Both the position numbers and the translations under genes were made by a program. The notes beneath the pieces are model-generated. The model ran no database searches. It had not been told where the DNA came from and was given only the letters and a program-made list of their open reading frames with translations. Below, in pieces: positions 1 to 64,000 of a stretch of 64,000 bases of DNA; within the stretch, counting starts at the first letter, position 1, and each line of letters starts with the position of its first letter. Source of the stretch: Aurantiacibacter atlanticus (GTDB lineage: Bacteria; Pseudomonadota; Alphaproteobacteria; Sphingomonadales; Sphingomonadaceae); NCBI RefSeq assembly GCF_001077815.2, contig NZ_CP011310.1:620001-684000 (forward strand), read 5' to 3'.

Positions 1-1
1 C

Positions 2-85
2 TCAAACCGTGGTTTCTGGCGTCATTACAAGAAAGTCATGCTGGCATCCGATCCGCAGCCGTCTCCGGCAGTCGCTGTAGCGTAA
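2..85 (+). CDS. C-terminal end of ring-hydroxylating dioxygenase alpha subunit (partial)
   Basis: Only the last 27 codons lie in the window, in the frame starting at base 2 and ending in TAA at 83-85. The peptide contains NRGFWRHYKKVM, which resembles the end of Rieske non-heme iron oxygenase large subunits (R-x-F-W followed by basic residues). The beta subunit begins 58 bases downstream, the usual alpha-beta order. The Rieske and mononuclear iron domains would be to the left of the window. The fragment is short, so the call leans on the neighbour. Confidence 0.55.
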   Translation, partial: SNRGFWRHYKKVMLASDPQPSPAVAVA

Positions 86-143
86 TTTGATCGCGGCCGA
101 GCGTATCGGCAAACACACTAAATATACTGAGGATGGCGAGGCC

Positions 144-632
144 ATGGTTACAATTGAAGAGCGTGTGCGGATTGAAGAATTTTTGTTCAAGGAGGCGCGG
201 CTCGCTGATGAATCCTGCTATTCTGAATGGGAGGCCTTGGTTGACGATGATATGCATTACTGGGTGCCTGTCAAAGAAGATCAGAAGCAGGAATCCGATC
301 AGGTTTCGCTTCTCAATGACAACCGTGCGCGTCTTGCCACTCGCATTCGCCAGTTGAATACCGGTGTTCGGCATGCGCAATTGCCGCCTTCTCGCATGCG
401 CCGGGTCATCTCGAACATTGAAATCGAAGCCACGGGCAATGATGAATATCTCGTCCGATCAAATGTCGTTCTTTATGAATACAGGCTTCAGGCGGTTAAA
501 GAGATGGAAGTATGGCCTGCGCGCGTATTACATAAGCTGCGGGAAAAGGACGGCGAACTGAAAATGTTCGCCAAGCACATCTTCCTGCTTAATTCTGAAG
601 GGCCCATTCGGGGTCTCTCCTTCATCATCTAA
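144..632 (+). CDS. Aromatic-ring-hydroxylating dioxygenase beta subunit
   Basis: This 162-residue protein is the small subunit of a Rieske ring-hydroxylating dioxygenase, the alpha3beta3 enzyme that adds O2 across an aromatic ring to give a cis-dihydrodiol. The beta subunit is structural. It shows the family pattern: an N-terminal amphipathic segment, then RLADESCYSEWEALVDDD and MHYWVPV (residues about 18-42), NDNRARLATRI, and R-V-I-S-N-I-E near residue 107. Length is at the short end of the family (about 160-190). The ATG at 144 is chosen because a GGCGAGG stretch lies just upstream; the frame is open further left but lacks a good ribosome site. First complete gene of the catabolic operon. 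Confidence 0.85.
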   Translation: MVTIEERVRIEEFLFKEARLADESCYSEWEALVDDDMHYWVPVKEDQKQESDQVSLLNDNRARLATRIRQLNTGVRHAQLPPSRMRRVISNIEIEATGNDEYLVRSNVVLYEYRLQAVKEMEVWPARVLHKLREKDGELKMFAKHIFLLNSEGPIRGLSFII

Positions 633-670
633 AGCCTGGGAGGCAATTTCCGGATTATCGCAAAAACACA

Positions 671-1855
671 ATGAATACACTCAGGAAAAATTCAGCAAAG
701 GCAGCCATTACCGGGCTGGGAGAAAGCGCATTTTCCCGCAAACCCGGCTCGACGCCCAGGGTTCTGGCCGTTGAGGCTTGTCTTGCTGCTGTTGCTGATC
801 GTGCGATTGACATGAGTGCAATTGATGGGCTGTTGCTGAACAGGAGCCCGATCGAAGATGGTAGTGTCCTCCCGCTCCATCTGAAACGCGATCTCTGCTT
901 GGGCGATTTGTCCTTGCTGGCGAGTATCGAAGCGGAAGGCAGTTCTGCGATACAGATGATCCAATATGCCAGTGCCGCGATTGCGGCCGGCACGGCGACC
1001 AATGTACTGTGTGTTTTCGCCGATGCACCTGTAGGCGCCGCTGGTGCAGGTGCCTCCTATTCCATATCCATGGACATGACAGGTCTGCCCGGGTGGGATG
1101 AGTGGAATGGCCTGATCGGTGCGACAAGCGGCTTCGCACTGTCGGCCCAGCGCTATTTCCACCTTCATGGCGCTGATTCACACACGCTATATGCATCAGC
1201 TGCGGCAGACAGGGAATGGGCCTCGCATAATCCCAAGGCGTTTCTCCGTGATCCGCTGAGTGAGGACGAGTATTTCAATTCCCGCTGGATTGTGGAGCCG
1301 TTGAGGTTGTTTGACTGCGCTTATCCAGTGAATGGCGCTGTAGCGGTGTTGGTTAGCGCAGCGCAGGATGCGGAGGACGGCCCCAATCCACCTGTCTATC
1401 TGCATGCTTTCGGACAAGGTCATTCCGGGGCCCGACATTTCGCCGGTAATGAGCCGGAAACACTAACTGGCGCAGAAATTGCGGCTCGAACTCTGTTGAA
1501 CGGGATTGGCGCGACGCCAGCATTATTCGACTATTGCGAATTCTATGCCCCTTTCAGCATCAGCACAATTCTCTCCCTTGAGAATTATGGATTGTGTCAA
1601 CCGGGTGAGGCAGGGGAAATGATCGCCAGCGGCGCGACGCGGCCCGGCGGCCAACTGCCGATAAATACCGGGGGTGGGCATCTTTCATCCTATTATCTCC
1701 AGGGAATGACGCCAGTTCATGAGGCGGTTATTCAGGCGCGCGGTCATGGGGGTGAGCGCCAGGTGCCCAATAATGATGTCGGACTTGCCACAGGCTTTGG
1801 CGGTCGGATGGAATATCATGCGGCAATGACCGTCAGCCCACACAGGCAGTTGTAA
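671..1855 (+). CDS. Thiolase-like protein without the active-site cysteine (Ltp2/SCP2-thiolase type)
   Basis: A 394-residue thiolase-superfamily protein. The position that holds the nucleophilic Cys in true thiolases reads EAEGSSA (residues 87-93), with no Cys nearby, so Claisen thiolysis is unlikely. The late His-containing loop is kept as GGGHLSSYY (334-342), and tyrosines occur at 288, 292, 341 and 342. Ltp2-type lipid-transfer thiolases work with a DUF35 partner as retro-aldolases on 3-hydroxyacyl-CoA esters and, as I recall, use tyrosines near 294 and 344. A DUF35 gene follows after one base, and an acyl-CoA ligase comes next, so a CoA-ester side-chain aldolase is the best guess. The substrate is unknown. 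A weak ribosome site precedes the ATG. Confidence 0.75.
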   Translation: MNTLRKNSAKAAITGLGESAFSRKPGSTPRVLAVEACLAAVADRAIDMSAIDGLLLNRSPIEDGSVLPLHLKRDLCLGDLSLLASIEAEGSSAIQMIQYASAAIAAGTATNVLCVFADAPVGAAGAGASYSISMDMTGLPGWDEWNGLIGATSGFALSAQRYFHLHGADSHTLYASAAADREWASHNPKAFLRDPLSEDEYFNSRWIVEPLRLFDCAYPVNGAVAVLVSAAQDAEDGPNPPVYLHAFGQGHSGARHFAGNEPETLTGAEIAARTLLNGIGATPALFDYCEFYAPFSISTILSLENYGLCQPGEAGEMIASGATRPGGQLPINTGGGHLSSYYLQGMTPVHEAVIQARGHGGERQVPNNDVGLATGFGGRMEYHAAMTVSPHRQL

Positions 1856-1856
1856 A

Positions 1857-2279
1857 ATGGCGGATCGTATTGGCATATCACCCCTGACGGAAAACGGACC
1901 CTTCGTTGGCGAAATCCGGGAGCGGGCCGAGGCTGGCACTCTTTGCTGTTTGCAATGTTCGAACGGCTGCGGCGTGACGGACTATGCCGCGCGGATCTGT
2001 CCCGCATGCTCGGGACCTCTTGAATTGGGCGAAACCGCTGGCAGGGGACGGGTTCATTCCTTTGCGGTTAATCACATCAATTACACGCCGAAATTGGAAG
2101 CGCCTTATGTCATCTTGTTCGTTGAGCTTGATGAAGGCTGCCGGCTCGCAGCGCTTCTCGACAAGAACGAGACGGGCATGCCCGCCGTTGGAGATTCTGT
2201 AAAATTCGCAAGCGCAAGTGACGGAGCCGTGTATTTTGACTACTTAAAGACACCTGAGAGCGAAATAGCGCTTCGGTGA
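1857..2279 (+). CDS. DUF35 zinc-ribbon/OB-fold protein, partner of the thiolase-like protein
   Basis: A 140-residue protein with two parts typical of the family: a rubredoxin-like zinc ribbon at about residues 29-51 (cysteines in CCLQC and CPAC) and an OB-fold acyl-CoA-binding domain from about residue 60 (RGRVHSFAVNH, then YVILFVELDEG). Such proteins bind thiolase-like subunits and complete their active site or CoA pocket. The gene starts one base after the thiolase-like stop codon, which implies coupled translation and a 1:1 complex. It has no enzymatic role on its own that can be read from sequence. Confidence 0.85.
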   Translation: MADRIGISPLTENGPFVGEIRERAEAGTLCCLQCSNGCGVTDYAARICPACSGPLELGETAGRGRVHSFAVNHINYTPKLEAPYVILFVELDEGCRLAALLDKNETGMPAVGDSVKFASASDGAVYFDYLKTPESEIALR

Positions 2280-2286
2280 AAAAGGG

Positions 2287-3969
2287 ATGAGGTTGGATAT
2301 GGATGCGGTTTTAGATTCGAAATTGATGGATAGCACGCGCACCGTTTCGGACGGTTCAGGCTCGAACCTCCATTACGACAATAGGCTGGAGGTTCTTCCC
2401 CGCGATCTTGTTCGACGTACGGGAGTGAATAATCCGACGAGAACAGCTTATATTTGCGGAGATCGCCAAGCAACTTGGGGTCAGATGCATGAACGCTCTG
2501 ACCTGATCGCTGCGGTCCTTTTGTCTAAGGGGGTCCGTGTAGGTGATGCGGTCGCCATTATCGCCCCTGAGTGCATAGAAGTATACGAACATTTCTTCGC
2601 TTGCATGAAGATGGGTGCAGTCCGTGTCGGAGTAAATCGAAGGTTTGCTCGGCCCGAAATTTTGCATGTGCTCAAGGATTCAGGCGCCAAGTTCTTCTTT
2701 GTTCATGCAGCATGCGCCGATCTTTCGGATCAGCTCAAGGAAGATTTGAGGCAACTCGATATTACAATTATCGGGTTTGGCGGCGAGCATGGGTTTGAAG
2801 AAGATCAGGAAACACTGATCAATGCTGTCGAAACCGTGCCGGAAATGCCGCCGCTTTCAAGCGCTGACCCACTTTTTTACAGCTACACCTCGGGGACTAC
2901 CGGGGTACCAAAGGGCGCAGTGCTTACCAACGGCGGCGTGACGATGACGATTCTCCACGCGCTGGCGGAATTCGGCTTCGTTCGTGACGATCGCTTTTTT
3001 CTGCCTACCGGCAACGCCTGGGTCGCCGTTGTTCTTGCCTTTCTCGGTCTTGGCAATGGTATGGCCCAAATCATTGCCGACGGGGATTACAATCGGGAAA
3101 CTTTCTTCGACACTGTGAAGGAGCAAGCGGCAACGACGTTCCTTCTTGCCCCGACAATGCTGAAGTGGGCTCTGGAAGATAACAAGAAAACCCCGTTTGA
3201 TCTGTCTTCTGTTCGTATGATTATATACGGATCATCTCCTTCTTCCCCGCATCTGATCCAAAGCGTTCATGAAACCTTTGGAAAAGAAATGGTGAATGTT
3301 TACGCCCTTACAGAAACCACCTGGGGCGGGGTTACTTTTCTTTCACCTGAAGATCATCGCATTGGACTTACTGAAAAGCCTGAACTGCTCTCTTCAGTAG
3401 GGCGTCCGGCATCCCATTTCGAAATATCGGTGCGAGATGAGAGCGCCCAGCCAGTTCCTCAAGGAGAAGCTGGCGAGATCTGGCTGCGTGGTCCAACGAC
3501 GATGGCAGGTTATCTCAATCTGCCAGAGCAAACTGATAAGGTTCTGAAGGATGGTTGGTTACGTACCAATGATATAGGTAAAGTGGATGAAGACGGGTAT
3601 CTCTATCTTCTGGACCGCAAGAATTTCATGATCATCACCGGCGGCGTCAACGTCTATCCGGCGTCGGTTGAAGGGGTCATGGGCAAACACCCTGACGTTG
3701 CAGCAATCTGTGTTATCGGCCTTCCGCATCCCGAATGGGGAGAAGCGGTTGTCGCTGTGGTCCGCCGCAACAAGTCGGGCGGACAGGTTGGCGCGGCCGA
3801 TCTGATCGAATTCTGCCGGGACAAGCTCAACGGTCCATCAACGCCGAAGCACGTCTTTTTTACTGACGAAGAATTCCCGCTAACCTCTAATTTCAAAGTC
3901 CGGAAGAATGTAGTTCGCGATCTTCTTCTGTCGAAGCCGACCGATATTCCGTGGGATATCGAGGAATGA
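2287..3969 (+). CDS. Acyl-CoA synthetase / AMP-dependent ligase
   Basis: A 560-residue member of the ANL superfamily that would activate a carboxylic acid to its CoA ester via an acyl-AMP. The P-loop YTSGTTGVPKG is at residues 200-210, the adenine-binding YALTETTWGG at about 339, the hinge region DRKNFMIITGGVNVYP near 447, and a C-terminal Lys in NFKVRKNVVRD. Acid specificity cannot be read. It sits in the dioxygenase operon after the thiolase-like/DUF35 pair, so it probably loads a side-chain acid for that pair. The ATG at 2287 is close to its AAAGGG; an in-frame ATG at 2299 is the alternative. The coding sequence is noticeably AT-richer than the later housekeeping genes. Confidence 0.88.
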   Translation: MRLDMDAVLDSKLMDSTRTVSDGSGSNLHYDNRLEVLPRDLVRRTGVNNPTRTAYICGDRQATWGQMHERSDLIAAVLLSKGVRVGDAVAIIAPECIEVYEHFFACMKMGAVRVGVNRRFARPEILHVLKDSGAKFFFVHAACADLSDQLKEDLRQLDITIIGFGGEHGFEEDQETLINAVETVPEMPPLSSADPLFYSYTSGTTGVPKGAVLTNGGVTMTILHALAEFGFVRDDRFFLPTGNAWVAVVLAFLGLGNGMAQIIADGDYNRETFFDTVKEQAATTFLLAPTMLKWALEDNKKTPFDLSSVRMIIYGSSPSSPHLIQSVHETFGKEMVNVYALTETTWGGVTFLSPEDHRIGLTEKPELLSSVGRPASHFEISVRDESAQPVPQGEAGEIWLRGPTTMAGYLNLPEQTDKVLKDGWLRTNDIGKVDEDGYLYLLDRKNFMIITGGVNVYPASVEGVMGKHPDVAAICVIGLPHPEWGEAVVAVVRRNKSGGQVGAADLIEFCRDKLNGPSTPKHVFFTDEEFPLTSNFKVRKNVVRDLLLSKPTDIPWDIEE

Positions 3970-4356
3970 GTCAAGAAAAAATGCCTGTGTGACCGCCTGA
4001 CCAAAATAATTTCTCGGTGAGACGAATAATTGCAGCAGTAAATCAGATCAGATGTGATCCGCGGTGAATTGTTGCGGTGGCGCGACCGAAATTATAAGGG
4101 AAGTATAATGACGCAACGTCAGGAATTGTTGCGCCCCATAGGTGAGATTTCTGCCCTTGTTCTTCGCGTGATGCTTTTCCTCTGTCGCCGGTAAGGTATT
4201 GGCGTCTTTTGGTGAATGGCTGTTCCCTGCAAGATCTACGCTCGCCACTTGGTCGCGCCAAGGCATCTGGTGTCGGAAGTGAAAGCGTTGTTCATCCGAT
4301 TGAATTCTACACTGAACTCAAAAATAATTGCGCAAAGCTGTGAAGGGGGATCCACT
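3970..4356 (+). other. 387-bp intergenic region, probable internal promoter of the meta-cleavage genes
   Basis: No gene is recognised. The stretch is AT-rich and carries a dyad at 4046-4059, two direct copies of GAATTGTTGCG (4066-4076 and 4123-4133) and a possible promoter: TTGTTG at 4069-4074, 17 bases, TTATAA at 4092-4097. A TATAAT at 4104-4109 is a second candidate -10. The frame of the downstream hydratase is open back to 4216, but there is a clear ribosome site before 4357. Confidence 0.4.
4046..4059. promoter_or_regulatory. Operator-like palindrome GATCA-N4-TGATC
   Basis: Two perfect 5-bp arms, GATCA and TGATC, with a 4-bp spacer, lying about 20-45 bases upstream of the candidate promoter elements and 298 bases before the hydratase start. 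The shape fits a dimeric repressor or activator site. No regulator gene is in the window to pair with it. Confidence 0.35.
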
Positions 4357-5139
4357 ATGGATCGAGAAATAAGGGAAGCGGCTGACCGTTTGTGGGACGC
4401 AATGCAATCGGGCGAAGCGTGTGCGCCGGTCCGCGACCTGATTGGTGAACGTGAAATCGAAGCGGCGTATAAAGTCCAGGAGCTGAATACCGAGCGCAGG
4501 CTTGGACAAGGTCGTCGCATCGTGGGCCGCAAGACCGGGCTGACCGCGAAATCGGTGCAGGCGCAACTCGGCGTTTCGCAGCCTGATTACGGGATGCTGT
4601 TTGACGACATGGACATACCGTCAGGAACCGAAATTTCGGTGTCGGAGGTGATGCAGCCCAAGGTCGAGGCCGAGATCGCCTTCATCATGGGCGACATCCT
4701 TGATACCGAATTGCTGACTTCTGCAGATATTATCGCTTCGGTCGACTTTGCAGTGCCTGCGATCGAAGTCGTGGGTAGTCGGGTTCAAGATTGGGATATC
4801 CGCATCCACGATACCATTGCCGACAACGCGTCGAGCGGTGTGTTCGTGCTGGGCGATTCCCCACGTCGGCTGTCGGAAATCGACTTGCGCCTTTGCGGAA
4901 TGGTGATGGAACGCCGCGGGCAGCCCATATCGAACGGTGCGGGAATCGCATGTCTGGGAAGCCCGGTCACTGCCTGCCTTTGGCTGGCCAAGGTCATGGC
5001 GCGTGAAGGTCGCCCCCTCAGTAAAGGCGATATTGTTTTAACAGGTGCTCTTGGGCCGATGGCGCAAGTGGCTGCGGGCGACGCTGTCACGGCACGCATC
5101 AACGGGCTGGGCTCAGTTACCGCCTGCTTTCAGGATTGA
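4357..5139 (+). CDS. 2-hydroxypenta-2,4-dienoate hydratase (DmpE/MhpD type)
   Basis: A 260-residue protein of the fumarylacetoacetate-hydrolase-like hydratase/decarboxylase family, which adds water to 2-hydroxypenta-2,4-dienoate to give 4-hydroxy-2-oxovalerate in the lower meta-cleavage pathway. Recognisable segments are [17 protein letters not shown] (about 50-66), the metal-ligand region [11 protein letters not shown] (about 97-107) and D-N-A-S-S-G (about 155). Length matches the usual 261. The ATG at 4357 follows GAAGGGGGATC, an excellent ribosome site. It is followed by the aldehyde dehydrogenase and aldolase, its pathway partners. A paralogue (7153-7926) follows later; the first position in dmpEFGHI order argues that this copy is the hydratase. 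Confidence 0.85.
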
Positions 5140-5156
5140 ATGGAGTGACTAACGAG

Positions 5157-6104
5157 ATGGTTGATAATCCCAAACGGAAATGCGCGATCATCGGGTCTGG
5201 AAATATCGGCACAGACCTGATGATCAAAGTGATGCGGACGTCAGACGTCCTCGAAGTGGGCGCGATGGTCGGTATCGATCCTGAGTCCGATGGTCTCGCC
5301 CGAGCCCAGAAGCTTGGCATTTCAACCACCCATGAAGGCATGGATGGCTTGGTAGCGATGCCGATATGGAAAGATATCGACGTGGTGTTCGATGCGACCT
5401 CGGCCGGGGCCCATCACCACCATAATGAACTTTGCGTGCGTGACGGCAAACGCATGGTGGACCTGACGCCGGCGGCCATCGGCCCCTATTGCATCCCCGT
5501 AATCAACGGGGAAGAGCATCTCGATAAGAGCAATGTGAACATGGTCACCTGCGGCGGCCAGGCAACCATTCCTATCGTTCACGCCATCAGCCGGGTTTCC
5601 GAGCGGGTTCCATATGCAGAAATCGTGGCTTCAGTCGCTTCCAAATCGGCCGGCCCCGGCACGCGCGCCAATATTGACGAGTTTACCGAGACGACGACCT
5701 TGGGAGTGGAAGTGTTGGGGGGCGCCGAAAACGGCAAGGCGATCATCATCCTCAATCCGGCAGAGCCGCCGCTTATCATGCGCGATACCGTTTATGCATT
5801 GTCAATGGGCGGCGATGAAGCTGAAATTGAAAAGTCGGTGAACGAAATGGTCGCGGCTGTACAAGAATACGTGCCAGGATATCGCCTCAAGCAGAAGGTT
5901 CAGTTTGAGCGGTTCGGCGGCAACAGGACATTGAAAATACCGGAAATCGGTGAATTTGAAGGCCTGAAGGTGACGGTGTTCCTCGAGGTCGAAGGGGCAG
6001 CACATTATCTGCCGGCTTATGCCGGTAATCTGGACATTATGACATCTGCGGGACTGGCTATCGCCGAACGCATGATGAAAAATCCAAGAAAGGCGGCGTT
6101 GTGA
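5157..6104 (+). CDS. Acetaldehyde dehydrogenase (acylating)
   Basis: A 315-residue enzyme that oxidises acetaldehyde with NAD and CoA to acetyl-CoA, receiving the aldehyde by channelling from the aldolase encoded next. It begins with a Rossmann motif [13 protein letters not shown] (about 8-20), has the catalytic-cysteine loop [15 protein letters not shown] (about 127-141, Cys in VTCGG) and the [19 protein letters not shown] segment near 163. Length agrees with MhpF/DmpF (about 312-316). ATG 5157 is preceded by GGAG at the right distance; a TTG at 5136 overlapping the previous stop is less likely. The stop overlaps the aldolase GTG by four bases. Confidence 0.95.
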
Positions 6105-7153
6105 CTGGACTGATCAAAGATCCGACGAAGGACAAAATCTACGTGCAGGACGTGACCCTGCGCGATGGCATGCACGCTATCCGTCATCTTTACGGAATAG
6201 ATCACGTCCGGAAAATCGCTAGCGCGCTTGACCAAGCCGGCGTCGATGCAATTGAAATTGCGCATGGCGACGGTATCCGCGGTTCGAGCTTCAATTATGG
6301 TTTTGGCGCGCATTCCGATTGGGAATGGATCGAAGCGGTTGCTGATTCCATTGACCAGGCCGTGCTGACCACACTGATCCTCCCCGGTATCTGCACTATC
6401 ACGGACCTGAAGCGAGCCTATGACGTTGGCGTGCGCTCTGTCCGGGTCGCTACTCATTGCACGGAAGCAGACGTGGCGCGTCAACATATCGGTGCTGCGC
6501 GCGATCTTGGCATGGATACATGCGGCTTTCTTATGATGAGCCACATGGTTGAACCGGAAAAATTGGCGGAACAGGCGCTCTTGATGGAATCATATGGCGC
6601 ACAATGCGTTTATGTGACCGATTCCGGCGGCGCGCTGGATATGGATGGCTGTGCTGCCAGGTTCGACGCCTATGACGCCGTTCTGAAACCTGAAACCGAG
6701 CGTGGCGTGCATGCGCACCACAATCTCTCGCTTGGTGTCGCCAATTCGATTGTTGCGGTGCAAAAGGGTGCGCGGCGGGTCGATGCCTCGCTTGCCGGTA
6801 TGGGCGCTGGTGCAGGTAATGCCCCGCTGGAAGTTTTCATCGCAGCAGCTGATCGAAAAGGCTGGAACACAGGGTGCGATGTCTACAAGCTTATGGATGC
6901 CGCAGAAGAACTTGTTCGTCCGCTTCAGGATCGCCCCGTACGTGTTGACAGGGAAACCCTGATGCTCGGTTATGCGGGCGTTTATTCCAGCTTCCTTCGC
7001 CATTCTGAAAAGGCGGCCGAAGAATATGGCGTCGATGTGCGCGAAATTCTGCAGGAGCTTGGTCGCCGCGGCATGGTCGGCGGCCAGGAAGACATGATCG
7101 TCGATGTCGCTCTCGATATTCAGAAGTCTCGTGAGACCATGGGGGCGTCATAG
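6101..7153 (+). CDS. 4-hydroxy-2-oxovalerate aldolase
   Basis: A 350-residue class II (divalent-metal) aldolase that splits 4-hydroxy-2-oxovalerate to pyruvate and acetaldehyde. It shows the HMGL-like TIM-barrel signature [13 protein letters not shown] (about 13-25, catalytic R-D and H), the [10 protein letters not shown] segment and the metal-binding H-A-H-H-N motif near residue 204. The C-terminal domain forms the interface with the acylating dehydrogenase. The GTG start overlaps the dehydrogenase stop (GTGA), a sign of translational coupling consistent with the known bifunctional complex. Confidence 0.95.
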
Positions 7154-7926
7154 TGGAAGATCTGGAAGCCCTCGCTGTGCAGCTCGATGATGCTCAACGC
7201 GAAGTGCGGGCCATACCCCAGCTGACAAAAAATCGTCCGGGCCTGACGACTTCCGAGGCCTATGCTATCCAGGCAATGTCCGTCGCGCGTCGGATCGCCC
7301 GTGGAGAGGTGCGTATCGGTGTCAAAATGGGGCTGACCAGCCGGGCTAAAATGGTCCAAGTCGGTGTAAACGAGGCCGCGTGGGGCCGCCTGACCGACGC
7401 AATGTTGCTGGAGGAAGGCGGGACCCTGTCGAAGTCGGCCTTCATCCATCCACGGCTTGAACCCGAAATCGCATTTCTTCTGAAGAAGCGATTGAAGGGC
7501 AAGGTTTCTCCTGTCGAGGCGCTTTCTGCCGTCGAGGCGATCGCCCCGGCCATGGAGGTGATCGACAGTCGTTTTGAAAACTTCAAGTTCGCTCTGCCGG
7601 ATGTTGTTGCTGACAACACTTCCTCGTCCGGCCTGGTTCTGGGTGCATGGCACAACCCTGCAAGCGTTGATTTCTCAAATCTCGGCATGGTGCTTCTTGT
7701 CAACGGACGACCCGCGCAAATCGGTTCGTCAGCTGCGATCTTGGGCCATCCGCTTCGTTCATTGGTCTCAGCTGCGCGGCTTACTGCCGAATGGGGCGAG
7801 GCACTGGAGCCCGGCGATATCATAATGGCGGGCGGAGCGACGGCGGCACATCCGGCGAGCGTAGGAGAAACGATCAGCCTGGAAGTGCAAAATCTGGGTG
7901 GCTGCTCTATTACAGTCGAAGCCTGA
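7153..7926 (+). CDS. 2-oxo-3-hexenedioate (4-oxalocrotonate) decarboxylase-like protein
   Basis: A 257-residue paralogue of the hydratase at 4357, with VGVKMGLTSRAKMVQVGV-like substrate loop (about 56-72), the metal-ligand stretch PRLEPEIAFLL (about 100-110) and ADNTSSSG near 154. In dmp/xyl operons the gene after the aldolase is the decarboxylase DmpH/XylI, which acts on the keto form of 4-oxalocrotonate made by the tautomerase. That position is the main reason for this call. The GTG start shares one base with the preceding TAG. The adjacent tautomerase is broken and no hydroxymuconic semialdehyde dehydrogenase is seen, so this branch may be inactive or complemented elsewhere. A second hydratase is the alternative. 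Confidence 0.75.
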   Translation: MEDLEALAVQLDDAQREVRAIPQLTKNRPGLTTSEAYAIQAMSVARRIARGEVRIGVKMGLTSRAKMVQVGVNEAAWGRLTDAMLLEEGGTLSKSAFIHPRLEPEIAFLLKKRLKGKVSPVEALSAVEAIAPAMEVIDSRFENFKFALPDVVADNTSSSGLVLGAWHNPASVDFSNLGMVLLVNGRPAQIGSSAAILGHPLRSLVSAARLTAEWGEALEPGDIIMAGGATAAHPASVGETISLEVQNLGGCSITVEA

Positions 7927-7930
7927 CACG

Positions 7931-8127
7931 ACGCCGATTTTATAGGTGATGAAACTGGACAGACTGCCACAGGAGCGACCAAAGCCGTGATACCATCGAT
8001 GCACTTGCGCAATCGGTGCGGGTGATTATTCGCGAAGTCCCTGCTGAACATTTCGGTGTCGCAGGCATATCCAAAGCGGAAGAACATGCGCAAGCCAAAC
8101 TCCCGCGACGACGCCAGAAAGGAATAA
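7931..8127 (+). pseudogene. 4-oxalocrotonate tautomerase relic (dmpI position)
   Basis: Between the decarboxylase and the hydrolase lie the remains of a tautomerase. One frame beginning at 7931 reads T-P-I-L-stop-V-M-K-L-D, like a tautomerase start (M-P-I-L-x-V) whose ATG is now ACG and with an internal TAG at 7943. A second frame, offset by one, carries RDTIDALAQS then VRVIIREVPAEHFGVAGISKAE (7986-8081), the conserved second half of 4-OT. The middle looks shortened. The catalytic Pro1 therefore cannot be made as one piece with the rest. The core frame runs without a stop into the hydrolase gene. Position matches dmpI exactly. The exact number of lesions is uncertain. Confidence 0.75.
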
Positions 8128-8129
8128 GA

Positions 8130-8954
8130 ATGAGCGACAACCCCGAGATTGGAAAATCCATTGACGCCCAGGGTGTGAAAACCAATTATCACGATATGGG
8201 TGAAGGGCACCCTGTCATTTTGATACATGGTTCGGGCCCAGGGGTTACTGCATGGGCGAACTGGCGGCTCAACCTGCCCGTGCTGGCGGAATCCATGCGT
8301 GCGATCGCGCCCGATATGCTGGGCTTTGGCTATACAGAACGCCCGGCCGACGGCATCTACAATCTGGAACGGTGGCGGAAGCACCTGATGGATCTTGCCG
8401 ATGCGCTCGATCTTGATCAGTTTGACATCATCGGCAATTCCTTTGGCGGGGCGCTCGCGCTTTCGATGGCCGCTAATCATCCTGATCGCGTTCGCCGTAT
8501 CGTGCTGATGGGCGCGGCCGGCCTTGAATTCGAACTGACAGATGCTCTGGACAAGGTGTGGGGCTATGAACCGTCAGTAGAGGCCATGCGCGAAATGCTC
8601 GATATTTTCGCATATGACAATTCGCTGGTGTCAAACGAACTTGCCGAAATGCGTTACCGTGCAAGTATCCAACCGGGTTTCCAGGAGGCGTTCAGTGCCA
8701 TGTTCCCGGCTCCGCGCCAGCAGCATATCTCTGCGCTGTCGACGCCAGAAGATGAAATCGCGAAGATAACCAGCCCGGCTATGATGCTTCATGGGCGGGA
8801 AGATCGCGTTCTGCCAATGAGCACAAGCCTTCGCTTGTTCGAATTGCTGGAAACTGCGGAAGTTCATCTGTTCGGGAAATGCGGACATTGGACGCAGATA
8901 GAACATAAGGACCGTTTCAATTCGCTCGTGAGTGAATTCCTCACTCGCGCGTAA
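8130..8954 (+). CDS. Meta-cleavage product hydrolase (2-hydroxymuconic semialdehyde hydrolase family)
   Basis: A 274-residue alpha/beta-hydrolase that cleaves the C-C bond of a meta-ring-fission product to 2-hydroxypenta-2,4-dienoate plus an acid. It has the family oxyanion motif HGSGPGVTAWANW (about 32-44), the nucleophile elbow GNSFGG (Ser near 108), the Asp in HGREDRV (about 221) and the His in GHWTQIEH (about 250). Closest by pattern to DmpD/XylF/TodF/CumD enzymes. The ATG at 8130 follows AAGGAATAAG, so this start is preferred to the upstream GTG at 8016, which belongs to the tautomerase relic. Its product is the substrate of the hydratase at 4357. Confidence 0.92.
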   Translation: MSDNPEIGKSIDAQGVKTNYHDMGEGHPVILIHGSGPGVTAWANWRLNLPVLAESMRAIAPDMLGFGYTERPADGIYNLERWRKHLMDLADALDLDQFDIIGNSFGGALALSMAANHPDRVRRIVLMGAAGLEFELTDALDKVWGYEPSVEAMREMLDIFAYDNSLVSNELAEMRYRASIQPGFQEAFSAMFPAPRQQHISALSTPEDEIAKITSPAMMLHGREDRVLPMSTSLRLFELLETAEVHLFGKCGHWTQIEHKDRFNSLVSEFLTRA

Positions 8955-8990
8955 ATCAATCCGGCTGCCGATGCTCGGCGGCTATTGATT
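8954..8990 (+). terminator. Hairpin at the end of the catabolic operon
   Basis: AATCAAT (8954-8960) pairs with ATTGATT (8984-8990), and the inner GCCGA (8967-8971) pairs with TCGGC (8975-8979) around a 3-base loop. It begins at the hydrolase stop codon. There is no clear T-run, so it may be an imperfect or Rho-assisted terminator. Confidence 0.45.
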
Positions 8991-8991
8991 T

Positions 8992-9040
8992 GGAGGGAAG
9001 GCAGAAAGAATTCCGGTGGCGTGCAGAACACCTTCCCTCC
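8992..9040. repeat. 10-bp perfect inverted repeat
   Basis: GGAGGGAAGG at 8992-9001 is exactly complementary to CCTTCCCTCC at 9031-9040, separated by 29 bases. It directly follows the operon-end hairpin. It could be a second stem-loop of the terminator region or the ends of a tiny non-coding element. Confidence 0.5.
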
Positions 9041-9477
9041 TAAGACCAATCTTGCGGACAAAGACATGCTCGAGGTTTAGAGCCGCCGAAGCAGCGTTTG
9101 CGGAAGCGAAAATACCAGCTTGCGAAAGCCCAACCGGGCACTCGACCGGAATTGGCGTTTCCCGCTGACGAAAGTCGCGGCGATGGCCTCATCAAGCGTA
9201 GCACATCAAGCGTAAGGTGATTGCGGCACGTTCCAGAGATCTTAGAAATCCTTCATCCGGTCATTTGCCAGACCCAGCGCTATGATGGCTTAAGAGCTTT
9301 CGGCGATGGCGGAAGCTGGCGGGTAGCTGCGGGCCTAGCGGCGGTGGCACCAAGCAGCGATCTTACTGGTACCAGAACCAGTTAGGTGGCTGTTGCGCGA
9401 AGCATCCAGGCGGTCATTTCTTGAAATGCCATGCTCGAGCAAAGGTGCCAGATGAAACACAAGTCAGTAACAGTAAT
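9041..9477. other. Intergenic stretch without recognisable genes
   Basis: About 440 bases between the catabolic operon and the adhesin. All frames are broken by stops. No transposase, tRNA or conserved protein fragment was recognised on either strand. It sits at the change from the AT-richer catabolic block to the rest, so it may be a decayed junction. Confidence 0.4.
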
Positions 9478-9523
9478 GGGGCCGAGGTTCGCGCCCCGGC
9501 CCCAAACTCCTGGTCCACAGGAG
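9478..9523 (-). terminator. Tandem hairpins after the adhesin gene
   Basis: On the minus strand the adhesin stop (9546) is followed by CTCCTG/CAGGAG (9507-9512 with 9518-9523, 5-base loop) and then by a GC-rich stem GGGGCCG/CGGCCCC (9478-9484 with 9497-9503). The second has the strength of an intrinsic terminator though its T-run is poor. Confidence 0.6.
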
Positions 9524-9545
9524 TAACTGCAATCAAACTAAGCTG

Positions 9546-11339
9546 TTACCAGCTGGATTGGAAGCCGGCTCTTGCGCCAACCTTGCCTTCGTCAAAACCG
9601 ATGCCAATCCCGCCGGTAAGATATGCGTTGTCGGAAACCCGTGCGGCAACACTGGCCGAACCTGCAATCCGGTCATTGTAATAACCGAACCCACCGGCCA
9701 CGCCGAAGCTGTCGGTCGGCATCAGGACCGGAGATTCCATCGCAAGCGCCAATGCCGCACCTTCATTCGCTTCACGAATGCCGGCGGCATTTTCGTTGGC
9801 GAGATCAAACAAGGCCACATTCTGTCCCTGCAGTTCACTGATGGCCGCCGCATTCGCCCCGATGTTTGCCGTATTCGTGGCAATAAGGCCGGAATTTACG
9901 TCGATTGCAGCTGTATTGGCCATCACGTCGTTATTGCTCGCAAGCCCCGTGAGACCCATTGCGGAACTCAGACCGAGGGTGCCATTCGCGTCTGCCGTGA
10001 CGAAGTTGATCGGGCCGGTTTGCACGCCGGTGCTCATATCGAGACTGGCGACGACCACCTGGCCATCGGCAGTTGCCGTAGCCCCATTCCCAATGGCAAC
10101 AGAATTGACGCCAGAGGCAATGGTTTCATTGCCCAAGGCAACGGCGCCATCGCCCGATGTATTTGCAGCTTCACCGACAGCGACGGATCGAACGCCCGTC
10201 GCGGCAGCAAGATGACCCAATGCAGTCGCGCGCTCGGCATCAGCGACTGATCGCCAGCCATAGGCTGTAGCGCCCGCCCCATTTGCCAATGCTTGCCCGC
10301 CGACAACCGTTGTTGATGGTCCACTGGCGATTGTGGCCATGGAAGGATCGTCGCTGCGATTGCCGCCAATGGCAATTGAATCACCACCGGTCGCTTGCGC
10401 GAAGTTCCCGATAGCGATGGCATTGTCACCCGAAGCGACGGCATCTTCGCCACCGGCAAAACTCTGGTCGCCCGAAGCTGTTGTCTGATGCCCTACGGCA
10501 GTACCCATTGCCCCGGTGGCAACAGCCTGCCAGCCAAGCGCCGTCGCACCTGGCGTGCTGGCCAGGCTCTCCCCACCAATGGCCGTGGTGGAATTGCCCA
10601 TGGCGACCGCGCTGTCGCCCACGCCGAGCGCATCGATGCCATTGGCGATCGCTTCATTTCCGATTGCGGTTGAAAAGTCGGTTTGCGCATCGGCATTTTC
10701 GCCAACTGCCAGCGACCGTATGCCTTGAGCTGTCGCGAGATGTCCGAGAGCTGTGGCACGTTCGGCTGAGGCCTGCGCTCTCCAGCCATAGGCAGTTGCG
10801 CCGGGTCCATTTGCCAAGGCTTGTCCGCCCACGGCTGTCGTGGATGGTCCGCTTGCGATGGTGGGGGTGCCCATCAGACCGTCGCGATTTCCGCCGATTG
10901 CAATGGAATCACCCCCGTCAGCCAATGCGGCCCTGCCGATAGCGATTGAGTTGCTGCCCGATGCAAGCGCATCTTCGCCGCCCGCAAAACTCTGAGCGCC
11001 CGAAGCGGTGGTCTGGTGGCCAACGGCTGTACCCATCGCGCCACTCGCATTCGCCTGCCAGCCAAGCGCCGTCGCACCCGGCGCGGTGGCGCTGGATTCA
11101 CCGCCGAAAGCCACTGTGGAGGAGCTGTCCGCATTGGCATCTTCGCCACAAGCCAGCGCGTCTTCTCCTGAAGCGGTGGCATTCGCTATTGTGGTGTTGG
11201 TCGTCGAACCGTCTTCGGTCAGGACGCATTCGTAGCCGGTGTCTCCAGGAATTTCCTGTGCGGCAGCTGGCGCTGCATAAACGCCTGCCGTTCCGGCCAA
11301 CAGGGTTATCGCCAACTTCTTTGTCTGAACTATATTCAT
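9546..11339 (-). CDS. YadA-like trimeric autotransporter adhesin
   Basis: A 597-residue exported protein. The N-terminus is a Sec signal (MNIVQTKKLAITLLAGTAG, cleavage after A-A-A-Q). Residues about 45-430 are a beta-roll head made of 14-residue-like units of the form A-x-A-x-G-x-x-S-x-A-I-G. A short Ala/Asn-rich coiled stalk (about 465-505) leads to a four-strand YadA anchor ending in G-F-Q-S-S-W, the aromatic end needed for outer-membrane insertion. Short Hia/YadA-type adhesins of this layout bind surfaces or host matrix; the target is unknown. ATG 11339 is preceded by AAGGAG. The head contains a large duplication (see the repeat entry). Monocistronic by spacing, with its promoter likely in 11340-11625. 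Confidence 0.88.
   Translation of the reverse strand: MNIVQTKKLAITLLAGTAGVYAAPAAAQEIPGDTGYECVLTEDGSTTNTTIANATASGEDALACGEDANADSSSTVAFGGESSATAPGATALGWQANASGAMGTAVGHQTTASGAQSFAGGEDALASGSNSIAIGRAALADGGDSIAIGGNRDGLMGTPTIASGPSTTAVGGQALANGPGATAYGWRAQASAERATALGHLATAQGIRSLAVGENADAQTDFSTAIGNEAIANGIDALGVGDSAVAMGNSTTAIGGESLASTPGATALGWQAVATGAMGTAVGHQTTASGDQSFAGGEDAVASGDNAIAIGNFAQATGGDSIAIGGNRSDDPSMATIASGPSTTVVGGQALANGAGATAYGWRSVADAERATALGHLAAATGVRSVAVGEAANTSGDGAVALGNETIASGVNSVAIGNGATATADGQVVVASLDMSTGVQTGPINFVTADANGTLGLSSAMGLTGLASNNDVMANTAAIDVNSGLIATNTANIGANAAAISELQGQNVALFDLANENAAGIREANEGAALALAMESPVLMPTDSFGVAGGFGYYNDRIAGSASVAARVSDNAYLTGGIGIGFDEGKVGARAGFQSSW
10089..11123 (-). repeat. Internal ~528-bp tandem duplication in the adhesin head
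   Basis: Two blocks of about 170 residues are near copies: one beginning SSTVAFGGES (about 10614-11123) and one beginning NSTTAIGGES (about 10089-10595), offset by 176 residues. Both continue with PGATALGWQA, GAMGTAVGHQTTASG, QSFAGGEDA, GGDSIAIGGNR, TIASGPSTT, GQALANG, GATAYGWR and ERATALGHLA in the same order. The copies differ mainly in the linker after G-G-N-R (11 versus 10 residues). Confidence 0.85.
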
Positions 11340-11625
11340 AGCATCTCTCCTTGTGTGGACCAAAATTGCCAGACCAAGGTTTTGAAAGATCGCGGGAGAT
11401 GCGCGGATCGTGCCAGTGTATTTTCCCGAACCTGTCTATTGCCTTGGTCGAGGCACAGCCTGGTGCTCCAGGTTGCGAGGAAGCTACGAAGTCTGACGAT
11501 GTTCAGATGCAGGCAGTCGCGAGAAATCCTGCAAGACGTTGAATATATGTGTATTTATCTGACGAAACATACAAATTCTCGTATTTGAGAAATCATCCAT
11601 CATCAGGACAACTTACTACGCAGGG

Positions 11626-13017
11626 TCAACCATGACCGAACCACAGACGCCCAATTTTCGGACTGAATATATGCGGGTTCAGCTGCTCCGCCTGTGCTCT
11701 CGCGGTTCTCGAGGCAATAGCGTTCCCCAGCTGCGCTTCAGCTTCGGACAAGCGCGCATATAGTGGCGCGCTGCGCCAGCCTTGCTGTTCTGCCCGAAGC
11801 AGATGTGCACGTGCCTGCGCAGGCCGATCATTTGCAAGGAATGCCTCGGCCACAAGAATATGCGCCTCGCCATATGGCCGCATTGCGAGATTTCGAAGTG
11901 CAAGATCCAGCGCTTGTTCCGGCTTGCCAAAGGCAAGTGCGCTTTCAAATGCGTGCGCGGTATATGCCATTGGCATCGCTTCAACGCGCGTGCGCCACCC
12001 AGCTGCGGAGCGATTGCTCCACCGTTCGGCTGCTTGCATATCTCCATTAGCGATATGAAGCGTGGCAGCGGCATCCATCGCCTGTGGATCGTTGGTTTGC
12101 GTCGCGATGCGTTCAAACGTTGTTATGGCAGGCGTCAGTTCATCTATCATGGCTTGCGCTTCGGCACGATAAAATTGAGTCAGCCAGTGACCGGGAAACA
12201 ATTCGTCGGCCCGGGCATAGCTTTGTGCAGCTACTTCGTAATTTCCGCGCGCGCTTTCGACCATCCCGATCTGCAATTCATAGGAGGCCATCGACCTGGG
12301 GGTGCGCAATTGATCGCGCCGCGCCGCTTCGCGGATAAGAGCAATCGCTTCGTCGAACTGGCCCTGAGAACGGGCAAGTATCGATTTTCTGATCGCGGTC
12401 CCGGGAGTGGGGATGATTTCATCGGCCTCTTCGTAAAGGCTTTCCGCCAACTCCATGTCGCCATGATAAAAGGAGACATCGCCGCGCAACGCCACTGCCG
12501 TTGACAAGGCTGGCTTGCCAGGGCTGACCACAATCTGGTCAAACTGGCCGAGAAAAGTTTCGGCATTTTTCAGATCATGTTGCGCCATCGCGATTTCTGC
12601 GGATGTCAGGAGTGGGCCCGAACCTTCGGGAGAGAGGCTGTTGGAACGCTGTATGCTGTTGGCCGCAAGCGCCAGTTCCCCGGGATCGGCGTTGAGCTTG
12701 AAACGCGAAAGTGCAGCGCGGGCAAGTGTTTCGTGCGGCAACCATTCATCTTGCGCAGACGCAACCCGTTCCTGCATCAGGGCAATCTGGCGATCGGATG
12801 CCGCCAACTCCGCTGCATAGCTTGCTGGCCCATAACTCGCAGGCGGAAGACCTGCTGCCGCTACGCCCTGATCGTTGTCATCAAGCAGGAGGTCCGCGCT
12901 GAAAATCAACGTGGCCGCAGCCGCGGAAATGGCGAGTGTGCGAATGACACCCGACCTTCCGCGGCTGCGGGCGCTGCCGCTGTGCGTGACATGCCCCAAA
13001 GGCCAGCGGCGAACCAT
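11626..13017 (-). CDS. TPR-repeat protein of the ECF sigma/DUF4331 operon
   Basis: A 463-residue protein with a basic N-terminus, one membrane segment at about 26-46 (TLAISAAAATLIFSADLLL) and, from about residue 70, helical repeats of TPR type, such as NYEVAAQSYARADELFPGH, GQFDEAIALIREAARRD and a run with A-Y-T-A-H-A-F. It is probably anchored in the inner membrane with the TPRs in the periplasm, acting as a scaffold. Its ATG directly follows the stop of the upstream DUF4331 gene (TAAATG), so it belongs to that operon. No enzymatic motif is seen. Confidence 0.7.
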   Translation of the reverse strand: MVRRWPLGHVTHSGSARSRGRSGVIRTLAISAAAATLIFSADLLLDDNDQGVAAAGLPPASYGPASYAAELAASDRQIALMQERVASAQDEWLPHETLARAALSRFKLNADPGELALAANSIQRSNSLSPEGSGPLLTSAEIAMAQHDLKNAETFLGQFDQIVVSPGKPALSTAVALRGDVSFYHGDMELAESLYEEADEIIPTPGTAIRKSILARSQGQFDEAIALIREAARRDQLRTPRSMASYELQIGMVESARGNYEVAAQSYARADELFPGHWLTQFYRAEAQAMIDELTPAITTFERIATQTNDPQAMDAAATLHIANGDMQAAERWSNRSAAGWRTRVEAMPMAYTAHAFESALAFGKPEQALDLALRNLAMRPYGEAHILVAEAFLANDRPAQARAHLLRAEQQGWRSAPLYARLSEAEAQLGNAIASRTARAQAEQLNPHIFSPKIGRLWFGHG

Positions 13018-13728
13018 TTAAGCCGGCTTAGCGCAAGGCGTAAGGCCGGCGTCTGTCAGATCATCGGCAAGGGCATTTGTCAGCCCGGTCAGCTGGGCTG
13101 ACAGGTCAGGCACGAATTTGCCGGCAACATCGTCTGCCGGGCTTGCATCATTATAGGCGGTTTTCCTGTCGGTTCCGATCAATGCGGTGGAAACGGCAGG
13201 CATGCCCATTCTGTCTACACGAACATAGGTCGAGGGATCGTCAGTTCGGAAAGTGAAGGACGCTCCTCCTGGCGCTGCAATCGGTGGAGAGCCTTGCGCT
13301 GCGGCAAGGAACGGGAAGCTATCTGGGAATGCAACGTCGTTTTCCGATGGATTCAGAGGCAATGTGGCAAGCGCTGCCGGACTATGCACTGAAAGATCGA
13401 GGAATATTACGGCTAACGTCACATCGATTACCGGGTCCTGCAACAATCGACCGTTCGGGAAACCCGCCCCGGCAGCAAAATTGAGGGTCAAGGTATCCGG
13501 AACCACCGCTTCGGCAACTGTGAAGCCAGTGCCCGGAATGGCCTGTTCAAGACATGGCGTGACATCAAAATTCGCATTGGTTGGTGCCGGGGTCGGTGTA
13601 GGTGTTGCGGACGGCACGACGATCACATCTTCACTATCGTCATCATCATCGAAGCAGCCCGAAAGCAATGTGAGAGCGAGCATGGCCGGAGCCAGTGAAA
13701 GCGCCCTGAGGGTTTTGTTATTGGTCAT
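13018..13728 (-). CDS. DUF4331-like lipoprotein
   Basis: A 236-residue protein with a lipoprotein signal: hydrophobic core LSLAPAMLALTLLSGC with the lipobox Cys at residue 24, then an acidic run of aspartates and a P-T-P-T-P-A-P linker. The rest resembles the second half of DUF4331 proteins (TLNFAAGAGFPNGRLLQDPVIDVTLA, then GMPAVSTALIGTDRKTAYND). The function of the family is unknown. Its ATG overlaps the stop of the next DUF4331 gene by one base. The two may together make up what other bacteria encode as one longer DUF4331 protein. Confidence 0.75.
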   Translation of the reverse strand: MTNNKTLRALSLAPAMLALTLLSGCFDDDDDSEDVIVVPSATPTPTPAPTNANFDVTPCLEQAIPGTGFTVAEAVVPDTLTLNFAAGAGFPNGRLLQDPVIDVTLAVIFLDLSVHSPAALATLPLNPSENDVAFPDSFPFLAAAQGSPPIAAPGGASFTFRTDDPSTYVRVDRMGMPAVSTALIGTDRKTAYNDASPADDVAGKFVPDLSAQLTGLTNALADDLTDAGLTPCAKPA

Positions 13729-14393
13729 CAGATTTGTCCTCCAAAGCGCGAGGTTTCCGCCCAGATGTCGATCAGATTATTCCCATTTTCGATCCGGTTA
13801 CGCGGGATTGAAAGGACCACACCGGTAAGGTTCTGACCGGCGAAAAAATCCCGGTTCGACATGAAGCTGAGCGTCCCGGTGTTTGCAGTGTCCATGAATC
13901 CCTGAAGGTCGAAGAAGAAAGGGTCGTCGAAGAGTCCGGCTCTCACTTTCACGCCATTTCGAGCGATGTCGGTTTCCACGGCACCTACGATCGGGCTGGT
14001 CGTTCCGGGCACATTGCTGACTTGTACGCCTGCCTGGCTTGCCGTTGGACCGTTGCCGAAGCGAATATATATCGGGATTTCCGTGTCTACACGCGATCCA
14101 GCATTGGAAATGTTCACCGTGTACAGAACATCGGGATCGTAATTGGCGGGTTGATCGGTCGCCTGGGGTCCAGAAAGAGTAAGGATGATATTGACACTGT
14201 CGGCTGTGTGCCAGGCATATAGATCGGCAATGTCCGCCGCGCGGTCTGGCGTACTGTCGACATTAGGATCGGTCCGGCCGGGTGGGTCGAGGTGGTCGGC
14301 GGCCGTCAATCCCAAGCCTGGCAGAATTTGTGAGGCACCGATTGCGAGAGCAAGTCCCGCTGTCCCTGCCAACACTTTGGTTCTTTGTCTCAT
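13728..14393 (-). CDS. DUF4331-domain exported protein
   Basis: A 221-residue protein with a Sec signal (KVLAGTAGLALAIGASQI, residues 5-22) followed by the DUF4331 beginning: SQILPGLGLTAADHLDPPG, then ADIADLYAWH, and later FFDLQGFMDTA, FFAGQNLTGVVLSIP and IDIWAETSR. It is probably periplasmic. The ATG at 14393 is preceded by CAGGGAGATC, and the longer upstream frame is ignored. It is the first gene after the anti-sigma factor, with a 184-base gap that may hold its own sigma-dependent promoter. Family function is unknown; repeated linkage to SigK-like sigma factors suggests an envelope stress role. Confidence 0.85.
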   Translation of the reverse strand: MRQRTKVLAGTAGLALAIGASQILPGLGLTAADHLDPPGRTDPNVDSTPDRAADIADLYAWHTADSVNIILTLSGPQATDQPANYDPDVLYTVNISNAGSRVDTEIPIYIRFGNGPTASQAGVQVSNVPGTTSPIVGAVETDIARNGVKVRAGLFDDPFFFDLQGFMDTANTGTLSFMSNRDFFAGQNLTGVVLSIPRNRIENGNNLIDIWAETSRFGGQI

Positions 14394-14577
14394 ATCGATC
14401 TCCCTGAGCTTCTGGTGCCGGACAACACATTTATCCGGCGCAAGATGCGCTCCCGGTCTTCCGGGCGCTGAGGGAACTACGTCATAAGGAGGCAGGCGGA
14501 TGCATAAGGACAGAATTAAATTACCGGCCTTACAGCTCGAAACCAAATTCTGACGCGGATCTATGCTGGTCGGCGCG

Positions 14578-15330
14578 CTAAACGCTTGTTAGACCACCAA
14601 TAACGAGAATTTCGGTAGAAGGTGCCGAGTGCGGCGCGTTTGAAGCATCTTCATAGGTTACAGCAAGCGAGGCGCCGGCGACCAGCGCTTCACGCTCGGT
14701 CTCTGTCAGCTCACGTTCGAACAGACCGCTTGCCGGAATCAGGCCGAGCGATTGCGGAGCGCCGCCTGCCGGCACGACCCACAATTCGGTCGCTTGCCCA
14801 TCACCGGGAGCAAAGCCTTCAATGTTCAGTGAAAGCTCCTGTGCGGCAGAATCAACGAGTCCCGTCAGAACCAGCGCACCATCTTCGCTTTGCAATTGCG
14901 CAATGAGACGCGGTCCGGAAATCGGCGCAGCGGTTTCTATCGGCGTGATGGGACCTTGTCCTGCTGGCTGAACAAGGAGCAAGGTCAACACTGCTGCTGC
15001 TGCTGCTGCACCTGCCATCGCAAAACCCAGACCCCAGACGGAAATGTTCTTCGCCTTCGGTTGTTCGAGACGGTGAATGCCAGGGCTTTCACCGCCATCA
15101 AATTCGCCAAGTCGCCTTTCGATAGCGGGCCAGACATCGGCGGAAGGCTCGTACGTGCCCGCAGCTTCGGCCATCTGGCCCAGCTGATAGCGCCACCAGC
15201 GTACATTATCGGCAAAGTCGCGGTTCGACAGATACAGACGCTGCGCTATCGCGAGATCCTCTCCTTCCAGCACGCCCAAGGCATATTCGCCTGCGATGAT
15301 GCTGCGGTCATCGGGATCGATGTCATCCAT
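14578..15330 (-). CDS. Anti-sigma factor, RskA/anti-sigma-K family
   Basis: A 250-residue inner-membrane anti-sigma factor. The N-terminal cytoplasmic part (about 1-85) has the RskA pattern with A-G-E-Y-A-L-G-V-L and W-W-R-Y-Q-L near 15 and 45. One membrane span lies at about 98-120 (VWGLGFAMAGAAAAAAVLTL), and the periplasmic domain contains TELWVVPAGGAPQSLG and a terminal S-T-E-I-L-V-I-G. It would hold the sigma factor encoded just upstream until an envelope signal triggers release. ATG 15330 overlaps the sigma gene end by eight bases, which supports this start over the longer frame. Confidence 0.88.
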   Translation of the reverse strand: MDDIDPDDRSIIAGEYALGVLEGEDLAIAQRLYLSNRDFADNVRWWRYQLGQMAEAAGTYEPSADVWPAIERRLGEFDGGESPGIHRLEQPKAKNISVWGLGFAMAGAAAAAAVLTLLLVQPAGQGPITPIETAAPISGPRLIAQLQSEDGALVLTGLVDSAAQELSLNIEGFAPGDGQATELWVVPAGGAPQSLGLIPASGLFERELTETEREALVAGASLAVTYEDASNAPHSAPSTEILVIGGLTSV

Positions 15331-15907
15331 TTGCGACACCTTCAAGGCAACCCTTAAGGCTGGCAAGCCCGCGGCGAATCCTGCTCTTCAAAGTGCCCAG
15401 GGGGACATCGAGCACCTGCGATAGCTCGGTGTGTGTGTAGCCACGAAAAAACGCCATGCGAATGCATTTGCGATGATCGGACTTGAGGCCATCGAGACAG
15501 TCCTGCAGTCTCGCACTTTCTTCTGCATCGCACAGCATGTCTTCAGCGTCAGGCGTTTCATCCTCGATATCCGGCAAGACATCGTCTGAAACCTCACCAC
15601 GTCGCCCGGATTTGCGCACCGAATCTATAGCTGAATTTCGTGCGATAGTGCAGAGCCAGGTGATCGGGCTTGCGCGGGTCGTGTCGAAGCGCCCGGCACT
15701 TTGCCAGACCTTGATGAAGACATTCTGCAGTACATCCTCTGCGGCATCGCGTTCACGAACGATCTGCAGGATCACTGCCAATAACTTCGACGATGTCAGA
15801 TCATAGATCAGACGCAAGGGCTGACGATCACCGTCGGCGACCTGTTGAAGCGCATTCTCGAGACGGGCTCGCCGGTCTGCTGGTGAAGGTTGCACTATTT
15901 TGACCAT
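15323..15907 (-). CDS. ECF RNA polymerase sigma factor, SigK-like
   Basis: A 194-residue group 4 sigma factor. Region 2 spans about 30-98 (RDAAEDVLQNVFIKVWQSA, then ITWLCTIARN), and region 4 about 130-188 (LKSDHRKCIRMAFFRGYTH, LDVPLGTLKSRIRRGLASL), the latter a helix-turn-helix for -35 recognition. It directs transcription of its own operon and probably the DUF4331 genes. The overlap with the anti-sigma gene gives coupled production. There is no extra C-terminal domain. Confidence 0.92.
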   Translation of the reverse strand: MVKIVQPSPADRRARLENALQQVADGDRQPLRLIYDLTSSKLLAVILQIVRERDAAEDVLQNVFIKVWQSAGRFDTTRASPITWLCTIARNSAIDSVRKSGRRGEVSDDVLPDIEDETPDAEDMLCDAEESARLQDCLDGLKSDHRKCIRMAFFRGYTHTELSQVLDVPLGTLKSRIRRGLASLKGCLEGVANG

Positions 15908-16030
15908 CTAAGACTTTGCAATACTAGCTAAACGTCCAGCAGCAAGTTAATAATCAAATCGTTACGTAAACAGTATGATAAGTTGTGGGGCAGGGGCTAA
16001 GACCAACCGAGCTCTGAGGCGACCAAATGC

Positions 16031-16052
16031 TCCTCTTCAAATTTGAAGAGGA
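16031..16052. repeat. 22-bp perfect palindrome
   Basis: The 11-base arm TCCTCTTCAAA is followed without a spacer by its exact reverse complement TTTGAAGAGGA. Weaker outer complementarity (GCTC near 16028, GAGC near 16057) could extend a cruciform. It lies about 125 bases upstream of the sigma-factor start. Confidence 0.8.
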
Positions 16053-16511
16053 CGCGGAGCAAAACGCCCAATGAAATTTAGGTCGACACTAGGATGACTG
16101 AAAAGCTTCTACCGCAGGTTATTGCACAATTATACCATCGCCAACATCTGTAGAAAAGGCGGAGGCGTAGGCCCATCATTCGGCAAGCATGCGCGAGCGA
16201 CAATTTCGGTTGAACGCATGAACGCAGTGAGCGCCCCTATCTTTTCCGGAACGAATTGGCCCAATACCAAGTGGCCGCTGACCCCGTGCCAACATGATCA
16301 CGGACTGTTTTGACTTGTGAGGTTTTTCGTCGCGGTGTCTCTGCAATGACTGATTTTTGACCGAAAACGGACTTTCCGCTTTAGGGTGCTCCTTTTTCCC
16401 AGAGGCGCATTCCGCGCTGAGGACCCCGAAAGCGAACTGGCAACTTCGTAGCCGCGTTTTAACCTAAGGCGGTCAGCTACATATCACGTGTGGCATGGTC
16501 ATCCCTTGTGT

Positions 16512-16534
16512 CCAACCTTCTGGTATGAGGTTGG
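16512..16534 (-). terminator. Hairpin downstream of the tam operon
   Basis: CCAACCT (16512-16518) pairs with AGGTTGG (16528-16534) around a 9-base loop, 41 bases past the stop of the small membrane protein on the minus strand. There is no T-run, so the call is modest. Confidence 0.4.
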
Positions 16535-16575
16535 GCGGAGGTCTGTTTTCTTGGTGTTTTCGATTTCACAAGACG

Positions 16576-16743
16576 TCATTCATCGGTTTCGCTTAGATCT
16601 TCAGTGATGTCATCGGCCAGAACGCGGATACGTTCTTCGGTCCGGTCATAGCGCGCATCGAAGCTGGCTTCCCGCTCCTTACGAAGGAGGACCACCGCCA
16701 GTAAACCGGCAGCCAAAACAAGCAGGACGATTGCGGGCCGCAT
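16576..16743 (-). CDS. 55-residue single-span membrane protein at the end of the tamA-tamB operon
   Basis: A short frame whose ATG (16743-16741) overlaps the tamB stop as ATGA. The product starts MRPAIVLLVLAAGLLAVVLL, a membrane segment, continues with a basic R-K-E-R-E, and ends in a charged, acidic helix-forming tail (residues 23-55) with a terminal D-E. Orientation would be N-out or short-N with a cytoplasmic tail by the positive-inside rule. The four-base overlap, good codon usage and a plausible membrane topology support a real gene. No known family is recognised. A role beside TamB is inference from linkage. Confidence 0.6.
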   Translation of the reverse strand: MRPAIVLLVLAAGLLAVVLLRKEREASFDARYDRTEERIRVLADDITEDLSETDE

Positions 16744-19700
16744 CAATACTCGATCTGGTATTGTACGTTCACATTCGTTCCGCCGCTGCCGCCTGCTTGA
16801 CTGAGCACGGACAACACAGGTGTTAGCGCCACTTCGAGCTGGGTTGCGGTGAAACCACGTCCGTCGGTGATGATCTCGATGTAAATGTCATCGGTCAGAT
16901 ACTGGCCTGCTGCAAGCGCGGTGCCTCGCCCACTGGCTTCGTCCCCACCGAGAATGCGCAGGCGGTCAACGCCTGTCGCCGAACGCAATGTGCCCAGTGG
17001 GTTGAGCCCGCCGCCGCCGCCGCGAAGCGAATTGAGCGAGGCTGCCAGTTGCACAGCCTGAATGGCTGAAAGATTCGCGACCGAACTACCAAACAGAATA
17101 CGTGAAATGATCTCGTCCTGCGGCAGGCCGGGCGTGCTGGAAAAGGCAATCTGCGGGTCCAATGCCTTGCCGCTGACATTAACGTTGACCGTGATGCCTT
17201 CGATATCCTCGCTCGCAACGAGCGTAATACGCGGATCAAGCTCGCGCCCCCCGGTGAACTGGACATTGCCCTCGATCAGATCGAAAGACTTACCTGCGAA
17301 GCCGAGTGTCCCGCGCACCAATTCAACCCCGCCCGATATGCTCGGCATGGCGCTGGTACCGCGAATGCGCATATCTGCGCTCCATTCGCTTTCCAGCCCC
17401 ATACCGGACACATAGAGCTTTTCCGGCGCGACCAAGGCGATGTCCAATCGTAACAAGTCGAAAGCGCCCCCCGATGGGGTGGCTGGTTCATCACCGGTCA
17501 CACGCGGACGACCGCGCGGTGGCTTGAAGCGCACCCCCTGAAGCTCAGGCACTTCGACGGCACCTTGACGGATGATCTCATAGCGCGTTTCGGGCAGGAG
17601 AATACGGCCCGAAAGCAGAGCGGTTTGCCCGGCGGATTTGGTTAGGGAGAGATTGCCCGTCGCGGTCGCGTCGATGGCGCTGCTGCGCGCAAGCCGCGCT
17701 TCATCCAAATCGACCTGCACATCCATTGGATAGCCACGATCGGCGGCTAGGCTGACATAGCCGCTGGCCGACACCGTGCCATCACCTGCATTGGCCTGCA
17801 ACTGCTCGATTTCCAACCGGTCGCCAGTGAAACGCCCGCGTAGCGCCATATTGCTCAGCCGCGTGCCATAGGTCTGGTTTTCGTAGGTAAGATTATTGGC
17901 GCGGACAATCCCGGCTAGCTCCGGCGCGGATACGCGGCCTGTAAAGTCCGCAGCCACGCCCAGCGCGCCTGACAGTCTCTGGTCTGCCTGCCCCGTTAGT
18001 GAGAACAATGTATCGGCGGGGCCATTATAGCGAATGCCACCGCCTAACTGTGCCAGCATCAACCGCTCAGTCCACCCTCCATTACCGGGCGGGACTGGGG
18101 TGAGCGCCGCATTCAAGCGCCCGATAACGCTGCCGCGTTGTCGGATGACCGCGCGCGCTGCACTACCACTGTTTTGCAGCTGTCCGACGAAGCTGACATT
18201 GACCGGCTGGCTAACCGATACTGCCGTGGTGCGGGTGAAGTCTGCAATCCGCAGCCGCGCATCGGCAACGGGAAAGCTGGTTGGGGAGGCTTGCGCGAAA
18301 TCGAGGCTTCCTGTCGCCGTGCCGCCAAGTCCCAAACCGGGCTGGAAAGCGTTGGCGATTGCCAGATCGAAGGAATCCAGACGGCTCTGTACCTTCAACC
18401 CCTCGCCATATTCACCCGCGAGCCGGACGCTACCCTGCCCAAAATCGATATTCGTCGGGAGCAATTTATACGTTCTCTCAGCCGGGATGATCCTTGCAGG
18501 AGCGGTCGTTCGGAACGTGATTCCGCGCGCTCTACCTTGCAGCGATGCGCGCCACAGCTCGGGTTGCAGATCGGCGTTGGCGGAAACTCGGAACGGCACG
18601 CCGTTGGTCCCCTCTACCAGCAATTTGGCATTGCCCCGACCGCCGCGATAATCGACTAGCGCACGCATAATGCTGATATTGAACGCGCCATAAGTGGTGT
18701 CGGCGAGTTGGATATCGGCCACCAATTGCGGCGTTTCGTAAAGAACCACCTCGGCATCCACGATCGCAGAACCGATGCGGATGTTGGAAGGTCCGCCTAG
18801 CCTGGTATTGTTGGCGCGCAGGTTGACGACAGCCGATTGATATTCGCCCGTCGCCTCCAGTCTTACAATGCCGCCAAGTCCGCGGCCATTGGCATCCAGT
18901 TGCCCCACGAAAGGCCCAGCGGCACTCTGCTGCACCCGTCCTGACAAAGCGATCCCGGCAAAGTCCGCTCGGTTGATGGTGAGAGCCAACGGACCGCTAG
19001 CGGTCGTTACGGTAGCATCGGCCGTAAATGACCCGTAATCGGTGTTCCCGCTGGCATCGATGCGGTAATCGCCATTATCGCCGCGAATGTTTGCAGTGAG
19101 ATTGGTGAGACCGATAGCCAAGCCCGGACTCTGCGCATTTATGGTGGCGTTGAGGTTGGTAAGGGTGCCGGCCACGCGCACATCTACCGGCCCGTATGGT
19201 TCCGATATCGCGCTGGCAGTCAGGTTGATATGGCCGTTGGTATTATAGGTCCCACGCCCGTCAGTAACCCGCAGCAAAGGCGAATTCATTCGCAAATTGG
19301 CAAAGCGGGCAATGCCGTCCGTTCCGTAGGCAATGTCGCTGGAGGCGGTCAGATTGCCGCCGAGATACTCGCGCATGGATTCATTTAGCAATCGGGTGGA
19401 ACGCGCCTGAACCTTTCCGGTCAGGGCGAAGGCTCCATTCGCGCGTGCCTGCAATTCCATGTCAGTTTCAAAGTTGAATAAGCCGACGCTTTCCAGCCGG
19501 TAGTCATCGATCCGCCCAACGACTGCGCCAGTATAGAGTCCCTCTGCCGTATTGGCCAACAGGAGCAGCGTCGCATCAATACGGTCGGAACGAAGGCGCA
19601 TGTTGTCCGACAGGATACGCGTGCCGTCGATTGCGATATCGCCGTCAAGCCGGATATTGGCAAGCTTTCCGCCTGCTACCATGTCGAGGCCGGTTATACG

Positions 19701-20984
19701 TTTAGCTGTCGCCGAGACCGGCACAATCATGCTCGCCGTATTAACTTCGGTTCGGCCCTGCGCGCGCAGATCTTCGATACCCATATCGTTCATCATGATC
19801 TGCGTGGCACGGATATCGTATTCCACCGCAGGCGTGGCGAAAGCGCCATCCATCATCAGCATCGCACGGATGCCGCGTCCTCGGAGGTTTGGAGCGAGAG
19901 TAGAGGGCTCAAGCAGCACGAAGGCTGCCGTAAAATCATCGAAACTGTTCGCTCCAAGATCAATTTCGCCATTGGCGTCCAGGTTGAACGCATCGCTGGA
20001 TATCTGAGCCGCGACTGTCGCGCGGCGTTCCTCCAGTGCGGTGGTGATGTCAATATTGGTGACCTCGCCCAGCAATGCCGCGGTGGAAGACGGTGCGAAT
20101 TTTTGCAGTAGGGCCGACCCGACGATCCTGAACGTGCCATCACGTGCCGCCAACTCAAGAACGGCAAGCGGCGCATCGCCAAAGTCTGCGTCTAGCGTGC
20201 CGTTCCACTCGGCCCAGTCACCATCTCCCTTCAGTTGCAGATCAAGCGGCTCGGTCAACCCGACAAGCGCAGCGATCACGCCGTCTCCGGGTGCCTTGAG
20301 ATCGAGGTCGAGATCCAGCTTGTTTTCTTCGGGAACTGCGTCGAGCATCAAGGCGATACGATCACCGCCAGCTCGCCCTGCACCTGCGACGGTCGCACCG
20401 TTCAAATTCACCTTCGCCCGCGCATCGGCAATATGCACATAGCCGGACAGTGTGGCGGCGCGGGGCTCGCCGGATACGGGAGCCTCCGCCATGAACTCGG
20501 TAATCTCCACCCGATCGATATCGATATCATAATCGGGCAGGAGCGGTCCGTCGGTCGGTGGGGTTTCGTTGAACTCCGGCAGCCGTACCAGCACCATCGT
20601 CTCGGCCGTCAGCGCGTCGATATCGATATGGCTGTTTATGAAAGAGAAGGGGTGCCAATCCATGACCACTTCGGGTGAGCGGAAGAAAACGCCCTGCGGG
20701 TCTGAAATCGTCAGCCCACGAATACTCATCTCGCTATAGAGCGAGCCGTCAATCTCCTCGATCCCGATAGCCATACCGTTCTCGAATTCGAGCGCCTCAA
20801 TCTGCTGGGCGACAAATTTGCGGCCCGGATCTGTGTTTATGCCAAGCAGCACTGTGCCAATCAGCAGGATCAGCCCCAACAGTATGAACAGCAGTATTTT
20901 CCCGACGGCCTTCCATCGGTGACTTTGCGGCCTTTCGGCCCTCGGCTGATCTTCGGTTTCGATCGTCGCAATATCCTCGACCAT
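16743..20984 (-). CDS. tamB: TamB, inner-membrane-anchored translocation and assembly module
   Basis: A 1413-residue AsmA-like bridge protein that spans the periplasm with TamA and takes part in outer-membrane protein insertion and phospholipid transport. One N-terminal anchor at about 29-49 (ILLFILLGLILLIGTVLLGI) is followed by a long series of beta-strand repeats. The C-terminal DUF490/TamB domain contains YVSGMGLESEWSADMRIRG, GSFDLIEGNVQF-like strands, DPQIAFSSTPGLPQDEIISR and ends in a barrel-like strand (N-V-Q-Y-Q-I-E-Y). Length is typical (1200-1500). The ATG shares one base with the tamA stop, giving the usual tamA-tamB pair. Confidence 0.93.
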   Translation of the reverse strand: MVEDIATIETEDQPRAERPQSHRWKAVGKILLFILLGLILLIGTVLLGINTDPGRKFVAQQIEALEFENGMAIGIEEIDGSLYSEMSIRGLTISDPQGVFFRSPEVVMDWHPFSFINSHIDIDALTAETMVLVRLPEFNETPPTDGPLLPDYDIDIDRVEITEFMAEAPVSGEPRAATLSGYVHIADARAKVNLNGATVAGAGRAGGDRIALMLDAVPEENKLDLDLDLKAPGDGVIAALVGLTEPLDLQLKGDGDWAEWNGTLDADFGDAPLAVLELAARDGTFRIVGSALLQKFAPSSTAALLGEVTNIDITTALEERRATVAAQISSDAFNLDANGEIDLGANSFDDFTAAFVLLEPSTLAPNLRGRGIRAMLMMDGAFATPAVEYDIRATQIMMNDMGIEDLRAQGRTEVNTASMIVPVSATAKRITGLDMVAGGKLANIRLDGDIAIDGTRILSDNMRLRSDRIDATLLLLANTAEGLYTGAVVGRIDDYRLESVGLFNFETDMELQARANGAFALTGKVQARSTRLLNESMREYLGGNLTASSDIAYGTDGIARFANLRMNSPLLRVTDGRGTYNTNGHINLTASAISEPYGPVDVRVAGTLTNLNATINAQSPGLAIGLTNLTANIRGDNGDYRIDASGNTDYGSFTADATVTTASGPLALTINRADFAGIALSGRVQQSAAGPFVGQLDANGRGLGGIVRLEATGEYQSAVVNLRANNTRLGGPSNIRIGSAIVDAEVVLYETPQLVADIQLADTTYGAFNISIMRALVDYRGGRGNAKLLVEGTNGVPFRVSANADLQPELWRASLQGRARGITFRTTAPARIIPAERTYKLLPTNIDFGQGSVRLAGEYGEGLKVQSRLDSFDLAIANAFQPGLGLGGTATGSLDFAQASPTSFPVADARLRIADFTRTTAVSVSQPVNVSFVGQLQNSGSAARAVIRQRGSVIGRLNAALTPVPPGNGGWTERLMLAQLGGGIRYNGPADTLFSLTGQADQRLSGALGVAADFTGRVSAPELAGIVRANNLTYENQTYGTRLSNMALRGRFTGDRLEIEQLQANAGDGTVSASGYVSLAADRGYPMDVQVDLDEARLARSSAIDATATGNLSLTKSAGQTALLSGRILLPETRYEIIRQGAVEVPELQGVRFKPPRGRPRVTGDEPATPSGGAFDLLRLDIALVAPEKLYVSGMGLESEWSADMRIRGTSAMPSISGGVELVRGTLGFAGKSFDLIEGNVQFTGGRELDPRITLVASEDIEGITVNVNVSGKALDPQIAFSSTPGLPQDEIISRILFGSSVANLSAIQAVQLAASLNSLRGGGGGLNPLGTLRSATGVDRLRILGGDEASGRGTALAAGQYLTDDIYIEIITDGRGFTATQLEVALTPVLSVLSQAGGSGGTNVNVQYQIEY

Positions 20985-23302
20985 CAGAACGCCTGCCCGA
21001 TCGAGATATAGACGGCGAAAGAGCTTTCACCTGGCTGTCTGTCCAGCGGCATGGCAATATCGAAACGCAGCGGCCCGAAATTGGTATAATAGCGACCGCC
21101 GACGCCTGCCCCGTAACGCAGGCCAGAAAAATCCGGGGTCGAGCCTTCATAGACCTGCCCTGCGTCGACAAAACCGACCACGCCGAAATCACCGAAGCGG
21201 TAGCGCACTTCGGCAGCAACCTCATTCACGGCCAGTCCACCAATTGGGTTCAGCTCGAATTCGTCTGCGGTCTCCTCTGGATCGTCTGGATCGAAATCCG
21301 GATTGCGTTCCTGCACCTTGGGGCCAAGTTGCTGGAAGCCAAAGCCACGCACAGAGCCGCCGCCGCCTGCGTAAAAACGTCGTGATGGTGCGATGTCCGA
21401 CCGGTCCACCCCCTGTATCGAGCCGACTCTCAAGCGGCTCGCCAGCACGATAGAATCGCCGATGGGAAAATAGGCCGAGCTATCCAATATTCCGCGAACA
21501 TAAGGGCTGAATCCGTCCTGCAACGAACCTTCAGGCTGCACGAATGCGCGCAGGCGAAAGCCACTGGTAGGGTCAAGCAGACTGGTGGTGGTGTCGAAGC
21601 CGGCCTGGCCCGTCAGTGCGCCGATAAAGTAGGTCCGATCCACGCGCTCGCCCAGATCGAAGTCGAAGCTTTCCTCGACCGACGCGATGACTTCTGCGCC
21701 ATAGGCAAAGGTGAAACGCTTTTGCCAGAGGGGGGTGGAGGAATAGCTGATAAGCCCGCCCAGCCGACCAGTAAACGCCTCGAATGCATCGTAATTTGTG
21801 TGCGAAGCGTTCAGTCCGATTTCTATCGTCCGATCGCGGCGATCGGCGTTTGACCGGCGAAACGTCACGCCAGCACCCTGTTCCTGCGTGCCCAGCACCG
21901 CCGAAGCGATTAACGCACCTTCGGGCGGGAAAAGGTTGCGATGGGTCCAGCTGCCTTCCAGCAGGAAGCCCTGTCCGGTGCCAAAACCGGCGCTGGCCCC
22001 CAGCGAACGTGGCGGCCCAGCATTCTGTTCGACTGCGATGTTGACGAATTGGGTATCGTCTTCTGCCACTTCGCCAGTCTGTTCGGGTTGCACCGTGACG
22101 GTATTGAACAGGCCGGTAGCGACCAACGCATCACGCAGATCGTCCACCTTGTGGCTGTCATACAATTCGCCGCGCTCGAACCGCGCCAGAACACCAATGT
22201 GCTCTGCATCGAAAGCCAGGTCCCCGATGGTGGTAAACCTGCCAAACCGCGCGCGCGGCCCGGTATCGACGGACAATGTATAGACGCCGTCCGATGTTTC
22301 CTGATCCAGTAGAATATCCCGCTGCCCGATTTTCACAAAGGGATAGCCTTGTTGCGGCAAGGCTACGGCAACCTGCGCCTCGGCCCCCTGTACACGCGTG
22401 GCGATAATCGGCTCTCCAACCTGCAAGGCGAGATTCTCACGAATCAGATCGGTCGGGGTGGTCGGCTGTGCTTCGATGACAATGTCGGAGAATACAAAAC
22501 GCGTGCCCGGCGCGGCATTCAAAATAGCGGTCAGCGGTTGTCCGTTTTCCGCCTCGGATCGTTCGATACTCGTCTCGACCTTCGCATCATACCAGCCTTC
22601 GGAGCGTAGCAACCGCTGGAGCAGGAAGCTGTCCTCCTCTACCCGCGCCGCAAGCATCGCGACGTTCGAGACCTCGCCACCATTGTTCTCAAGCGCGGAA
22701 AGGCCTCTGAACGTTCCAGCGAGATCGATTTCGGTCTGTTCGTCGGCTTCTTCAAGACCATTTAGGGCGATGCCATATTCGACGGTCAAGACTTCGTCAT
22801 CACTTGCGTCTTCAGCGAACTCGATATCGCGAACTTCGAATTCCTCCAATGGCGATAGTGGTTCGAGCAATTCGGTATCGCGAATCGGGGCGTCAGCGAT
22901 TTCCTCGTTGCGGTCGCCATCGACAAGCTCGGGCAGGAGCAATGACGTCTCAGCTGTGAAGGTGTCCGCATCCGCATCTGGGTTTTCTTCAGCGAAGCGG
23001 CGTTCGAATTCTTCGATGCTTTCCAGCTCGGACTGCAATTCGGGGTCGTCCTCCCCCAATTCCGGTATCTCGTTGCTAAATTCCTCGTCGGAGATTATCT
23101 CCTCGACCGGTGGCAATCCTGCTCCGGACGGAGGCGACGGAACGGGGATCGCCCCAGCTTCCAGCTCTCCTTCATCGTCTTGTTGGCCATCATCTTGCGC
23201 GAGCGCCGTTTGCGCAGATAGCCAAGCCACTGCGATAACTAATCCGGAGAGCCCGCCACGAAGGCGGGCGCGAAAGATGAAACCTGTCGTTGCTACCGCC
23301 AT
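20984..23302 (-). CDS. tamA: TamA, Omp85-family outer-membrane assembly protein with a long acidic N-terminal region
   Basis: A 772-residue BamA-like protein. A signal sequence (residues about 10-36, ending L-A-Q) is followed by roughly 150 residues very rich in Asp and Glu with prolines, then POTRA-like domains (about 200-420, for example LQVGEPIIATRVQGAEAQV and YTLSVDTGPRARFGRFT) and a 16-strand barrel from about 430 containing the Omp85 signature region RRFYAGGGGSVRGFGFQ and ending in aromatic F. E. coli TamA has 577 residues, so the acidic region accounts for most of the excess. Start 23302 is chosen because it gives a proper signal peptide; the frame is open to 23380. First gene of the operon with tamB. 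Confidence 0.9.
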   Translation of the reverse strand: MAVATTGFIFRARLRGGLSGLVIAVAWLSAQTALAQDDGQQDDEGELEAGAIPVPSPPSGAGLPPVEEIISDEEFSNEIPELGEDDPELQSELESIEEFERRFAEENPDADADTFTAETSLLLPELVDGDRNEEIADAPIRDTELLEPLSPLEEFEVRDIEFAEDASDDEVLTVEYGIALNGLEEADEQTEIDLAGTFRGLSALENNGGEVSNVAMLAARVEEDSFLLQRLLRSEGWYDAKVETSIERSEAENGQPLTAILNAAPGTRFVFSDIVIEAQPTTPTDLIRENLALQVGEPIIATRVQGAEAQVAVALPQQGYPFVKIGQRDILLDQETSDGVYTLSVDTGPRARFGRFTTIGDLAFDAEHIGVLARFERGELYDSHKVDDLRDALVATGLFNTVTVQPEQTGEVAEDDTQFVNIAVEQNAGPPRSLGASAGFGTGQGFLLEGSWTHRNLFPPEGALIASAVLGTQEQGAGVTFRRSNADRRDRTIEIGLNASHTNYDAFEAFTGRLGGLISYSSTPLWQKRFTFAYGAEVIASVEESFDFDLGERVDRTYFIGALTGQAGFDTTTSLLDPTSGFRLRAFVQPEGSLQDGFSPYVRGILDSSAYFPIGDSIVLASRLRVGSIQGVDRSDIAPSRRFYAGGGGSVRGFGFQQLGPKVQERNPDFDPDDPEETADEFELNPIGGLAVNEVAAEVRYRFGDFGVVGFVDAGQVYEGSTPDFSGLRYGAGVGGRYYTNFGPLRFDIAMPLDRQPGESSFAVYISIGQAF

Positions 23303-23405
23303 TGGATCTACGAATTTGGTTCTTTCCTGCGTATGAAACGCATCAGGCAACCGGAATAAGAACCGGTGCCTTTTCAGCATGATACGAAAGGGCTAATACC
23401 TCACT

Positions 23406-24464
23406 ATGAAGCGACAGCCTATAGACGATAGCCCGCCCGGCGCAAATGCCGCTTCCCCGCTTGGCCTGCCGTGGGCCGCCTGGAAGCAAATCGTCAAGCG
23501 AATGTGGATAATGATGGGATTCCACAATTTGCCCCTGCTGGCCGGGGGCACGGCATTCTTCGTGTTCCTTGCAATTACGCCGCTGCTGGCCGCTACAGTG
23601 ATGACCTATGGTCTGCTGGGCAATGTAAACACCGTGCAGCGCCAGATGATGACCATTGTGGAGCTGGTTCCGGCAGAAGCCGCCGGTATGATTGAAGAAC
23701 AATTACTCGCAGTTGTCACCACCAGTTCGGGGGTGACGGGCCTTACCCTGTTTCTTTCTCTCGCTCTCGCCATTTTCGGGGGGATGCGTGCGGCCAACGG
23801 ACTGATCGGCGCGCTCAACATAATCAACTCGGAACGCGAATCGCGCAACATCATCTCCAAGACGCTGCAAGCCATTGGCTTGACTGCAGCGGCTATTATG
23901 ATCGCACTGACCGGTTTGGTCAGCGGCGGTGTCGTAACATGGCTTCAAACGCAGACGGGCGATTTGATTGGGCCTGTGGCAGAAGGGTTCTACAAGCTGC
24001 TCGCCTGGTTTCTGGCAATGGTGCTGGGCACCACCGGTTTTGCGCTAATCATGCGTTACGGTCCGGACCGTCGATCGGCGAAGTGGCGCTGGCTCTCGCC
24101 CGGATCACTGTTAGCGACCTTCGCATGGGTCGCGGTGTCGTTCAGCTTTTCGCTCTATGTCCGCTATGTCAGCGATTACAACGCTACCTATGGTTCGCTA
24201 TCGGCAATCGTGGTGTTCTTGATGTGGTTGTTCCTGACAAGCTACGCCATTTTGGTCGGTGCGCTACTGAATGCAGAGGTAGAGCGGCAGACCCATGTGG
24301 ATACGACCGTTGGTGAGGATCGTCCGATTGGCGAACGGGGCGCAGTGATGGCCGATACAATGCTGGATGCTCCCGTCGATGCTGAGCTGCTGGAGAAGAG
24401 GCGCCAGCGCCATTCAGAGCGTAGGGCGAAACGGGCATCAACCGATTCGCACAAGGTTAGCTAA
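23406..24464 (+). CDS. YihY/BrkB-family inner-membrane protein
   Basis: A 352-residue polytopic membrane protein with about six spans. Family signatures are the start of the first helix (FHNLPLLAGGTAFFVFLAITPLLAA, about 40-64, with the small-residue A-G-G-T-A-F pattern), GGMRAANGLIGALNIIN (about 125-141) and the late YNATYGSLSAIVVFLMWLF (about 258-276). The C-terminal tail is basic and hydrophilic. It was once called ribonuclease BN, but the family is not an RNase and its function is unsettled; roles in envelope or lipid transport are suspected. It is divergent from tamA, and the 103 bases between must hold both promoters. Confidence 0.88.
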   Translation: MKRQPIDDSPPGANAASPLGLPWAAWKQIVKRMWIMMGFHNLPLLAGGTAFFVFLAITPLLAATVMTYGLLGNVNTVQRQMMTIVELVPAEAAGMIEEQLLAVVTTSSGVTGLTLFLSLALAIFGGMRAANGLIGALNIINSERESRNIISKTLQAIGLTAAAIMIALTGLVSGGVVTWLQTQTGDLIGPVAEGFYKLLAWFLAMVLGTTGFALIMRYGPDRRSAKWRWLSPGSLLATFAWVAVSFSFSLYVRYVSDYNATYGSLSAIVVFLMWLFLTSYAILVGALLNAEVERQTHVDTTVGEDRPIGERGAVMADTMLDAPVDAELLEKRRQRHSERRAKRASTDSHKVS

Positions 24465-24589
24465 GCGAGAATTCGCAAGATATGACGACTTAAGCGCGCT
24501 CTCAGCGAGCTCTCCTTCAGTAGCAATTCTGCCTCTTAATTTGTCAGATTGGGTGCTAAGAAATTTGACTGCCTAGGACTGCATAACAG

Positions 24590-24895
24590 AGCGCGCTGAC
24601 ATGGTTTAAGCTTGCTTTGGTGACCTCGAAGCCTACGCCTAGGCGCTGGAAGTTGGTCGCAAGCGTGCGCCGAAGGTTGTGCACGCGCCAGGGTGGTAGC
24701 GGCTCGCCAAGCTTTTGCTCAATGAGGCCGTCCAGTTTCTTCTTGCCCTTGGCGTAGCCGGTGAACCCTACCCTGCTTGATGTGGCAAAAACGCCCCCCT
24801 TCTTCGACAGTTCGCGCCGCCCACCTTCCGATCGAGTTCGGCAACGGCCCGTTCGTTTAGCGGAATTCGTGGCGAGAGATCGAAAATGGTGGAGT
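24590..24895 (-). pseudogene. Tyrosine-recombinase (phage-type integrase) relic
   Basis: On the minus strand, in one frame, the translation reads IFDLSPRIPLNERAVAELDR then K-V-G-G (about 24824-24893). After a shift of one base another frame continues RRELSKKGGVFATSSRVGF, TGYAKGKKKLDGLIEQKLG, EPLPPWRVHNLRRTLATNF, QRLGVGFEVTKASLNHVS (about 24600-24825). H-N-L-R-R-T is the box II H-x-x-R motif and L-N-H-V corresponds to the L-x-H motif of the catalytic domain, as in sphingomonad island integrases. The catalytic Tyr segment and the N-terminal domain are absent. It is too short for the ORF threshold and broken by a frameshift, so it is a dead fragment of a mobile element. Confidence 0.82.
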
Positions 24896-24941
24896 AGGCA
24901 AAAGCCTGCAAAAGCTCAGGTTTTTACCAAAAACCGCCGTA

Positions 24942-25643
24942 TCAGCGTCGTCTGAATCGAAAGTACCAGACTTCGTGGCCATAGGTATTGCGCGCCTTGT
25001 ATTCATAGCGCGTTTCCGGCCAGCCTGACGGGCGCCTCTGGAAGTCCTGCGGCCCTTCCACCATCCAGTCAAAATCATCGCGAAACCGCCGCATGACCAT
25101 CAGCGCATGGCGGACATAGACGGGATGATCGGTGCCGAAGCGAAATTCACCGCCGGGTTTGAGCTTGTCTGCAATGAGGCGCACCGGGCCGTCATTCATC
25201 ATCCGGCGCTTGGCGTGCTTCGCCTTGGGCCAGGGGTCTGGATGGAGCAGATAGGCCATGGTCAACGCGCCATCGGGGAGGCGCTGCAACACATCCAGCG
25301 CATCGCCATGATGCAGCCGGATATTGGCCAGCGTCCCATCGCGCACATGGGTCAGCGCCTGCGCCACACCGTTCAGAAACGGCTCTGCCCCGATGAAGCC
25401 GTGATCGGGCAACAGATCTGCGCGATAGGCAAGATGCTCGCCTCCGCCAAAGCCGATCTCGAAATGGAGCGGACGGTCCTCTCCGAAAAGCTTCGCCGCC
25501 GTAACCTCGCCTTCAGTCGGGACCGCGATCTGTGGCAATAGCCTGTCGACCAGTTCCTGCTGTGCGGCGCGCAGGGGCTTGCCCTGGCTTCGTCCGTAAA
25601 GCCTTTTCAGCGTAGTGGGATCGCCTTCCTTGTGGGCGCTCAT
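24942..25643 (-). CDS. trmB: tRNA (guanine-N7-)-methyltransferase
   Basis: A 233-residue SAM-dependent enzyme that makes m7G46 in tRNA. It has the family motifs HFEIGFGGGEHL (about 75-86, SAM binding), IGAEPFLNGVAQAL, IRLHHGDALDVL, the catalytic-region LLHPDPWPKAKHAKRR (about 128-143) and FGTDHPVYVRHAL. ATG 25643 has AGGA upstream. In many alphaproteobacteria trmB follows metK; here it is 16 kb away and flanked at its 3' end by an integrase relic. Confidence 0.95.
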   Translation of the reverse strand: MSAHKEGDPTTLKRLYGRSQGKPLRAAQQELVDRLLPQIAVPTEGEVTAAKLFGEDRPLHFEIGFGGGEHLAYRADLLPDHGFIGAEPFLNGVAQALTHVRDGTLANIRLHHGDALDVLQRLPDGALTMAYLLHPDPWPKAKHAKRRMMNDGPVRLIADKLKPGGEFRFGTDHPVYVRHALMVMRRFRDDFDWMVEGPQDFQRRPSGWPETRYEYKARNTYGHEVWYFRFRRR

Positions 25644-25679
25644 CGTGCAAATCCTGACATGCGCGCCGCGTTAGCGCGC

Positions 25680-26444
25680 TCATCCCCATGCCGTCCAGAT
25701 GCCGTATCCGCTTGTCATCGTCAGCGCGACGCCGACCATGACCAGCATAAGTTTCGGGCTGAAACGCCGCGCGGCCATCGCACCAACGGGCGCGGCGGCA
25801 ATACCGCCGATGATGAGGCCCAGCGTCGGCCCGGCAATATGTGCCACGCCGAAGTGGAAGATGAAGGATGCCGAAATGCTCACCGTCAGGAAGAATTCGA
25901 CCGAGTTGACTGTACCCACGACCTTGCGCGGCTCTGCCCCCTGGATCAGCAGGTTGGATGTCACCACCGGCCCCCAGCCGCCTCCACCCGCCGCATCGAG
26001 GAAACCGCCGAGCAGGCCCAGCGGCGCGACATGTTTCGCCTCGCGCAGAGGCGGCGGGTACAGCAGCCCGCGTATAAGCAGCCACACGCCAATGCCGGCC
26101 AGGTAAATCAGCACGAAGGGCTTGACCAGCGCGCCGTCGATAGAGGCGAGGAGATAGGCGCCGGCCATTCCGCCGATTACGCCGGGTATCAGGAGGCGGA
26201 AGAACAGGCGCTTGTCGATATTGCCATGAATGAGATGGCTGATACCGGAAGTGGCAGTGGTGAAGCATTCAACCAGATGGACGCGCTGCGAGGCGAGGCC
26301 AGGGGGCACGCCCATCAGGCCCACCATTAGCGTATTGGTGATGACGCCAAAGGCCATGCCCAATGCGCCATCGACCATCTGCGCTGCAAAACCGATCAGG
26401 ATGAAGGGGAGTATCCCCGCGATATCCAAGCCGAAAATTTCCAA
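25680..26444 (-). CDS. TSUP-family (TauE/SafE) sulfite/organosulfonate exporter
   Basis: A 254-residue protein with seven to eight membrane spans and the two repeats of the family: GFAAQMVDGALGMAFGVI (about 18-35) and GLLGGFLDAAGGGGWGPVVTS (about 136-156), the glycine-rich motifs of TauE/SafE. Members export sulfite, sulfoacetate or related anions; the substrate here is not deducible. It lies 36 bases upstream of trmB on the same strand and may share its transcript, and is separated from ctrA by a strong hairpin. Confidence 0.88.
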   Translation of the reverse strand: MEIFGLDIAGILPFILIGFAAQMVDGALGMAFGVITNTLMVGLMGVPPGLASQRVHLVECFTTATSGISHLIHGNIDKRLFFRLLIPGVIGGMAGAYLLASIDGALVKPFVLIYLAGIGVWLLIRGLLYPPPLREAKHVAPLGLLGGFLDAAGGGGWGPVVTSNLLIQGAEPRKVVGTVNSVEFFLTVSISASFIFHFGVAHIAGPTLGLIIGGIAAAPVGAMAARRFSPKLMLVMVGVALTMTSGYGIWTAWG

Positions 26445-26532
26445 TGCAACACACCCTGATTGTTATTGCAGCAAACCGGTTAGCTACAATGTATCTCCCG
26501 GGCGAGATGGAAAAAATTCTCGGGCTGAAACT

Positions 26533-26585
26533 GAAAGCACCCCGGGAGCGACAGGCATGGCCTTGCGCGTTTCCGGGGTGCTTTC
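26533..26585 (-). terminator. 13-bp-stem hairpin after ctrA
   Basis: GAAAGCACCCCGG (26533-26545) is perfectly complementary to CCGGGGTGCTTTC (26573-26585), with a 27-base loop. It lies 51 bases beyond the ctrA stop and before the TSUP gene. No T-run, but the stem is strong. Confidence 0.6.
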
Positions 26586-26636
26586 GGGTACTTCCGTCCA
26601 GGCGCGGACGGCATCAGGGAAGTGGTATCAAATCGT

Positions 26637-27332
26637 TCAGGCGGCTTCGGCCTCCACATCGGGATCGCGAAGCACATAGCCGCGGCCCCAGACTGTTTCG
26701 ATGTAATTTTCTCCGCCACAAGCGCTCGAAAGCTTCTTGCGCAGCTTGCAGATGAACACGTCAATGATCTTGAGTTCGGGTTCGTCCATGCCACCGTAAA
26801 GGTGGTTCAGGAACATTTCCTTGGTCAGCGTCGTACTCTTGCGGAGCGAAAGCAGCTCCAGCATGGCATATTCCTTGCCGGTCAGGTGAACGCGGGCGCC
26901 GTCGACTTCAACAGTCTTGGCATCGAGGTTCACGGCTAGCTTGCCGGTACGGATGATGGACTGGCTGTGGCCCTTGGACCGACGCACAACGGCGTGGATG
27001 CGGGCGACCAGCTCATCGCGGTGGAAAGGCTTGGTCACGTAATCATCTGCACCAAAGCCGAAGGAGCGGATCTTGCTATCCATCTCGGCAATGCCCGAAA
27101 GGATCAGCACCGGCGTCTGCACCTTGGCAACGCGAAGCTTCTTCAGCACGTCATAGCCATGCATGTCGGGCAGGTTGAGATCGAGCAGGATGATATCATA
27201 ATCATATAGCTTGCCCAGATCGAGACCTTCCTCGCCCAGATCGGTCGAGTAGACATTAAAGCCCTCGGTCGTGAGCATGAGCTCAATCGCCTTGGCGGTT
27301 GTCGGCTCGTCTTCAATCAGCAGAACGCGCAT
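26637..27332 (-). CDS. ctrA: Cell-cycle response regulator CtrA
   Basis: A 231-residue OmpR-type regulator, the alphaproteobacterial master regulator of cell cycle, motility and other functions. The receiver domain has the acidic pocket IEDEP (6-10), phospho-acceptor D51 in [13 protein letters not shown], a switch Ser in VLILSG and K in [10 protein letters not shown] (about 104). The winged-helix domain has [44 protein letters not shown] and [10 protein letters not shown]. The C-terminal A-E-A-A resembles the hydrophobic ClpXP degron that allows proteolysis. In sphingomonads CtrA is often non-essential and controls motility and gene-transfer-agent genes. Confidence 0.97.
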
Positions 27333-27390
27333 TATATGCTACCCCTTCGTGTCGCTGCGGTAATTCCTCGTTAGGAGGTGTTGCAGTGAA

Positions 27391-27459
27391 TTAACCACGA
27401 CGCTTCTCACCAAAAAAGGTTAACAATCGGTTTCCAACGTTAAGACTTTTTAGTGAGTC
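27391..27459 (-). promoter_or_regulatory. ctrA upstream control region: TTAA half-sites and a GANTC methylation site
   Basis: Upstream of ctrA the minus strand has TTAA at 27391-27394, 27420-27423 and 27440-27443 (two within GTTAAC/GTTAAG contexts typical of CtrA half-sites) and a CcrM site GAGTC at 27455-27459, about 125 bases before the start codon. None of the TTAA pairs shows the full 7-base spacing, so only half-sites are claimed. In Caulobacter a GANTC site in the ctrA promoter couples expression to replication. Confidence 0.5.
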
Positions 27460-27661
27460 TTCCTTGCAACAGGTGCGGAGCCGTTAATTTTCCAGCGTAT
27501 CGCATCGCCGTGCCGTCAATGATTGGCACGAGTCGCTCCGTAACCATATCAGGCAAGATTGGCGTTAACTGACGTAATACATGCTGATGGACGGAATGCA
27601 CAATGTCGGCATGGTGTGTCTGGAAGAACAGCGTGGCAATCGAAGTTGAGCTCGGCTGCAA
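27440..27661 (-). CDS. Doubtful small ORF upstream of ctrA
   Basis: A 73-codon frame beginning with TTG lies in the 425-base gap between ctrA and the DUF1971 gene, where no other gene accounts for it. The peptide is basic with a His-rich first half (QTHHADIVHSVHQHVLRQL) and a terminal T-K-K-S. Codon usage is unremarkable, there is no good ribosome site and no family is recognised. It overlaps the presumed ctrA control region, which argues against it. The rest of the gap (27662-27757) shows nothing. Confidence 0.2.
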   Translation of the reverse strand: MQPSSTSIATLFFQTHHADIVHSVHQHVLRQLTPILPDMVTERLVPIIDGTAMRYAGKLTAPHLLQGRLTKKS

Positions 27662-27757
27662 GAGGGCGCGGGGAAGCTGGCGAAAGGTGCGGCTACAGGA
27701 AACGTGGCACCCAGCCTGGTTATATTGCAGCGAGAGAAAGTTCCGGATCCATTCGTC

Positions 27758-28036
27758 TCAGGCAACAGGCGGCGATGGCTCGCTTTGATAGAACTCGACA
27801 TGCATGCGCATCGGTCCGTCGATTTCTACATGATGGATGGCTTGTGGCGGAATGACAGCCGGCTGGTCGGGGCGAACGTGGATTGTGCGTGCCGGATCAT
27901 GAAAGACAAGCCGGACAGTACCCTCCTCTACCACGAGCAGCCCCCACACTCCTTCCTTCGTGTTATGGGCATTGCGCAGTGCATCCGGCAGACTATTCTC
28001 GGTGAATTGCGGCGTCGATTTATAAGGCGCGGTCAT
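27758..28036 (-). CDS. DUF1971 (YeaR/TehB-N-like) cupin-type protein
   Basis: A 92-residue single-domain protein with family features: T-P-Q-F-T-E-N-S-L-P near the start, then A-H-N-T-K-E-G-V-W-G-L-L-V-V and P-Q-A-I-H-H-V-E-I-D-G, the beta-sandwich core seen in YeaR and the N-domain of some TehB proteins. Its biochemical role is not established. E. coli yeaR is induced by nitrate and nitric oxide under NsrR control, and here the gene lies 16 bases after a globin that diverges from an NsrR-like gene, so a nitrosative-stress role is likely. Confidence 0.8.
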   Translation of the reverse strand: MTAPYKSTPQFTENSLPDALRNAHNTKEGVWGLLVVEEGTVRLVFHDPARTIHVRPDQPAVIPPQAIHHVEIDGPMRMHVEFYQSEPSPPVA

Positions 28037-28052
28037 AATGGTCCTCCATTCA

Positions 28053-28502
28053 TCAATTGGGTTGGTCGGCGTAAAGCTCGTGCTCTTTGTCGATCAGGAT
28101 GTCTGCAAGGAACCAATATGCCTCGCCCCAGGCAGCAAGGATTTCATCGGTCGCGGCATCTCCCAATACGTCCTTGATCGCGGCCAGGAGATTGTCTGCG
28201 ACGATGGGATAATGTTCCGGTTTGACATGCGTTTCCACATGACGTTGGGCCATGCGAAGCACCGCTCCGCTCAGGTTTTCCAGCTTGTCGACATTTTCTG
28301 CGTAAGCGATGATTGCGCCGGCAAGCCTTTTTGGCTGCTCACCTGATTTCTGAGCTGCCTGATCGAACATTGCTTCGACCTCGGGATGTTCGGCAAACAT
28401 CCGGTCATACATACGCTGTGTAATGGCAAGGCCATGCTTCTTAAGCGCAGGCGCATTCGCCTTTATCGTGGCCATTGTGTTCGATGAAAGAGTGCGGGTC
28501 AT
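28053..28502 (-). CDS. Single-domain globin of flavohemoglobin (Hmp) type
   Basis: A 149-residue globin very like the N-terminal domain of Hmp. The B-helix Tyr is in RMYDRMF (about 30-36), the E-helix region reads QKSGEQPKRLAGAIIAYA (about 50-67) and the proximal heme His is in QRHVETHVKPEHY (about 85-97). There is no FAD/NAD reductase domain, so it would need an external reductase for NO dioxygenation. ATG 28502 has AAAGGA upstream. First gene of a two-gene unit with DUF1971, divergent from the NsrR-like repressor across 84 bases. Confidence 0.9.
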   Translation of the reverse strand: MTRTLSSNTMATIKANAPALKKHGLAITQRMYDRMFAEHPEVEAMFDQAAQKSGEQPKRLAGAIIAYAENVDKLENLSGAVLRMAQRHVETHVKPEHYPIVADNLLAAIKDVLGDAATDEILAAWGEAYWFLADILIDKEHELYADQPN

Positions 28503-28525
28503 TGCGAATCCTTTATGATGTAAGC

Positions 28526-28537
28526 TAGATACATCTA
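28526..28537. promoter_or_regulatory. Possible NsrR operator between globin and nsrR
   Basis: TAGATACATCTA is a near-perfect palindrome (10 of 12 positions) in the divergent promoter region. A second half-site-like ATGCATCTT follows at 28566-28574. NsrR consensus half-sites are of the form AAGATGYA / TRCATCTT, so both fit. The binding factor is inferred from the neighbouring gene. Confidence 0.5.
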
Positions 28538-28586
28538 TTCAAGGTGTGATAAAATGTAAAACATATGCATCTTATAGGAGAATGTT

Positions 28587-29084
28587 ATCAAGCTCACCCT
28601 GCAAACCGACTATGCCTTGCGCGTTCTCCTGCATGCTGCGGCTTCTCCCGATGTTCGTCTGGCGATTGCCGATGTTGCAGCGAAGCACCGAATCTCGCGC
28701 AATCACTTGATGAAGATCGTAAACCAGTTGGCCAGCATAGGACTGCTTACTACGGTCCGCGGTCGTGGCGGCGGCTTCTCCCTGGCGCGTGACCCCGCCA
28801 GCATTACCCTGGGAGAGGTCGTGCGGCAGGTTGAGCCGACTTTGCAGCCGGCCGATTGCGGTAATTGCGTTCTTCATCGCGGTTGCGGTCTGACGCCCAT
28901 ATTGGGCGATGCGATGGATGCGTTTCTCAGCGTGCTCGATAACAAGAGCCTTGCTGATGCGATGGCGGAAAGCGCGGTCGATTTCGTTCGGCTCGAACCA
29001 GAACTCTCATTCGCAAAGTTTGAGCAGGATGGATCGACAGAGGTCGAAACCGGAACATCTGGCTCTGACAATCGATCTGAATGA
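28587..29084 (+). CDS. Rrf2-family transcriptional repressor, NsrR-like (ATC start position)
   Basis: A 165-residue winged-helix regulator. The Rrf2 family starts M-K/R-L-T-x-x-T-D-Y-A-L-R; here I-K-L-T-L-Q-T-D-Y-A-L-R begins with ATC at 28587. GGAG lies six bases upstream and an in-frame TAG lies 12 bases upstream, so no ATG, GTG or TTG can supply these residues. TTG 28617 would delete ten conserved residues. The DNA-binding part includes HRISRNHLMKIVNQL (about 36-50). Cysteines in PADCGNCVLHRGCGL (about 91-105) match the three cluster ligands of NsrR, a [Fe-S] nitric-oxide sensor. It should repress the divergent globin-DUF1971 pair. Confidence 0.85.
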   Translation: MKLTLQTDYALRVLLHAAASPDVRLAIADVAAKHRISRNHLMKIVNQLASIGLLTTVRGRGGGFSLARDPASITLGEVVRQVEPTLQPADCGNCVLHRGCGLTPILGDAMDAFLSVLDNKSLADAMAESAVDFVRLEPELSFAKFEQDGSTEVETGTSGSDNRSE

Positions 29085-29160
29085 TCGCCATGCGGGGATG
29101 GAAGGTCGCATCGGTCACTAACACTCAAAGAGACCGGCAAATCCACAGCCCGATCTCCTG

Positions 29161-30606
29161 TTAACCCAACGCCGCCAGCTTCTTCGCCCGCCTTCGCTGC
29201 ACGCTAGACCCAATCCCGATAGCCTCACGGTATTTCGCCACCGTGCGGCGCGCCAAATCAAAACCCTCGGACTTCAGCAGCTCCACCAGAGCATCATCTG
29301 ACAGCACCTTTTTCGGATTCTCTGCATCGGTCAGCGCCTTGATGCGGGCCTTGACCGCCTCGGCGCTCGCGCCTTCGCCGCCCTCTCCGCCGCCAACGCC
29401 GCTGGTGAAGAAATATTTGAGTTCAAACGTGCCGCGATCGCAAGCGAGGAACTTGTTGCTGGTGACGCGGCTGACGGTGCTTTCATGCATCTCTATCGCC
29501 TCAGCCACGGTCTTCAGCGTCAGCGGGCGCAATTGTGATACGCCCTTGCGGAAAAAACCGTCCTGCTGTTTCACGATTTCCGCAGCGGTTTTCAGGATCG
29601 TCTTTTGCCGCTGGTCCATCGCCTTGATCAACCAATTGGCATCGGCAAGCTTCTCCGAAAGCCAACCGCGCGCCTTCTTGCCGGGGCAGCCATTGCGCAA
29701 TTCGATGTAATAGCTGCGATTGACCACCAGCCGGGGCAGCGTCGCTTCGTTAAGCTGGATGTCCCAGCCATTATCCTTGCCCCGCGCAATCAATATATCG
29801 GGCACCACTGCCGCGCTGACACTGCCGCCAAACTGCAGGCCTGGCTTGGGATCATAGCTTCGCAATTCGGCCAGCATCTCGGCAAGGTCTTCATCATCGA
29901 CGCCGCAGATGCGTTTGATATGAGCAAAGGCCCCCTTGGCCACGAGATCGAGATTGTCGATCATCACTTCCATGCACGGATCGTAGCGGTCCGCCTCTTT
30001 TGCTTGCAATGCGAGACATTCGGCCAATGTGCGCGCACCCACACCCGTCGGATCGAGCGACTGGACCACCTCCAGCCCCCGCTCCGCCTTTATCAGCGGC
30101 ACGCCCAGCGCCTGCGCCACTTCGGCCAGCGGAGTTGAAATATAGCCCGCTTCATCCAGCAGGCCCACGATATAGCGGGCAATGAATGCGGCTTGCCCAT
30201 CGGGTGATGCGGGACTGACCTGCTGTTCCAGATGATCTGCAAGGGAAAGGTTTTGCGCGCCGCGATTTTCAAGATCGGGCCCGTCCTCGCCCCCGCCACC
30301 GGACATTTGCGCCGACCAGTCACCCGTGTCGCGATCCTGATCGAGCGCGCTTTGATCTATGTCGAGCGCGCGATCACCTTCGGCTGACGTCGCATCGCGA
30401 AGCTGCGGTTCTTCGGCAGGCGGAGTTTGTGCATCAACGGCGTGTGCCTCGCCCGTTTCGAGCAGGGGATTGCTCTCCAGCGCTTCGGCAATGAATGTTT
30501 CAACTTCCAGGTTCGACAGCGCCAGCAGCTTGATCGCCTGCTGCAACTGCGGCGTCATAACCAGCGATTGCGATTGCCTGAGGTCTAGTCTTGGCCCCAG
30601 CGCCAT
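29161..30606 (-). CDS. rpoN: RNA polymerase sigma-54 factor
   Basis: A 481-residue RpoN. The Gln-rich activator-interacting region I is at the start (RLDLRQSQSLVMTPQLQQAI, and L-A-L-S-N-L-E-V), region II is acidic, and the core-binding domain follows (for example EAGYISTPLAEVAQALGV). The helix-turn-helix and RpoN box are near the end (ARRTVAKYREAIGI, about 450-463), which reads the -24 element. It follows lptB on the same strand, the usual order. No hpf or ptsN gene follows, unlike in many relatives. Confidence 0.97.
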   Translation of the reverse strand: MALGPRLDLRQSQSLVMTPQLQQAIKLLALSNLEVETFIAEALESNPLLETGEAHAVDAQTPPAEEPQLRDATSAEGDRALDIDQSALDQDRDTGDWSAQMSGGGGEDGPDLENRGAQNLSLADHLEQQVSPASPDGQAAFIARYIVGLLDEAGYISTPLAEVAQALGVPLIKAERGLEVVQSLDPTGVGARTLAECLALQAKEADRYDPCMEVMIDNLDLVAKGAFAHIKRICGVDDEDLAEMLAELRSYDPKPGLQFGGSVSAAVVPDILIARGKDNGWDIQLNEATLPRLVVNRSYYIELRNGCPGKKARGWLSEKLADANWLIKAMDQRQKTILKTAAEIVKQQDGFFRKGVSQLRPLTLKTVAEAIEMHESTVSRVTSNKFLACDRGTFELKYFFTSGVGGGEGGEGASAEAVKARIKALTDAENPKKVLSDDALVELLKSEGFDLARRTVAKYREAIGIGSSVQRRRAKKLAALG

Positions 30607-30629
30607 GGCCTATCCCCCTCCGCTCCGCA

Positions 30630-31445
30630 TCACAGGGTGAATGATTCGCCAAGGTACAGGCGCCGCACGTTCTCATCTGCCACCAGTTCTTCCGGGCTGC
30701 CTGCGAACAGAACCTGACCGCCGTAAATGATGCAGGCCCGGTCCACGATATCGAGCGTTTCGCGGACATTGTGATCGGTTATCAACACGCCGATGCCACG
30801 ATTCTTCAAATCTATCACCAGATCACGGATATCGCTGATGGACAGCGGGTCAATCCCGGCAAAGGGTTCATCCAGCAGCATGATGGACGGGCTTGCCCCC
30901 AGTGCGCGGGCGATTTCGCAACGCCGTCGTTCACCGCCCGAAAGCGCCATGGCAGGGCTGGCGCGCAGCCGGGCAAGGCCGAATTCATCAAGCAGGCGTT
31001 CCAGCTCTCGCTCCCGCACATCTTTGTCAGGCTCCACCATTTCCAGCACGCAGCGGATGTTCTGTTCCACTGTCATGCCGCGAAAAATACTGGTTTCCTG
31101 CGGCAGATAGCCCAGCCCAAGGATAGCGCGGCGATACATGGGCAGACGCGTGACATCGACGCCATCCATCAGGATTCGGCCGCTATCGGGCTTCACCAGC
31201 CCCATGATCGAATAGAAGCACGTGGTCTTGCCCGCACCATTGGGGCCAAGCAGACCCAGCACCTCGCCCTTGGCGACCGATAGCGAGATATCGGACAGGA
31301 CGCTGCGCTTGTCATAGCTCTTGGCGATGGAAATGACTTCGAGCCCGCCGTCGGGCGGAAGATCGGGCGATGCATTCAATGGGGCTTGCGCCATGGTTTC
31401 TGCCAGGCCCTCTTCATCAGGAAAATCGTTGTCGCGCGCGCTCAT
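30630..31445 (-). CDS. lptB: LPS export ABC transporter ATP-binding protein LptB
   Basis: A 271-residue cytoplasmic ATPase that powers extraction of lipopolysaccharide by LptB2FG. Walker A is GPNGAGKTTCFY (about 70-81), the Q-loop is GYLPQETSIFRGMTV (about 116-130), the signature LSGGERRRCEIARAL (about 172-186) and Walker B IMLLDEPFAGIDPLS (about 192-206). ATG 31445 follows AGGGCGG and gives an N-terminal extension of about 40 residues compared with E. coli LptB (241). The genes lptC and lptA, usually just upstream, are not here. Confidence 0.95.
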   Translation of the reverse strand: MSARDNDFPDEEGLAETMAQAPLNASPDLPPDGGLEVISIAKSYDKRSVLSDISLSVAKGEVLGLLGPNGAGKTTCFYSIMGLVKPDSGRILMDGVDVTRLPMYRRAILGLGYLPQETSIFRGMTVEQNIRCVLEMVEPDKDVRERELERLLDEFGLARLRASPAMALSGGERRRCEIARALGASPSIMLLDEPFAGIDPLSISDIRDLVIDLKNRGIGVLITDHNVRETLDIVDRACIIYGGQVLFAGSPEELVADENVRRLYLGESFTL

Positions 31446-31619
31446 CTGCCGCCCTGTAGCATGGTGTACGCTGCTTTGAAGACTATTTGGCAAGAAACGT
31501 GCATGTTGATTTTCATTCGCTCCGCAAACGGCCCGCCTCGACACAGCTAAGGTGGACATGCTTGTCAGCGGGACATCAAGGTGGGATAGTCACGAATCGG
31601 AATTGAAAAGGAGTAGCGC

Positions 31620-32009
31620 ATGGCAAAGGCGTTGCCGCAAGGTTCGAAGACGCAAAGGCGCGCGGTTCCGCACACCGGGTCGACAATTGACTGGCATAGC
31701 AAGGTCAGCAATCACGTGGCCTTCGGTCTGCTGACCTATACCGGCCTGCACATCTTCGTGACGATGTTGGCCCTAAAGGGCGGCACTGGATCGGTCATGC
31801 CCTATTTCGCGCTGATCGTGCTGGTTGCGGCCATTGTTCCGGCATGCCGCTGGTTCGAGATGCGCTGGGACAGGCTTTCCGATGCCGAGGGCGGTAGTTC
31901 GGACCTTGCGCCGAGATACCGCCGCGAAATGGCACTGTTATGGGTTATCGCGATCGGTCTGCCCATCGCGCTGACCATGACATTCAAAACCGTCGTGTCG
32001 ATACTCTGA
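31620..32009 (+). CDS. Hypothetical three-span membrane protein
   Basis: A 129-residue protein with a basic, hydrophilic N-terminus and three probable membrane segments: about 31-50 (HVAFGLLTYTGLHIFVTML), 58-78 (VMPYFALIVLVAAIVPACRWF) and 104-127. The ribosome site AAAGGAG supports ATG 31620. No named family is recognised; similar small proteins occur upstream of MscS-type channels in related genomes as far as I can recall. It is probably co-transcribed with the channel gene that follows. Confidence 0.65.
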   Translation: MAKALPQGSKTQRRAVPHTGSTIDWHSKVSNHVAFGLLTYTGLHIFVTMLALKGGTGSVMPYFALIVLVAAIVPACRWFEMRWDRLSDAEGGSSDLAPRYRREMALLWVIAIGLPIALTMTFKTVVSIL

Positions 32010-33412
32010 CCGCGCCTCTTTTTCGTTTTTGTTGTGTTGTGCTGCTGGCATTTGGCGCCCAGCAGGCGCAGGCGGCATTCGTTCCTGAAGCACCGGAAAC
32101 GCAGGCTGCCACGAATGCCCCTGCAGCCGGTTCCATCGAGGCTGAGCAGGACGTCGGGGAGGATGAGCGCATCGCCGCGCGCCTTACCGATATCTTCGCC
32201 AATGTGCCCAGCCTAGCCAATGTCACTGCCAGCGTATCAGGCGGCGTGGTGACGCTGGGGGGCACGGCGCCCGATGCCGGGGCAGAGGATCGGGCGGAAG
32301 CTATTGCGGGCGGCGTGGCAGGCGTCGTCACGGTCGAGAATGCGATAGAACGCGATGTGTCAGTCGATATTGTCGAAAACATCGGCGGCCTGAGCGAACG
32401 GGTGCAGCAATTGTGGCAGGCACTGCCGCTTGCGGGGCTGGCACTGCTGGCAGGGCTGCTCATCGCTAGCTTCGGCTATTTCATCGCCTCCTCCACGGCT
32501 TTGTGGAAACGCATTGCGCCCAATGTCTTTTTGGCGGAGCTGATTGTCGGGGCGATCCGGTTCGTCTTCTCAATCCTCGGTGTGGTGGTGGCGCTAGATA
32601 TGCTGGGGGCCGGGGCGCTGATGGGTGCGGTGCTGGGCGGTGCGGGCGTGATTGGCCTAGCGCTGGGCTTCGCCATGCGTGATACGGTGGAGAATTACGT
32701 CGCTTCGCTGATGCTCAGCCTGCGCCAACCCTTCCGCGCCAATGACCATATTGTAATCGAAGCGCATGAAGGCCGCGTCATCCGTCTAACCAGCCGCGCC
32801 ACCGTGCTGATGACGCTGGATGGCAATCATCTGCGCATTCCCAACTCGCTCGTCTTCAAGACAGTGATCCTGAATTACACGCGCAATCCGCAGCGGCGCT
32901 TCGATTTTGAACTGGGCGTGGATGCGGATGATGATGCGGAGGCGGCGCGCCAGCTTGGCCGCGATGCCCTGCGCGCGCTGGATTTTGTGCTGTCCGATCC
33001 GCTGGCGGAAGTGCGCATAACGAAGGTTGGCGATTCCAATGTCGTCCTGCAATTCCTCGCCTGGGTGGACCAGCGCGAAGCCGATTGGCACAAGGCAAGA
33101 AGCCGCGCGATTGCCGCTTGCAAGATCGCCCTGGAGGACGCAGGCTTCGCTCTGCCAGAGCCGATCTACCGCCTGCGTTTCGACCAGCGCACCGCCACAT
33201 TGCCATTCCAGAATATCGGAGAGCGTGGCGAGGGAACAACGCCACAGCCCGCTCCGCCACCAACGCCTACAAGCCCGCCACCACCTTCAACCGTACCCGC
33301 AGAGGATGACGTCACACCGGATGACGAAGTCGCACGGATGGTGGAAAAGGAACGCCAGGCAGGCGGCGAACAGGATGACGACCTGCTCGATACCGCGCGC
33401 CCGGTGGAGTGA
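31940..33412 (+). CDS. BON-domain mechanosensitive ion channel (MscS family)
   Basis: Up to 490 residues. An N-terminal signal-like segment (FCCVVLLAFGAQQAQAAF) is followed by a BON domain (about 60-125: ARLTDIFANVPSLANVTASV, then GGVVTLGGTAPD), three membrane spans (about 150-245) and the MscS core, including VLGGAGVIGLALGFAMRDTVENYVASLMLSL and the beta domain DHIVIEAHEGRVIRLTSRAT. The tail is Pro-rich then acidic. BON may bind the outer membrane or peptidoglycan and relay tension. The start is uncertain: ATG 31940 overlaps the previous gene by 70 bases; a CTG at 32006 overlapping the stop, or GTG 32039, could be used instead. Confidence 0.85.
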   Translation: MGYRDRSAHRADHDIQNRRVDTLTAPLFRFCCVVLLAFGAQQAQAAFVPEAPETQAATNAPAAGSIEAEQDVGEDERIAARLTDIFANVPSLANVTASVSGGVVTLGGTAPDAGAEDRAEAIAGGVAGVVTVENAIERDVSVDIVENIGGLSERVQQLWQALPLAGLALLAGLLIASFGYFIASSTALWKRIAPNVFLAELIVGAIRFVFSILGVVVALDMLGAGALMGAVLGGAGVIGLALGFAMRDTVENYVASLMLSLRQPFRANDHIVIEAHEGRVIRLTSRATVLMTLDGNHLRIPNSLVFKTVILNYTRNPQRRFDFELGVDADDDAEAARQLGRDALRALDFVLSDPLAEVRITKVGDSNVVLQFLAWVDQREADWHKARSRAIAACKIALEDAGFALPEPIYRLRFDQRTATLPFQNIGERGEGTTPQPAPPPTPTSPPPPSTVPAEDDVTPDDEVARMVEKERQAGGEQDDDLLDTARPVE

Positions 33413-33439
33413 CGCCGCGCGGGAGGAGACATTCTTGGC

Positions 33440-44212: not shown

Positions 44213-44665
44213 CTACGGCTGAGACATGGTCCGCCATGCGCGTGCCGCGCCAATCGCATAGGCCACCCCATAAGCGAGCACGATGAGAGAGGACCAAACG
44301 CTAAAGGTGTTCACCTTATCCGGAGAGATGATGAGAAGCGGAAAAAGAAGCAGGCCGCGCACCAGGTAAATAAGCGAGATCAGGATTAGTGCGGTGCGAA
44401 GCAGCGGCAGACGACCTATCCTGCTTGCACCCGAAAAAGCGTAAAGCGCCCAGACTGCGACGATTGCCGCAATGCCGAATGTTACGACATGCGGCCAAAA
44501 CTCGCCACGGGCGGCGGCATTAGCGATTGCTTCGCCTGCGCCGAAGAAACGATACCATTCCTCCCCACCGATGATGCAACCAATATGAAGCGCCGATGCA
44601 GCTACCGTCAGCCAACCTGCCAGCAGCAACCAGCGCGTGCCAGGATTGGTCGGGACAGGCCCCAT
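44213..44665 (-). CDS. Hypothetical four-span membrane protein
   Basis: A 150-residue protein with four predicted membrane segments (about 12-30, 56-76, 88-108 and 117-138) and a conserved-looking GGEEWYRFFGAGE loop after the first. No named family is recognised with confidence. It is five bases downstream of the CoA-transferase beta gene and therefore probably co-transcribed with it, though a functional link is not evident. Confidence 0.6.
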   Translation of the reverse strand: MGPVPTNPGTRWLLLAGWLTVAASALHIGCIIGGEEWYRFFGAGEAIANAAARGEFWPHVVTFGIAAIVAVWALYAFSGASRIGRLPLLRTALILISLIYLVRGLLLFPLLIISPDKVNTFSVWSSLIVLAYGVAYAIGAARAWRTMSQP

Positions 44666-44670
44666 GCCCC

Positions 44671-45336
44671 CTAGTCTGTCTCGTAATGCGCTGTCGTCTT
44701 CTCGGCGATCTCATCTCCGGTGACGCCAGGTGCCATCTCGATAAGCTTGAACGGGCCATTGTGGTCAGCACGCCGGAACACGGCGAGATCGGTGACAATC
44801 ATGTCGACCACATTGGTGCCGGTCAGCGGCAAGGTGCAGGCCGGGATGAACTTGGGATCACCATGCTTGGAGGTGTGCTCCATCACCACGATGATCTTCT
44901 TTACGCCCGCGACAAGATCCATCGCGCCGCCCATGCCCTTGATCATCTTGCCCGGGATCATCCAATTGGCGATGTCACCACCTTCGGATACTTCCATCGC
45001 GCCCAGCACCGTCAAGTCGATATGACCGCCACGGATCATGGAAAAGCTAGTAGCGCTGTCGAAATAGGCGCTGTCCGGCAGTTCGCTGATGGTCTGCTTG
45101 CCAGCGTTGATCAAATCCGCATCGACTTCGTCTTCATAGGGGAAGGGGCCGATGCCCAGCATCCCGTTCTCACTTTGCAAAGTGACCTGCATGTCCTTGG
45201 GAATGTGATTGGCCACCAGCGTCGGGATGCCAATGCCGAGATTTACGTAAAAGCCGTCCTCCAGCTCCTGCGCTGCGCGGGCTGCCATTTGGTTACGGGT
45301 CCAGCCCTTGGTGTCGCCAGCTTCCTGAGCGCTCAT
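44671..45336 (-). CDS. scoB: 3-oxoacid CoA-transferase subunit B
   Basis: A 221-residue beta subunit of the family I CoA-transferase (succinyl-CoA:3-ketoacid type). It carries the catalytic glutamate in the motif [13 protein letters not shown] (about 54-66), preceded by [18 protein letters not shown] (about 29-46), and later [19 protein letters not shown] (about 133-151) and [17 protein letters not shown]. It works as a heterotetramer with subunit A, encoded immediately upstream with a one-base overlap. Used in ketone-body or acetoacetate and PHB turnover. Confidence 0.95.
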
Positions 45337-46058
45337 TATGCTGCCTCCCTTTCACGCGTCGTGGTGAATTCGATTTTCTTGTCATAGGGCGCGCCTATCA
45401 CCATGCGCTGGACGAAGACGCCGGGCAGGTGAATGCCATCGGGGTCAAGTTCGCCAGCCTTCACCACTTCTTCCACCTCGACCACACAGAATCTGCCGCA
45501 GGTGGCGGCGGGCTGATTGAAATTGCGTGCGGTCTTGCGGAAGACGAGATTGCCCGTTTCATCTGCTTTCCATGCCTTGATGATAGAGAGATCGGCAAAG
45601 ATGCCGCGTTCGAGAATGTAGTCCTCTTCTTCACCATCGCGATTGCGGAAGCTCTTGATTTCCTTGCCCTCTGCCACCTGTGTGCCAACGCCGGTCTTGG
45701 TGTAGAAGCCCGGAATACCGGCGCCGCCGGCGCGCATGCGTTCGGCAAGGGTGCCTTGCGGGCAGAACTCCACCTCCAGCTCTCCGCTGAGATATTGCCG
45801 CTCAAACTCCTTATTTTCACCAACATAGCTGGAGATCATCTTCTTGACCTGCCTGGTGCGCAGGAGCTTGCCGATGCCTTCATTGTCGATCCCGGCATTG
45901 TTGCTGGCAAAGGTCAGGTCTTTCACCCCGCTTGCCTCGATCGCCTCCAGCAATCTTTCAGGAATGCCGCACAGGCCAAAGCCGCCTGCGGCAATAGTGA
46001 GGCCGTCCTTCAAAAGACCGTCAAGGGCGGATGTTGCATCGGGAAAAAGCTTTTGCAT
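45336..46058 (-). CDS. scoA: 3-oxoacid CoA-transferase subunit A
   Basis: A 240-residue alpha subunit with the glycine-rich loop [20 protein letters not shown] (about 21-40), [36 protein letters not shown] (about 83-102) and [19 protein letters not shown] 46058 has AGGAA upstream and begins M-Q-K-L-F; the longer frame is ignored. First gene of a scoA-scoB-membrane protein unit. The 454 bases upstream hold a probable small RNA in the opposite direction. Confidence 0.94.
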
Positions 46059-46269
46059 GCGAGAATTCCTGTTGCGTTGAGCCGAAATATAGGGGCTCGA
46101 TAGAACGTGAAGCGTCACCTGTCACCCCAATGCAAACTTTGCTGCACTGCGTAATAAACTCTGTAAATTGCATAGAAAATGCCCCCTCGGGTTTGATCGC
46201 ACCCGGCGATATCACCTTGTTCCTATGCGTAAACTCCATGAGTTGCGTTTTGTGCAACATGGCTTGTCC
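46059..46269. other. Gap between scoA and the candidate small RNA
   Basis: It should contain the scoA promoter (minus strand) and the promoter of the plus-strand RNA candidate. A small dyad CCCCCTCGGGTTTGATCGCA is present near 46184. No protein-coding frame is convincing and no promoter can be fixed by eye. Confidence 0.35.
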
Positions 46270-46377
46270 TTTTCGCACTTGCGAAAAAACGCGGCCGCCA
46301 GCATATGTCTCCCTGCCTTTCAGGCATCCTCTCCCAAAACTTCCAAGGCCCGGTCGGTTTCGATCGGGCCTTTTTTT
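46270..46377 (+). ncRNA. Candidate small RNA with three hairpins and a classical terminator
   Basis: The plus strand ends in one of the best intrinsic terminators of the window (46345-46377), yet no gene precedes it on this strand: scoA points the other way. Upstream are two more perfect hairpins: TTTTCGC/GCGAAAA (46270-46276 with 46281-46287) and TGCCT/AGGCA (46314-46318 with 46322-46326). An open pyrimidine-rich stretch ATCCTCTCCC with anti-Shine-Dalgarno character lies between the second hairpin and the terminator. This layout is typical of Hfq-dependent alphaproteobacterial sRNAs. The 5' end is unknown and may lie further left. Family not identified. Confidence 0.6.
46345..46377 (+). terminator. 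Intrinsic terminator
   Basis: AAGGCCCG (46345-46352) pairs with CGGGCCTT (46365-46372), continued inside by GTCG/CGAT around a GTTT loop, for a 12-bp stem (with one G-T pair), and is followed by seven T (46371-46377). Confidence 0.9.
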
Positions 46378-46512
46378 GTCTGCGCCCCGCAGCGCCAGAG
46401 AATTGGCTATTCTGGCACAATCATCGTGCTGGCAGGTTTGTATTATGCGGCGGGGCTTCCTAGGTTTTGCTGCGTTACTGCGTGAACGCAATGCAAGAGG
46501 AATGGGCGGCAC

Positions 46513-48819
46513 ATGGCTGAAGATGATGCAGGCAAGATCGAGGCAGGCACGGTAAGGTTACAGGTCGCGGCAGCGCGGCAGGAGGAATCGGGTCGCGGTA
46601 TCGTGCGAATGCCGCGCAGCGCGTTTCAGGCACTGGGCGTTACTGAAGGCGATGCTGTCGAAATCGAAGGCAAACGCGTCACCGTGGCGCAGGCTGCCAC
46701 CGCTTATGATGAAGACGAAGCGCTAGACGTGATCCGGCTGGATGGCTTGCAGCGCGGCAATGCCGAAACATCTTCGGGCGAACATGTCATGGTGCGCCGT
46801 GCCGAAAGCAAATCGGCTACCCGTGTCGTATTCGCTCCGGCCCGCCGCGAAATGCGCCTGCAAGGCCCGACAGAAGCGTTGAAGCGCGTATTTTTCGGCA
46901 AGCCGCTGATGACGGGCGATCTTGTGGCGACACATGGCCAGCAGCCAGTCCAGAACGTGCCGCCCGAAGTGCGCCGCATGTTCAACGCGCCCGCCTATGC
47001 GCTGACCCAGATCCGCCTGCAGGTCGTTTCGACAAGCCCCAAGGGCATCGTCCAGATTGATGAAAATACCGAGATAGAATTGCGCGCCGAATTCGAGGAA
47101 CCGCGCGATGCCCGCGGCCTGATCAATTATGATGATGTCGGCGGCATGGAAGATACGATCAAGGCGCTGCGCGAAATGGTCGAGCTGCCGCTGCGCTACC
47201 CCGAACTTTTCACGCGCCTCGGTGTCGATCCGCCCAAGGGCGTATTGCTGCATGGCCCTCCCGGCACGGGCAAGACGCGTCTGGCTCAGGCTGTGGCGAA
47301 TGAATCGGATGCGGAATTCTTCAGCATTGCCGGGCCGGAAATCATGGGCTCTGCCTACGGCGAAAGCGAAAAGCGGCTGCGTGAAGTTTTCGAAGAGGCC
47401 GAACGCAGTCAGCCTGCCATCATCTTTATCGACGAAATTGATTCGATCACCCCCAAGCGTGAGCAGACGCAGGGCGAGGCGGAAAAGCGGTTGGTCGCGC
47501 AATTGCTCACCTTGATGGACGGCCTGCAGGCGCGGGCCAATCTGGTGGTTATCGCGGCGACCAATCGCCCCGATGCCATTGATGAGGCATTGCGCCGTCC
47601 CGGCCGGTTTGATCGCGAAATTGTGATTGGCGTTCCCGATGAAAGCGGGCGTCGTGAAATCCTGGCCATACACACACGCGGCATGCCCATGGGTGATGGG
47701 GTGGATTTGATGGAACTTTCCCGTTCCACCCACGGTTTCGTGGGCGCAGACCTTGCCGCATTGGCGCGAGAAGCTGCGATTGAGGCTGTGCGCCGCATCA
47801 TGCCGAAAATTGATCTTGATGCACAGGAAATCCCGGCCGAAGTGCTGGACGAGCTGTGCGTTGAAAGGGGAGATTTCCGCGAGGCACTCAAACGCGTTCA
47901 GCCATCGGCCATGCGCGAAGTGATGGTGCAGGCCCCGACCGTGGGCTGGAGTGATCTGGGCGGGCTTGATGAAGCGATCAACAAGCTCAAGGAAGGCGTC
48001 GAACTGCCGCTGAAGAATCCGCAGGCTTTTGACCGGCTCGGTATCCGCCCGGCCAAGGGCTTCCTGCTCTATGGCCCTCCCGGCACCGGCAAGACCCTGC
48101 TTGCCAAGGCCGTTGCCAAGGAAGCGGAGGCCAATTTCATTTCGATGAAAAGCTCCGACCTGCTGAGCAAATGGTTTGGCGAAAGCGAACAGCAGATCGC
48201 CCGCATGTTTGCCCGTGCGCGCGCCGTCGCGCCATGCGTGATCTTCATCGACGAGATTGATTCGCTGGTTCCCGCTCGCGGGTCCGGTGCGGGCGAACCG
48301 CAGGTTACCGCGCGCGTGGTCAATACGATCCTTGCCGAAATGGACGGGATGGAGGACCTCTCATCCATCGTCGTAATCGGTGCAACAAACCGTCCGACAC
48401 TGGTCGATCCGGCGTTGTTGCGTCCTGGCCGTTTTGATGAACTCGTCTATGTCGGCGCGCCCGATGCAAAAGGGCGTGAGCATATCCTCAAGATCCATAC
48501 CGCCAATATGCCACTGGCGGGCGATGTCGATCTGTCGACCATTGCGGAGAAGGCTGAACGCTTCACCGGTGCCGATTTGGAAGACGTTGTTCGGCGCGCG
48601 GGACTCAACGCGATCCGCCGCTCCGATGGTGCGCCCGATGTCGTCACAGCCGCAGACTTTGCGGAGGCGCTGGACGATAGCAGGGCCACGGTGACTGCGA
48701 AGATGGAAAGCGAGTACAGCAAGATGAAGGGTGAGCTGAAACGCCGCGCAGCCGAAGTGCGCCCGATTGGTTTCTTGACCGAAGGCATGGTGGAATCCAC
48801 CCGCGATCAGAAACATTGA
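46513..48819 (+). CDS. CDC48/p97-family double AAA+ ATPase
   Basis: A 768-residue protein with the full architecture of archaeal VAT and eukaryotic p97: an N domain (about 1-190, double-psi barrel start VRLQVAAARQEESGRGIVRM), then D1 with Walker A GPPGTGKTRLAQ (about 251-262) and Walker B IIFIDEIDSITPKR, and D2 with GPPGTGKTLLAK (about 522-533), VIFIDEIDSLVPAR and arginine-finger region ATNRPTLVDPALLRPGRFDE. Such hexamers unfold or extract proteins. The role in alphaproteobacteria is not established. D2 uses L-L-S-K-W-F-G-E-S-E, as in p97. No partner (ubiquitin-like or protease) gene is adjacent. GAGGA lies about 14 bases before the ATG, rather far. Confidence 0.93.
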   Translation: MAEDDAGKIEAGTVRLQVAAARQEESGRGIVRMPRSAFQALGVTEGDAVEIEGKRVTVAQAATAYDEDEALDVIRLDGLQRGNAETSSGEHVMVRRAESKSATRVVFAPARREMRLQGPTEALKRVFFGKPLMTGDLVATHGQQPVQNVPPEVRRMFNAPAYALTQIRLQVVSTSPKGIVQIDENTEIELRAEFEEPRDARGLINYDDVGGMEDTIKALREMVELPLRYPELFTRLGVDPPKGVLLHGPPGTGKTRLAQAVANESDAEFFSIAGPEIMGSAYGESEKRLREVFEEAERSQPAIIFIDEIDSITPKREQTQGEAEKRLVAQLLTLMDGLQARANLVVIAATNRPDAIDEALRRPGRFDREIVIGVPDESGRREILAIHTRGMPMGDGVDLMELSRSTHGFVGADLAALAREAAIEAVRRIMPKIDLDAQEIPAEVLDELCVERGDFREALKRVQPSAMREVMVQAPTVGWSDLGGLDEAINKLKEGVELPLKNPQAFDRLGIRPAKGFLLYGPPGTGKTLLAKAVAKEAEANFISMKSSDLLSKWFGESEQQIARMFARARAVAPCVIFIDEIDSLVPARGSGAGEPQVTARVVNTILAEMDGMEDLSSIVVIGATNRPTLVDPALLRPGRFDELVYVGAPDAKGREHILKIHTANMPLAGDVDLSTIAEKAERFTGADLEDVVRRAGLNAIRRSDGAPDVVTAADFAEALDDSRATVTAKMESEYSKMKGELKRRAAEVRPIGFLTEGMVESTRDQKH

Positions 48820-48828
48820 TGATATTCA

Positions 48829-48858
48829 GGGATGAAGGCGCGGTGGCGCTTTCATCCC
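48829..48858. terminator. Strong hairpin between convergent cdc48-like and mscS-like genes
   Basis: GGGATGAA (48829-48836) pairs with TTCATCCC (48851-48858), and GCGC (48838-48841) with GCGC (48846-48849) around a GGTG loop, with a G-T pair joining them: about 13 bp. It is placed to stop both genes; there is no T-run. Confidence 0.65.
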
Positions 48859-48882
48859 GATACAGCCCTTTCGGGTCGAAAC

Positions 48883-49959
48883 CTATGTCTCTGCGCGTTC
48901 GTTAGCAGCTTCGACTTCGAGGCGGCGGCGAATCAGCGCGTCGGGCATGTTTTCGCGCAGCCATGCCAATATGTGTTCGCGCAATTGGCAGCGCAGGTTC
49001 CACAGATCGCCGATTGTGTGGGCGCTGACCGTAAGGCGCAGCTCCACGCTTTCTGGGTGGGCATCGGTCACCTGCGCCGTTGCTGTCCGTTTGTCCCATA
49101 GCGGGTTTGCAGCAGCCCAGCGTTCAAATTCGGCACGGATGGGGGCGATATCGGTGATCGGGTCAAGATGCAGGAAGATCGGACCGGTCAGCTTTTCGCT
49201 CGTACGTGACCAGTTTTCAAAGGTCTGTTCAAGGAATCGACTGGTCGGCACGATGACCAGCCGTTCATCCCAGATGCGGACCAGTACATAGCTCATGCGG
49301 ATTTCCTCGACGCGGCCGGTATGCCCGTCAATCACCACCATGTCGCCGATGCGGATCGGTTCGGTTAGCGCCATCTGCAAACCGGATATCAGAGATTTCA
49401 ATGCAGGCTGCGCTGCTGCGCCCACGGCCAGGGCCAGTAGGCCCGCCGATGCCATCATCGTCACCCCGATTTCACGCACGCCGGGGATTCCGATCAGGAT
49501 GAGCGCGATGGTGATGATAACGATGACAAAAGACGCGGTACGGCTGAAAATGGCGATCCGGGTCTTGCGGCTGCGGGCGGCAATGTGATCGACCGTTTCC
49601 TCTGTCCGCAATTCCAGCGCCGCTGCAAAGCCGCGCACTGCCGACAGGGCGAGCCAGCCGATGATACCCGGCACGACAAAGCGCGCTGCAGCATCCCAAA
49701 CCGCTGCCACCAGCGAATTGCTGTGCGCCACGATGCCCACCGCAATCGCCACGGCAAGCCAGCGCAAGGGCAGCTTGATGCGCAACAGAAGTTCGTCATC
49801 CGCCGTGGTTTCGGAAATGCGGACGAACCGCCGCAGCAGGCGAAAGGCGATCCAGTGAATTACCAGCGCAATCGCGATGGTGATTGCCAGTGCCACAGCC
49901 GCGACGGCTAGTTCGTCCCAGGCGATTTCGAGATTGCGAGGATCATACTGGTCAAGCAT
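48883..49959 (-). CDS. Mechanosensitive channel, MscS family
   Basis: A 358-residue inner-membrane channel. Five N-terminal spans (about 15-190) lead to the pore-lining helix VTMMASAGLLALAVGAAAQPAL (about 165-186, Ala/Gly-rich) and the beta domain EPIRIGDMVVIDGHTGRVEEIRMSYVLVR (in pieces, about 199-227), then an alpha/beta C-terminal domain. It would open on membrane tension to release solutes. ATG 49959 has GAGGGCCC upstream. It is distinct from the BON-MscS protein at 31940. Confidence 0.9.
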   Translation of the reverse strand: MLDQYDPRNLEIAWDELAVAAVALAITIAIALVIHWIAFRLLRRFVRISETTADDELLLRIKLPLRWLAVAIAVGIVAHSNSLVAAVWDAAARFVVPGIIGWLALSAVRGFAAALELRTEETVDHIAARSRKTRIAIFSRTASFVIVIITIALILIGIPGVREIGVTMMASAGLLALAVGAAAQPALKSLISGLQMALTEPIRIGDMVVIDGHTGRVEEIRMSYVLVRIWDERLVIVPTSRFLEQTFENWSRTSEKLTGPIFLHLDPITDIAPIRAEFERWAAANPLWDKRTATAQVTDAHPESVELRLTVSAHTIGDLWNLRCQLREHILAWLRENMPDALIRRRLEVEAANERAET

Positions 49960-50000
49960 GCGGGCCCTCTAGGAGGATAGAGGAATGGAAACAACCGGCC

Positions 50001-52835
50001 TCAATGCGCATCATCCCAGCTTGCGCCGGTGCCGATCTCTATTCCCAGCGGCACGTCAAGCGTCACCGAAGGCAGCGCCGCATCGGCCATTACGCGTTCA
50101 ATCACGGGAGATGCGGCGGCAATGTCAGTCTGGGGCAGTTCGAAGACGAGTTCATCATGCACCTGTAGCAGCATCCGCACATTGCCGAGGCCAGCCTCTT
50201 GCAGCGCAGGCAGCATGCGGACCATGGCGCGCTTGATAATATCGGCGCTAGTACCCTGAATAGGCGCGTTGATCGCGGCCCTTTCGCTGCCCTGCCGTTC
50301 CGCCTGGTTCTTGGAATTGATCCGCGGAAACCACGTCTTGCGGCCAAACAGCGTTTCGGAATAACCGCGTTCCCGCACCGTTTCCAACGTGCGGACAATG
50401 TATTTCTGGATGCCGGGGAAGCGCTGGAAATAGGTGTCGATCATCGCCTGCGCCTCGTCCGCTTCTACGCCCAGACGGCCTGCCAGCCCCCAGCGGCTTA
50501 TGCCGTAGAGAATGGCAAAATTGATGGTTTTGGCCTGTGCACGCGTATCACGGGTGACTTCGCCATACATTTCGCGTGCGGTACGGGCGTGAATATCCTC
50601 TCCGGCAGCGAAAGCCTCTGTCAGCGTATCGACATCTGCCATGTGCGCGGCGAGGCGCAGTTCGATCTGCGAATAGTCGGCTGCCAGCAGCACATTGCCA
50701 TCTTCGGGCACGAATGCCTTGCGGATCTGCCGCCCGATTTCGGTGCGGATGGGAATGTTTTGCAAATTGGGATCGGTGGAGGAAAGCCGCCCGGTCTGCG
50801 CACCCACGAGGCTGTAGGACGTGTGGACGCGGCCCGTGCGCGTGTTGATCGCTTCCTGAAGTGCATCCGTATAGGTGCTTTTGAGCTTGGACAGCTGGCG
50901 ATATTCCAGCACCTTGTTGGCAATAGGCGCACCATCATTGGCAAGGCGTTCCAGCACGCTCTGGTCAGTTGAATACTGGCCGCTCTTGCCTTTCTTGCCG
51001 CCCTTGTAGCCAAGCGTATCGAACAGCACTTCGCCAAGCTGTTTGGGGCTGCCGATGGTAAAGGATGTGCCGGCATCGGCGTGAATTTCACCTTCGAGCC
51101 GGGCGATTTCCTTGGCAAAGGTTTCGGATAGCCGTGCCAGTTCCGCGCGATCGACCTTGATGCCTTCGCGCTCCATATGCGCGACCACGGGAATGAGCGG
51201 GCGGTCGACCCGCTGATAGATGCGCACGCCCCCTTCTCCAGGCATTCGATAGGCGAGATGCGCGTGCAGTCGCCATGTCACGTCGGCGTCTTCAGCGGCG
51301 TAGGGCGTTGCCTTGTCGAGCGGCACCTCGCCAAAGGGAATGGCCTTTTTGCCGGTCCCGCAGACATCCTTGAACTTGAGCGTGGTGTGACCAAGGTGGC
51401 GTTCGGAAAGCTCGTCCATGCCGTGTCCGCCGCCGATCCCGTCCATACTGCGGCCAGCGTCGAGATCGAAGCTCATGATCATCGTATCATCTACCGGAGC
51501 AACAGTTATGCCGTGGCGAGCGAGAATGTTGATGTCATATTTGATGTTCTGCCCAATCTTGAGCACTGCATCGCTTTCCAGCAAGGGCTTGAGCGCCTGT
51601 ATCGCTGCATCGCGATCCACCTGTTGCGGGGTATCGGCAAACATATCGCTGCCGCCATGGCCCAGCGGGATGTAGCAGGCATCGTTCGGACCTAGCGCAA
51701 GGCTGATACCGGCGAGATCAGCCGATATCGCATCAAGCGCGCTTGTTTCGGTATCCACCGCTACCAGCCGCGCATCGGCCGCGCGGGCGATCCAGTGTTC
51801 CAGCCGCTCCATCGTTTGCACGCATTCATAGGCGGACAGATCGACCGGCGGCATTTCAGGGAGGGGCTGGGCATTGCCAGCGGCAGAAGCAGGCGCGCCC
51901 TGCATATCAGCCTTGGCAGGATCGAGATTGGTCGTGCGGCCGGGGCTTCCGGCACCCGCCTCCAACCGCTTCAACAGTGAATTGAAGCCATGCGTTTCAA
52001 GGAACTGCGCCAGTGGTTCGGGCGGGATGCCCGCCAGTTTCATATCGTCTATGGCGATAGGCAGCGGGCAATCGCAGCGCAATTTCACCAATACGCGGCT
52101 GAGCTCCGCCATTTCACGGCCTTCGAGCAGACGTTCCTTCAGCTTGGACTTCTTCATGTCCGGCGCGGCATCGAGCGCGGCGGTGAGCGAGCCGTTTTCG
52201 GCGATCAGTTTCGATGCGGTTTTGGGGCCGACACCGTAGATACCGGGGATGTTGTCCACGCTGTCCCCCATCAGCGCCAGCACATCGCCCAATAGATGCG
52301 GTGGGACGCCAAACTTTTCCTCAACTTCGGGGATAAAGATGCGGGCATCCTTCATCGTATCGAGCATGTCGATGCGCGCGCCGTCTTTTTCCGAAACGAG
52401 CTGCATCAGATCCTTGTCCGATGAAACGATGGTCACATCCCAGCCTGCCCGCTGGGCAGCCAGCGCATAGCTTGCGATCATGTCATCCGCTTCGACATCG
52501 GGTTCCTCGACCAGCGGCAAAGAAAAAGCGCGCGTGGCGTCACGGATCAGGGGGAATTGAGGCCGCAAATCCTCGGGAGGATCAGGACGATTCGCCTTAT
52601 ATTGATCGTAAATGTCATTGCGGAAGGAATGGCTCGATTTGTCGAGCACGACCGCCAGATGGGTCGGCCCGTCTGCCGCGTCGAGATCCTGCGCCAGCTT
52701 CCACAGCATGGTGGTGTATCCGTAAACCGCGCCGACCGGCGTGCCTTCGGGATTGGTGAGCGGTGGCAGGCGATGATATGCGCGGAAGATATAGGCCGAA
52801 CCGTCGACCAGATAGAGATGCTGTTTTTCGGCCAT
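50001..52835 (-). CDS. polA: DNA polymerase I
   Basis: A 944-residue Pol I with all three domains: a 5'-3' exonuclease (about 1-290; GSAYIFRAYHRLP, VEADDMIASYA, GDSVDNIPGIYGVGPKTA), a 3'-5' exonuclease that keeps the acidic motif VAVDTETSALD (about 356-366) and the family A polymerase (about 540-944) with motif A LLAADYSQIELRLAAH (about 708-723), the O helix RAQAKTINFAILYGISRWGL (about 761-780) and motif C VHDELVFELP (about 896). Presence of D-T-E suggests active proofreading. It functions in gap filling and repair. Monocistronic by spacing. Confidence 0.97.
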   Translation of the reverse strand: MAEKQHLYLVDGSAYIFRAYHRLPPLTNPEGTPVGAVYGYTTMLWKLAQDLDAADGPTHLAVVLDKSSHSFRNDIYDQYKANRPDPPEDLRPQFPLIRDATRAFSLPLVEEPDVEADDMIASYALAAQRAGWDVTIVSSDKDLMQLVSEKDGARIDMLDTMKDARIFIPEVEEKFGVPPHLLGDVLALMGDSVDNIPGIYGVGPKTASKLIAENGSLTAALDAAPDMKKSKLKERLLEGREMAELSRVLVKLRCDCPLPIAIDDMKLAGIPPEPLAQFLETHGFNSLLKRLEAGAGSPGRTTNLDPAKADMQGAPASAAGNAQPLPEMPPVDLSAYECVQTMERLEHWIARAADARLVAVDTETSALDAISADLAGISLALGPNDACYIPLGHGGSDMFADTPQQVDRDAAIQALKPLLESDAVLKIGQNIKYDINILARHGITVAPVDDTMIMSFDLDAGRSMDGIGGGHGMDELSERHLGHTTLKFKDVCGTGKKAIPFGEVPLDKATPYAAEDADVTWRLHAHLAYRMPGEGGVRIYQRVDRPLIPVVAHMEREGIKVDRAELARLSETFAKEIARLEGEIHADAGTSFTIGSPKQLGEVLFDTLGYKGGKKGKSGQYSTDQSVLERLANDGAPIANKVLEYRQLSKLKSTYTDALQEAINTRTGRVHTSYSLVGAQTGRLSSTDPNLQNIPIRTEIGRQIRKAFVPEDGNVLLAADYSQIELRLAAHMADVDTLTEAFAAGEDIHARTAREMYGEVTRDTRAQAKTINFAILYGISRWGLAGRLGVEADEAQAMIDTYFQRFPGIQKYIVRTLETVRERGYSETLFGRKTWFPRINSKNQAERQGSERAAINAPIQGTSADIIKRAMVRMLPALQEAGLGNVRMLLQVHDELVFELPQTDIAAASPVIERVMADAALPSVTLDVPLGIEIGTGASWDDAH

Positions 52836-53065
52836 TTGCGCCTGCTAGCACGCGATTTGCCGTTGGTCAGCAGGCAAGTCGCAAAGGGGAGTGGACGGCG
52901 GAACCGCCCTCTTTGTGACAAGATTTTGCCCCAATTATGCCATATTTCCCTTGCGCACGCCCAAATGTGGCCTTATTTAGGCAGTCGGGTCGGCCATTTG
53001 GTCGGCTCTGGAACTGGCGACACCGCCGGTTTCGGAAACAATAGAACACCAAGGGGTTCATTCCT

Positions 53066-53323
53066 ATGCGTAAGATCGTTCTGGCCGCCGCAGTTGCTGG
53101 CGCCGCTCTCACCCTCTCCGCTTGCTCGGAAGGCACTGAAGATGCCACCGAAGCTGCCGCTGAAGGCGCAATGGCCGACATCGAAGCCAATGCTGACGCT
53201 GCTGGCGCCGAACTCGACGCTGCTGGCGACGAAATCGAAGCCGGTGCAGACGAAGTTGCTGCTGACGTTGATGCAGCTACCGACGAAGCCGAAGCTGAAC
53301 TGGAAGAAGAAGTCGCCGAGTAA
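53066..53323 (+). CDS. Small, highly acidic Ala/Glu/Asp-rich lipoprotein
   Basis: An 85-residue secreted protein. Signal peptide MRKIVLAAAVAGAALTLSAC has a lipobox L-S-A-C (Cys 20). The mature 66 residues are almost only Ala, Glu, Asp, Gly and Val in loose 7- and 11-residue patterns (for example ADAAGAELDAAGDEIEAGAD), predicted helical and strongly negative. Similar acidic mini-lipoproteins are common in sphingomonads; function unknown. It has its own terminator (53351-53385) and about 230 bases of upstream region divergent from polA, so it is a monocistronic gene. Confidence 0.8.
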   Translation: MRKIVLAAAVAGAALTLSACSEGTEDATEAAAEGAMADIEANADAAGAELDAAGDEIEAGADEVAADVDAATDEAEAELEEEVAE

Positions 53324-53350
53324 TTCTCTGGCGGACTATTCCGACAAAAG

Positions 53351-53385
53351 AAAGGGCGTGGCCATCACTGGCTGCGCCCTTTTCT
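53351..53385 (+). terminator. Intrinsic terminator of the small lipoprotein gene
   Basis: AAAGGGCG (53351-53358) pairs with CGCCCTTT (53375-53382), with TGGCC and GGCT helping inside, and is followed by TCTT. Confidence 0.75.
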
Positions 53386-53445
53386 TATGGTCGATCTGAT
53401 TTCAGGCAAAGCCGCAAAGGCAGCCCCTGTATCCAGAAGACAAGA

Positions 53446-54477
53446 TCACCTGTTTGCGGCGGTCCCGGAATGGCTGGCATTGGCGTATCTGCGCGAGGCT
53501 TCCTGCTGATAGCCATCATAGACACCGCGCGCGATTGAGGCGATGCGCCGTTCGCGATTGAGGCGATTTCCCTGTCCTGTGACATAGATGGCAACGGCAA
53601 TGGCGCGGCCATCTGGCGCGGTCAGAATGCCGATATCGCTGGACGTGTTGTTAAGTGAGCCGGTCTTGTGCGCGACAGTAACGTTGGATGGCATCAGCGC
53701 CGGAATGCGGCGCGTGCCAGTGCGGCAACGCTCCATCGCGTCGATGATGACTTCACGGCTGCGGCTGCTGAGCCAGCGGCCCTGATAGATGCCTGCCAAT
53801 AGCTGAACCATTGCTGCGGGGGAGGCACTGTCACGCGGATCGATATGCACGACCGGATCGAATTCGCCATCGTCGCGCACCAGCGTTGCAATGTCGCGAT
53901 CAATGCTGAAATTCTGAAGGCCGGAACGGCGTGCCCACTCATTAACTGCCTGTGGCCCGCCAATCGCGGCCAACAGGGCATCCGTAGCAGTATTGGAACT
54001 GCGCGTGAGCATCAGATCAATCAGTCGCAGCGCGCTCAAATGCTCGCCCCGGCGGACGGGAGCAGCGTGGGAGGAAAAGGGCCGCGAACCGACAGGCACC
54101 ATCAGCGGAAATTCGCTCGTTAAACTCCAGCGGCCCTGATCGACACCTTCGAGAAAGGTTGCCGCGATGGCGATCTTACTGGTGCTGGCAAGCGGGAAGC
54201 GCTGATCGCCGAGCACCGAAATCGTCTGGCCGGTTGCCAGATCGACGGCGGCGACGCCGATGCGGCCATTACTGCCTTCGGCAAGCTGCGCGATGCGCAA
54301 TTCAAGCTGGTTATCGAAACTGGGCGTGTAATCACGCGGTTCGCGCATTTCCGTGCCAAATGCGCTGTCGAATTGATTTTCAAACCCATCTGCTTGGGTT
54401 TGCGCCTGTGCTGGTGAAAGCGGCGCCATTGCCAGCGCCACCAGAGATACGAAAAGGCCAGTTCGGAAAAATTTCAT
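53446..54477 (-). CDS. Class A beta-lactamase-like exported serine hydrolase
   Basis: A 343-residue protein with a Sec signal (GLFVSLVALAMAPLSPAQA, residues 6-25). Class A motifs are present: S-x-x-K in LASTSKIAIAA (about 102), S-x-N in TRSSNTATDALLAAIGG (about 164) and K-T-G in VAHKTGSLNN (about 271), plus the omega-loop end D-P-R-D-S-A-S-P-A-A-M. Lining up that end with TEM places an Asp, not Glu, where the deacylating E166 should be; a Glu occurs two residues later. It may therefore be a weak lactamase or a penicillin-binding-type hydrolase. ATG 54477 is used rather than the longer frame because it begins the signal peptide. Tail (about 315-343) is hydrophilic. Confidence 0.8.
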   Translation of the reverse strand: MKFFRTGLFVSLVALAMAPLSPAQAQTQADGFENQFDSAFGTEMREPRDYTPSFDNQLELRIAQLAEGSNGRIGVAAVDLATGQTISVLGDQRFPLASTSKIAIAATFLEGVDQGRWSLTSEFPLMVPVGSRPFSSHAAPVRRGEHLSALRLIDLMLTRSSNTATDALLAAIGGPQAVNEWARRSGLQNFSIDRDIATLVRDDGEFDPVVHIDPRDSASPAAMVQLLAGIYQGRWLSSRSREVIIDAMERCRTGTRRIPALMPSNVTVAHKTGSLNNTSSDIGILTAPDGRAIAVAIYVTGQGNRLNRERRIASIARGVYDGYQQEASRRYANASHSGTAANR

Positions 54478-54610
54478 AACGCCCTCATGCCAGAAACATG
54501 CTGTGTGAATGCTTAACACGTTCAAAGCTGACGATAGGGACGCGACGAAACGGGTAAAATTGTCGCCGTAATGAGTTTGGCCCGGAACTGATGCTCCGGG
54601 CCAATATATC

Positions 54611-55018
54611 TCACGCAGCTACGAGAAGCTTCTCAATTTTGGCCAAGGGTTCACTTGTCAGAGATTTATCGAGCTCTCCGATGATGCGTTTTTCCAATTC
54701 CTTGTGATAATGGCGGCGCATTTCGCCCAGCGTCTTGGGGTCTGCAATCACCACCAATTCATCAATCTCGCCTGCAAGAGCCTTGGCGTTGAGCCATTCT
54801 GCCGCTGCGGCACCATGCGCCAGTTCATTGAGGTCGGTATTCCCCTTCATCTGGCCTGCGGTATCCTGATGCTTGACCCCGGCGCTAAAATTGGTCGCTT
54901 CAAGCTTGGGTTCGGCAATCTTCTTCAAGCTAGGCTCAAAAATCTGGCCTTCATTGCGCAGAAAGACGAAGCGTTCCCCATCGACGAGTGCGACGTGGGC
55001 CATGTGAGGACATTTCAT
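54611..55018 (-). CDS. Host-attachment family protein (AtsE-like)
   Basis: A 135-residue protein of the family annotated as required for attachment to host cells, common in alphaproteobacteria. It has the pattern MAHVALVDGERFVFLRNEG at the start, F-S-A-G-V-K-H-Q-D, AAAEWLNAKAL and the conserved LVVIADPKTLGEMRRHYH (about 88-105), with an archaeal-release-factor-like eRF1 domain 3 fold expected. There is no signal peptide, so direct surface action is doubtful despite the name. ATG 55018 has AGGAG upstream; ATG 55003 is possible. Confidence 0.85.
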   Translation of the reverse strand: MKCPHMAHVALVDGERFVFLRNEGQIFEPSLKKIAEPKLEATNFSAGVKHQDTAGQMKGNTDLNELAHGAAAAEWLNAKALAGEIDELVVIADPKTLGEMRRHYHKELEKRIIGELDKSLTSEPLAKIEKLLVAA

Positions 55019-55119
55019 TTCTGTTTTTCTCCTGAGAGTTCAACCGTCCATCAATCAACACGCGGCGAAGGCAAAAGTGCCGCAAATGCAACACCAGTCT
55101 GCCCAGCCAAAGGCGCTGT

Positions 55120-55911
55120 TCAGCCCGGCTTGCGCAACCGCCAGGCGAATTGGTCTGTCTGCCCGCGAATCGCATCGTCAAAGACATTGGCGGTGCGCGG
55201 ATCAGATGGGCGCGAATAGATTGCGCTTTCCTCTTCCAGCACGAAGCCCGCAGTGGTCAGGTCCTGCAATGCGAGATCGGTGTCCATCCGGTGCAGCGTA
55301 TTGGCAGCTTCAGCACCCGCCCCTTCGACCGCATAGTGATCAACAACCACCAGGGAACCGCCGGGTTTGAGCGCATCATACAGCATCGCAATGGTTTGCT
55401 GCGCTGTCCCTTCGGAAAAATCGGTAAGGTAGAGATCGTGGAAATTCATCACTGTGATAATGGTGTCGAGCGGTTCGGGCCAGCCGGGCTGGGCCAAAGG
55501 CGCGCGCAATGGATAGACGTGGACCGGCTCTCCCTCATCATTGGCATAGGGGGCCACGGCAGCATCCTGCAGGCCCGCGTAATCAGGGCTGAAGGCAATG
55601 AATTCTTCAGGCTGGAAGGCGTAAACCTTGCCGTCTGCGCCCACCGCTGTAGCCAAAAGCCGAGTCACATATCCGCCGCCCATCACGAAATCGCCGACCA
55701 CATCACCCCTGTCGATCTGCGCGAACGCAAGCAATTCGCCCGGTTGTCGCGCCTCGTCAGCCTCCTGATCGTCCAGCCGGGCGATATCGTTGATCGCCTG
55801 CATATATTTGCGGGCGTTATATTCACTTTCGGCAGGTGCCTCATTAGCGCCACTGCACGCGGCAAGGGCAGTGCTGGCAAAAAACGCTGCCGCGAAAATA
55901 TGTACACGCAT
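55120..55911 (-). CDS. Exported methyltransferase-fold lipoprotein (COG4798-like)
   Basis: A 263-residue protein with a lipoprotein signal MRVHIFAAAFFASTALAAC (Cys 19) followed by a class I methyltransferase-like domain: GDVVGDFVMGGGYVTRLLATAVG (in pieces, about 69-91, motif I but with M in place of the usual G in G-x-G-x-G), KVYAFQPEEF (motif II), TIITVMNFHDLYL (about 150-162) and LKPGGSLVVVDHYA (about 182-195). Homologues in alphaproteobacteria are annotated as predicted methyltransferases. SAM is not expected outside the cytoplasm, so the biochemical role is open. ATG 55911 follows GAGGGAG. Confidence 0.8.
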   Translation of the reverse strand: MRVHIFAAAFFASTALAACSGANEAPAESEYNARKYMQAINDIARLDDQEADEARQPGELLAFAQIDRGDVVGDFVMGGGYVTRLLATAVGADGKVYAFQPEEFIAFSPDYAGLQDAAVAPYANDEGEPVHVYPLRAPLAQPGWPEPLDTIITVMNFHDLYLTDFSEGTAQQTIAMLYDALKPGGSLVVVDHYAVEGAGAEAANTLHRMDTDLALQDLTTAGFVLEEESAIYSRPSDPRTANVFDDAIRGQTDQFAWRLRKPG

Positions 55912-56041
55912 GGATCAAACTCCCTCTTCCCTGACAAACAGGGATTAGCTGGCCTCGGACGAGCCGTAATCTCCATAGCATATTGACGCGGACAGCTCAC
56001 TCGCCTTGTTTCACGCGAAACTTCGCCATTAAAACATGAGG

Positions 56042-56064
56042 CTGCCTTCAGTCCTTGAAGGCAG
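56042..56064 (-). terminator. Hairpin downstream of copAB
   Basis: CTGCCTTC (56042-56049) pairs with GAAGGCAG (56057-56064) around a 7-base loop, 58 bases after the copB stop. On the minus strand it is followed by CCTCATGTTTTAA, a weak T-run. Confidence 0.55.
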
Positions 56065-56121
56065 GCGCCGAAGCCGCATGGGCGTCTGGCCCGCCACGAC
56101 AGGCCGTCCTTTAGCTGACCG

Positions 56122-57183
56122 TCAGAAAAAGGTGCGCAGCCCGATCAGGAACACCAGCCTGTCAGGATCGTCACCGACGGCACGGATGTAATCGGCAGTC
56201 TGGTCCAGCGCCGCCTCATATTCGACCCCGACATAGGGCGCGAATTCGGGGACGAATTCATATCGCAAGCGCAGCCCTGTTTCTATCTTTACCAGTCCGG
56301 CGCCAACGCCACTTTCGGGAATGTCCTGCGCCGCCAGATCCAACTCCACGCGCGGTTGCAGAACCAGTCGCTGGGTCAGCCGCATATCGTGTTCTGCCTC
56401 GATACGGGCGGTGACATCGCCATCATCAGATAGGAAACCCGCTGCGTCCAGGTGGATGTTGTAAGGTGCAAGCCCCGCAATCCCCAGCGCCAGATGCGCA
56501 TTTGTGTCAGGTTCCACGTCAAGTCGCACACCAGTTTGCAGATCAAACCACGGGCCGATGGCATGGCCCCACAATAGCTGGACCTCGGCAGCTTCGACTG
56601 AGCCGCCGAATGCGCCTTCGCCTTCGCTTTTGAACACCACGCGGTCTGTGCCCGTGCCATACCAGCCGGATAGATCCCACAGATAGGCATCCTCTCCCGA
56701 AGCCACGCGCGCTTCGAGCCGTTCGGCCAGCAAGGTGGCGAATTTACCATCGCCATGTGTTGCGCGGTTCTGTGCGCGGGCGCGGGCCATTGCCTCTTCG
56801 CCCCAGAATGCAGCCGCCGCATGGGCGGGGCCGTCAAAGGCGCGGGCGGGCGGAGGGCCATCGGGTATTTGCGCCGTGGCAGGGCCGTGGCCCGTCGCCG
56901 AATGATCCATTGCCGAATGATGGGCCTGCCCTTGAGGCTGCGGCATGGCGCGCTGTGGTACCGGACGGATCGCACCCAATGGATTGGCCCGATGATCAGG
57001 TGGGAGATCGGATGGCATATCGGCGGCCTGTTTATCCTGCCGCTGCGCATGATCCATCGCGGCCTGATCGGCATCCCGATCATGCGCCGCCGGTTCCTGC
57101 TGCATGGTGTGGCCGGAATGGTCCTGCGCTGCGACAGGCGCGACGATCAACGCGGTGCTGGCCAATATCAACGTCCGCATCAT
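56122..57183 (-). CDS. copB: Copper resistance protein B, outer membrane
   Basis: A 353-residue protein with a signal peptide (about 1-19), a disordered His/Met/Gln-rich N-terminal region (about 20-110, with DHSGHTMQQ, HHSAMDHSATGHG) that can bind copper, and a C-terminal PcoB/CopB beta-barrel (about 125-353), including YLWDLSGWYGTGTDRVVFKSEGEG, VQLLWGHAIGPWFDLQTGVR (in pieces) and a terminal aromatic R-T-F-F. The start codon overlaps the copA stop (TGATG); an ATG three bases later is equally possible. Works with CopA in periplasmic copper sequestration and export. Confidence 0.92.
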   Translation of the reverse strand: MMRTLILASTALIVAPVAAQDHSGHTMQQEPAAHDRDADQAAMDHAQRQDKQAADMPSDLPPDHRANPLGAIRPVPQRAMPQPQGQAHHSAMDHSATGHGPATAQIPDGPPPARAFDGPAHAAAAFWGEEAMARARAQNRATHGDGKFATLLAERLEARVASGEDAYLWDLSGWYGTGTDRVVFKSEGEGAFGGSVEAAEVQLLWGHAIGPWFDLQTGVRLDVEPDTNAHLALGIAGLAPYNIHLDAAGFLSDDGDVTARIEAEHDMRLTQRLVLQPRVELDLAAQDIPESGVGAGLVKIETGLRLRYEFVPEFAPYVGVEYEAALDQTADYIRAVGDDPDRLVFLIGLRTFF

Positions 57184-58946
57184 CACGCCTCAACCTCAGG
57201 GAAGGGGCGCACGGTTACGGTCTGCATCATCCCTGCATGCATGTGGTAGAGCAGATGGCAGTGGAACGCCCAGTCGCCCGGTTCATCCGCAGTGAGATCG
57301 AAGGTGGCGCTACTGCCAGGTTGCACCACTACGGTATGTTTGCGCGGCTGGTTCATCATGCCGGCCCCGTTGACCAGTTCAAAGAAGTGGCCGTGAAGGT
57401 GGATGGGATGGGCCATCATCGTATCGTTCACCAGCTTTACGCGCACACGTTCGTCATGCGCGAAGCGGATCGGATCTTCGGTGACGGCGGAGAACTTTCT
57501 GCCATCGAAGGACCACATATACCGTTCCATATTGCCGGTGAGATGAATCTCCATCTGGCGGGTTGGCATGCGGTGGGGATTGGCGTGCCTGGCCTTGAGA
57601 TCGGTATAGCGCAGCACGCGGTGCTTTACGGTATCAAGACCAAGTCCGGGGAAATTCATCCGGTCCATCGGCATTGCTGAAACCATGTCCAGCCCCGGGC
57701 CGACCTTTACATTGGGTGGCAATAGCGATGTATCGCGCATTGAATGATCCATCGCGACTGCTGGCTCATCCGCTGCGGGCATTGTATGGCCCATCGCTGC
57801 ATGATCGATCGTTTCGCCACTATTGCCCGTGCCATGATCCATGCTGCCCATATCGTCCATGCCCATGTCAGCCATGGTCAGCGTAACCGACTCCCTTAGT
57901 GGCGGCGGAGTGGCGCGGTGTCCGGGGCTCGAGGTGAGGCTGGCAACGCCCATGCCCGATCGGTCCATCGCTTCTGCCACAAAGGCATGACTGCCATCGG
58001 GCGGGGTGACGATCACGTCATAGGTTTCTGCAACGCCAATCTGGAATTCATCGACTTCCACCGCGTCCACGTCCTGCCCGTCGGCTGCGATCACCGTCAT
58101 CGGCACGCCGGGGATGCGCACGTTGAAGAATGTCATCGCCGATCCGTTGATGATACGCAGGCGCACCCGTTCCCCCGCCGTGAAGGCAAATTCAAGATTG
58201 TCGGCGGGGCCGTGGCCATTGACGAGAAAGGTATAGATCGCGCCGGTCACATCAGAAATATCGCGCGGGTTCATCCGCATGGCGCCCCACATCAGCCGGT
58301 CTTCAAGGCTCATCGAACCATCGCCCACGGTCTGCATCTGGCGGTTGAAATAATGTTCACCCGTCGCCAGCAGCCGCGCGATTTCGTGCGGATGGCGCGG
58401 GGTGAACTCGCTCAGCAACACCACCACGTCGCGGTCGTAGCGTGGATCGGGCTGTGCTGCGTCGATCACGATAGGGCCATAATGACCTGCCTGTTCCTGC
58501 AGGCCGGAATGGCTGTGCCACCAATAGGTGCCGCTCTGACGGACGGGGAAGCGGTAGCTGAAAGCCTCACCCGGCTTGATGCCGGGGAAGCTGATGCCGG
58601 GCACGCCATCGAACTGGAATGGCAGCAGCAGCCCGTGCCAGTGGATCGAACTGTCTTCGGCCAGATGGTTGGTGACGTTGAGCACCACGTCCTGGCCTTC
58701 GCGCAGACGGATCAGCGGGCCGGGCACACTGCCGTTGACCGCGATGGCATGACCGTTGCGGCCACCGGTCGCAAAATGATGGTTGGCGATCGAAAGGTCG
58801 ATCTGACTGCCCGAAAGCTCTCCGAAGCCATTGGCAGCCTGGGTCAATGACTGGCCCCGCGCCCAAGCAGGGATGGCAAGGCCCGCCCCGGCAAGCAGAC
58901 TGGCGGAGCCGAGGAAGGATCGTCTAGAAAAATCAGCTAGCTTCAC
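57183..58946 (-). CDS. copA: Copper resistance protein A, multicopper oxidase
   Basis: A 587-residue periplasmic multicopper oxidase with a Tat signal (FSRRSFLGSASLLAG, residues 7-21). Copper ligands appear in the four standard places: HWHGLLLP (about 99) and WWHSHSGLQEQ (about 139), HPIHLHGHFFEL (about 500) and HCHLLYHMHAGMM (about 568, type 1 copper). A Met/His-rich insertion (about 358-430, for example MADMGMDDMGSMDH) is typical of CopA/PcoA. It oxidises Cu(I) and binds copper. First gene of copAB, under a palindromic site shared with the divergent csoR. Confidence 0.95.
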   Translation of the reverse strand: MKLADFSRRSFLGSASLLAGAGLAIPAWARGQSLTQAANGFGELSGSQIDLSIANHHFATGGRNGHAIAVNGSVPGPLIRLREGQDVVLNVTNHLAEDSSIHWHGLLLPFQFDGVPGISFPGIKPGEAFSYRFPVRQSGTYWWHSHSGLQEQAGHYGPIVIDAAQPDPRYDRDVVVLLSEFTPRHPHEIARLLATGEHYFNRQMQTVGDGSMSLEDRLMWGAMRMNPRDISDVTGAIYTFLVNGHGPADNLEFAFTAGERVRLRIINGSAMTFFNVRIPGVPMTVIAADGQDVDAVEVDEFQIGVAETYDVIVTPPDGSHAFVAEAMDRSGMGVASLTSSPGHRATPPPLRESVTLTMADMGMDDMGSMDHGTGNSGETIDHAAMGHTMPAADEPAVAMDHSMRDTSLLPPNVKVGPGLDMVSAMPMDRMNFPGLGLDTVKHRVLRYTDLKARHANPHRMPTRQMEIHLTGNMERYMWSFDGRKFSAVTEDPIRFAHDERVRVKLVNDTMMAHPIHLHGHFFELVNGAGMMNQPRKHTVVVQPGSSATFDLTADEPGDWAFHCHLLYHMHAGMMQTVTVRPFPEVEA

Positions 58947-58977
58947 GGGTCTTGCTTCTCCTTATCTTATCTGTAGT

Positions 58978-58994
58978 ATACCCCCCTAGGGTAT
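58978..58994. promoter_or_regulatory. CsoR-type operator between copA and csoR
   Basis: ATACCC (58978-58983), CCCTA, GGGTAT (58989-58994) is a G/C-tract pseudo-palindrome of the kind bound by CsoR/RcnR tetramers (TACCC-N-GGGTA). It lies 32 bases from the copA start and 18 bases from the csoR start, so one bound repressor could block both genes and copper would release them. Confidence 0.8.
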
Positions 58995-59011
58995 TCAAGC
59001 GGGTTTCTTTT

Positions 59012-59281
59012 ATGAGTGACAGCAAGGCGATTTTAAACAGGCTGAGGCGTGTTGAAGGTCAGGTGCGCGGTGTGGCGCAAATGGTCGAGGATGACCGCTA
59101 TTGCATCGATATCCTGCATCAATTGCAGGCAGTGAAGGCTGCACTTGCCAAGGCAGAGGACGCAATTCTTAAAAACCACGCGGCGAGCTGTGTGGCGGAT
59201 GCCATCTCTTCGGGAGACAAGGGCGAGCAGCAGGCCAAGTTCGGCGAACTTGTCGATCTGTTCGCCAAGGTGAAGCGTTGA
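59012..59281 (+). CDS. csoR: CsoR/RcnR-family metal-sensing repressor
   Basis: An 89-residue all-alpha DNA-binding protein. The family opening KAILNRLRRVEGQVRGVAQM is at residues 5-24. Metal-site residues are Cys in DRYCIDIL (about 31) and His/Cys in KNHAASCV (about 56 and 60), the Cys-His-Cys set of Cu(I)-sensing CsoR (Tyr/Glu details not checked). It faces copA across a matching operator, so copper-responsive control is very likely. It overlaps the next gene by four bases. Confidence 0.9.
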   Translation: MSDSKAILNRLRRVEGQVRGVAQMVEDDRYCIDILHQLQAVKAALAKAEDAILKNHAASCVADAISSGDKGEQQAKFGELVDLFAKVKR

Positions 59282-59853
59282 AGCGCAGCATCTCAGCGCT
59301 GGCCATGATGTGCCTCGCTGTGCTTATCGCGTTTTCGCCTGCCTTGGCGCATGGTGAAAACACGCATGGCAAGCAGGATGCGGGCACTGCGGCAGTGGAG
59401 GCCGCGCCAGCGCGCGCTGCTGACAATGTGTCACCGGGCGATGTCATGACCCTGCTGCGCAACCTCCACCCCGCGACGGTCCATTTTGCCATCGCGCTGT
59501 TCGTAGTCGCTGGCCTGACCGAGGCGGTCGGTGTTTTCCATCCTTCGACCGAGTTTGAAGGGACAGTGCGCATCATGGTGATGGCGGGCGCTGCTGGCGC
59601 AATTATCGCCGCTGTGTTCGGCTGGATTCACACCGGATTATGGCTTGGCGGAGACGGCACGATGCAGCTTCATCGCTGGATTGGGATGGCGATCGCCCTT
59701 GTAGGGACCGCTGCGGCGATAGTGGCAAACAACCGCCCGCAATCGCGCACGCTGTTGCGCGCCGCGCTTATTATTTTGACCATTGCGATAGTCGCGCAGG
59801 GGTATCTCGGGGGCGAGCTGGCGCATGGCGCCGGGCATTTGTGGAAGCAATAG
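59278..59853 (+). CDS. DUF2231 membrane protein
   Basis: A 191-residue protein with a signal-like N-terminus (about 5-24, cleavage near A-L-A-H), a short His-containing stretch and four membrane spans from about residue 68. LHPATVHFAIALFVVAGLTEAVG is the DUF2231 opening (about 63-85), with conserved His residues on spans (HTGLWLGG, LHRWIGMAIAL). Function unknown; heme or metal binding has been suggested for the family. The TTG start overlaps the csoR stop (TTGA), so it is coupled to copper sensing. Confidence 0.78.
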   Translation: MKRSISALAMMCLAVLIAFSPALAHGENTHGKQDAGTAAVEAAPARAADNVSPGDVMTLLRNLHPATVHFAIALFVVAGLTEAVGVFHPSTEFEGTVRIMVMAGAAGAIIAAVFGWIHTGLWLGGDGTMQLHRWIGMAIALVGTAAAIVANNRPQSRTLLRAALIILTIAIVAQGYLGGELAHGAGHLWKQ

Positions 59854-59870
59854 AAATTGAGGAGATTCTC

Positions 59871-60404
59871 ATGACAAAGGAAGGCAATTACAAAAGGTTC
59901 ATGGCGATGGTGGGAACATCCACCGTCATCATGCTGGGCCTGATGTATCTCAACACCTATGCGATGGATCATGTGTTCTGGAGCGAGATGCGCTTCTGGA
60001 TGATGTTCGTCATGGGTTCGGTAATGGCGGTGGTGATGCTGCTTTTCATGTGGGGCATGTATAAGAACACCGCCAAGAACTTGATCATTATCGGCGTGGC
60101 CGTGGTGACTTTCGCGCTGTCGCTGTTTCTGGTGCGCAGCCAAGCCACCATCGATGATAGCGAATGGATGTCAGCAATGATTCCGCACCACTCAATTGCT
60201 GTACTGACGAGCGAGCGTGCGGGCATTCAGGATGTGCGCGTGCGCGAATTGGCCGATGAAATCATCAAGGCTCAGCGCCGCGAGATTGACGAGATGAAAT
60301 GGCTCATCGACGATATCGAAGCGAATGGCGTGGCGACCAGCGCAGCAGAAGGCGAGGCACGGCCGGTCCCTGAATTTGAAGGCAAATTGAACCCAGATAG
60401 CTAA
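59871..60404 (+). CDS. DUF305-family copper-associated membrane protein
   Basis: A 177-residue protein with three membrane spans (about 11-31, 42-62 and 68-90; Met-rich, for example FWMMFVMGSVMAVVMLLF) and a DUF305 domain (about 95-150) with the characteristic MSAMIPHHSIAVLTSERA (H-H in a four-helix ferritin-like bundle) and AQRREIDEMKWLI. DUF305 proteins are repeatedly linked to copper and silver resistance loci. AGGAG lies ahead of ATG 59871. Third gene after csoR. Confidence 0.85.
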   Translation: MTKEGNYKRFMAMVGTSTVIMLGLMYLNTYAMDHVFWSEMRFWMMFVMGSVMAVVMLLFMWGMYKNTAKNLIIIGVAVVTFALSLFLVRSQATIDDSEWMSAMIPHHSIAVLTSERAGIQDVRVRELADEIIKAQRREIDEMKWLIDDIEANGVATSAAEGEARPVPEFEGKLNPDS

Positions 60405-60642
60405 TACCGGACGCGCAGGCTGACGAAGTCCCCCGCAGACGCAATTGCCAGCTGGAATAGCAAGGCATACAATAGCAAAGTCCATCCACCAGTGTAATGC
60501 TGTCGCTGGTGCTAGTGCATGCGCTGATGGTCGTCACCGCCTCGGCCATTGCACCTTGTCATTATCGATGAGGAGCAGCCTTGACGAAGATTGACGACAG
60601 AGATTGAAGTTCGCTCGGCGGGCGCATAGGGAAGCGCCCCAA

Positions 60643-61017
60643 ATGCCCCGCCAGCCTTCCCTCATATTGCAAGTGCTGATGCTTGCTTCGCTGGCTATCC
60701 GCCTGGCCGTGGGTGCGCCTTGCTGTTGGGACGGCGATTTTGGGCAAGCAGAGGAGCACGCTGCGAACATCCACCATGCGATGGATGCCGCAGATATGGC
60801 ACCTATGGCGCCAAGCGGTCATGAGGGGCATGACGATAGCGACAATACCGCGTCACCATGTTGTTCCGCTTGCGGCCCTGTGCTGGGCAATGGCGCGCCA
60901 AAGCTGGTTAGCCAGGCACTTACCCCGCCCTTGCCGAGGCTTGCGACCTTGCGCGACCTGCCGCAGCGCGACCTCCTGCGACATTATGAAGCCACGGGTC
61001 CTCCGTCCCGCGTCTGA
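60643..61017 (+). CDS. Exported His/Met/Cys-rich small protein of the copper cluster
   Basis: A 124-residue protein. Hydrophobic N-terminus (PSLILQVLMLASLAIRLAV, about 4-22) followed by G-A-P-C-C-W-D-G-D, a His-Met-rich stretch (HHAMDAADMAPMAPSG then HEGHDD, about 45-67) and a Cys pair segment SPCCSACGPVLG (about 73-84). The pattern suggests a periplasmic metal-binding protein, similar in style to DUF2946 proteins. It lies 238 bases after DUF305 and 33 bases before the barrel gene, with which it is probably co-transcribed. The start is uncertain; the frame is open back to 60604. Confidence 0.55.
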   Translation: MPRQPSLILQVLMLASLAIRLAVGAPCCWDGDFGQAEEHAANIHHAMDAADMAPMAPSGHEGHDDSDNTASPCCSACGPVLGNGAPKLVSQALTPPLPRLATLRDLPQRDLLRHYEATGPPSRV

Positions 61018-61050
61018 TCCCCAAATTCAGACACATTTATGGAGAATAAC

Positions 61051-62109
61051 ATGACACGCTTTCGCGCGGCGCTTTGCGTCGCCACCACTCTTGCCTGCGC
61101 GCCTGCCATTGCCAGCGCGCATGATGTCAACGCACTTGACCATGCCCCCATCGGGGTGATGGGCGATCACCGCCACGCCAAGGGCGAATGGATGATCGGC
61201 TATCGCTATATGCACATGGAAAGTGGCGGGACGCAGATCGACACCGACACCGTCGATCCCAATACGATTGTCACCACCGTACCCAACCGCTTTGCCGGAA
61301 TGCCGGGGCAGCCGCCAACCCTTCGTGTGGTTCCCGACAGCATGCATATGGACATGCATATGGCGGGCCTGATGTACGGACTTAGCGACAGCGTCACGCT
61401 GATGATCTCGGGCAGCTACACAAGCCGGGATATGGATGCAGTGACTTATGCCGGCGGTATGGGCACCGATGTATTGGGCAGCAATGGCAATACGGTATCC
61501 GGCTTTGGTGATATCAAGGCAGTCGCGCTGGTTGGGCTGACTGACGATATTCATCTGAACCTTGGCGTTTCGCTGCCGACCGGTTCGATCACCAATGAAG
61601 GCACCGCCCTGTCTCCGATGGGAATGGTCATGCCGATGCGGCTACCCTATCCGATGCAATCGGGTTCGGGCACGGTCGATCTCAACCCCGGCATAACCTG
61701 GAGGGGCCAGTCCGATGTATGGGGCTGGGGAGCCCAGGCAAAGGGGACGATCCGCCTTGGTACCAATGATGAAGGCTACAGTCTTGGTGACAGCGGGATG
61801 ACCACCGCGTGGATTGCCCGATCAGTAAGCCAGGGCGCTGCCCTTTCGGTTCGGTTGCAAGCCGAGACTTCCGGCCGGATCGACGGGATCGATCCGGCCA
61901 TCATGGGGCCGGTGCAGGCAGCTAATCCGGATTATTCGGGCGGTGAACGTCTTTTTGCCTATACCGGCATCAATACCGTTGCCACCCATGGCCCCTTGGC
62001 CGGCTGGCGGCTGGGTGCAGAAATAGGTGTGCCCATCGTGCAGGATCTGAACGGACCGCAGATGGCCCGCGACTGGATGATGACGCTGGGTATCCAGAAG
62101 TCATTCTAA
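61051..62109 (+). CDS. Outer-membrane beta-barrel (transporter/MetA-phenol-degradation-like) protein
   Basis: A 352-residue protein with a signal peptide (LCVATTLACAPAIASA, residues 8-23). The mature part is made of amphipathic beta strands, beginning APIGVMGDHRHAKGEWMIGYRYMHM (in pieces), with D-M-H-M-A-G-L-M-Y-G-L-S, FGDIKAVALVGL and NLGVSLPTGS, and ends in an aromatic F (T-L-G-I-Q-K-S-F), typical for barrel assembly. Met and His are notable near the start, which fits copper-cluster membership. Similar proteins are annotated as putative transporters. Ribosome site TGGAG before ATG 61051. Confidence 0.75.
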   Translation: MTRFRAALCVATTLACAPAIASAHDVNALDHAPIGVMGDHRHAKGEWMIGYRYMHMESGGTQIDTDTVDPNTIVTTVPNRFAGMPGQPPTLRVVPDSMHMDMHMAGLMYGLSDSVTLMISGSYTSRDMDAVTYAGGMGTDVLGSNGNTVSGFGDIKAVALVGLTDDIHLNLGVSLPTGSITNEGTALSPMGMVMPMRLPYPMQSGSGTVDLNPGITWRGQSDVWGWGAQAKGTIRLGTNDEGYSLGDSGMTTAWIARSVSQGAALSVRLQAETSGRIDGIDPAIMGPVQAANPDYSGGERLFAYTGINTVATHGPLAGWRLGAEIGVPIVQDLNGPQMARDWMMTLGIQKSF

Positions 62110-64000
62110 GCCATAGCAGGGGAAGTGCCGGGGATTGATCCTCCGACACTTTTCCCTTGCGGAGATCCTGCCGCCAGCCCGTCTGCTGACTGGCAATCCA
62201 CCTGTCTACCCGCTGTTCAAGGACGGTGAGCGGCATCATGCCGCCGCCCAGCACCGTATCGTGGAAGCTGCGAATGTCGAAATCGTCACCCAGAGCTTCC
62301 TCTGCACGGCTGCGCAATTGTTGGATACGGATCTGGCCGATCTTGTAGGATGTCGCCTGTCCGGGCAGCACGAAATAGCGCTGCACTTCGGACCGTGCGA
62401 CGGTTTCGGGATTGGGTGAATTTTGCAGGCTGTAAGCAACCGCCTGATCTTCGGTCCAGCCCTTGGTGTGAATGCCTGTATCCACCACGAGGCGGATGGC
62501 GCGCCACATCTCGCTCTGCAATCGTCCGAAATCCGAATAGGGATTTTCGTAACCGCCCATCTCTTTGGCAAGAGATTCGGCATAAAGCCCCCAACCTTCG
62601 CCGAACGCTGACAGATAAAATCCCTGCGTGCGGAAACGCGGGATGCCTTCCAGTTCCTGCGCAATGGAGATTTGCATGTGGTGGCCAGGATTGCCCTCGT
62701 GATAGGCAATCGCTTCCAGGGGGGGAATCGGCATCGCGGTCATATCCGACAGATGCGCGTAATAAACACCTGGTCGCGATCCATCGGGCGTGCCCGGGCT
62801 GTAGTGCTGCGCCGCGCCATCTTGTTCGCGGAAGGCTTCCACCCGGCGCACTTCCAGCGCCGCCTTTGGCAGCGTGCCAAAAAATTCGGGCAAACGCGCA
62901 GTGATGGCATCGATATGCTGCGTAGCGCGGTCGATATACATCTGTGCGCCAGCCTCGTTATCGGGGAAGAAGAACTGGGGGTCGGTGCGGGTGAAGACGA
63001 AGAATTCCTCCAACGTCCCGTCGAAGCCAACCTCTTGCATGATCGCCTCCATCTCGCCGCGGATGCGCGCGACCTCGTCCAGCCCAAGCCGGTGAATCTG
63101 GTCGGCGGTCATGTCGGTCGTGGTCATCTGGTTCAGGCTGAAGGCATAAAATTCCTCACCGCCCGGCAGCGTCGTTACGCCTTGCGCTATTTCGTCGCTA
63201 TTGGGGCGATCCGCCGTAAACCAATCGATTACATGCTGATAGGCGGGGGCCGTCTGTCCGGTCAGTATGGTGCGGGCTTCTTCGCGTAAGTCGTCGGCGC
63301 GTTCCTGGGATATGGCATTTTGTTCAACCAGCGTTGCAAGCCGCTCCTGCGTGCCGGTCCACAGTGCAGACGGATCGCCATTCTCAAACGGCGCGCCGGT
63401 AATCAGGCCCTGCGATTCGGCAATAACGGCATCATAGGAAAAACGCGGCGGACGCGTGCCTGCGGCCGCATTGGCCTGCGCGCGGGCGAGCAATTGGTCC
63501 ATCGCCGTGGCGATACCGCCAAGGCGAGAGATAAAGGCTTCCATGTCTCTTTCACTTGCGACGCTGTGCTGGCTGAGCAGGAAGCTGGGCAGAAAAGCAT
63601 GCATTCCGCCCATCTGGTGGAGGATATATTGCTGGTCGTAGAATTCGGCAGAGCGTGCCGCCATTTCAGCACGATACTGGAACACATCGTAGGACGTTTT
63701 CGCCTCGTAGCTCAATTCGTCATAGTCGAATGTGGCTTCCATTTCAGCGGTGGCACGCGCCCACCAATCAGCTTGCGCCTGTGCTGCCTCAAGGCTGAAA
63801 TCATCGAGCTTGTCGTAATCGGTCTTGATGCCGAGCGAGGTCTGCAGGATCGGGCTGACCGCAAGCAATTCCTCAAACTTTTCATCAAACCAGACATTGA
63901 TGCATTCGGTTTGCGTATCGGAGCATCCGACACTGGTTTGCTCGGCACTGGCGATATCGGCGTTGGTGGCAACGCATCCCGAAAGCGCGACAGATGCCAG
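61970..64000 (-). CDS. DUF885 family lipoprotein (M-like zinc peptidase fold), 5' end outside the window
   Basis: The frame runs in from the right edge (63999 leftwards reads L-A-S-V-A-L-S-G-C, a lipobox), so only the first few codons are missing. About 676 residues are visible. Family features: the zinc-peptidase-like H-E-x-x-H variant in AYHEGNPGHHMQISIAQ (H-E-G-N-P-G-H-H), PRFRTQGFYLSAFGEGWGLYAESLAKEMGG (in pieces; E-G-W-A/G-L-Y) and GQATSYKIGQIRI. Known DUF885 proteins end soon after the R-V-D-R-W-I segment; here the frame continues about 55 residues through the intergenic hairpin and 140 bases into the convergent barrel gene before its stop at 61970. The substrate is unknown. Confidence 0.85.
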   Translation of the reverse strand: MASVALSGCVATNADIASAEQTSVGCSDTQTECINVWFDEKFEELLAVSPILQTSLGIKTDYDKLDDFSLEAAQAQADWWARATAEMEATFDYDELSYEAKTSYDVFQYRAEMAARSAEFYDQQYILHQMGGMHAFLPSFLLSQHSVASERDMEAFISRLGGIATAMDQLLARAQANAAAGTRPPRFSYDAVIAESQGLITGAPFENGDPSALWTGTQERLATLVEQNAISQERADDLREEARTILTGQTAPAYQHVIDWFTADRPNSDEIAQGVTTLPGGEEFYAFSLNQMTTTDMTADQIHRLGLDEVARIRGEMEAIMQEVGFDGTLEEFFVFTRTDPQFFFPDNEAGAQMYIDRATQHIDAITARLPEFFGTLPKAALEVRRVEAFREQDGAAQHYSPGTPDGSRPGVYYAHLSDMTAMPIPPLEAIAYHEGNPGHHMQISIAQELEGIPRFRTQGFYLSAFGEGWGLYAESLAKEMGGYENPYSDFGRLQSEMWRAIRLVVDTGIHTKGWTEDQAVAYSLQNSPNPETVARSEVQRYFVLPGQATSYKIGQIRIQQLRSRAEEALGDDFDIRSFHDTVLGGGMMPLTVLEQRVDRWIASQQTGWRQDLRKGKVSEDQSPALPLLWLRMTSGYPASSSSRGPSAVRSDPARWAHLFLHPAASRPRGHGWQRY
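62123..62153. terminator. Hairpin between the barrel gene and the convergent DUF885 gene
   Basis: AAGTG (62123-62127) pairs with CACTT (62147-62151), GAT/ATC (62033-type turn at 62133-62140) closes the loop and GC pairs with one or two mismatches lie between; TTT follows on the plus strand. It lies 14 bases after the barrel stop. Confidence 0.6.

Follow-up and report, generated by a model that had tools for sequence, protein, structure and literature searches.

An ipfABDEF-type locus in Aurantiacibacter atlanticus with a predicted thiolase-fold retro-aldolase for aryl side-chain removal

The closest described systems are the ipf gene sets of ibuprofen degradation, considered here in Sphingomonas Ibu-2, Rhizorhabdus wittichii MPO218 (plasmid pIBU218) and Sphingopyxis granuli RW412, with MPO218 as the source of the genes compared. 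As outlined in one paper (PMC9195938), the route employs a CoA ligase, passes through a dihydrodiol and reaches propionyl-CoA and 4-isobutylcatechol by way of a retro-aldolase, the name given in print to the third ipf step; the reaction of IpfD is taken here from the descriptions in later papers. Ibu-2 also removes the side chain from 2-phenylpropionic, 3- and 4-tolylacetic and 2-(4-tolyl)propionic acids (PMC6063337). A genome search for up to 15 Ipf proteins jointly found that conservation of the whole set is not common in the genomes covered (PMC11892951). The catalytic residues of the steroid aldolase TcLtp2 are Tyr294 and Tyr344, as given in PMC12329534, and no paper covering both IpfD and Ltp2 was found in the open-licence literature.

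The A. atlanticus locus lies at the start of the window, the whole stretch of 64,000 nucleotides that was analysed, and its genes occur on the forward strand in the order RHO alpha, RHO beta, thiolase-like protein, DUF35 protein and CoA ligase, followed by meta-cleavage genes. Only the 3′ end of the gene for the ring-hydroxylating dioxygenase (RHO) alpha subunit (IpfA-like, 432 residues; Pfam Rieske and Ring_hydroxyl_A) falls within the window, at 1..85; the remainder lies upstream, the whole gene covering C1:618787-620085 (= L007:8787-10085), and both the Rieske CxH...CxxH and the DGYHxxxxH motifs are there. The beta subunit (IpfB-like; Pfam Ring_hydroxyl_B, E 6.3e-29) occupies 87..632, and the thiolase-like protein, a predicted IpfD-like side-chain aldolase of 394 residues (Pfam Thiolase_C_1, E 1.2e-29), occupies 671..1855. 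A single base separates it, as an earlier sequence-only reading had noted, from the gene for a stand-alone DUF35 / OB_ChsH2_C partner (IpfE-like, 140 residues; 1857..2279; Pfam E 2.4e-9), whose best PDB match is ChsH2(DUF35) (6ok1_B); a search with this protein gave only three proteins, query included, too few for a profile. The acyl-CoA ligase (IpfF-like; AMP-binding, E 7.7e-78) is located at 2299..3969, with a listed ORF start at 2287, and carries the motif YTSGTTGVPKG. An Rfam scan of the window gave no match in the operon. The same reading had placed an aldolase and ligase set amid a ring dioxygenase and a meta-cleavage block, and this arrangement stands, with the RHO subunits directly before and the meta-cleavage genes after.

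The same five genes are found in the same order, A-B-D-E-F, on pIBU218. Identities to the MPO218 proteins are 57.4% for IpfA, 49.2% for IpfB, 51.3% for IpfD, 33.9% for IpfE (over 115 aligned residues) and 50.8% for IpfF, and the three best plasmid matches include pIBU218 and a Sphingopyxis granuli plasmid. The lower pathway of the ipf systems also comprises enzymes of the same kinds (hydratase, decarboxylase, aldolase and acylating dehydrogenase). The locus is thus very probably an ipfABDEF-type upper pathway, in which CoA-ester retro-aldol cleavage is predicted to remove an aryl side chain and leave a catechol. This conclusion is founded directly on gene order, homology, residue conservation, phylogeny and lower-pathway genes; the succession of ligase, dioxygenase and retro-aldolase steps, like their products, would be that published for homologues, while attack at the ipso carbon and the acid used by the A. 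atlanticus copy are what we infer. The sequence-only reading had seen a hybrid pathway that matched nothing described, an idea abandoned in view of the ipfABDEF arrangement, which serves ibuprofen and other arylacetic and 2-arylpropionic acids: the type of operon is already known, and the A. atlanticus branch is distant. The ipf genes compared, those of MPO218, are carried on a plasmid, whereas the A. atlanticus copy is on a contig of chromosomal size that is not a plasmid record, and a C4 zinc-finger pattern (CxxC...CxxC) is kept in its DUF35 protein but absent from IpfE. Given about 50% identity to IpfD and membership of a separate clade, the substrate is not fixed by homology, and the distance of the clade from IpfD makes ibuprofen itself an unsafe guess.

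Alignment of the thiolase-like protein accounts for most of what had been proposed about its active site. The column of the thiolase nucleophile (CASG in 7yvy and 6esq) holds Gly90, within EAEGSSA, which bears out the claimed loss of the nucleophilic Cys; IpfD has lost it too. The protein is ‘Cys-less’ only in lacking this catalytic residue, since Cys occurs at 37, 76, 114, 216, 289 and 309, three of which (114, 216 and 309) are matched by Cys in the aldolase 6ok1. The tyrosines suggested to lie near Ltp2 catalytic positions fall exactly in those columns, Tyr292 with TcLtp2 Tyr294 and Tyr342 with TcLtp2 Tyr344, and both are shared with IpfD. These are also the columns of the thiolase HDxF His and GHP His, respectively, so that the retained His loop of the sequence-only reading is not borne out: both His positions hold Tyr. 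The loop bearing Tyr342 is three residues shorter than in 7yvy, and His337 (GGGH) stands in a column with Gln in Ltp2 and Leu in 7yvy. The motif at 292–295 is Tyr-Ala-Pro-Phe (YAPF), compared with Tyr-Asp-Ala-Phe (YDAF) in IpfD and Tyr-Asp-His-Phe (YDHF) in Ltp2; Pro294 thus occupies the column of the Ltp2 His, which is also that of the HDCF-type Cys. These substitutions may alter specificity or activity. In the printed alignments, Gly378, five residues before His383, lines up with the oxyanion-hole Gly391 of CtSal. Roles for individual residues are suggested by alignment, and a DUF35-partnered CoA-ester retro-aldolase with the two Ltp2-type tyrosines, as first proposed, is well supported over a thiolase.

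In the phylogeny, put forward earlier as a check, the window protein does not fall among the true thiolases. It groups with IpfD in a set of 64 rows, of which 60 are dioxygenase-linked (SH-aLRT 92, not starred), nested in a clade of 87 rows (support 100, starred) apart from Ltp2, Sal and thiolases; within this set the window clade is separate from that of IpfD. The tree was built with a quick maximum-likelihood method, several inner supports are only 81–94, and the program warned of long branches that meet within the outgroups as well as between the 87-row clade and the Ltp2 rows. This placement bears on the best of the alternatives, a steroid-style aldolase of the Ltp2/Sal kind, for which the beta-hydroxyl would be set on the side chain (or on steroid C17) after side-chain dehydrogenation and hydration. 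TcLtp2 is indeed the best PDB match (6ok1_A, E 1.9e-46), both Ltp2 tyrosines are conserved, and the best family of the C-C hydrolase downstream is the steroid hydrolase HsaD, under its cut-off. However, the window protein lies outside the Ltp2 clade and lacks the YDHF His, and the host genome encodes a separate Ltp2 (L004, 489 bits to TcLtp2, YDHF motif) with 31% identity to it, for which reason Ltp2 orthology was set aside; Sal identity was likewise discarded, as the Tyr-x-x-Phe motif contains no Cys. Among the 18 ORFs scanned around the locus there was no recognisable acyl-CoA dehydrogenase or MaoC/crotonase-type hydratase that could supply a side-chain hydroxyl, nor did Pfam detect a MaoC domain in the 140-residue DUF35 protein. 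This alternative is therefore unlikely.

Relatives of the thiolase-like protein were surveyed in the wider search by scoring 8000 candidates, of which 1491 reached E<=1e-20; of 120 matches listed, 48 entered alignments A2/A3 and none the tree. Gene context was examined in the best 80 of 349 relatives in named genomes, ‘near’ meaning on the same strand, within 4 kb and above 40 bits. The peptide patterns used to recruit these 80 were derived by aligning dioxygenase-linked members, and the sample is consequently not unbiased. Within it, all 80 have a DUF35 gene near, which lends indirect support to a predicted D–E complex, 53 have RHO alpha and beta near, and 42 have RHO alpha, RHO beta, DUF35 and ligase all together, so that such a cluster alone is no proof of ibuprofen degradation. 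No dioxygenase was counted near in the other 27 (two of which, L032 and L078, span less than 4 kb with a beta-subunit fragment, while the RHO genes of L055 fail the rule), and D and E are therefore not bound to ring dioxygenation everywhere. The 60 dioxygenase-linked rows combine 53 of the 80 fetched loci with seven additions (the window, own2, own3, IpfD, BN5, WDL1 and AA-79); Variovorax WDL1 is represented twice among them, as L066 and as L013, and the A and B genes of own3 are on the opposite strand. Of these 60 rows, 57 carry Gly and 3 carry Ala in the nucleophile column, 58 have Ala or Pro in that of the HDCF-type Cys, and Tyr292, Phe295, Tyr342 and His383 are each invariant (60/60), His383 also being found in 27/27 rows outside this set. 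Such invariance would be unexpected for a dead thiolase-like scaffold that merely binds DUF35 or acts as a channel for the CoA ester while C-C cleavage occurs spontaneously or by another enzyme. The loss of Cys and His fits a scaffold, and conservation alone is no proof of catalysis, but an ipfD insertion mutant did not grow on ibuprofen, albeit in a region whose instability the authors emphasise (PMC9195938); a scaffold is thus very improbable. Still less credible is a genuine SCP2-type thiolase or acyltransferase whose catalytic Cys is located elsewhere, a reading dropped despite the labels ‘acetyl-CoA acetyltransferase’ or ‘thiolase’ that family models and source names give to relatives, because Gly90, Pro294 and Tyr342 fill the nucleophile, HDCF Cys and GHP His columns and every Cys present sits elsewhere.

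In the favoured ipfABDEF-type pathway, the ligase F would convert an arylacetic or 2-arylpropionic acid to its CoA ester, and the dioxygenase AB would place two hydroxyls, at the side-chain-bearing (ipso) ring carbon and its neighbour. The ipso hydroxyl would constitute the beta-hydroxyl of the resulting beta-hydroxyacyl-CoA, the substrate for retro-aldol cleavage by D with its DUF35 partner E. Tyr292 could act as the base for the proton of this hydroxyl, whereupon the side chain would be split from the ring; the ring would leave as a hydroxy-cyclohexadienone and re-aromatise to the catechol, while the acyl-CoA enolate, of acetyl- or propionyl-CoA, would receive a proton from Tyr342. Of the alkyl- or hydroxyalkyl-substituted aromatic acid proposed in the sequence-only reading, the hydroxyalkyl side chain is not needed, because the dioxygenase can set the beta-hydroxyl on the ring carbon bearing the side chain. 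PaaA and PaaC were not found in the host genome, which makes another arylacetate route plausible.

The catechol would then enter meta-cleavage and be processed by a hydratase, an aldolase and a dehydrogenase, for which genes follow on the same strand. A 2-oxopent-4-enoate hydratase (4357..5139; NCBIfam PRK11342 308.3 bits and TIGR03220 258.4 bits, both under cut-off) probably starts at 4357 rather than at the listed 4216, as the family match starts at residue 51. It is followed by an acylating acetaldehyde dehydrogenase (5136..6104; TIGR03215 459.9 bits) and a 4-hydroxy-2-oxovalerate aldolase (6101..7153; TIGR03217 571.6 bits), both above cut-off, then by a 2-oxo-3-hexenedioate decarboxylase-like protein (7153..7926; TIGR03218 239.4 bits) and an HsaD/BphD-like meta-cleavage C-C hydrolase (8016..8954; NF045632 198.9 bits), both under cut-off. 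Unlike in the ipf comparison system, the catechol dioxygenase (C23O) and 2-hydroxymuconic semialdehyde dehydrogenase (HMSD) of the operon have decayed: a remnant of the HMSD C-terminus persists at 4209..4340 (tblastn 52% over residues 451–494 of the L019 protein). A remnant of the HbpS-like gene, sought in the window with a query from relatives, was not found. Each of the ten nearest relatives examined (L015-L023 and L037) has catechol 2,3-dioxygenase and HMSD intact in the same cluster, both above curated cut-offs in L019, and a catechol is therefore the expected product. The C23O and HMSD homologues in the host genome (C1:2908176 and C1:2909585) are 2.29 Mb distant along the contig, so the step from catechol to meta-cleavage is a presumed one, and the route may be partly disabled in this copy.

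Three observations are new here: the invariance of Tyr292, Tyr342 and His383 across the dioxygenase-linked family, the zinc-finger pattern that separates this DUF35 protein from IpfE, and the decay of C23O and HMSD set against intact genes in the relatives. A broader idea, tentative and somewhat less probable than its opposite, is that the family uses a third type of catalysis within the thiolase-fold aldolases, with two Ltp2-like tyrosines, no His or Cys in Tyr-x-x-Phe and the invariant His383 as oxyanion residue or proton relay, and that ibuprofen removal was recruited recently from an older and widespread pathway by which bacteria without the Paa epoxygenase, A. atlanticus among them, degrade aryl-acetic acids of natural or petroleum origin. 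The uncommon conservation of the Ipf set (PMC11892951) speaks against the widespread part of this idea.

Comparison with other thiolase-fold systems illustrates these distinctions. The steroid aldolase TcLtp2-ChsH2(DUF35) (6ok1) is homologous, has a DUF35 partner and shares the positions of Tyr base and Tyr acid and, presumably, beta-hydroxyacyl-CoA retro-aldol chemistry with the A. atlanticus pair, but it possesses a motif His that is absent here, and its operon differs. In the bile acid aldolase CtSal-CtShy(DUF35) (9myr), the Tyr base and the DUF35 partner are shared, whereas the acid is Cys304 of YDCY and Gln352 stands at the Ltp2 Tyr344 column, where A. atlanticus has Tyr342. DUF35-linked thiolases (6esq; BbsAB, 7pxp) are homologous and share the arrangement of thiolase and DUF35, yet, unlike the A. 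atlanticus protein, they still have both the nucleophilic Cys and the GH(P/A) His.

The operon is already under way at the start of the window. Its ring-hydroxylating oxygenase (RHO) alpha subunit gene A ends at base 85, with the bulk lying upstream, and is followed on the same strand by the genes for RHO beta (B, 87–632), the thiolase-like protein (D, 671–1855), DUF35 (E, 1857–2279) and acyl-CoA ligase (F, 2299–3969). After the ligase, up to 8954, come genes for a hydratase, an acylating acetaldehyde dehydrogenase, a 4-hydroxy-2-oxovalerate aldolase, a decarboxylase-like protein and a C-C hydrolase. Signature motifs are retained in the alpha and ligase genes. Gene calls agree with the coordinates of the sequence-only reading, including the one-base gap between D and E (1855/1857), and the missing Cys and two Tyr that it described in the thiolase-like protein are also borne out; the His loop that it took to be kept is not retained in the alignment.

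A tblastn search against plasmids gave top matches, all at about 51%, on pBN3 of Paraburkholderia BN5, a Sphingopyxis granuli plasmid and the ibuprofen plasmid pIBU218 of Rhizorhabdus wittichii. The order on pIBU218 (alpha, beta, thiolase-like, OB-fold, AMP-binding) is that of the window, with global identities of 57.4% for A, 49.2% for B, 51.3% for D, 33.9% for E and 50.8% for F. Given this shared order, these identities and the literature on the strains of relatives, the kind of pathway encoded here is already described.

The D family was sampled as the best 80 of 349 stretches in named genomes encoding a relative, strains 69-11 and Root189 among them; the search patterns were drawn from dioxygenase-linked members, which biases the sample towards these. 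A DUF35 gene lies near D in all 80 loci, alpha and beta in 53 and all four partner genes in 42, while the remaining 27 are for the most part Chloroflexota loci that carry thiolase-like and DUF35 genes alone. In a quick maximum-likelihood tree of 98 rows, an 87-row clade (support 100) is separate from Ltp2 (100), Sal (9myr) and Cys-bearing thiolases. The closest rows to the window protein are from Erythrobacteraceae and Novosphingobium, at no more than 74% identity, and IpfD, its pIBU218 counterpart, falls in its own 11-row clade (100) within a 64-row group that also holds the window protein. A sister clade without dioxygenase has thiolase-like and DUF35 genes in 23 loci, including L047 and L093 and drawn mainly from Chloroflexota, and a metallo-beta-lactamase-fold gene lies upstream in both loci checked.

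Tyr292, Phe295, Tyr342 and His383 are invariant in 60 dioxygenase-linked rows, in which position 294 is Ala (41), Pro (17), Asn (1) or Ser (1) and Gly (57) or Ala (3) occupies position 90, where thiolases have their Cys. In a 53-row alignment including the host genome's own Ltp2, the first three remain invariant and His383 is kept in at least 90%. The 27 unlinked rows carry Cys at 294 in 24 and Tyr at 295 in 23 (YDCY, as in Sal), and all keep Tyr342, as in Ltp2.

The zinc-finger pattern CxxC-x(8-14)-CxxC is retained in the DUF35 proteins of the window and of a second host cluster (L008). In stop-to-stop frames, 30 of the 53 dioxygenase-linked loci encode it, as do 26 of the 27 unlinked ones; the 23 linked loci that lack it include L022, L024–L028 and L065. 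Nor was it found in IpfE, the counterpart of E, of MPO218, BN5, WDL1 or AA-79. DUF35 partners in the family therefore do not all carry the C4 site. Both CxxC pairs are missing in MPO218 and BN5; CxxC and CxxH remain in WDL1 and AA-79, so that a Cys3His-type site is possible there.

The second full A-B-D-E-F cluster (L008:6071–11052; 2772070–2777051 of contig NZ_CP011310.1) is 53.6% identical to that of the window in D and 60.6% in A, and is accompanied by a TonB receptor and a TetR regulator. A third (L009) is laid out differently: D and E are encoded in the opposite direction to A, B and F. In its region (L009/L010, contig 2990000–3012400), an SBF (sodium bile acid symporter family) gene lies close to the cluster and an Ltp2 and DUF35 pair about 9 kb from its D; a steroid link is possible for this region. 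Five of the eight RHO alpha-domain matches of the genome lie at 2.86–2.93 Mb. PaaA and PaaC gave no match in the host genome, the same search being positive in 4 of 14 control genomes. Since a D relative (E≤1e-80) occurs in only 2 of 24 other genomes of the genus, the window cluster is accessory. Elsewhere in the window, an Rfam suhB match (described as mmgR sRNA; 46308–46385, 53.5 bits) exceeds the gathering score.

In Qipengyuania pacifica (L019), ABDEF is followed by genes for a C-C hydrolase, catechol 2,3-dioxygenase, an HbpS-like protein and 2-hydroxymuconic semialdehyde dehydrogenase, and then the hydratase. All 10 relatives in the window's 11-row clade (L015–L023, L037) have in their clusters an intact catechol 2,3-dioxygenase (57–100% identical to that of L019) and an intact semialdehyde dehydrogenase (61–100%); the dioxygenase gene follows F in five of them and lies ahead of the alpha gene in the other five. 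Both genes are decayed at the window cluster: a remnant at 4209–4340 matches the C-terminal end of the dehydrogenase (52% identical), and a dioxygenase scrap is found upstream of the window at L007:5684–5827 (contig 615684–615827; 45%), two dioxygenase scraps being seen in one comparison of the host genome. Host homologues of the two L019 genes, 86 and 88% identical, are located at contig positions 2908176 and 2909585, 2.29 Mb from the scraps along the contig.

A retro-aldol step by D would require a beta-hydroxyacyl-CoA, which in steroid pathways is the product of a hydratase. Among the 18 ORFs around D that were scanned, none was recognisable as a hydratase of this kind. The adjoining dioxygenase could supply the beta-hydroxyl by hydroxylating the ring carbon that carries CH2-CO-SCoA or CH(CH3)-CO-SCoA. 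In the steroid aldolase TcLtp2, according to PMC12329534, the base is Tyr294 and the acid Tyr344, and His296 belongs to the oxyanion hole; the bile acid aldolase CtSal works with Tyr302 and Cys304, its oxyanion hole being proposed to consist of Gly391 and Gln161. The window protein has both Tyr of TcLtp2 but not the His, and, unlike CtSal, has no such Cys. With CtSal numbers taken as 9myr chain positions offset by 24, the printed alignments pair Gly391 with Gly378 of the window protein, five residues ahead of the invariant His383, a residue that, judged from sequence, may stand in for the missing oxyanion residue.
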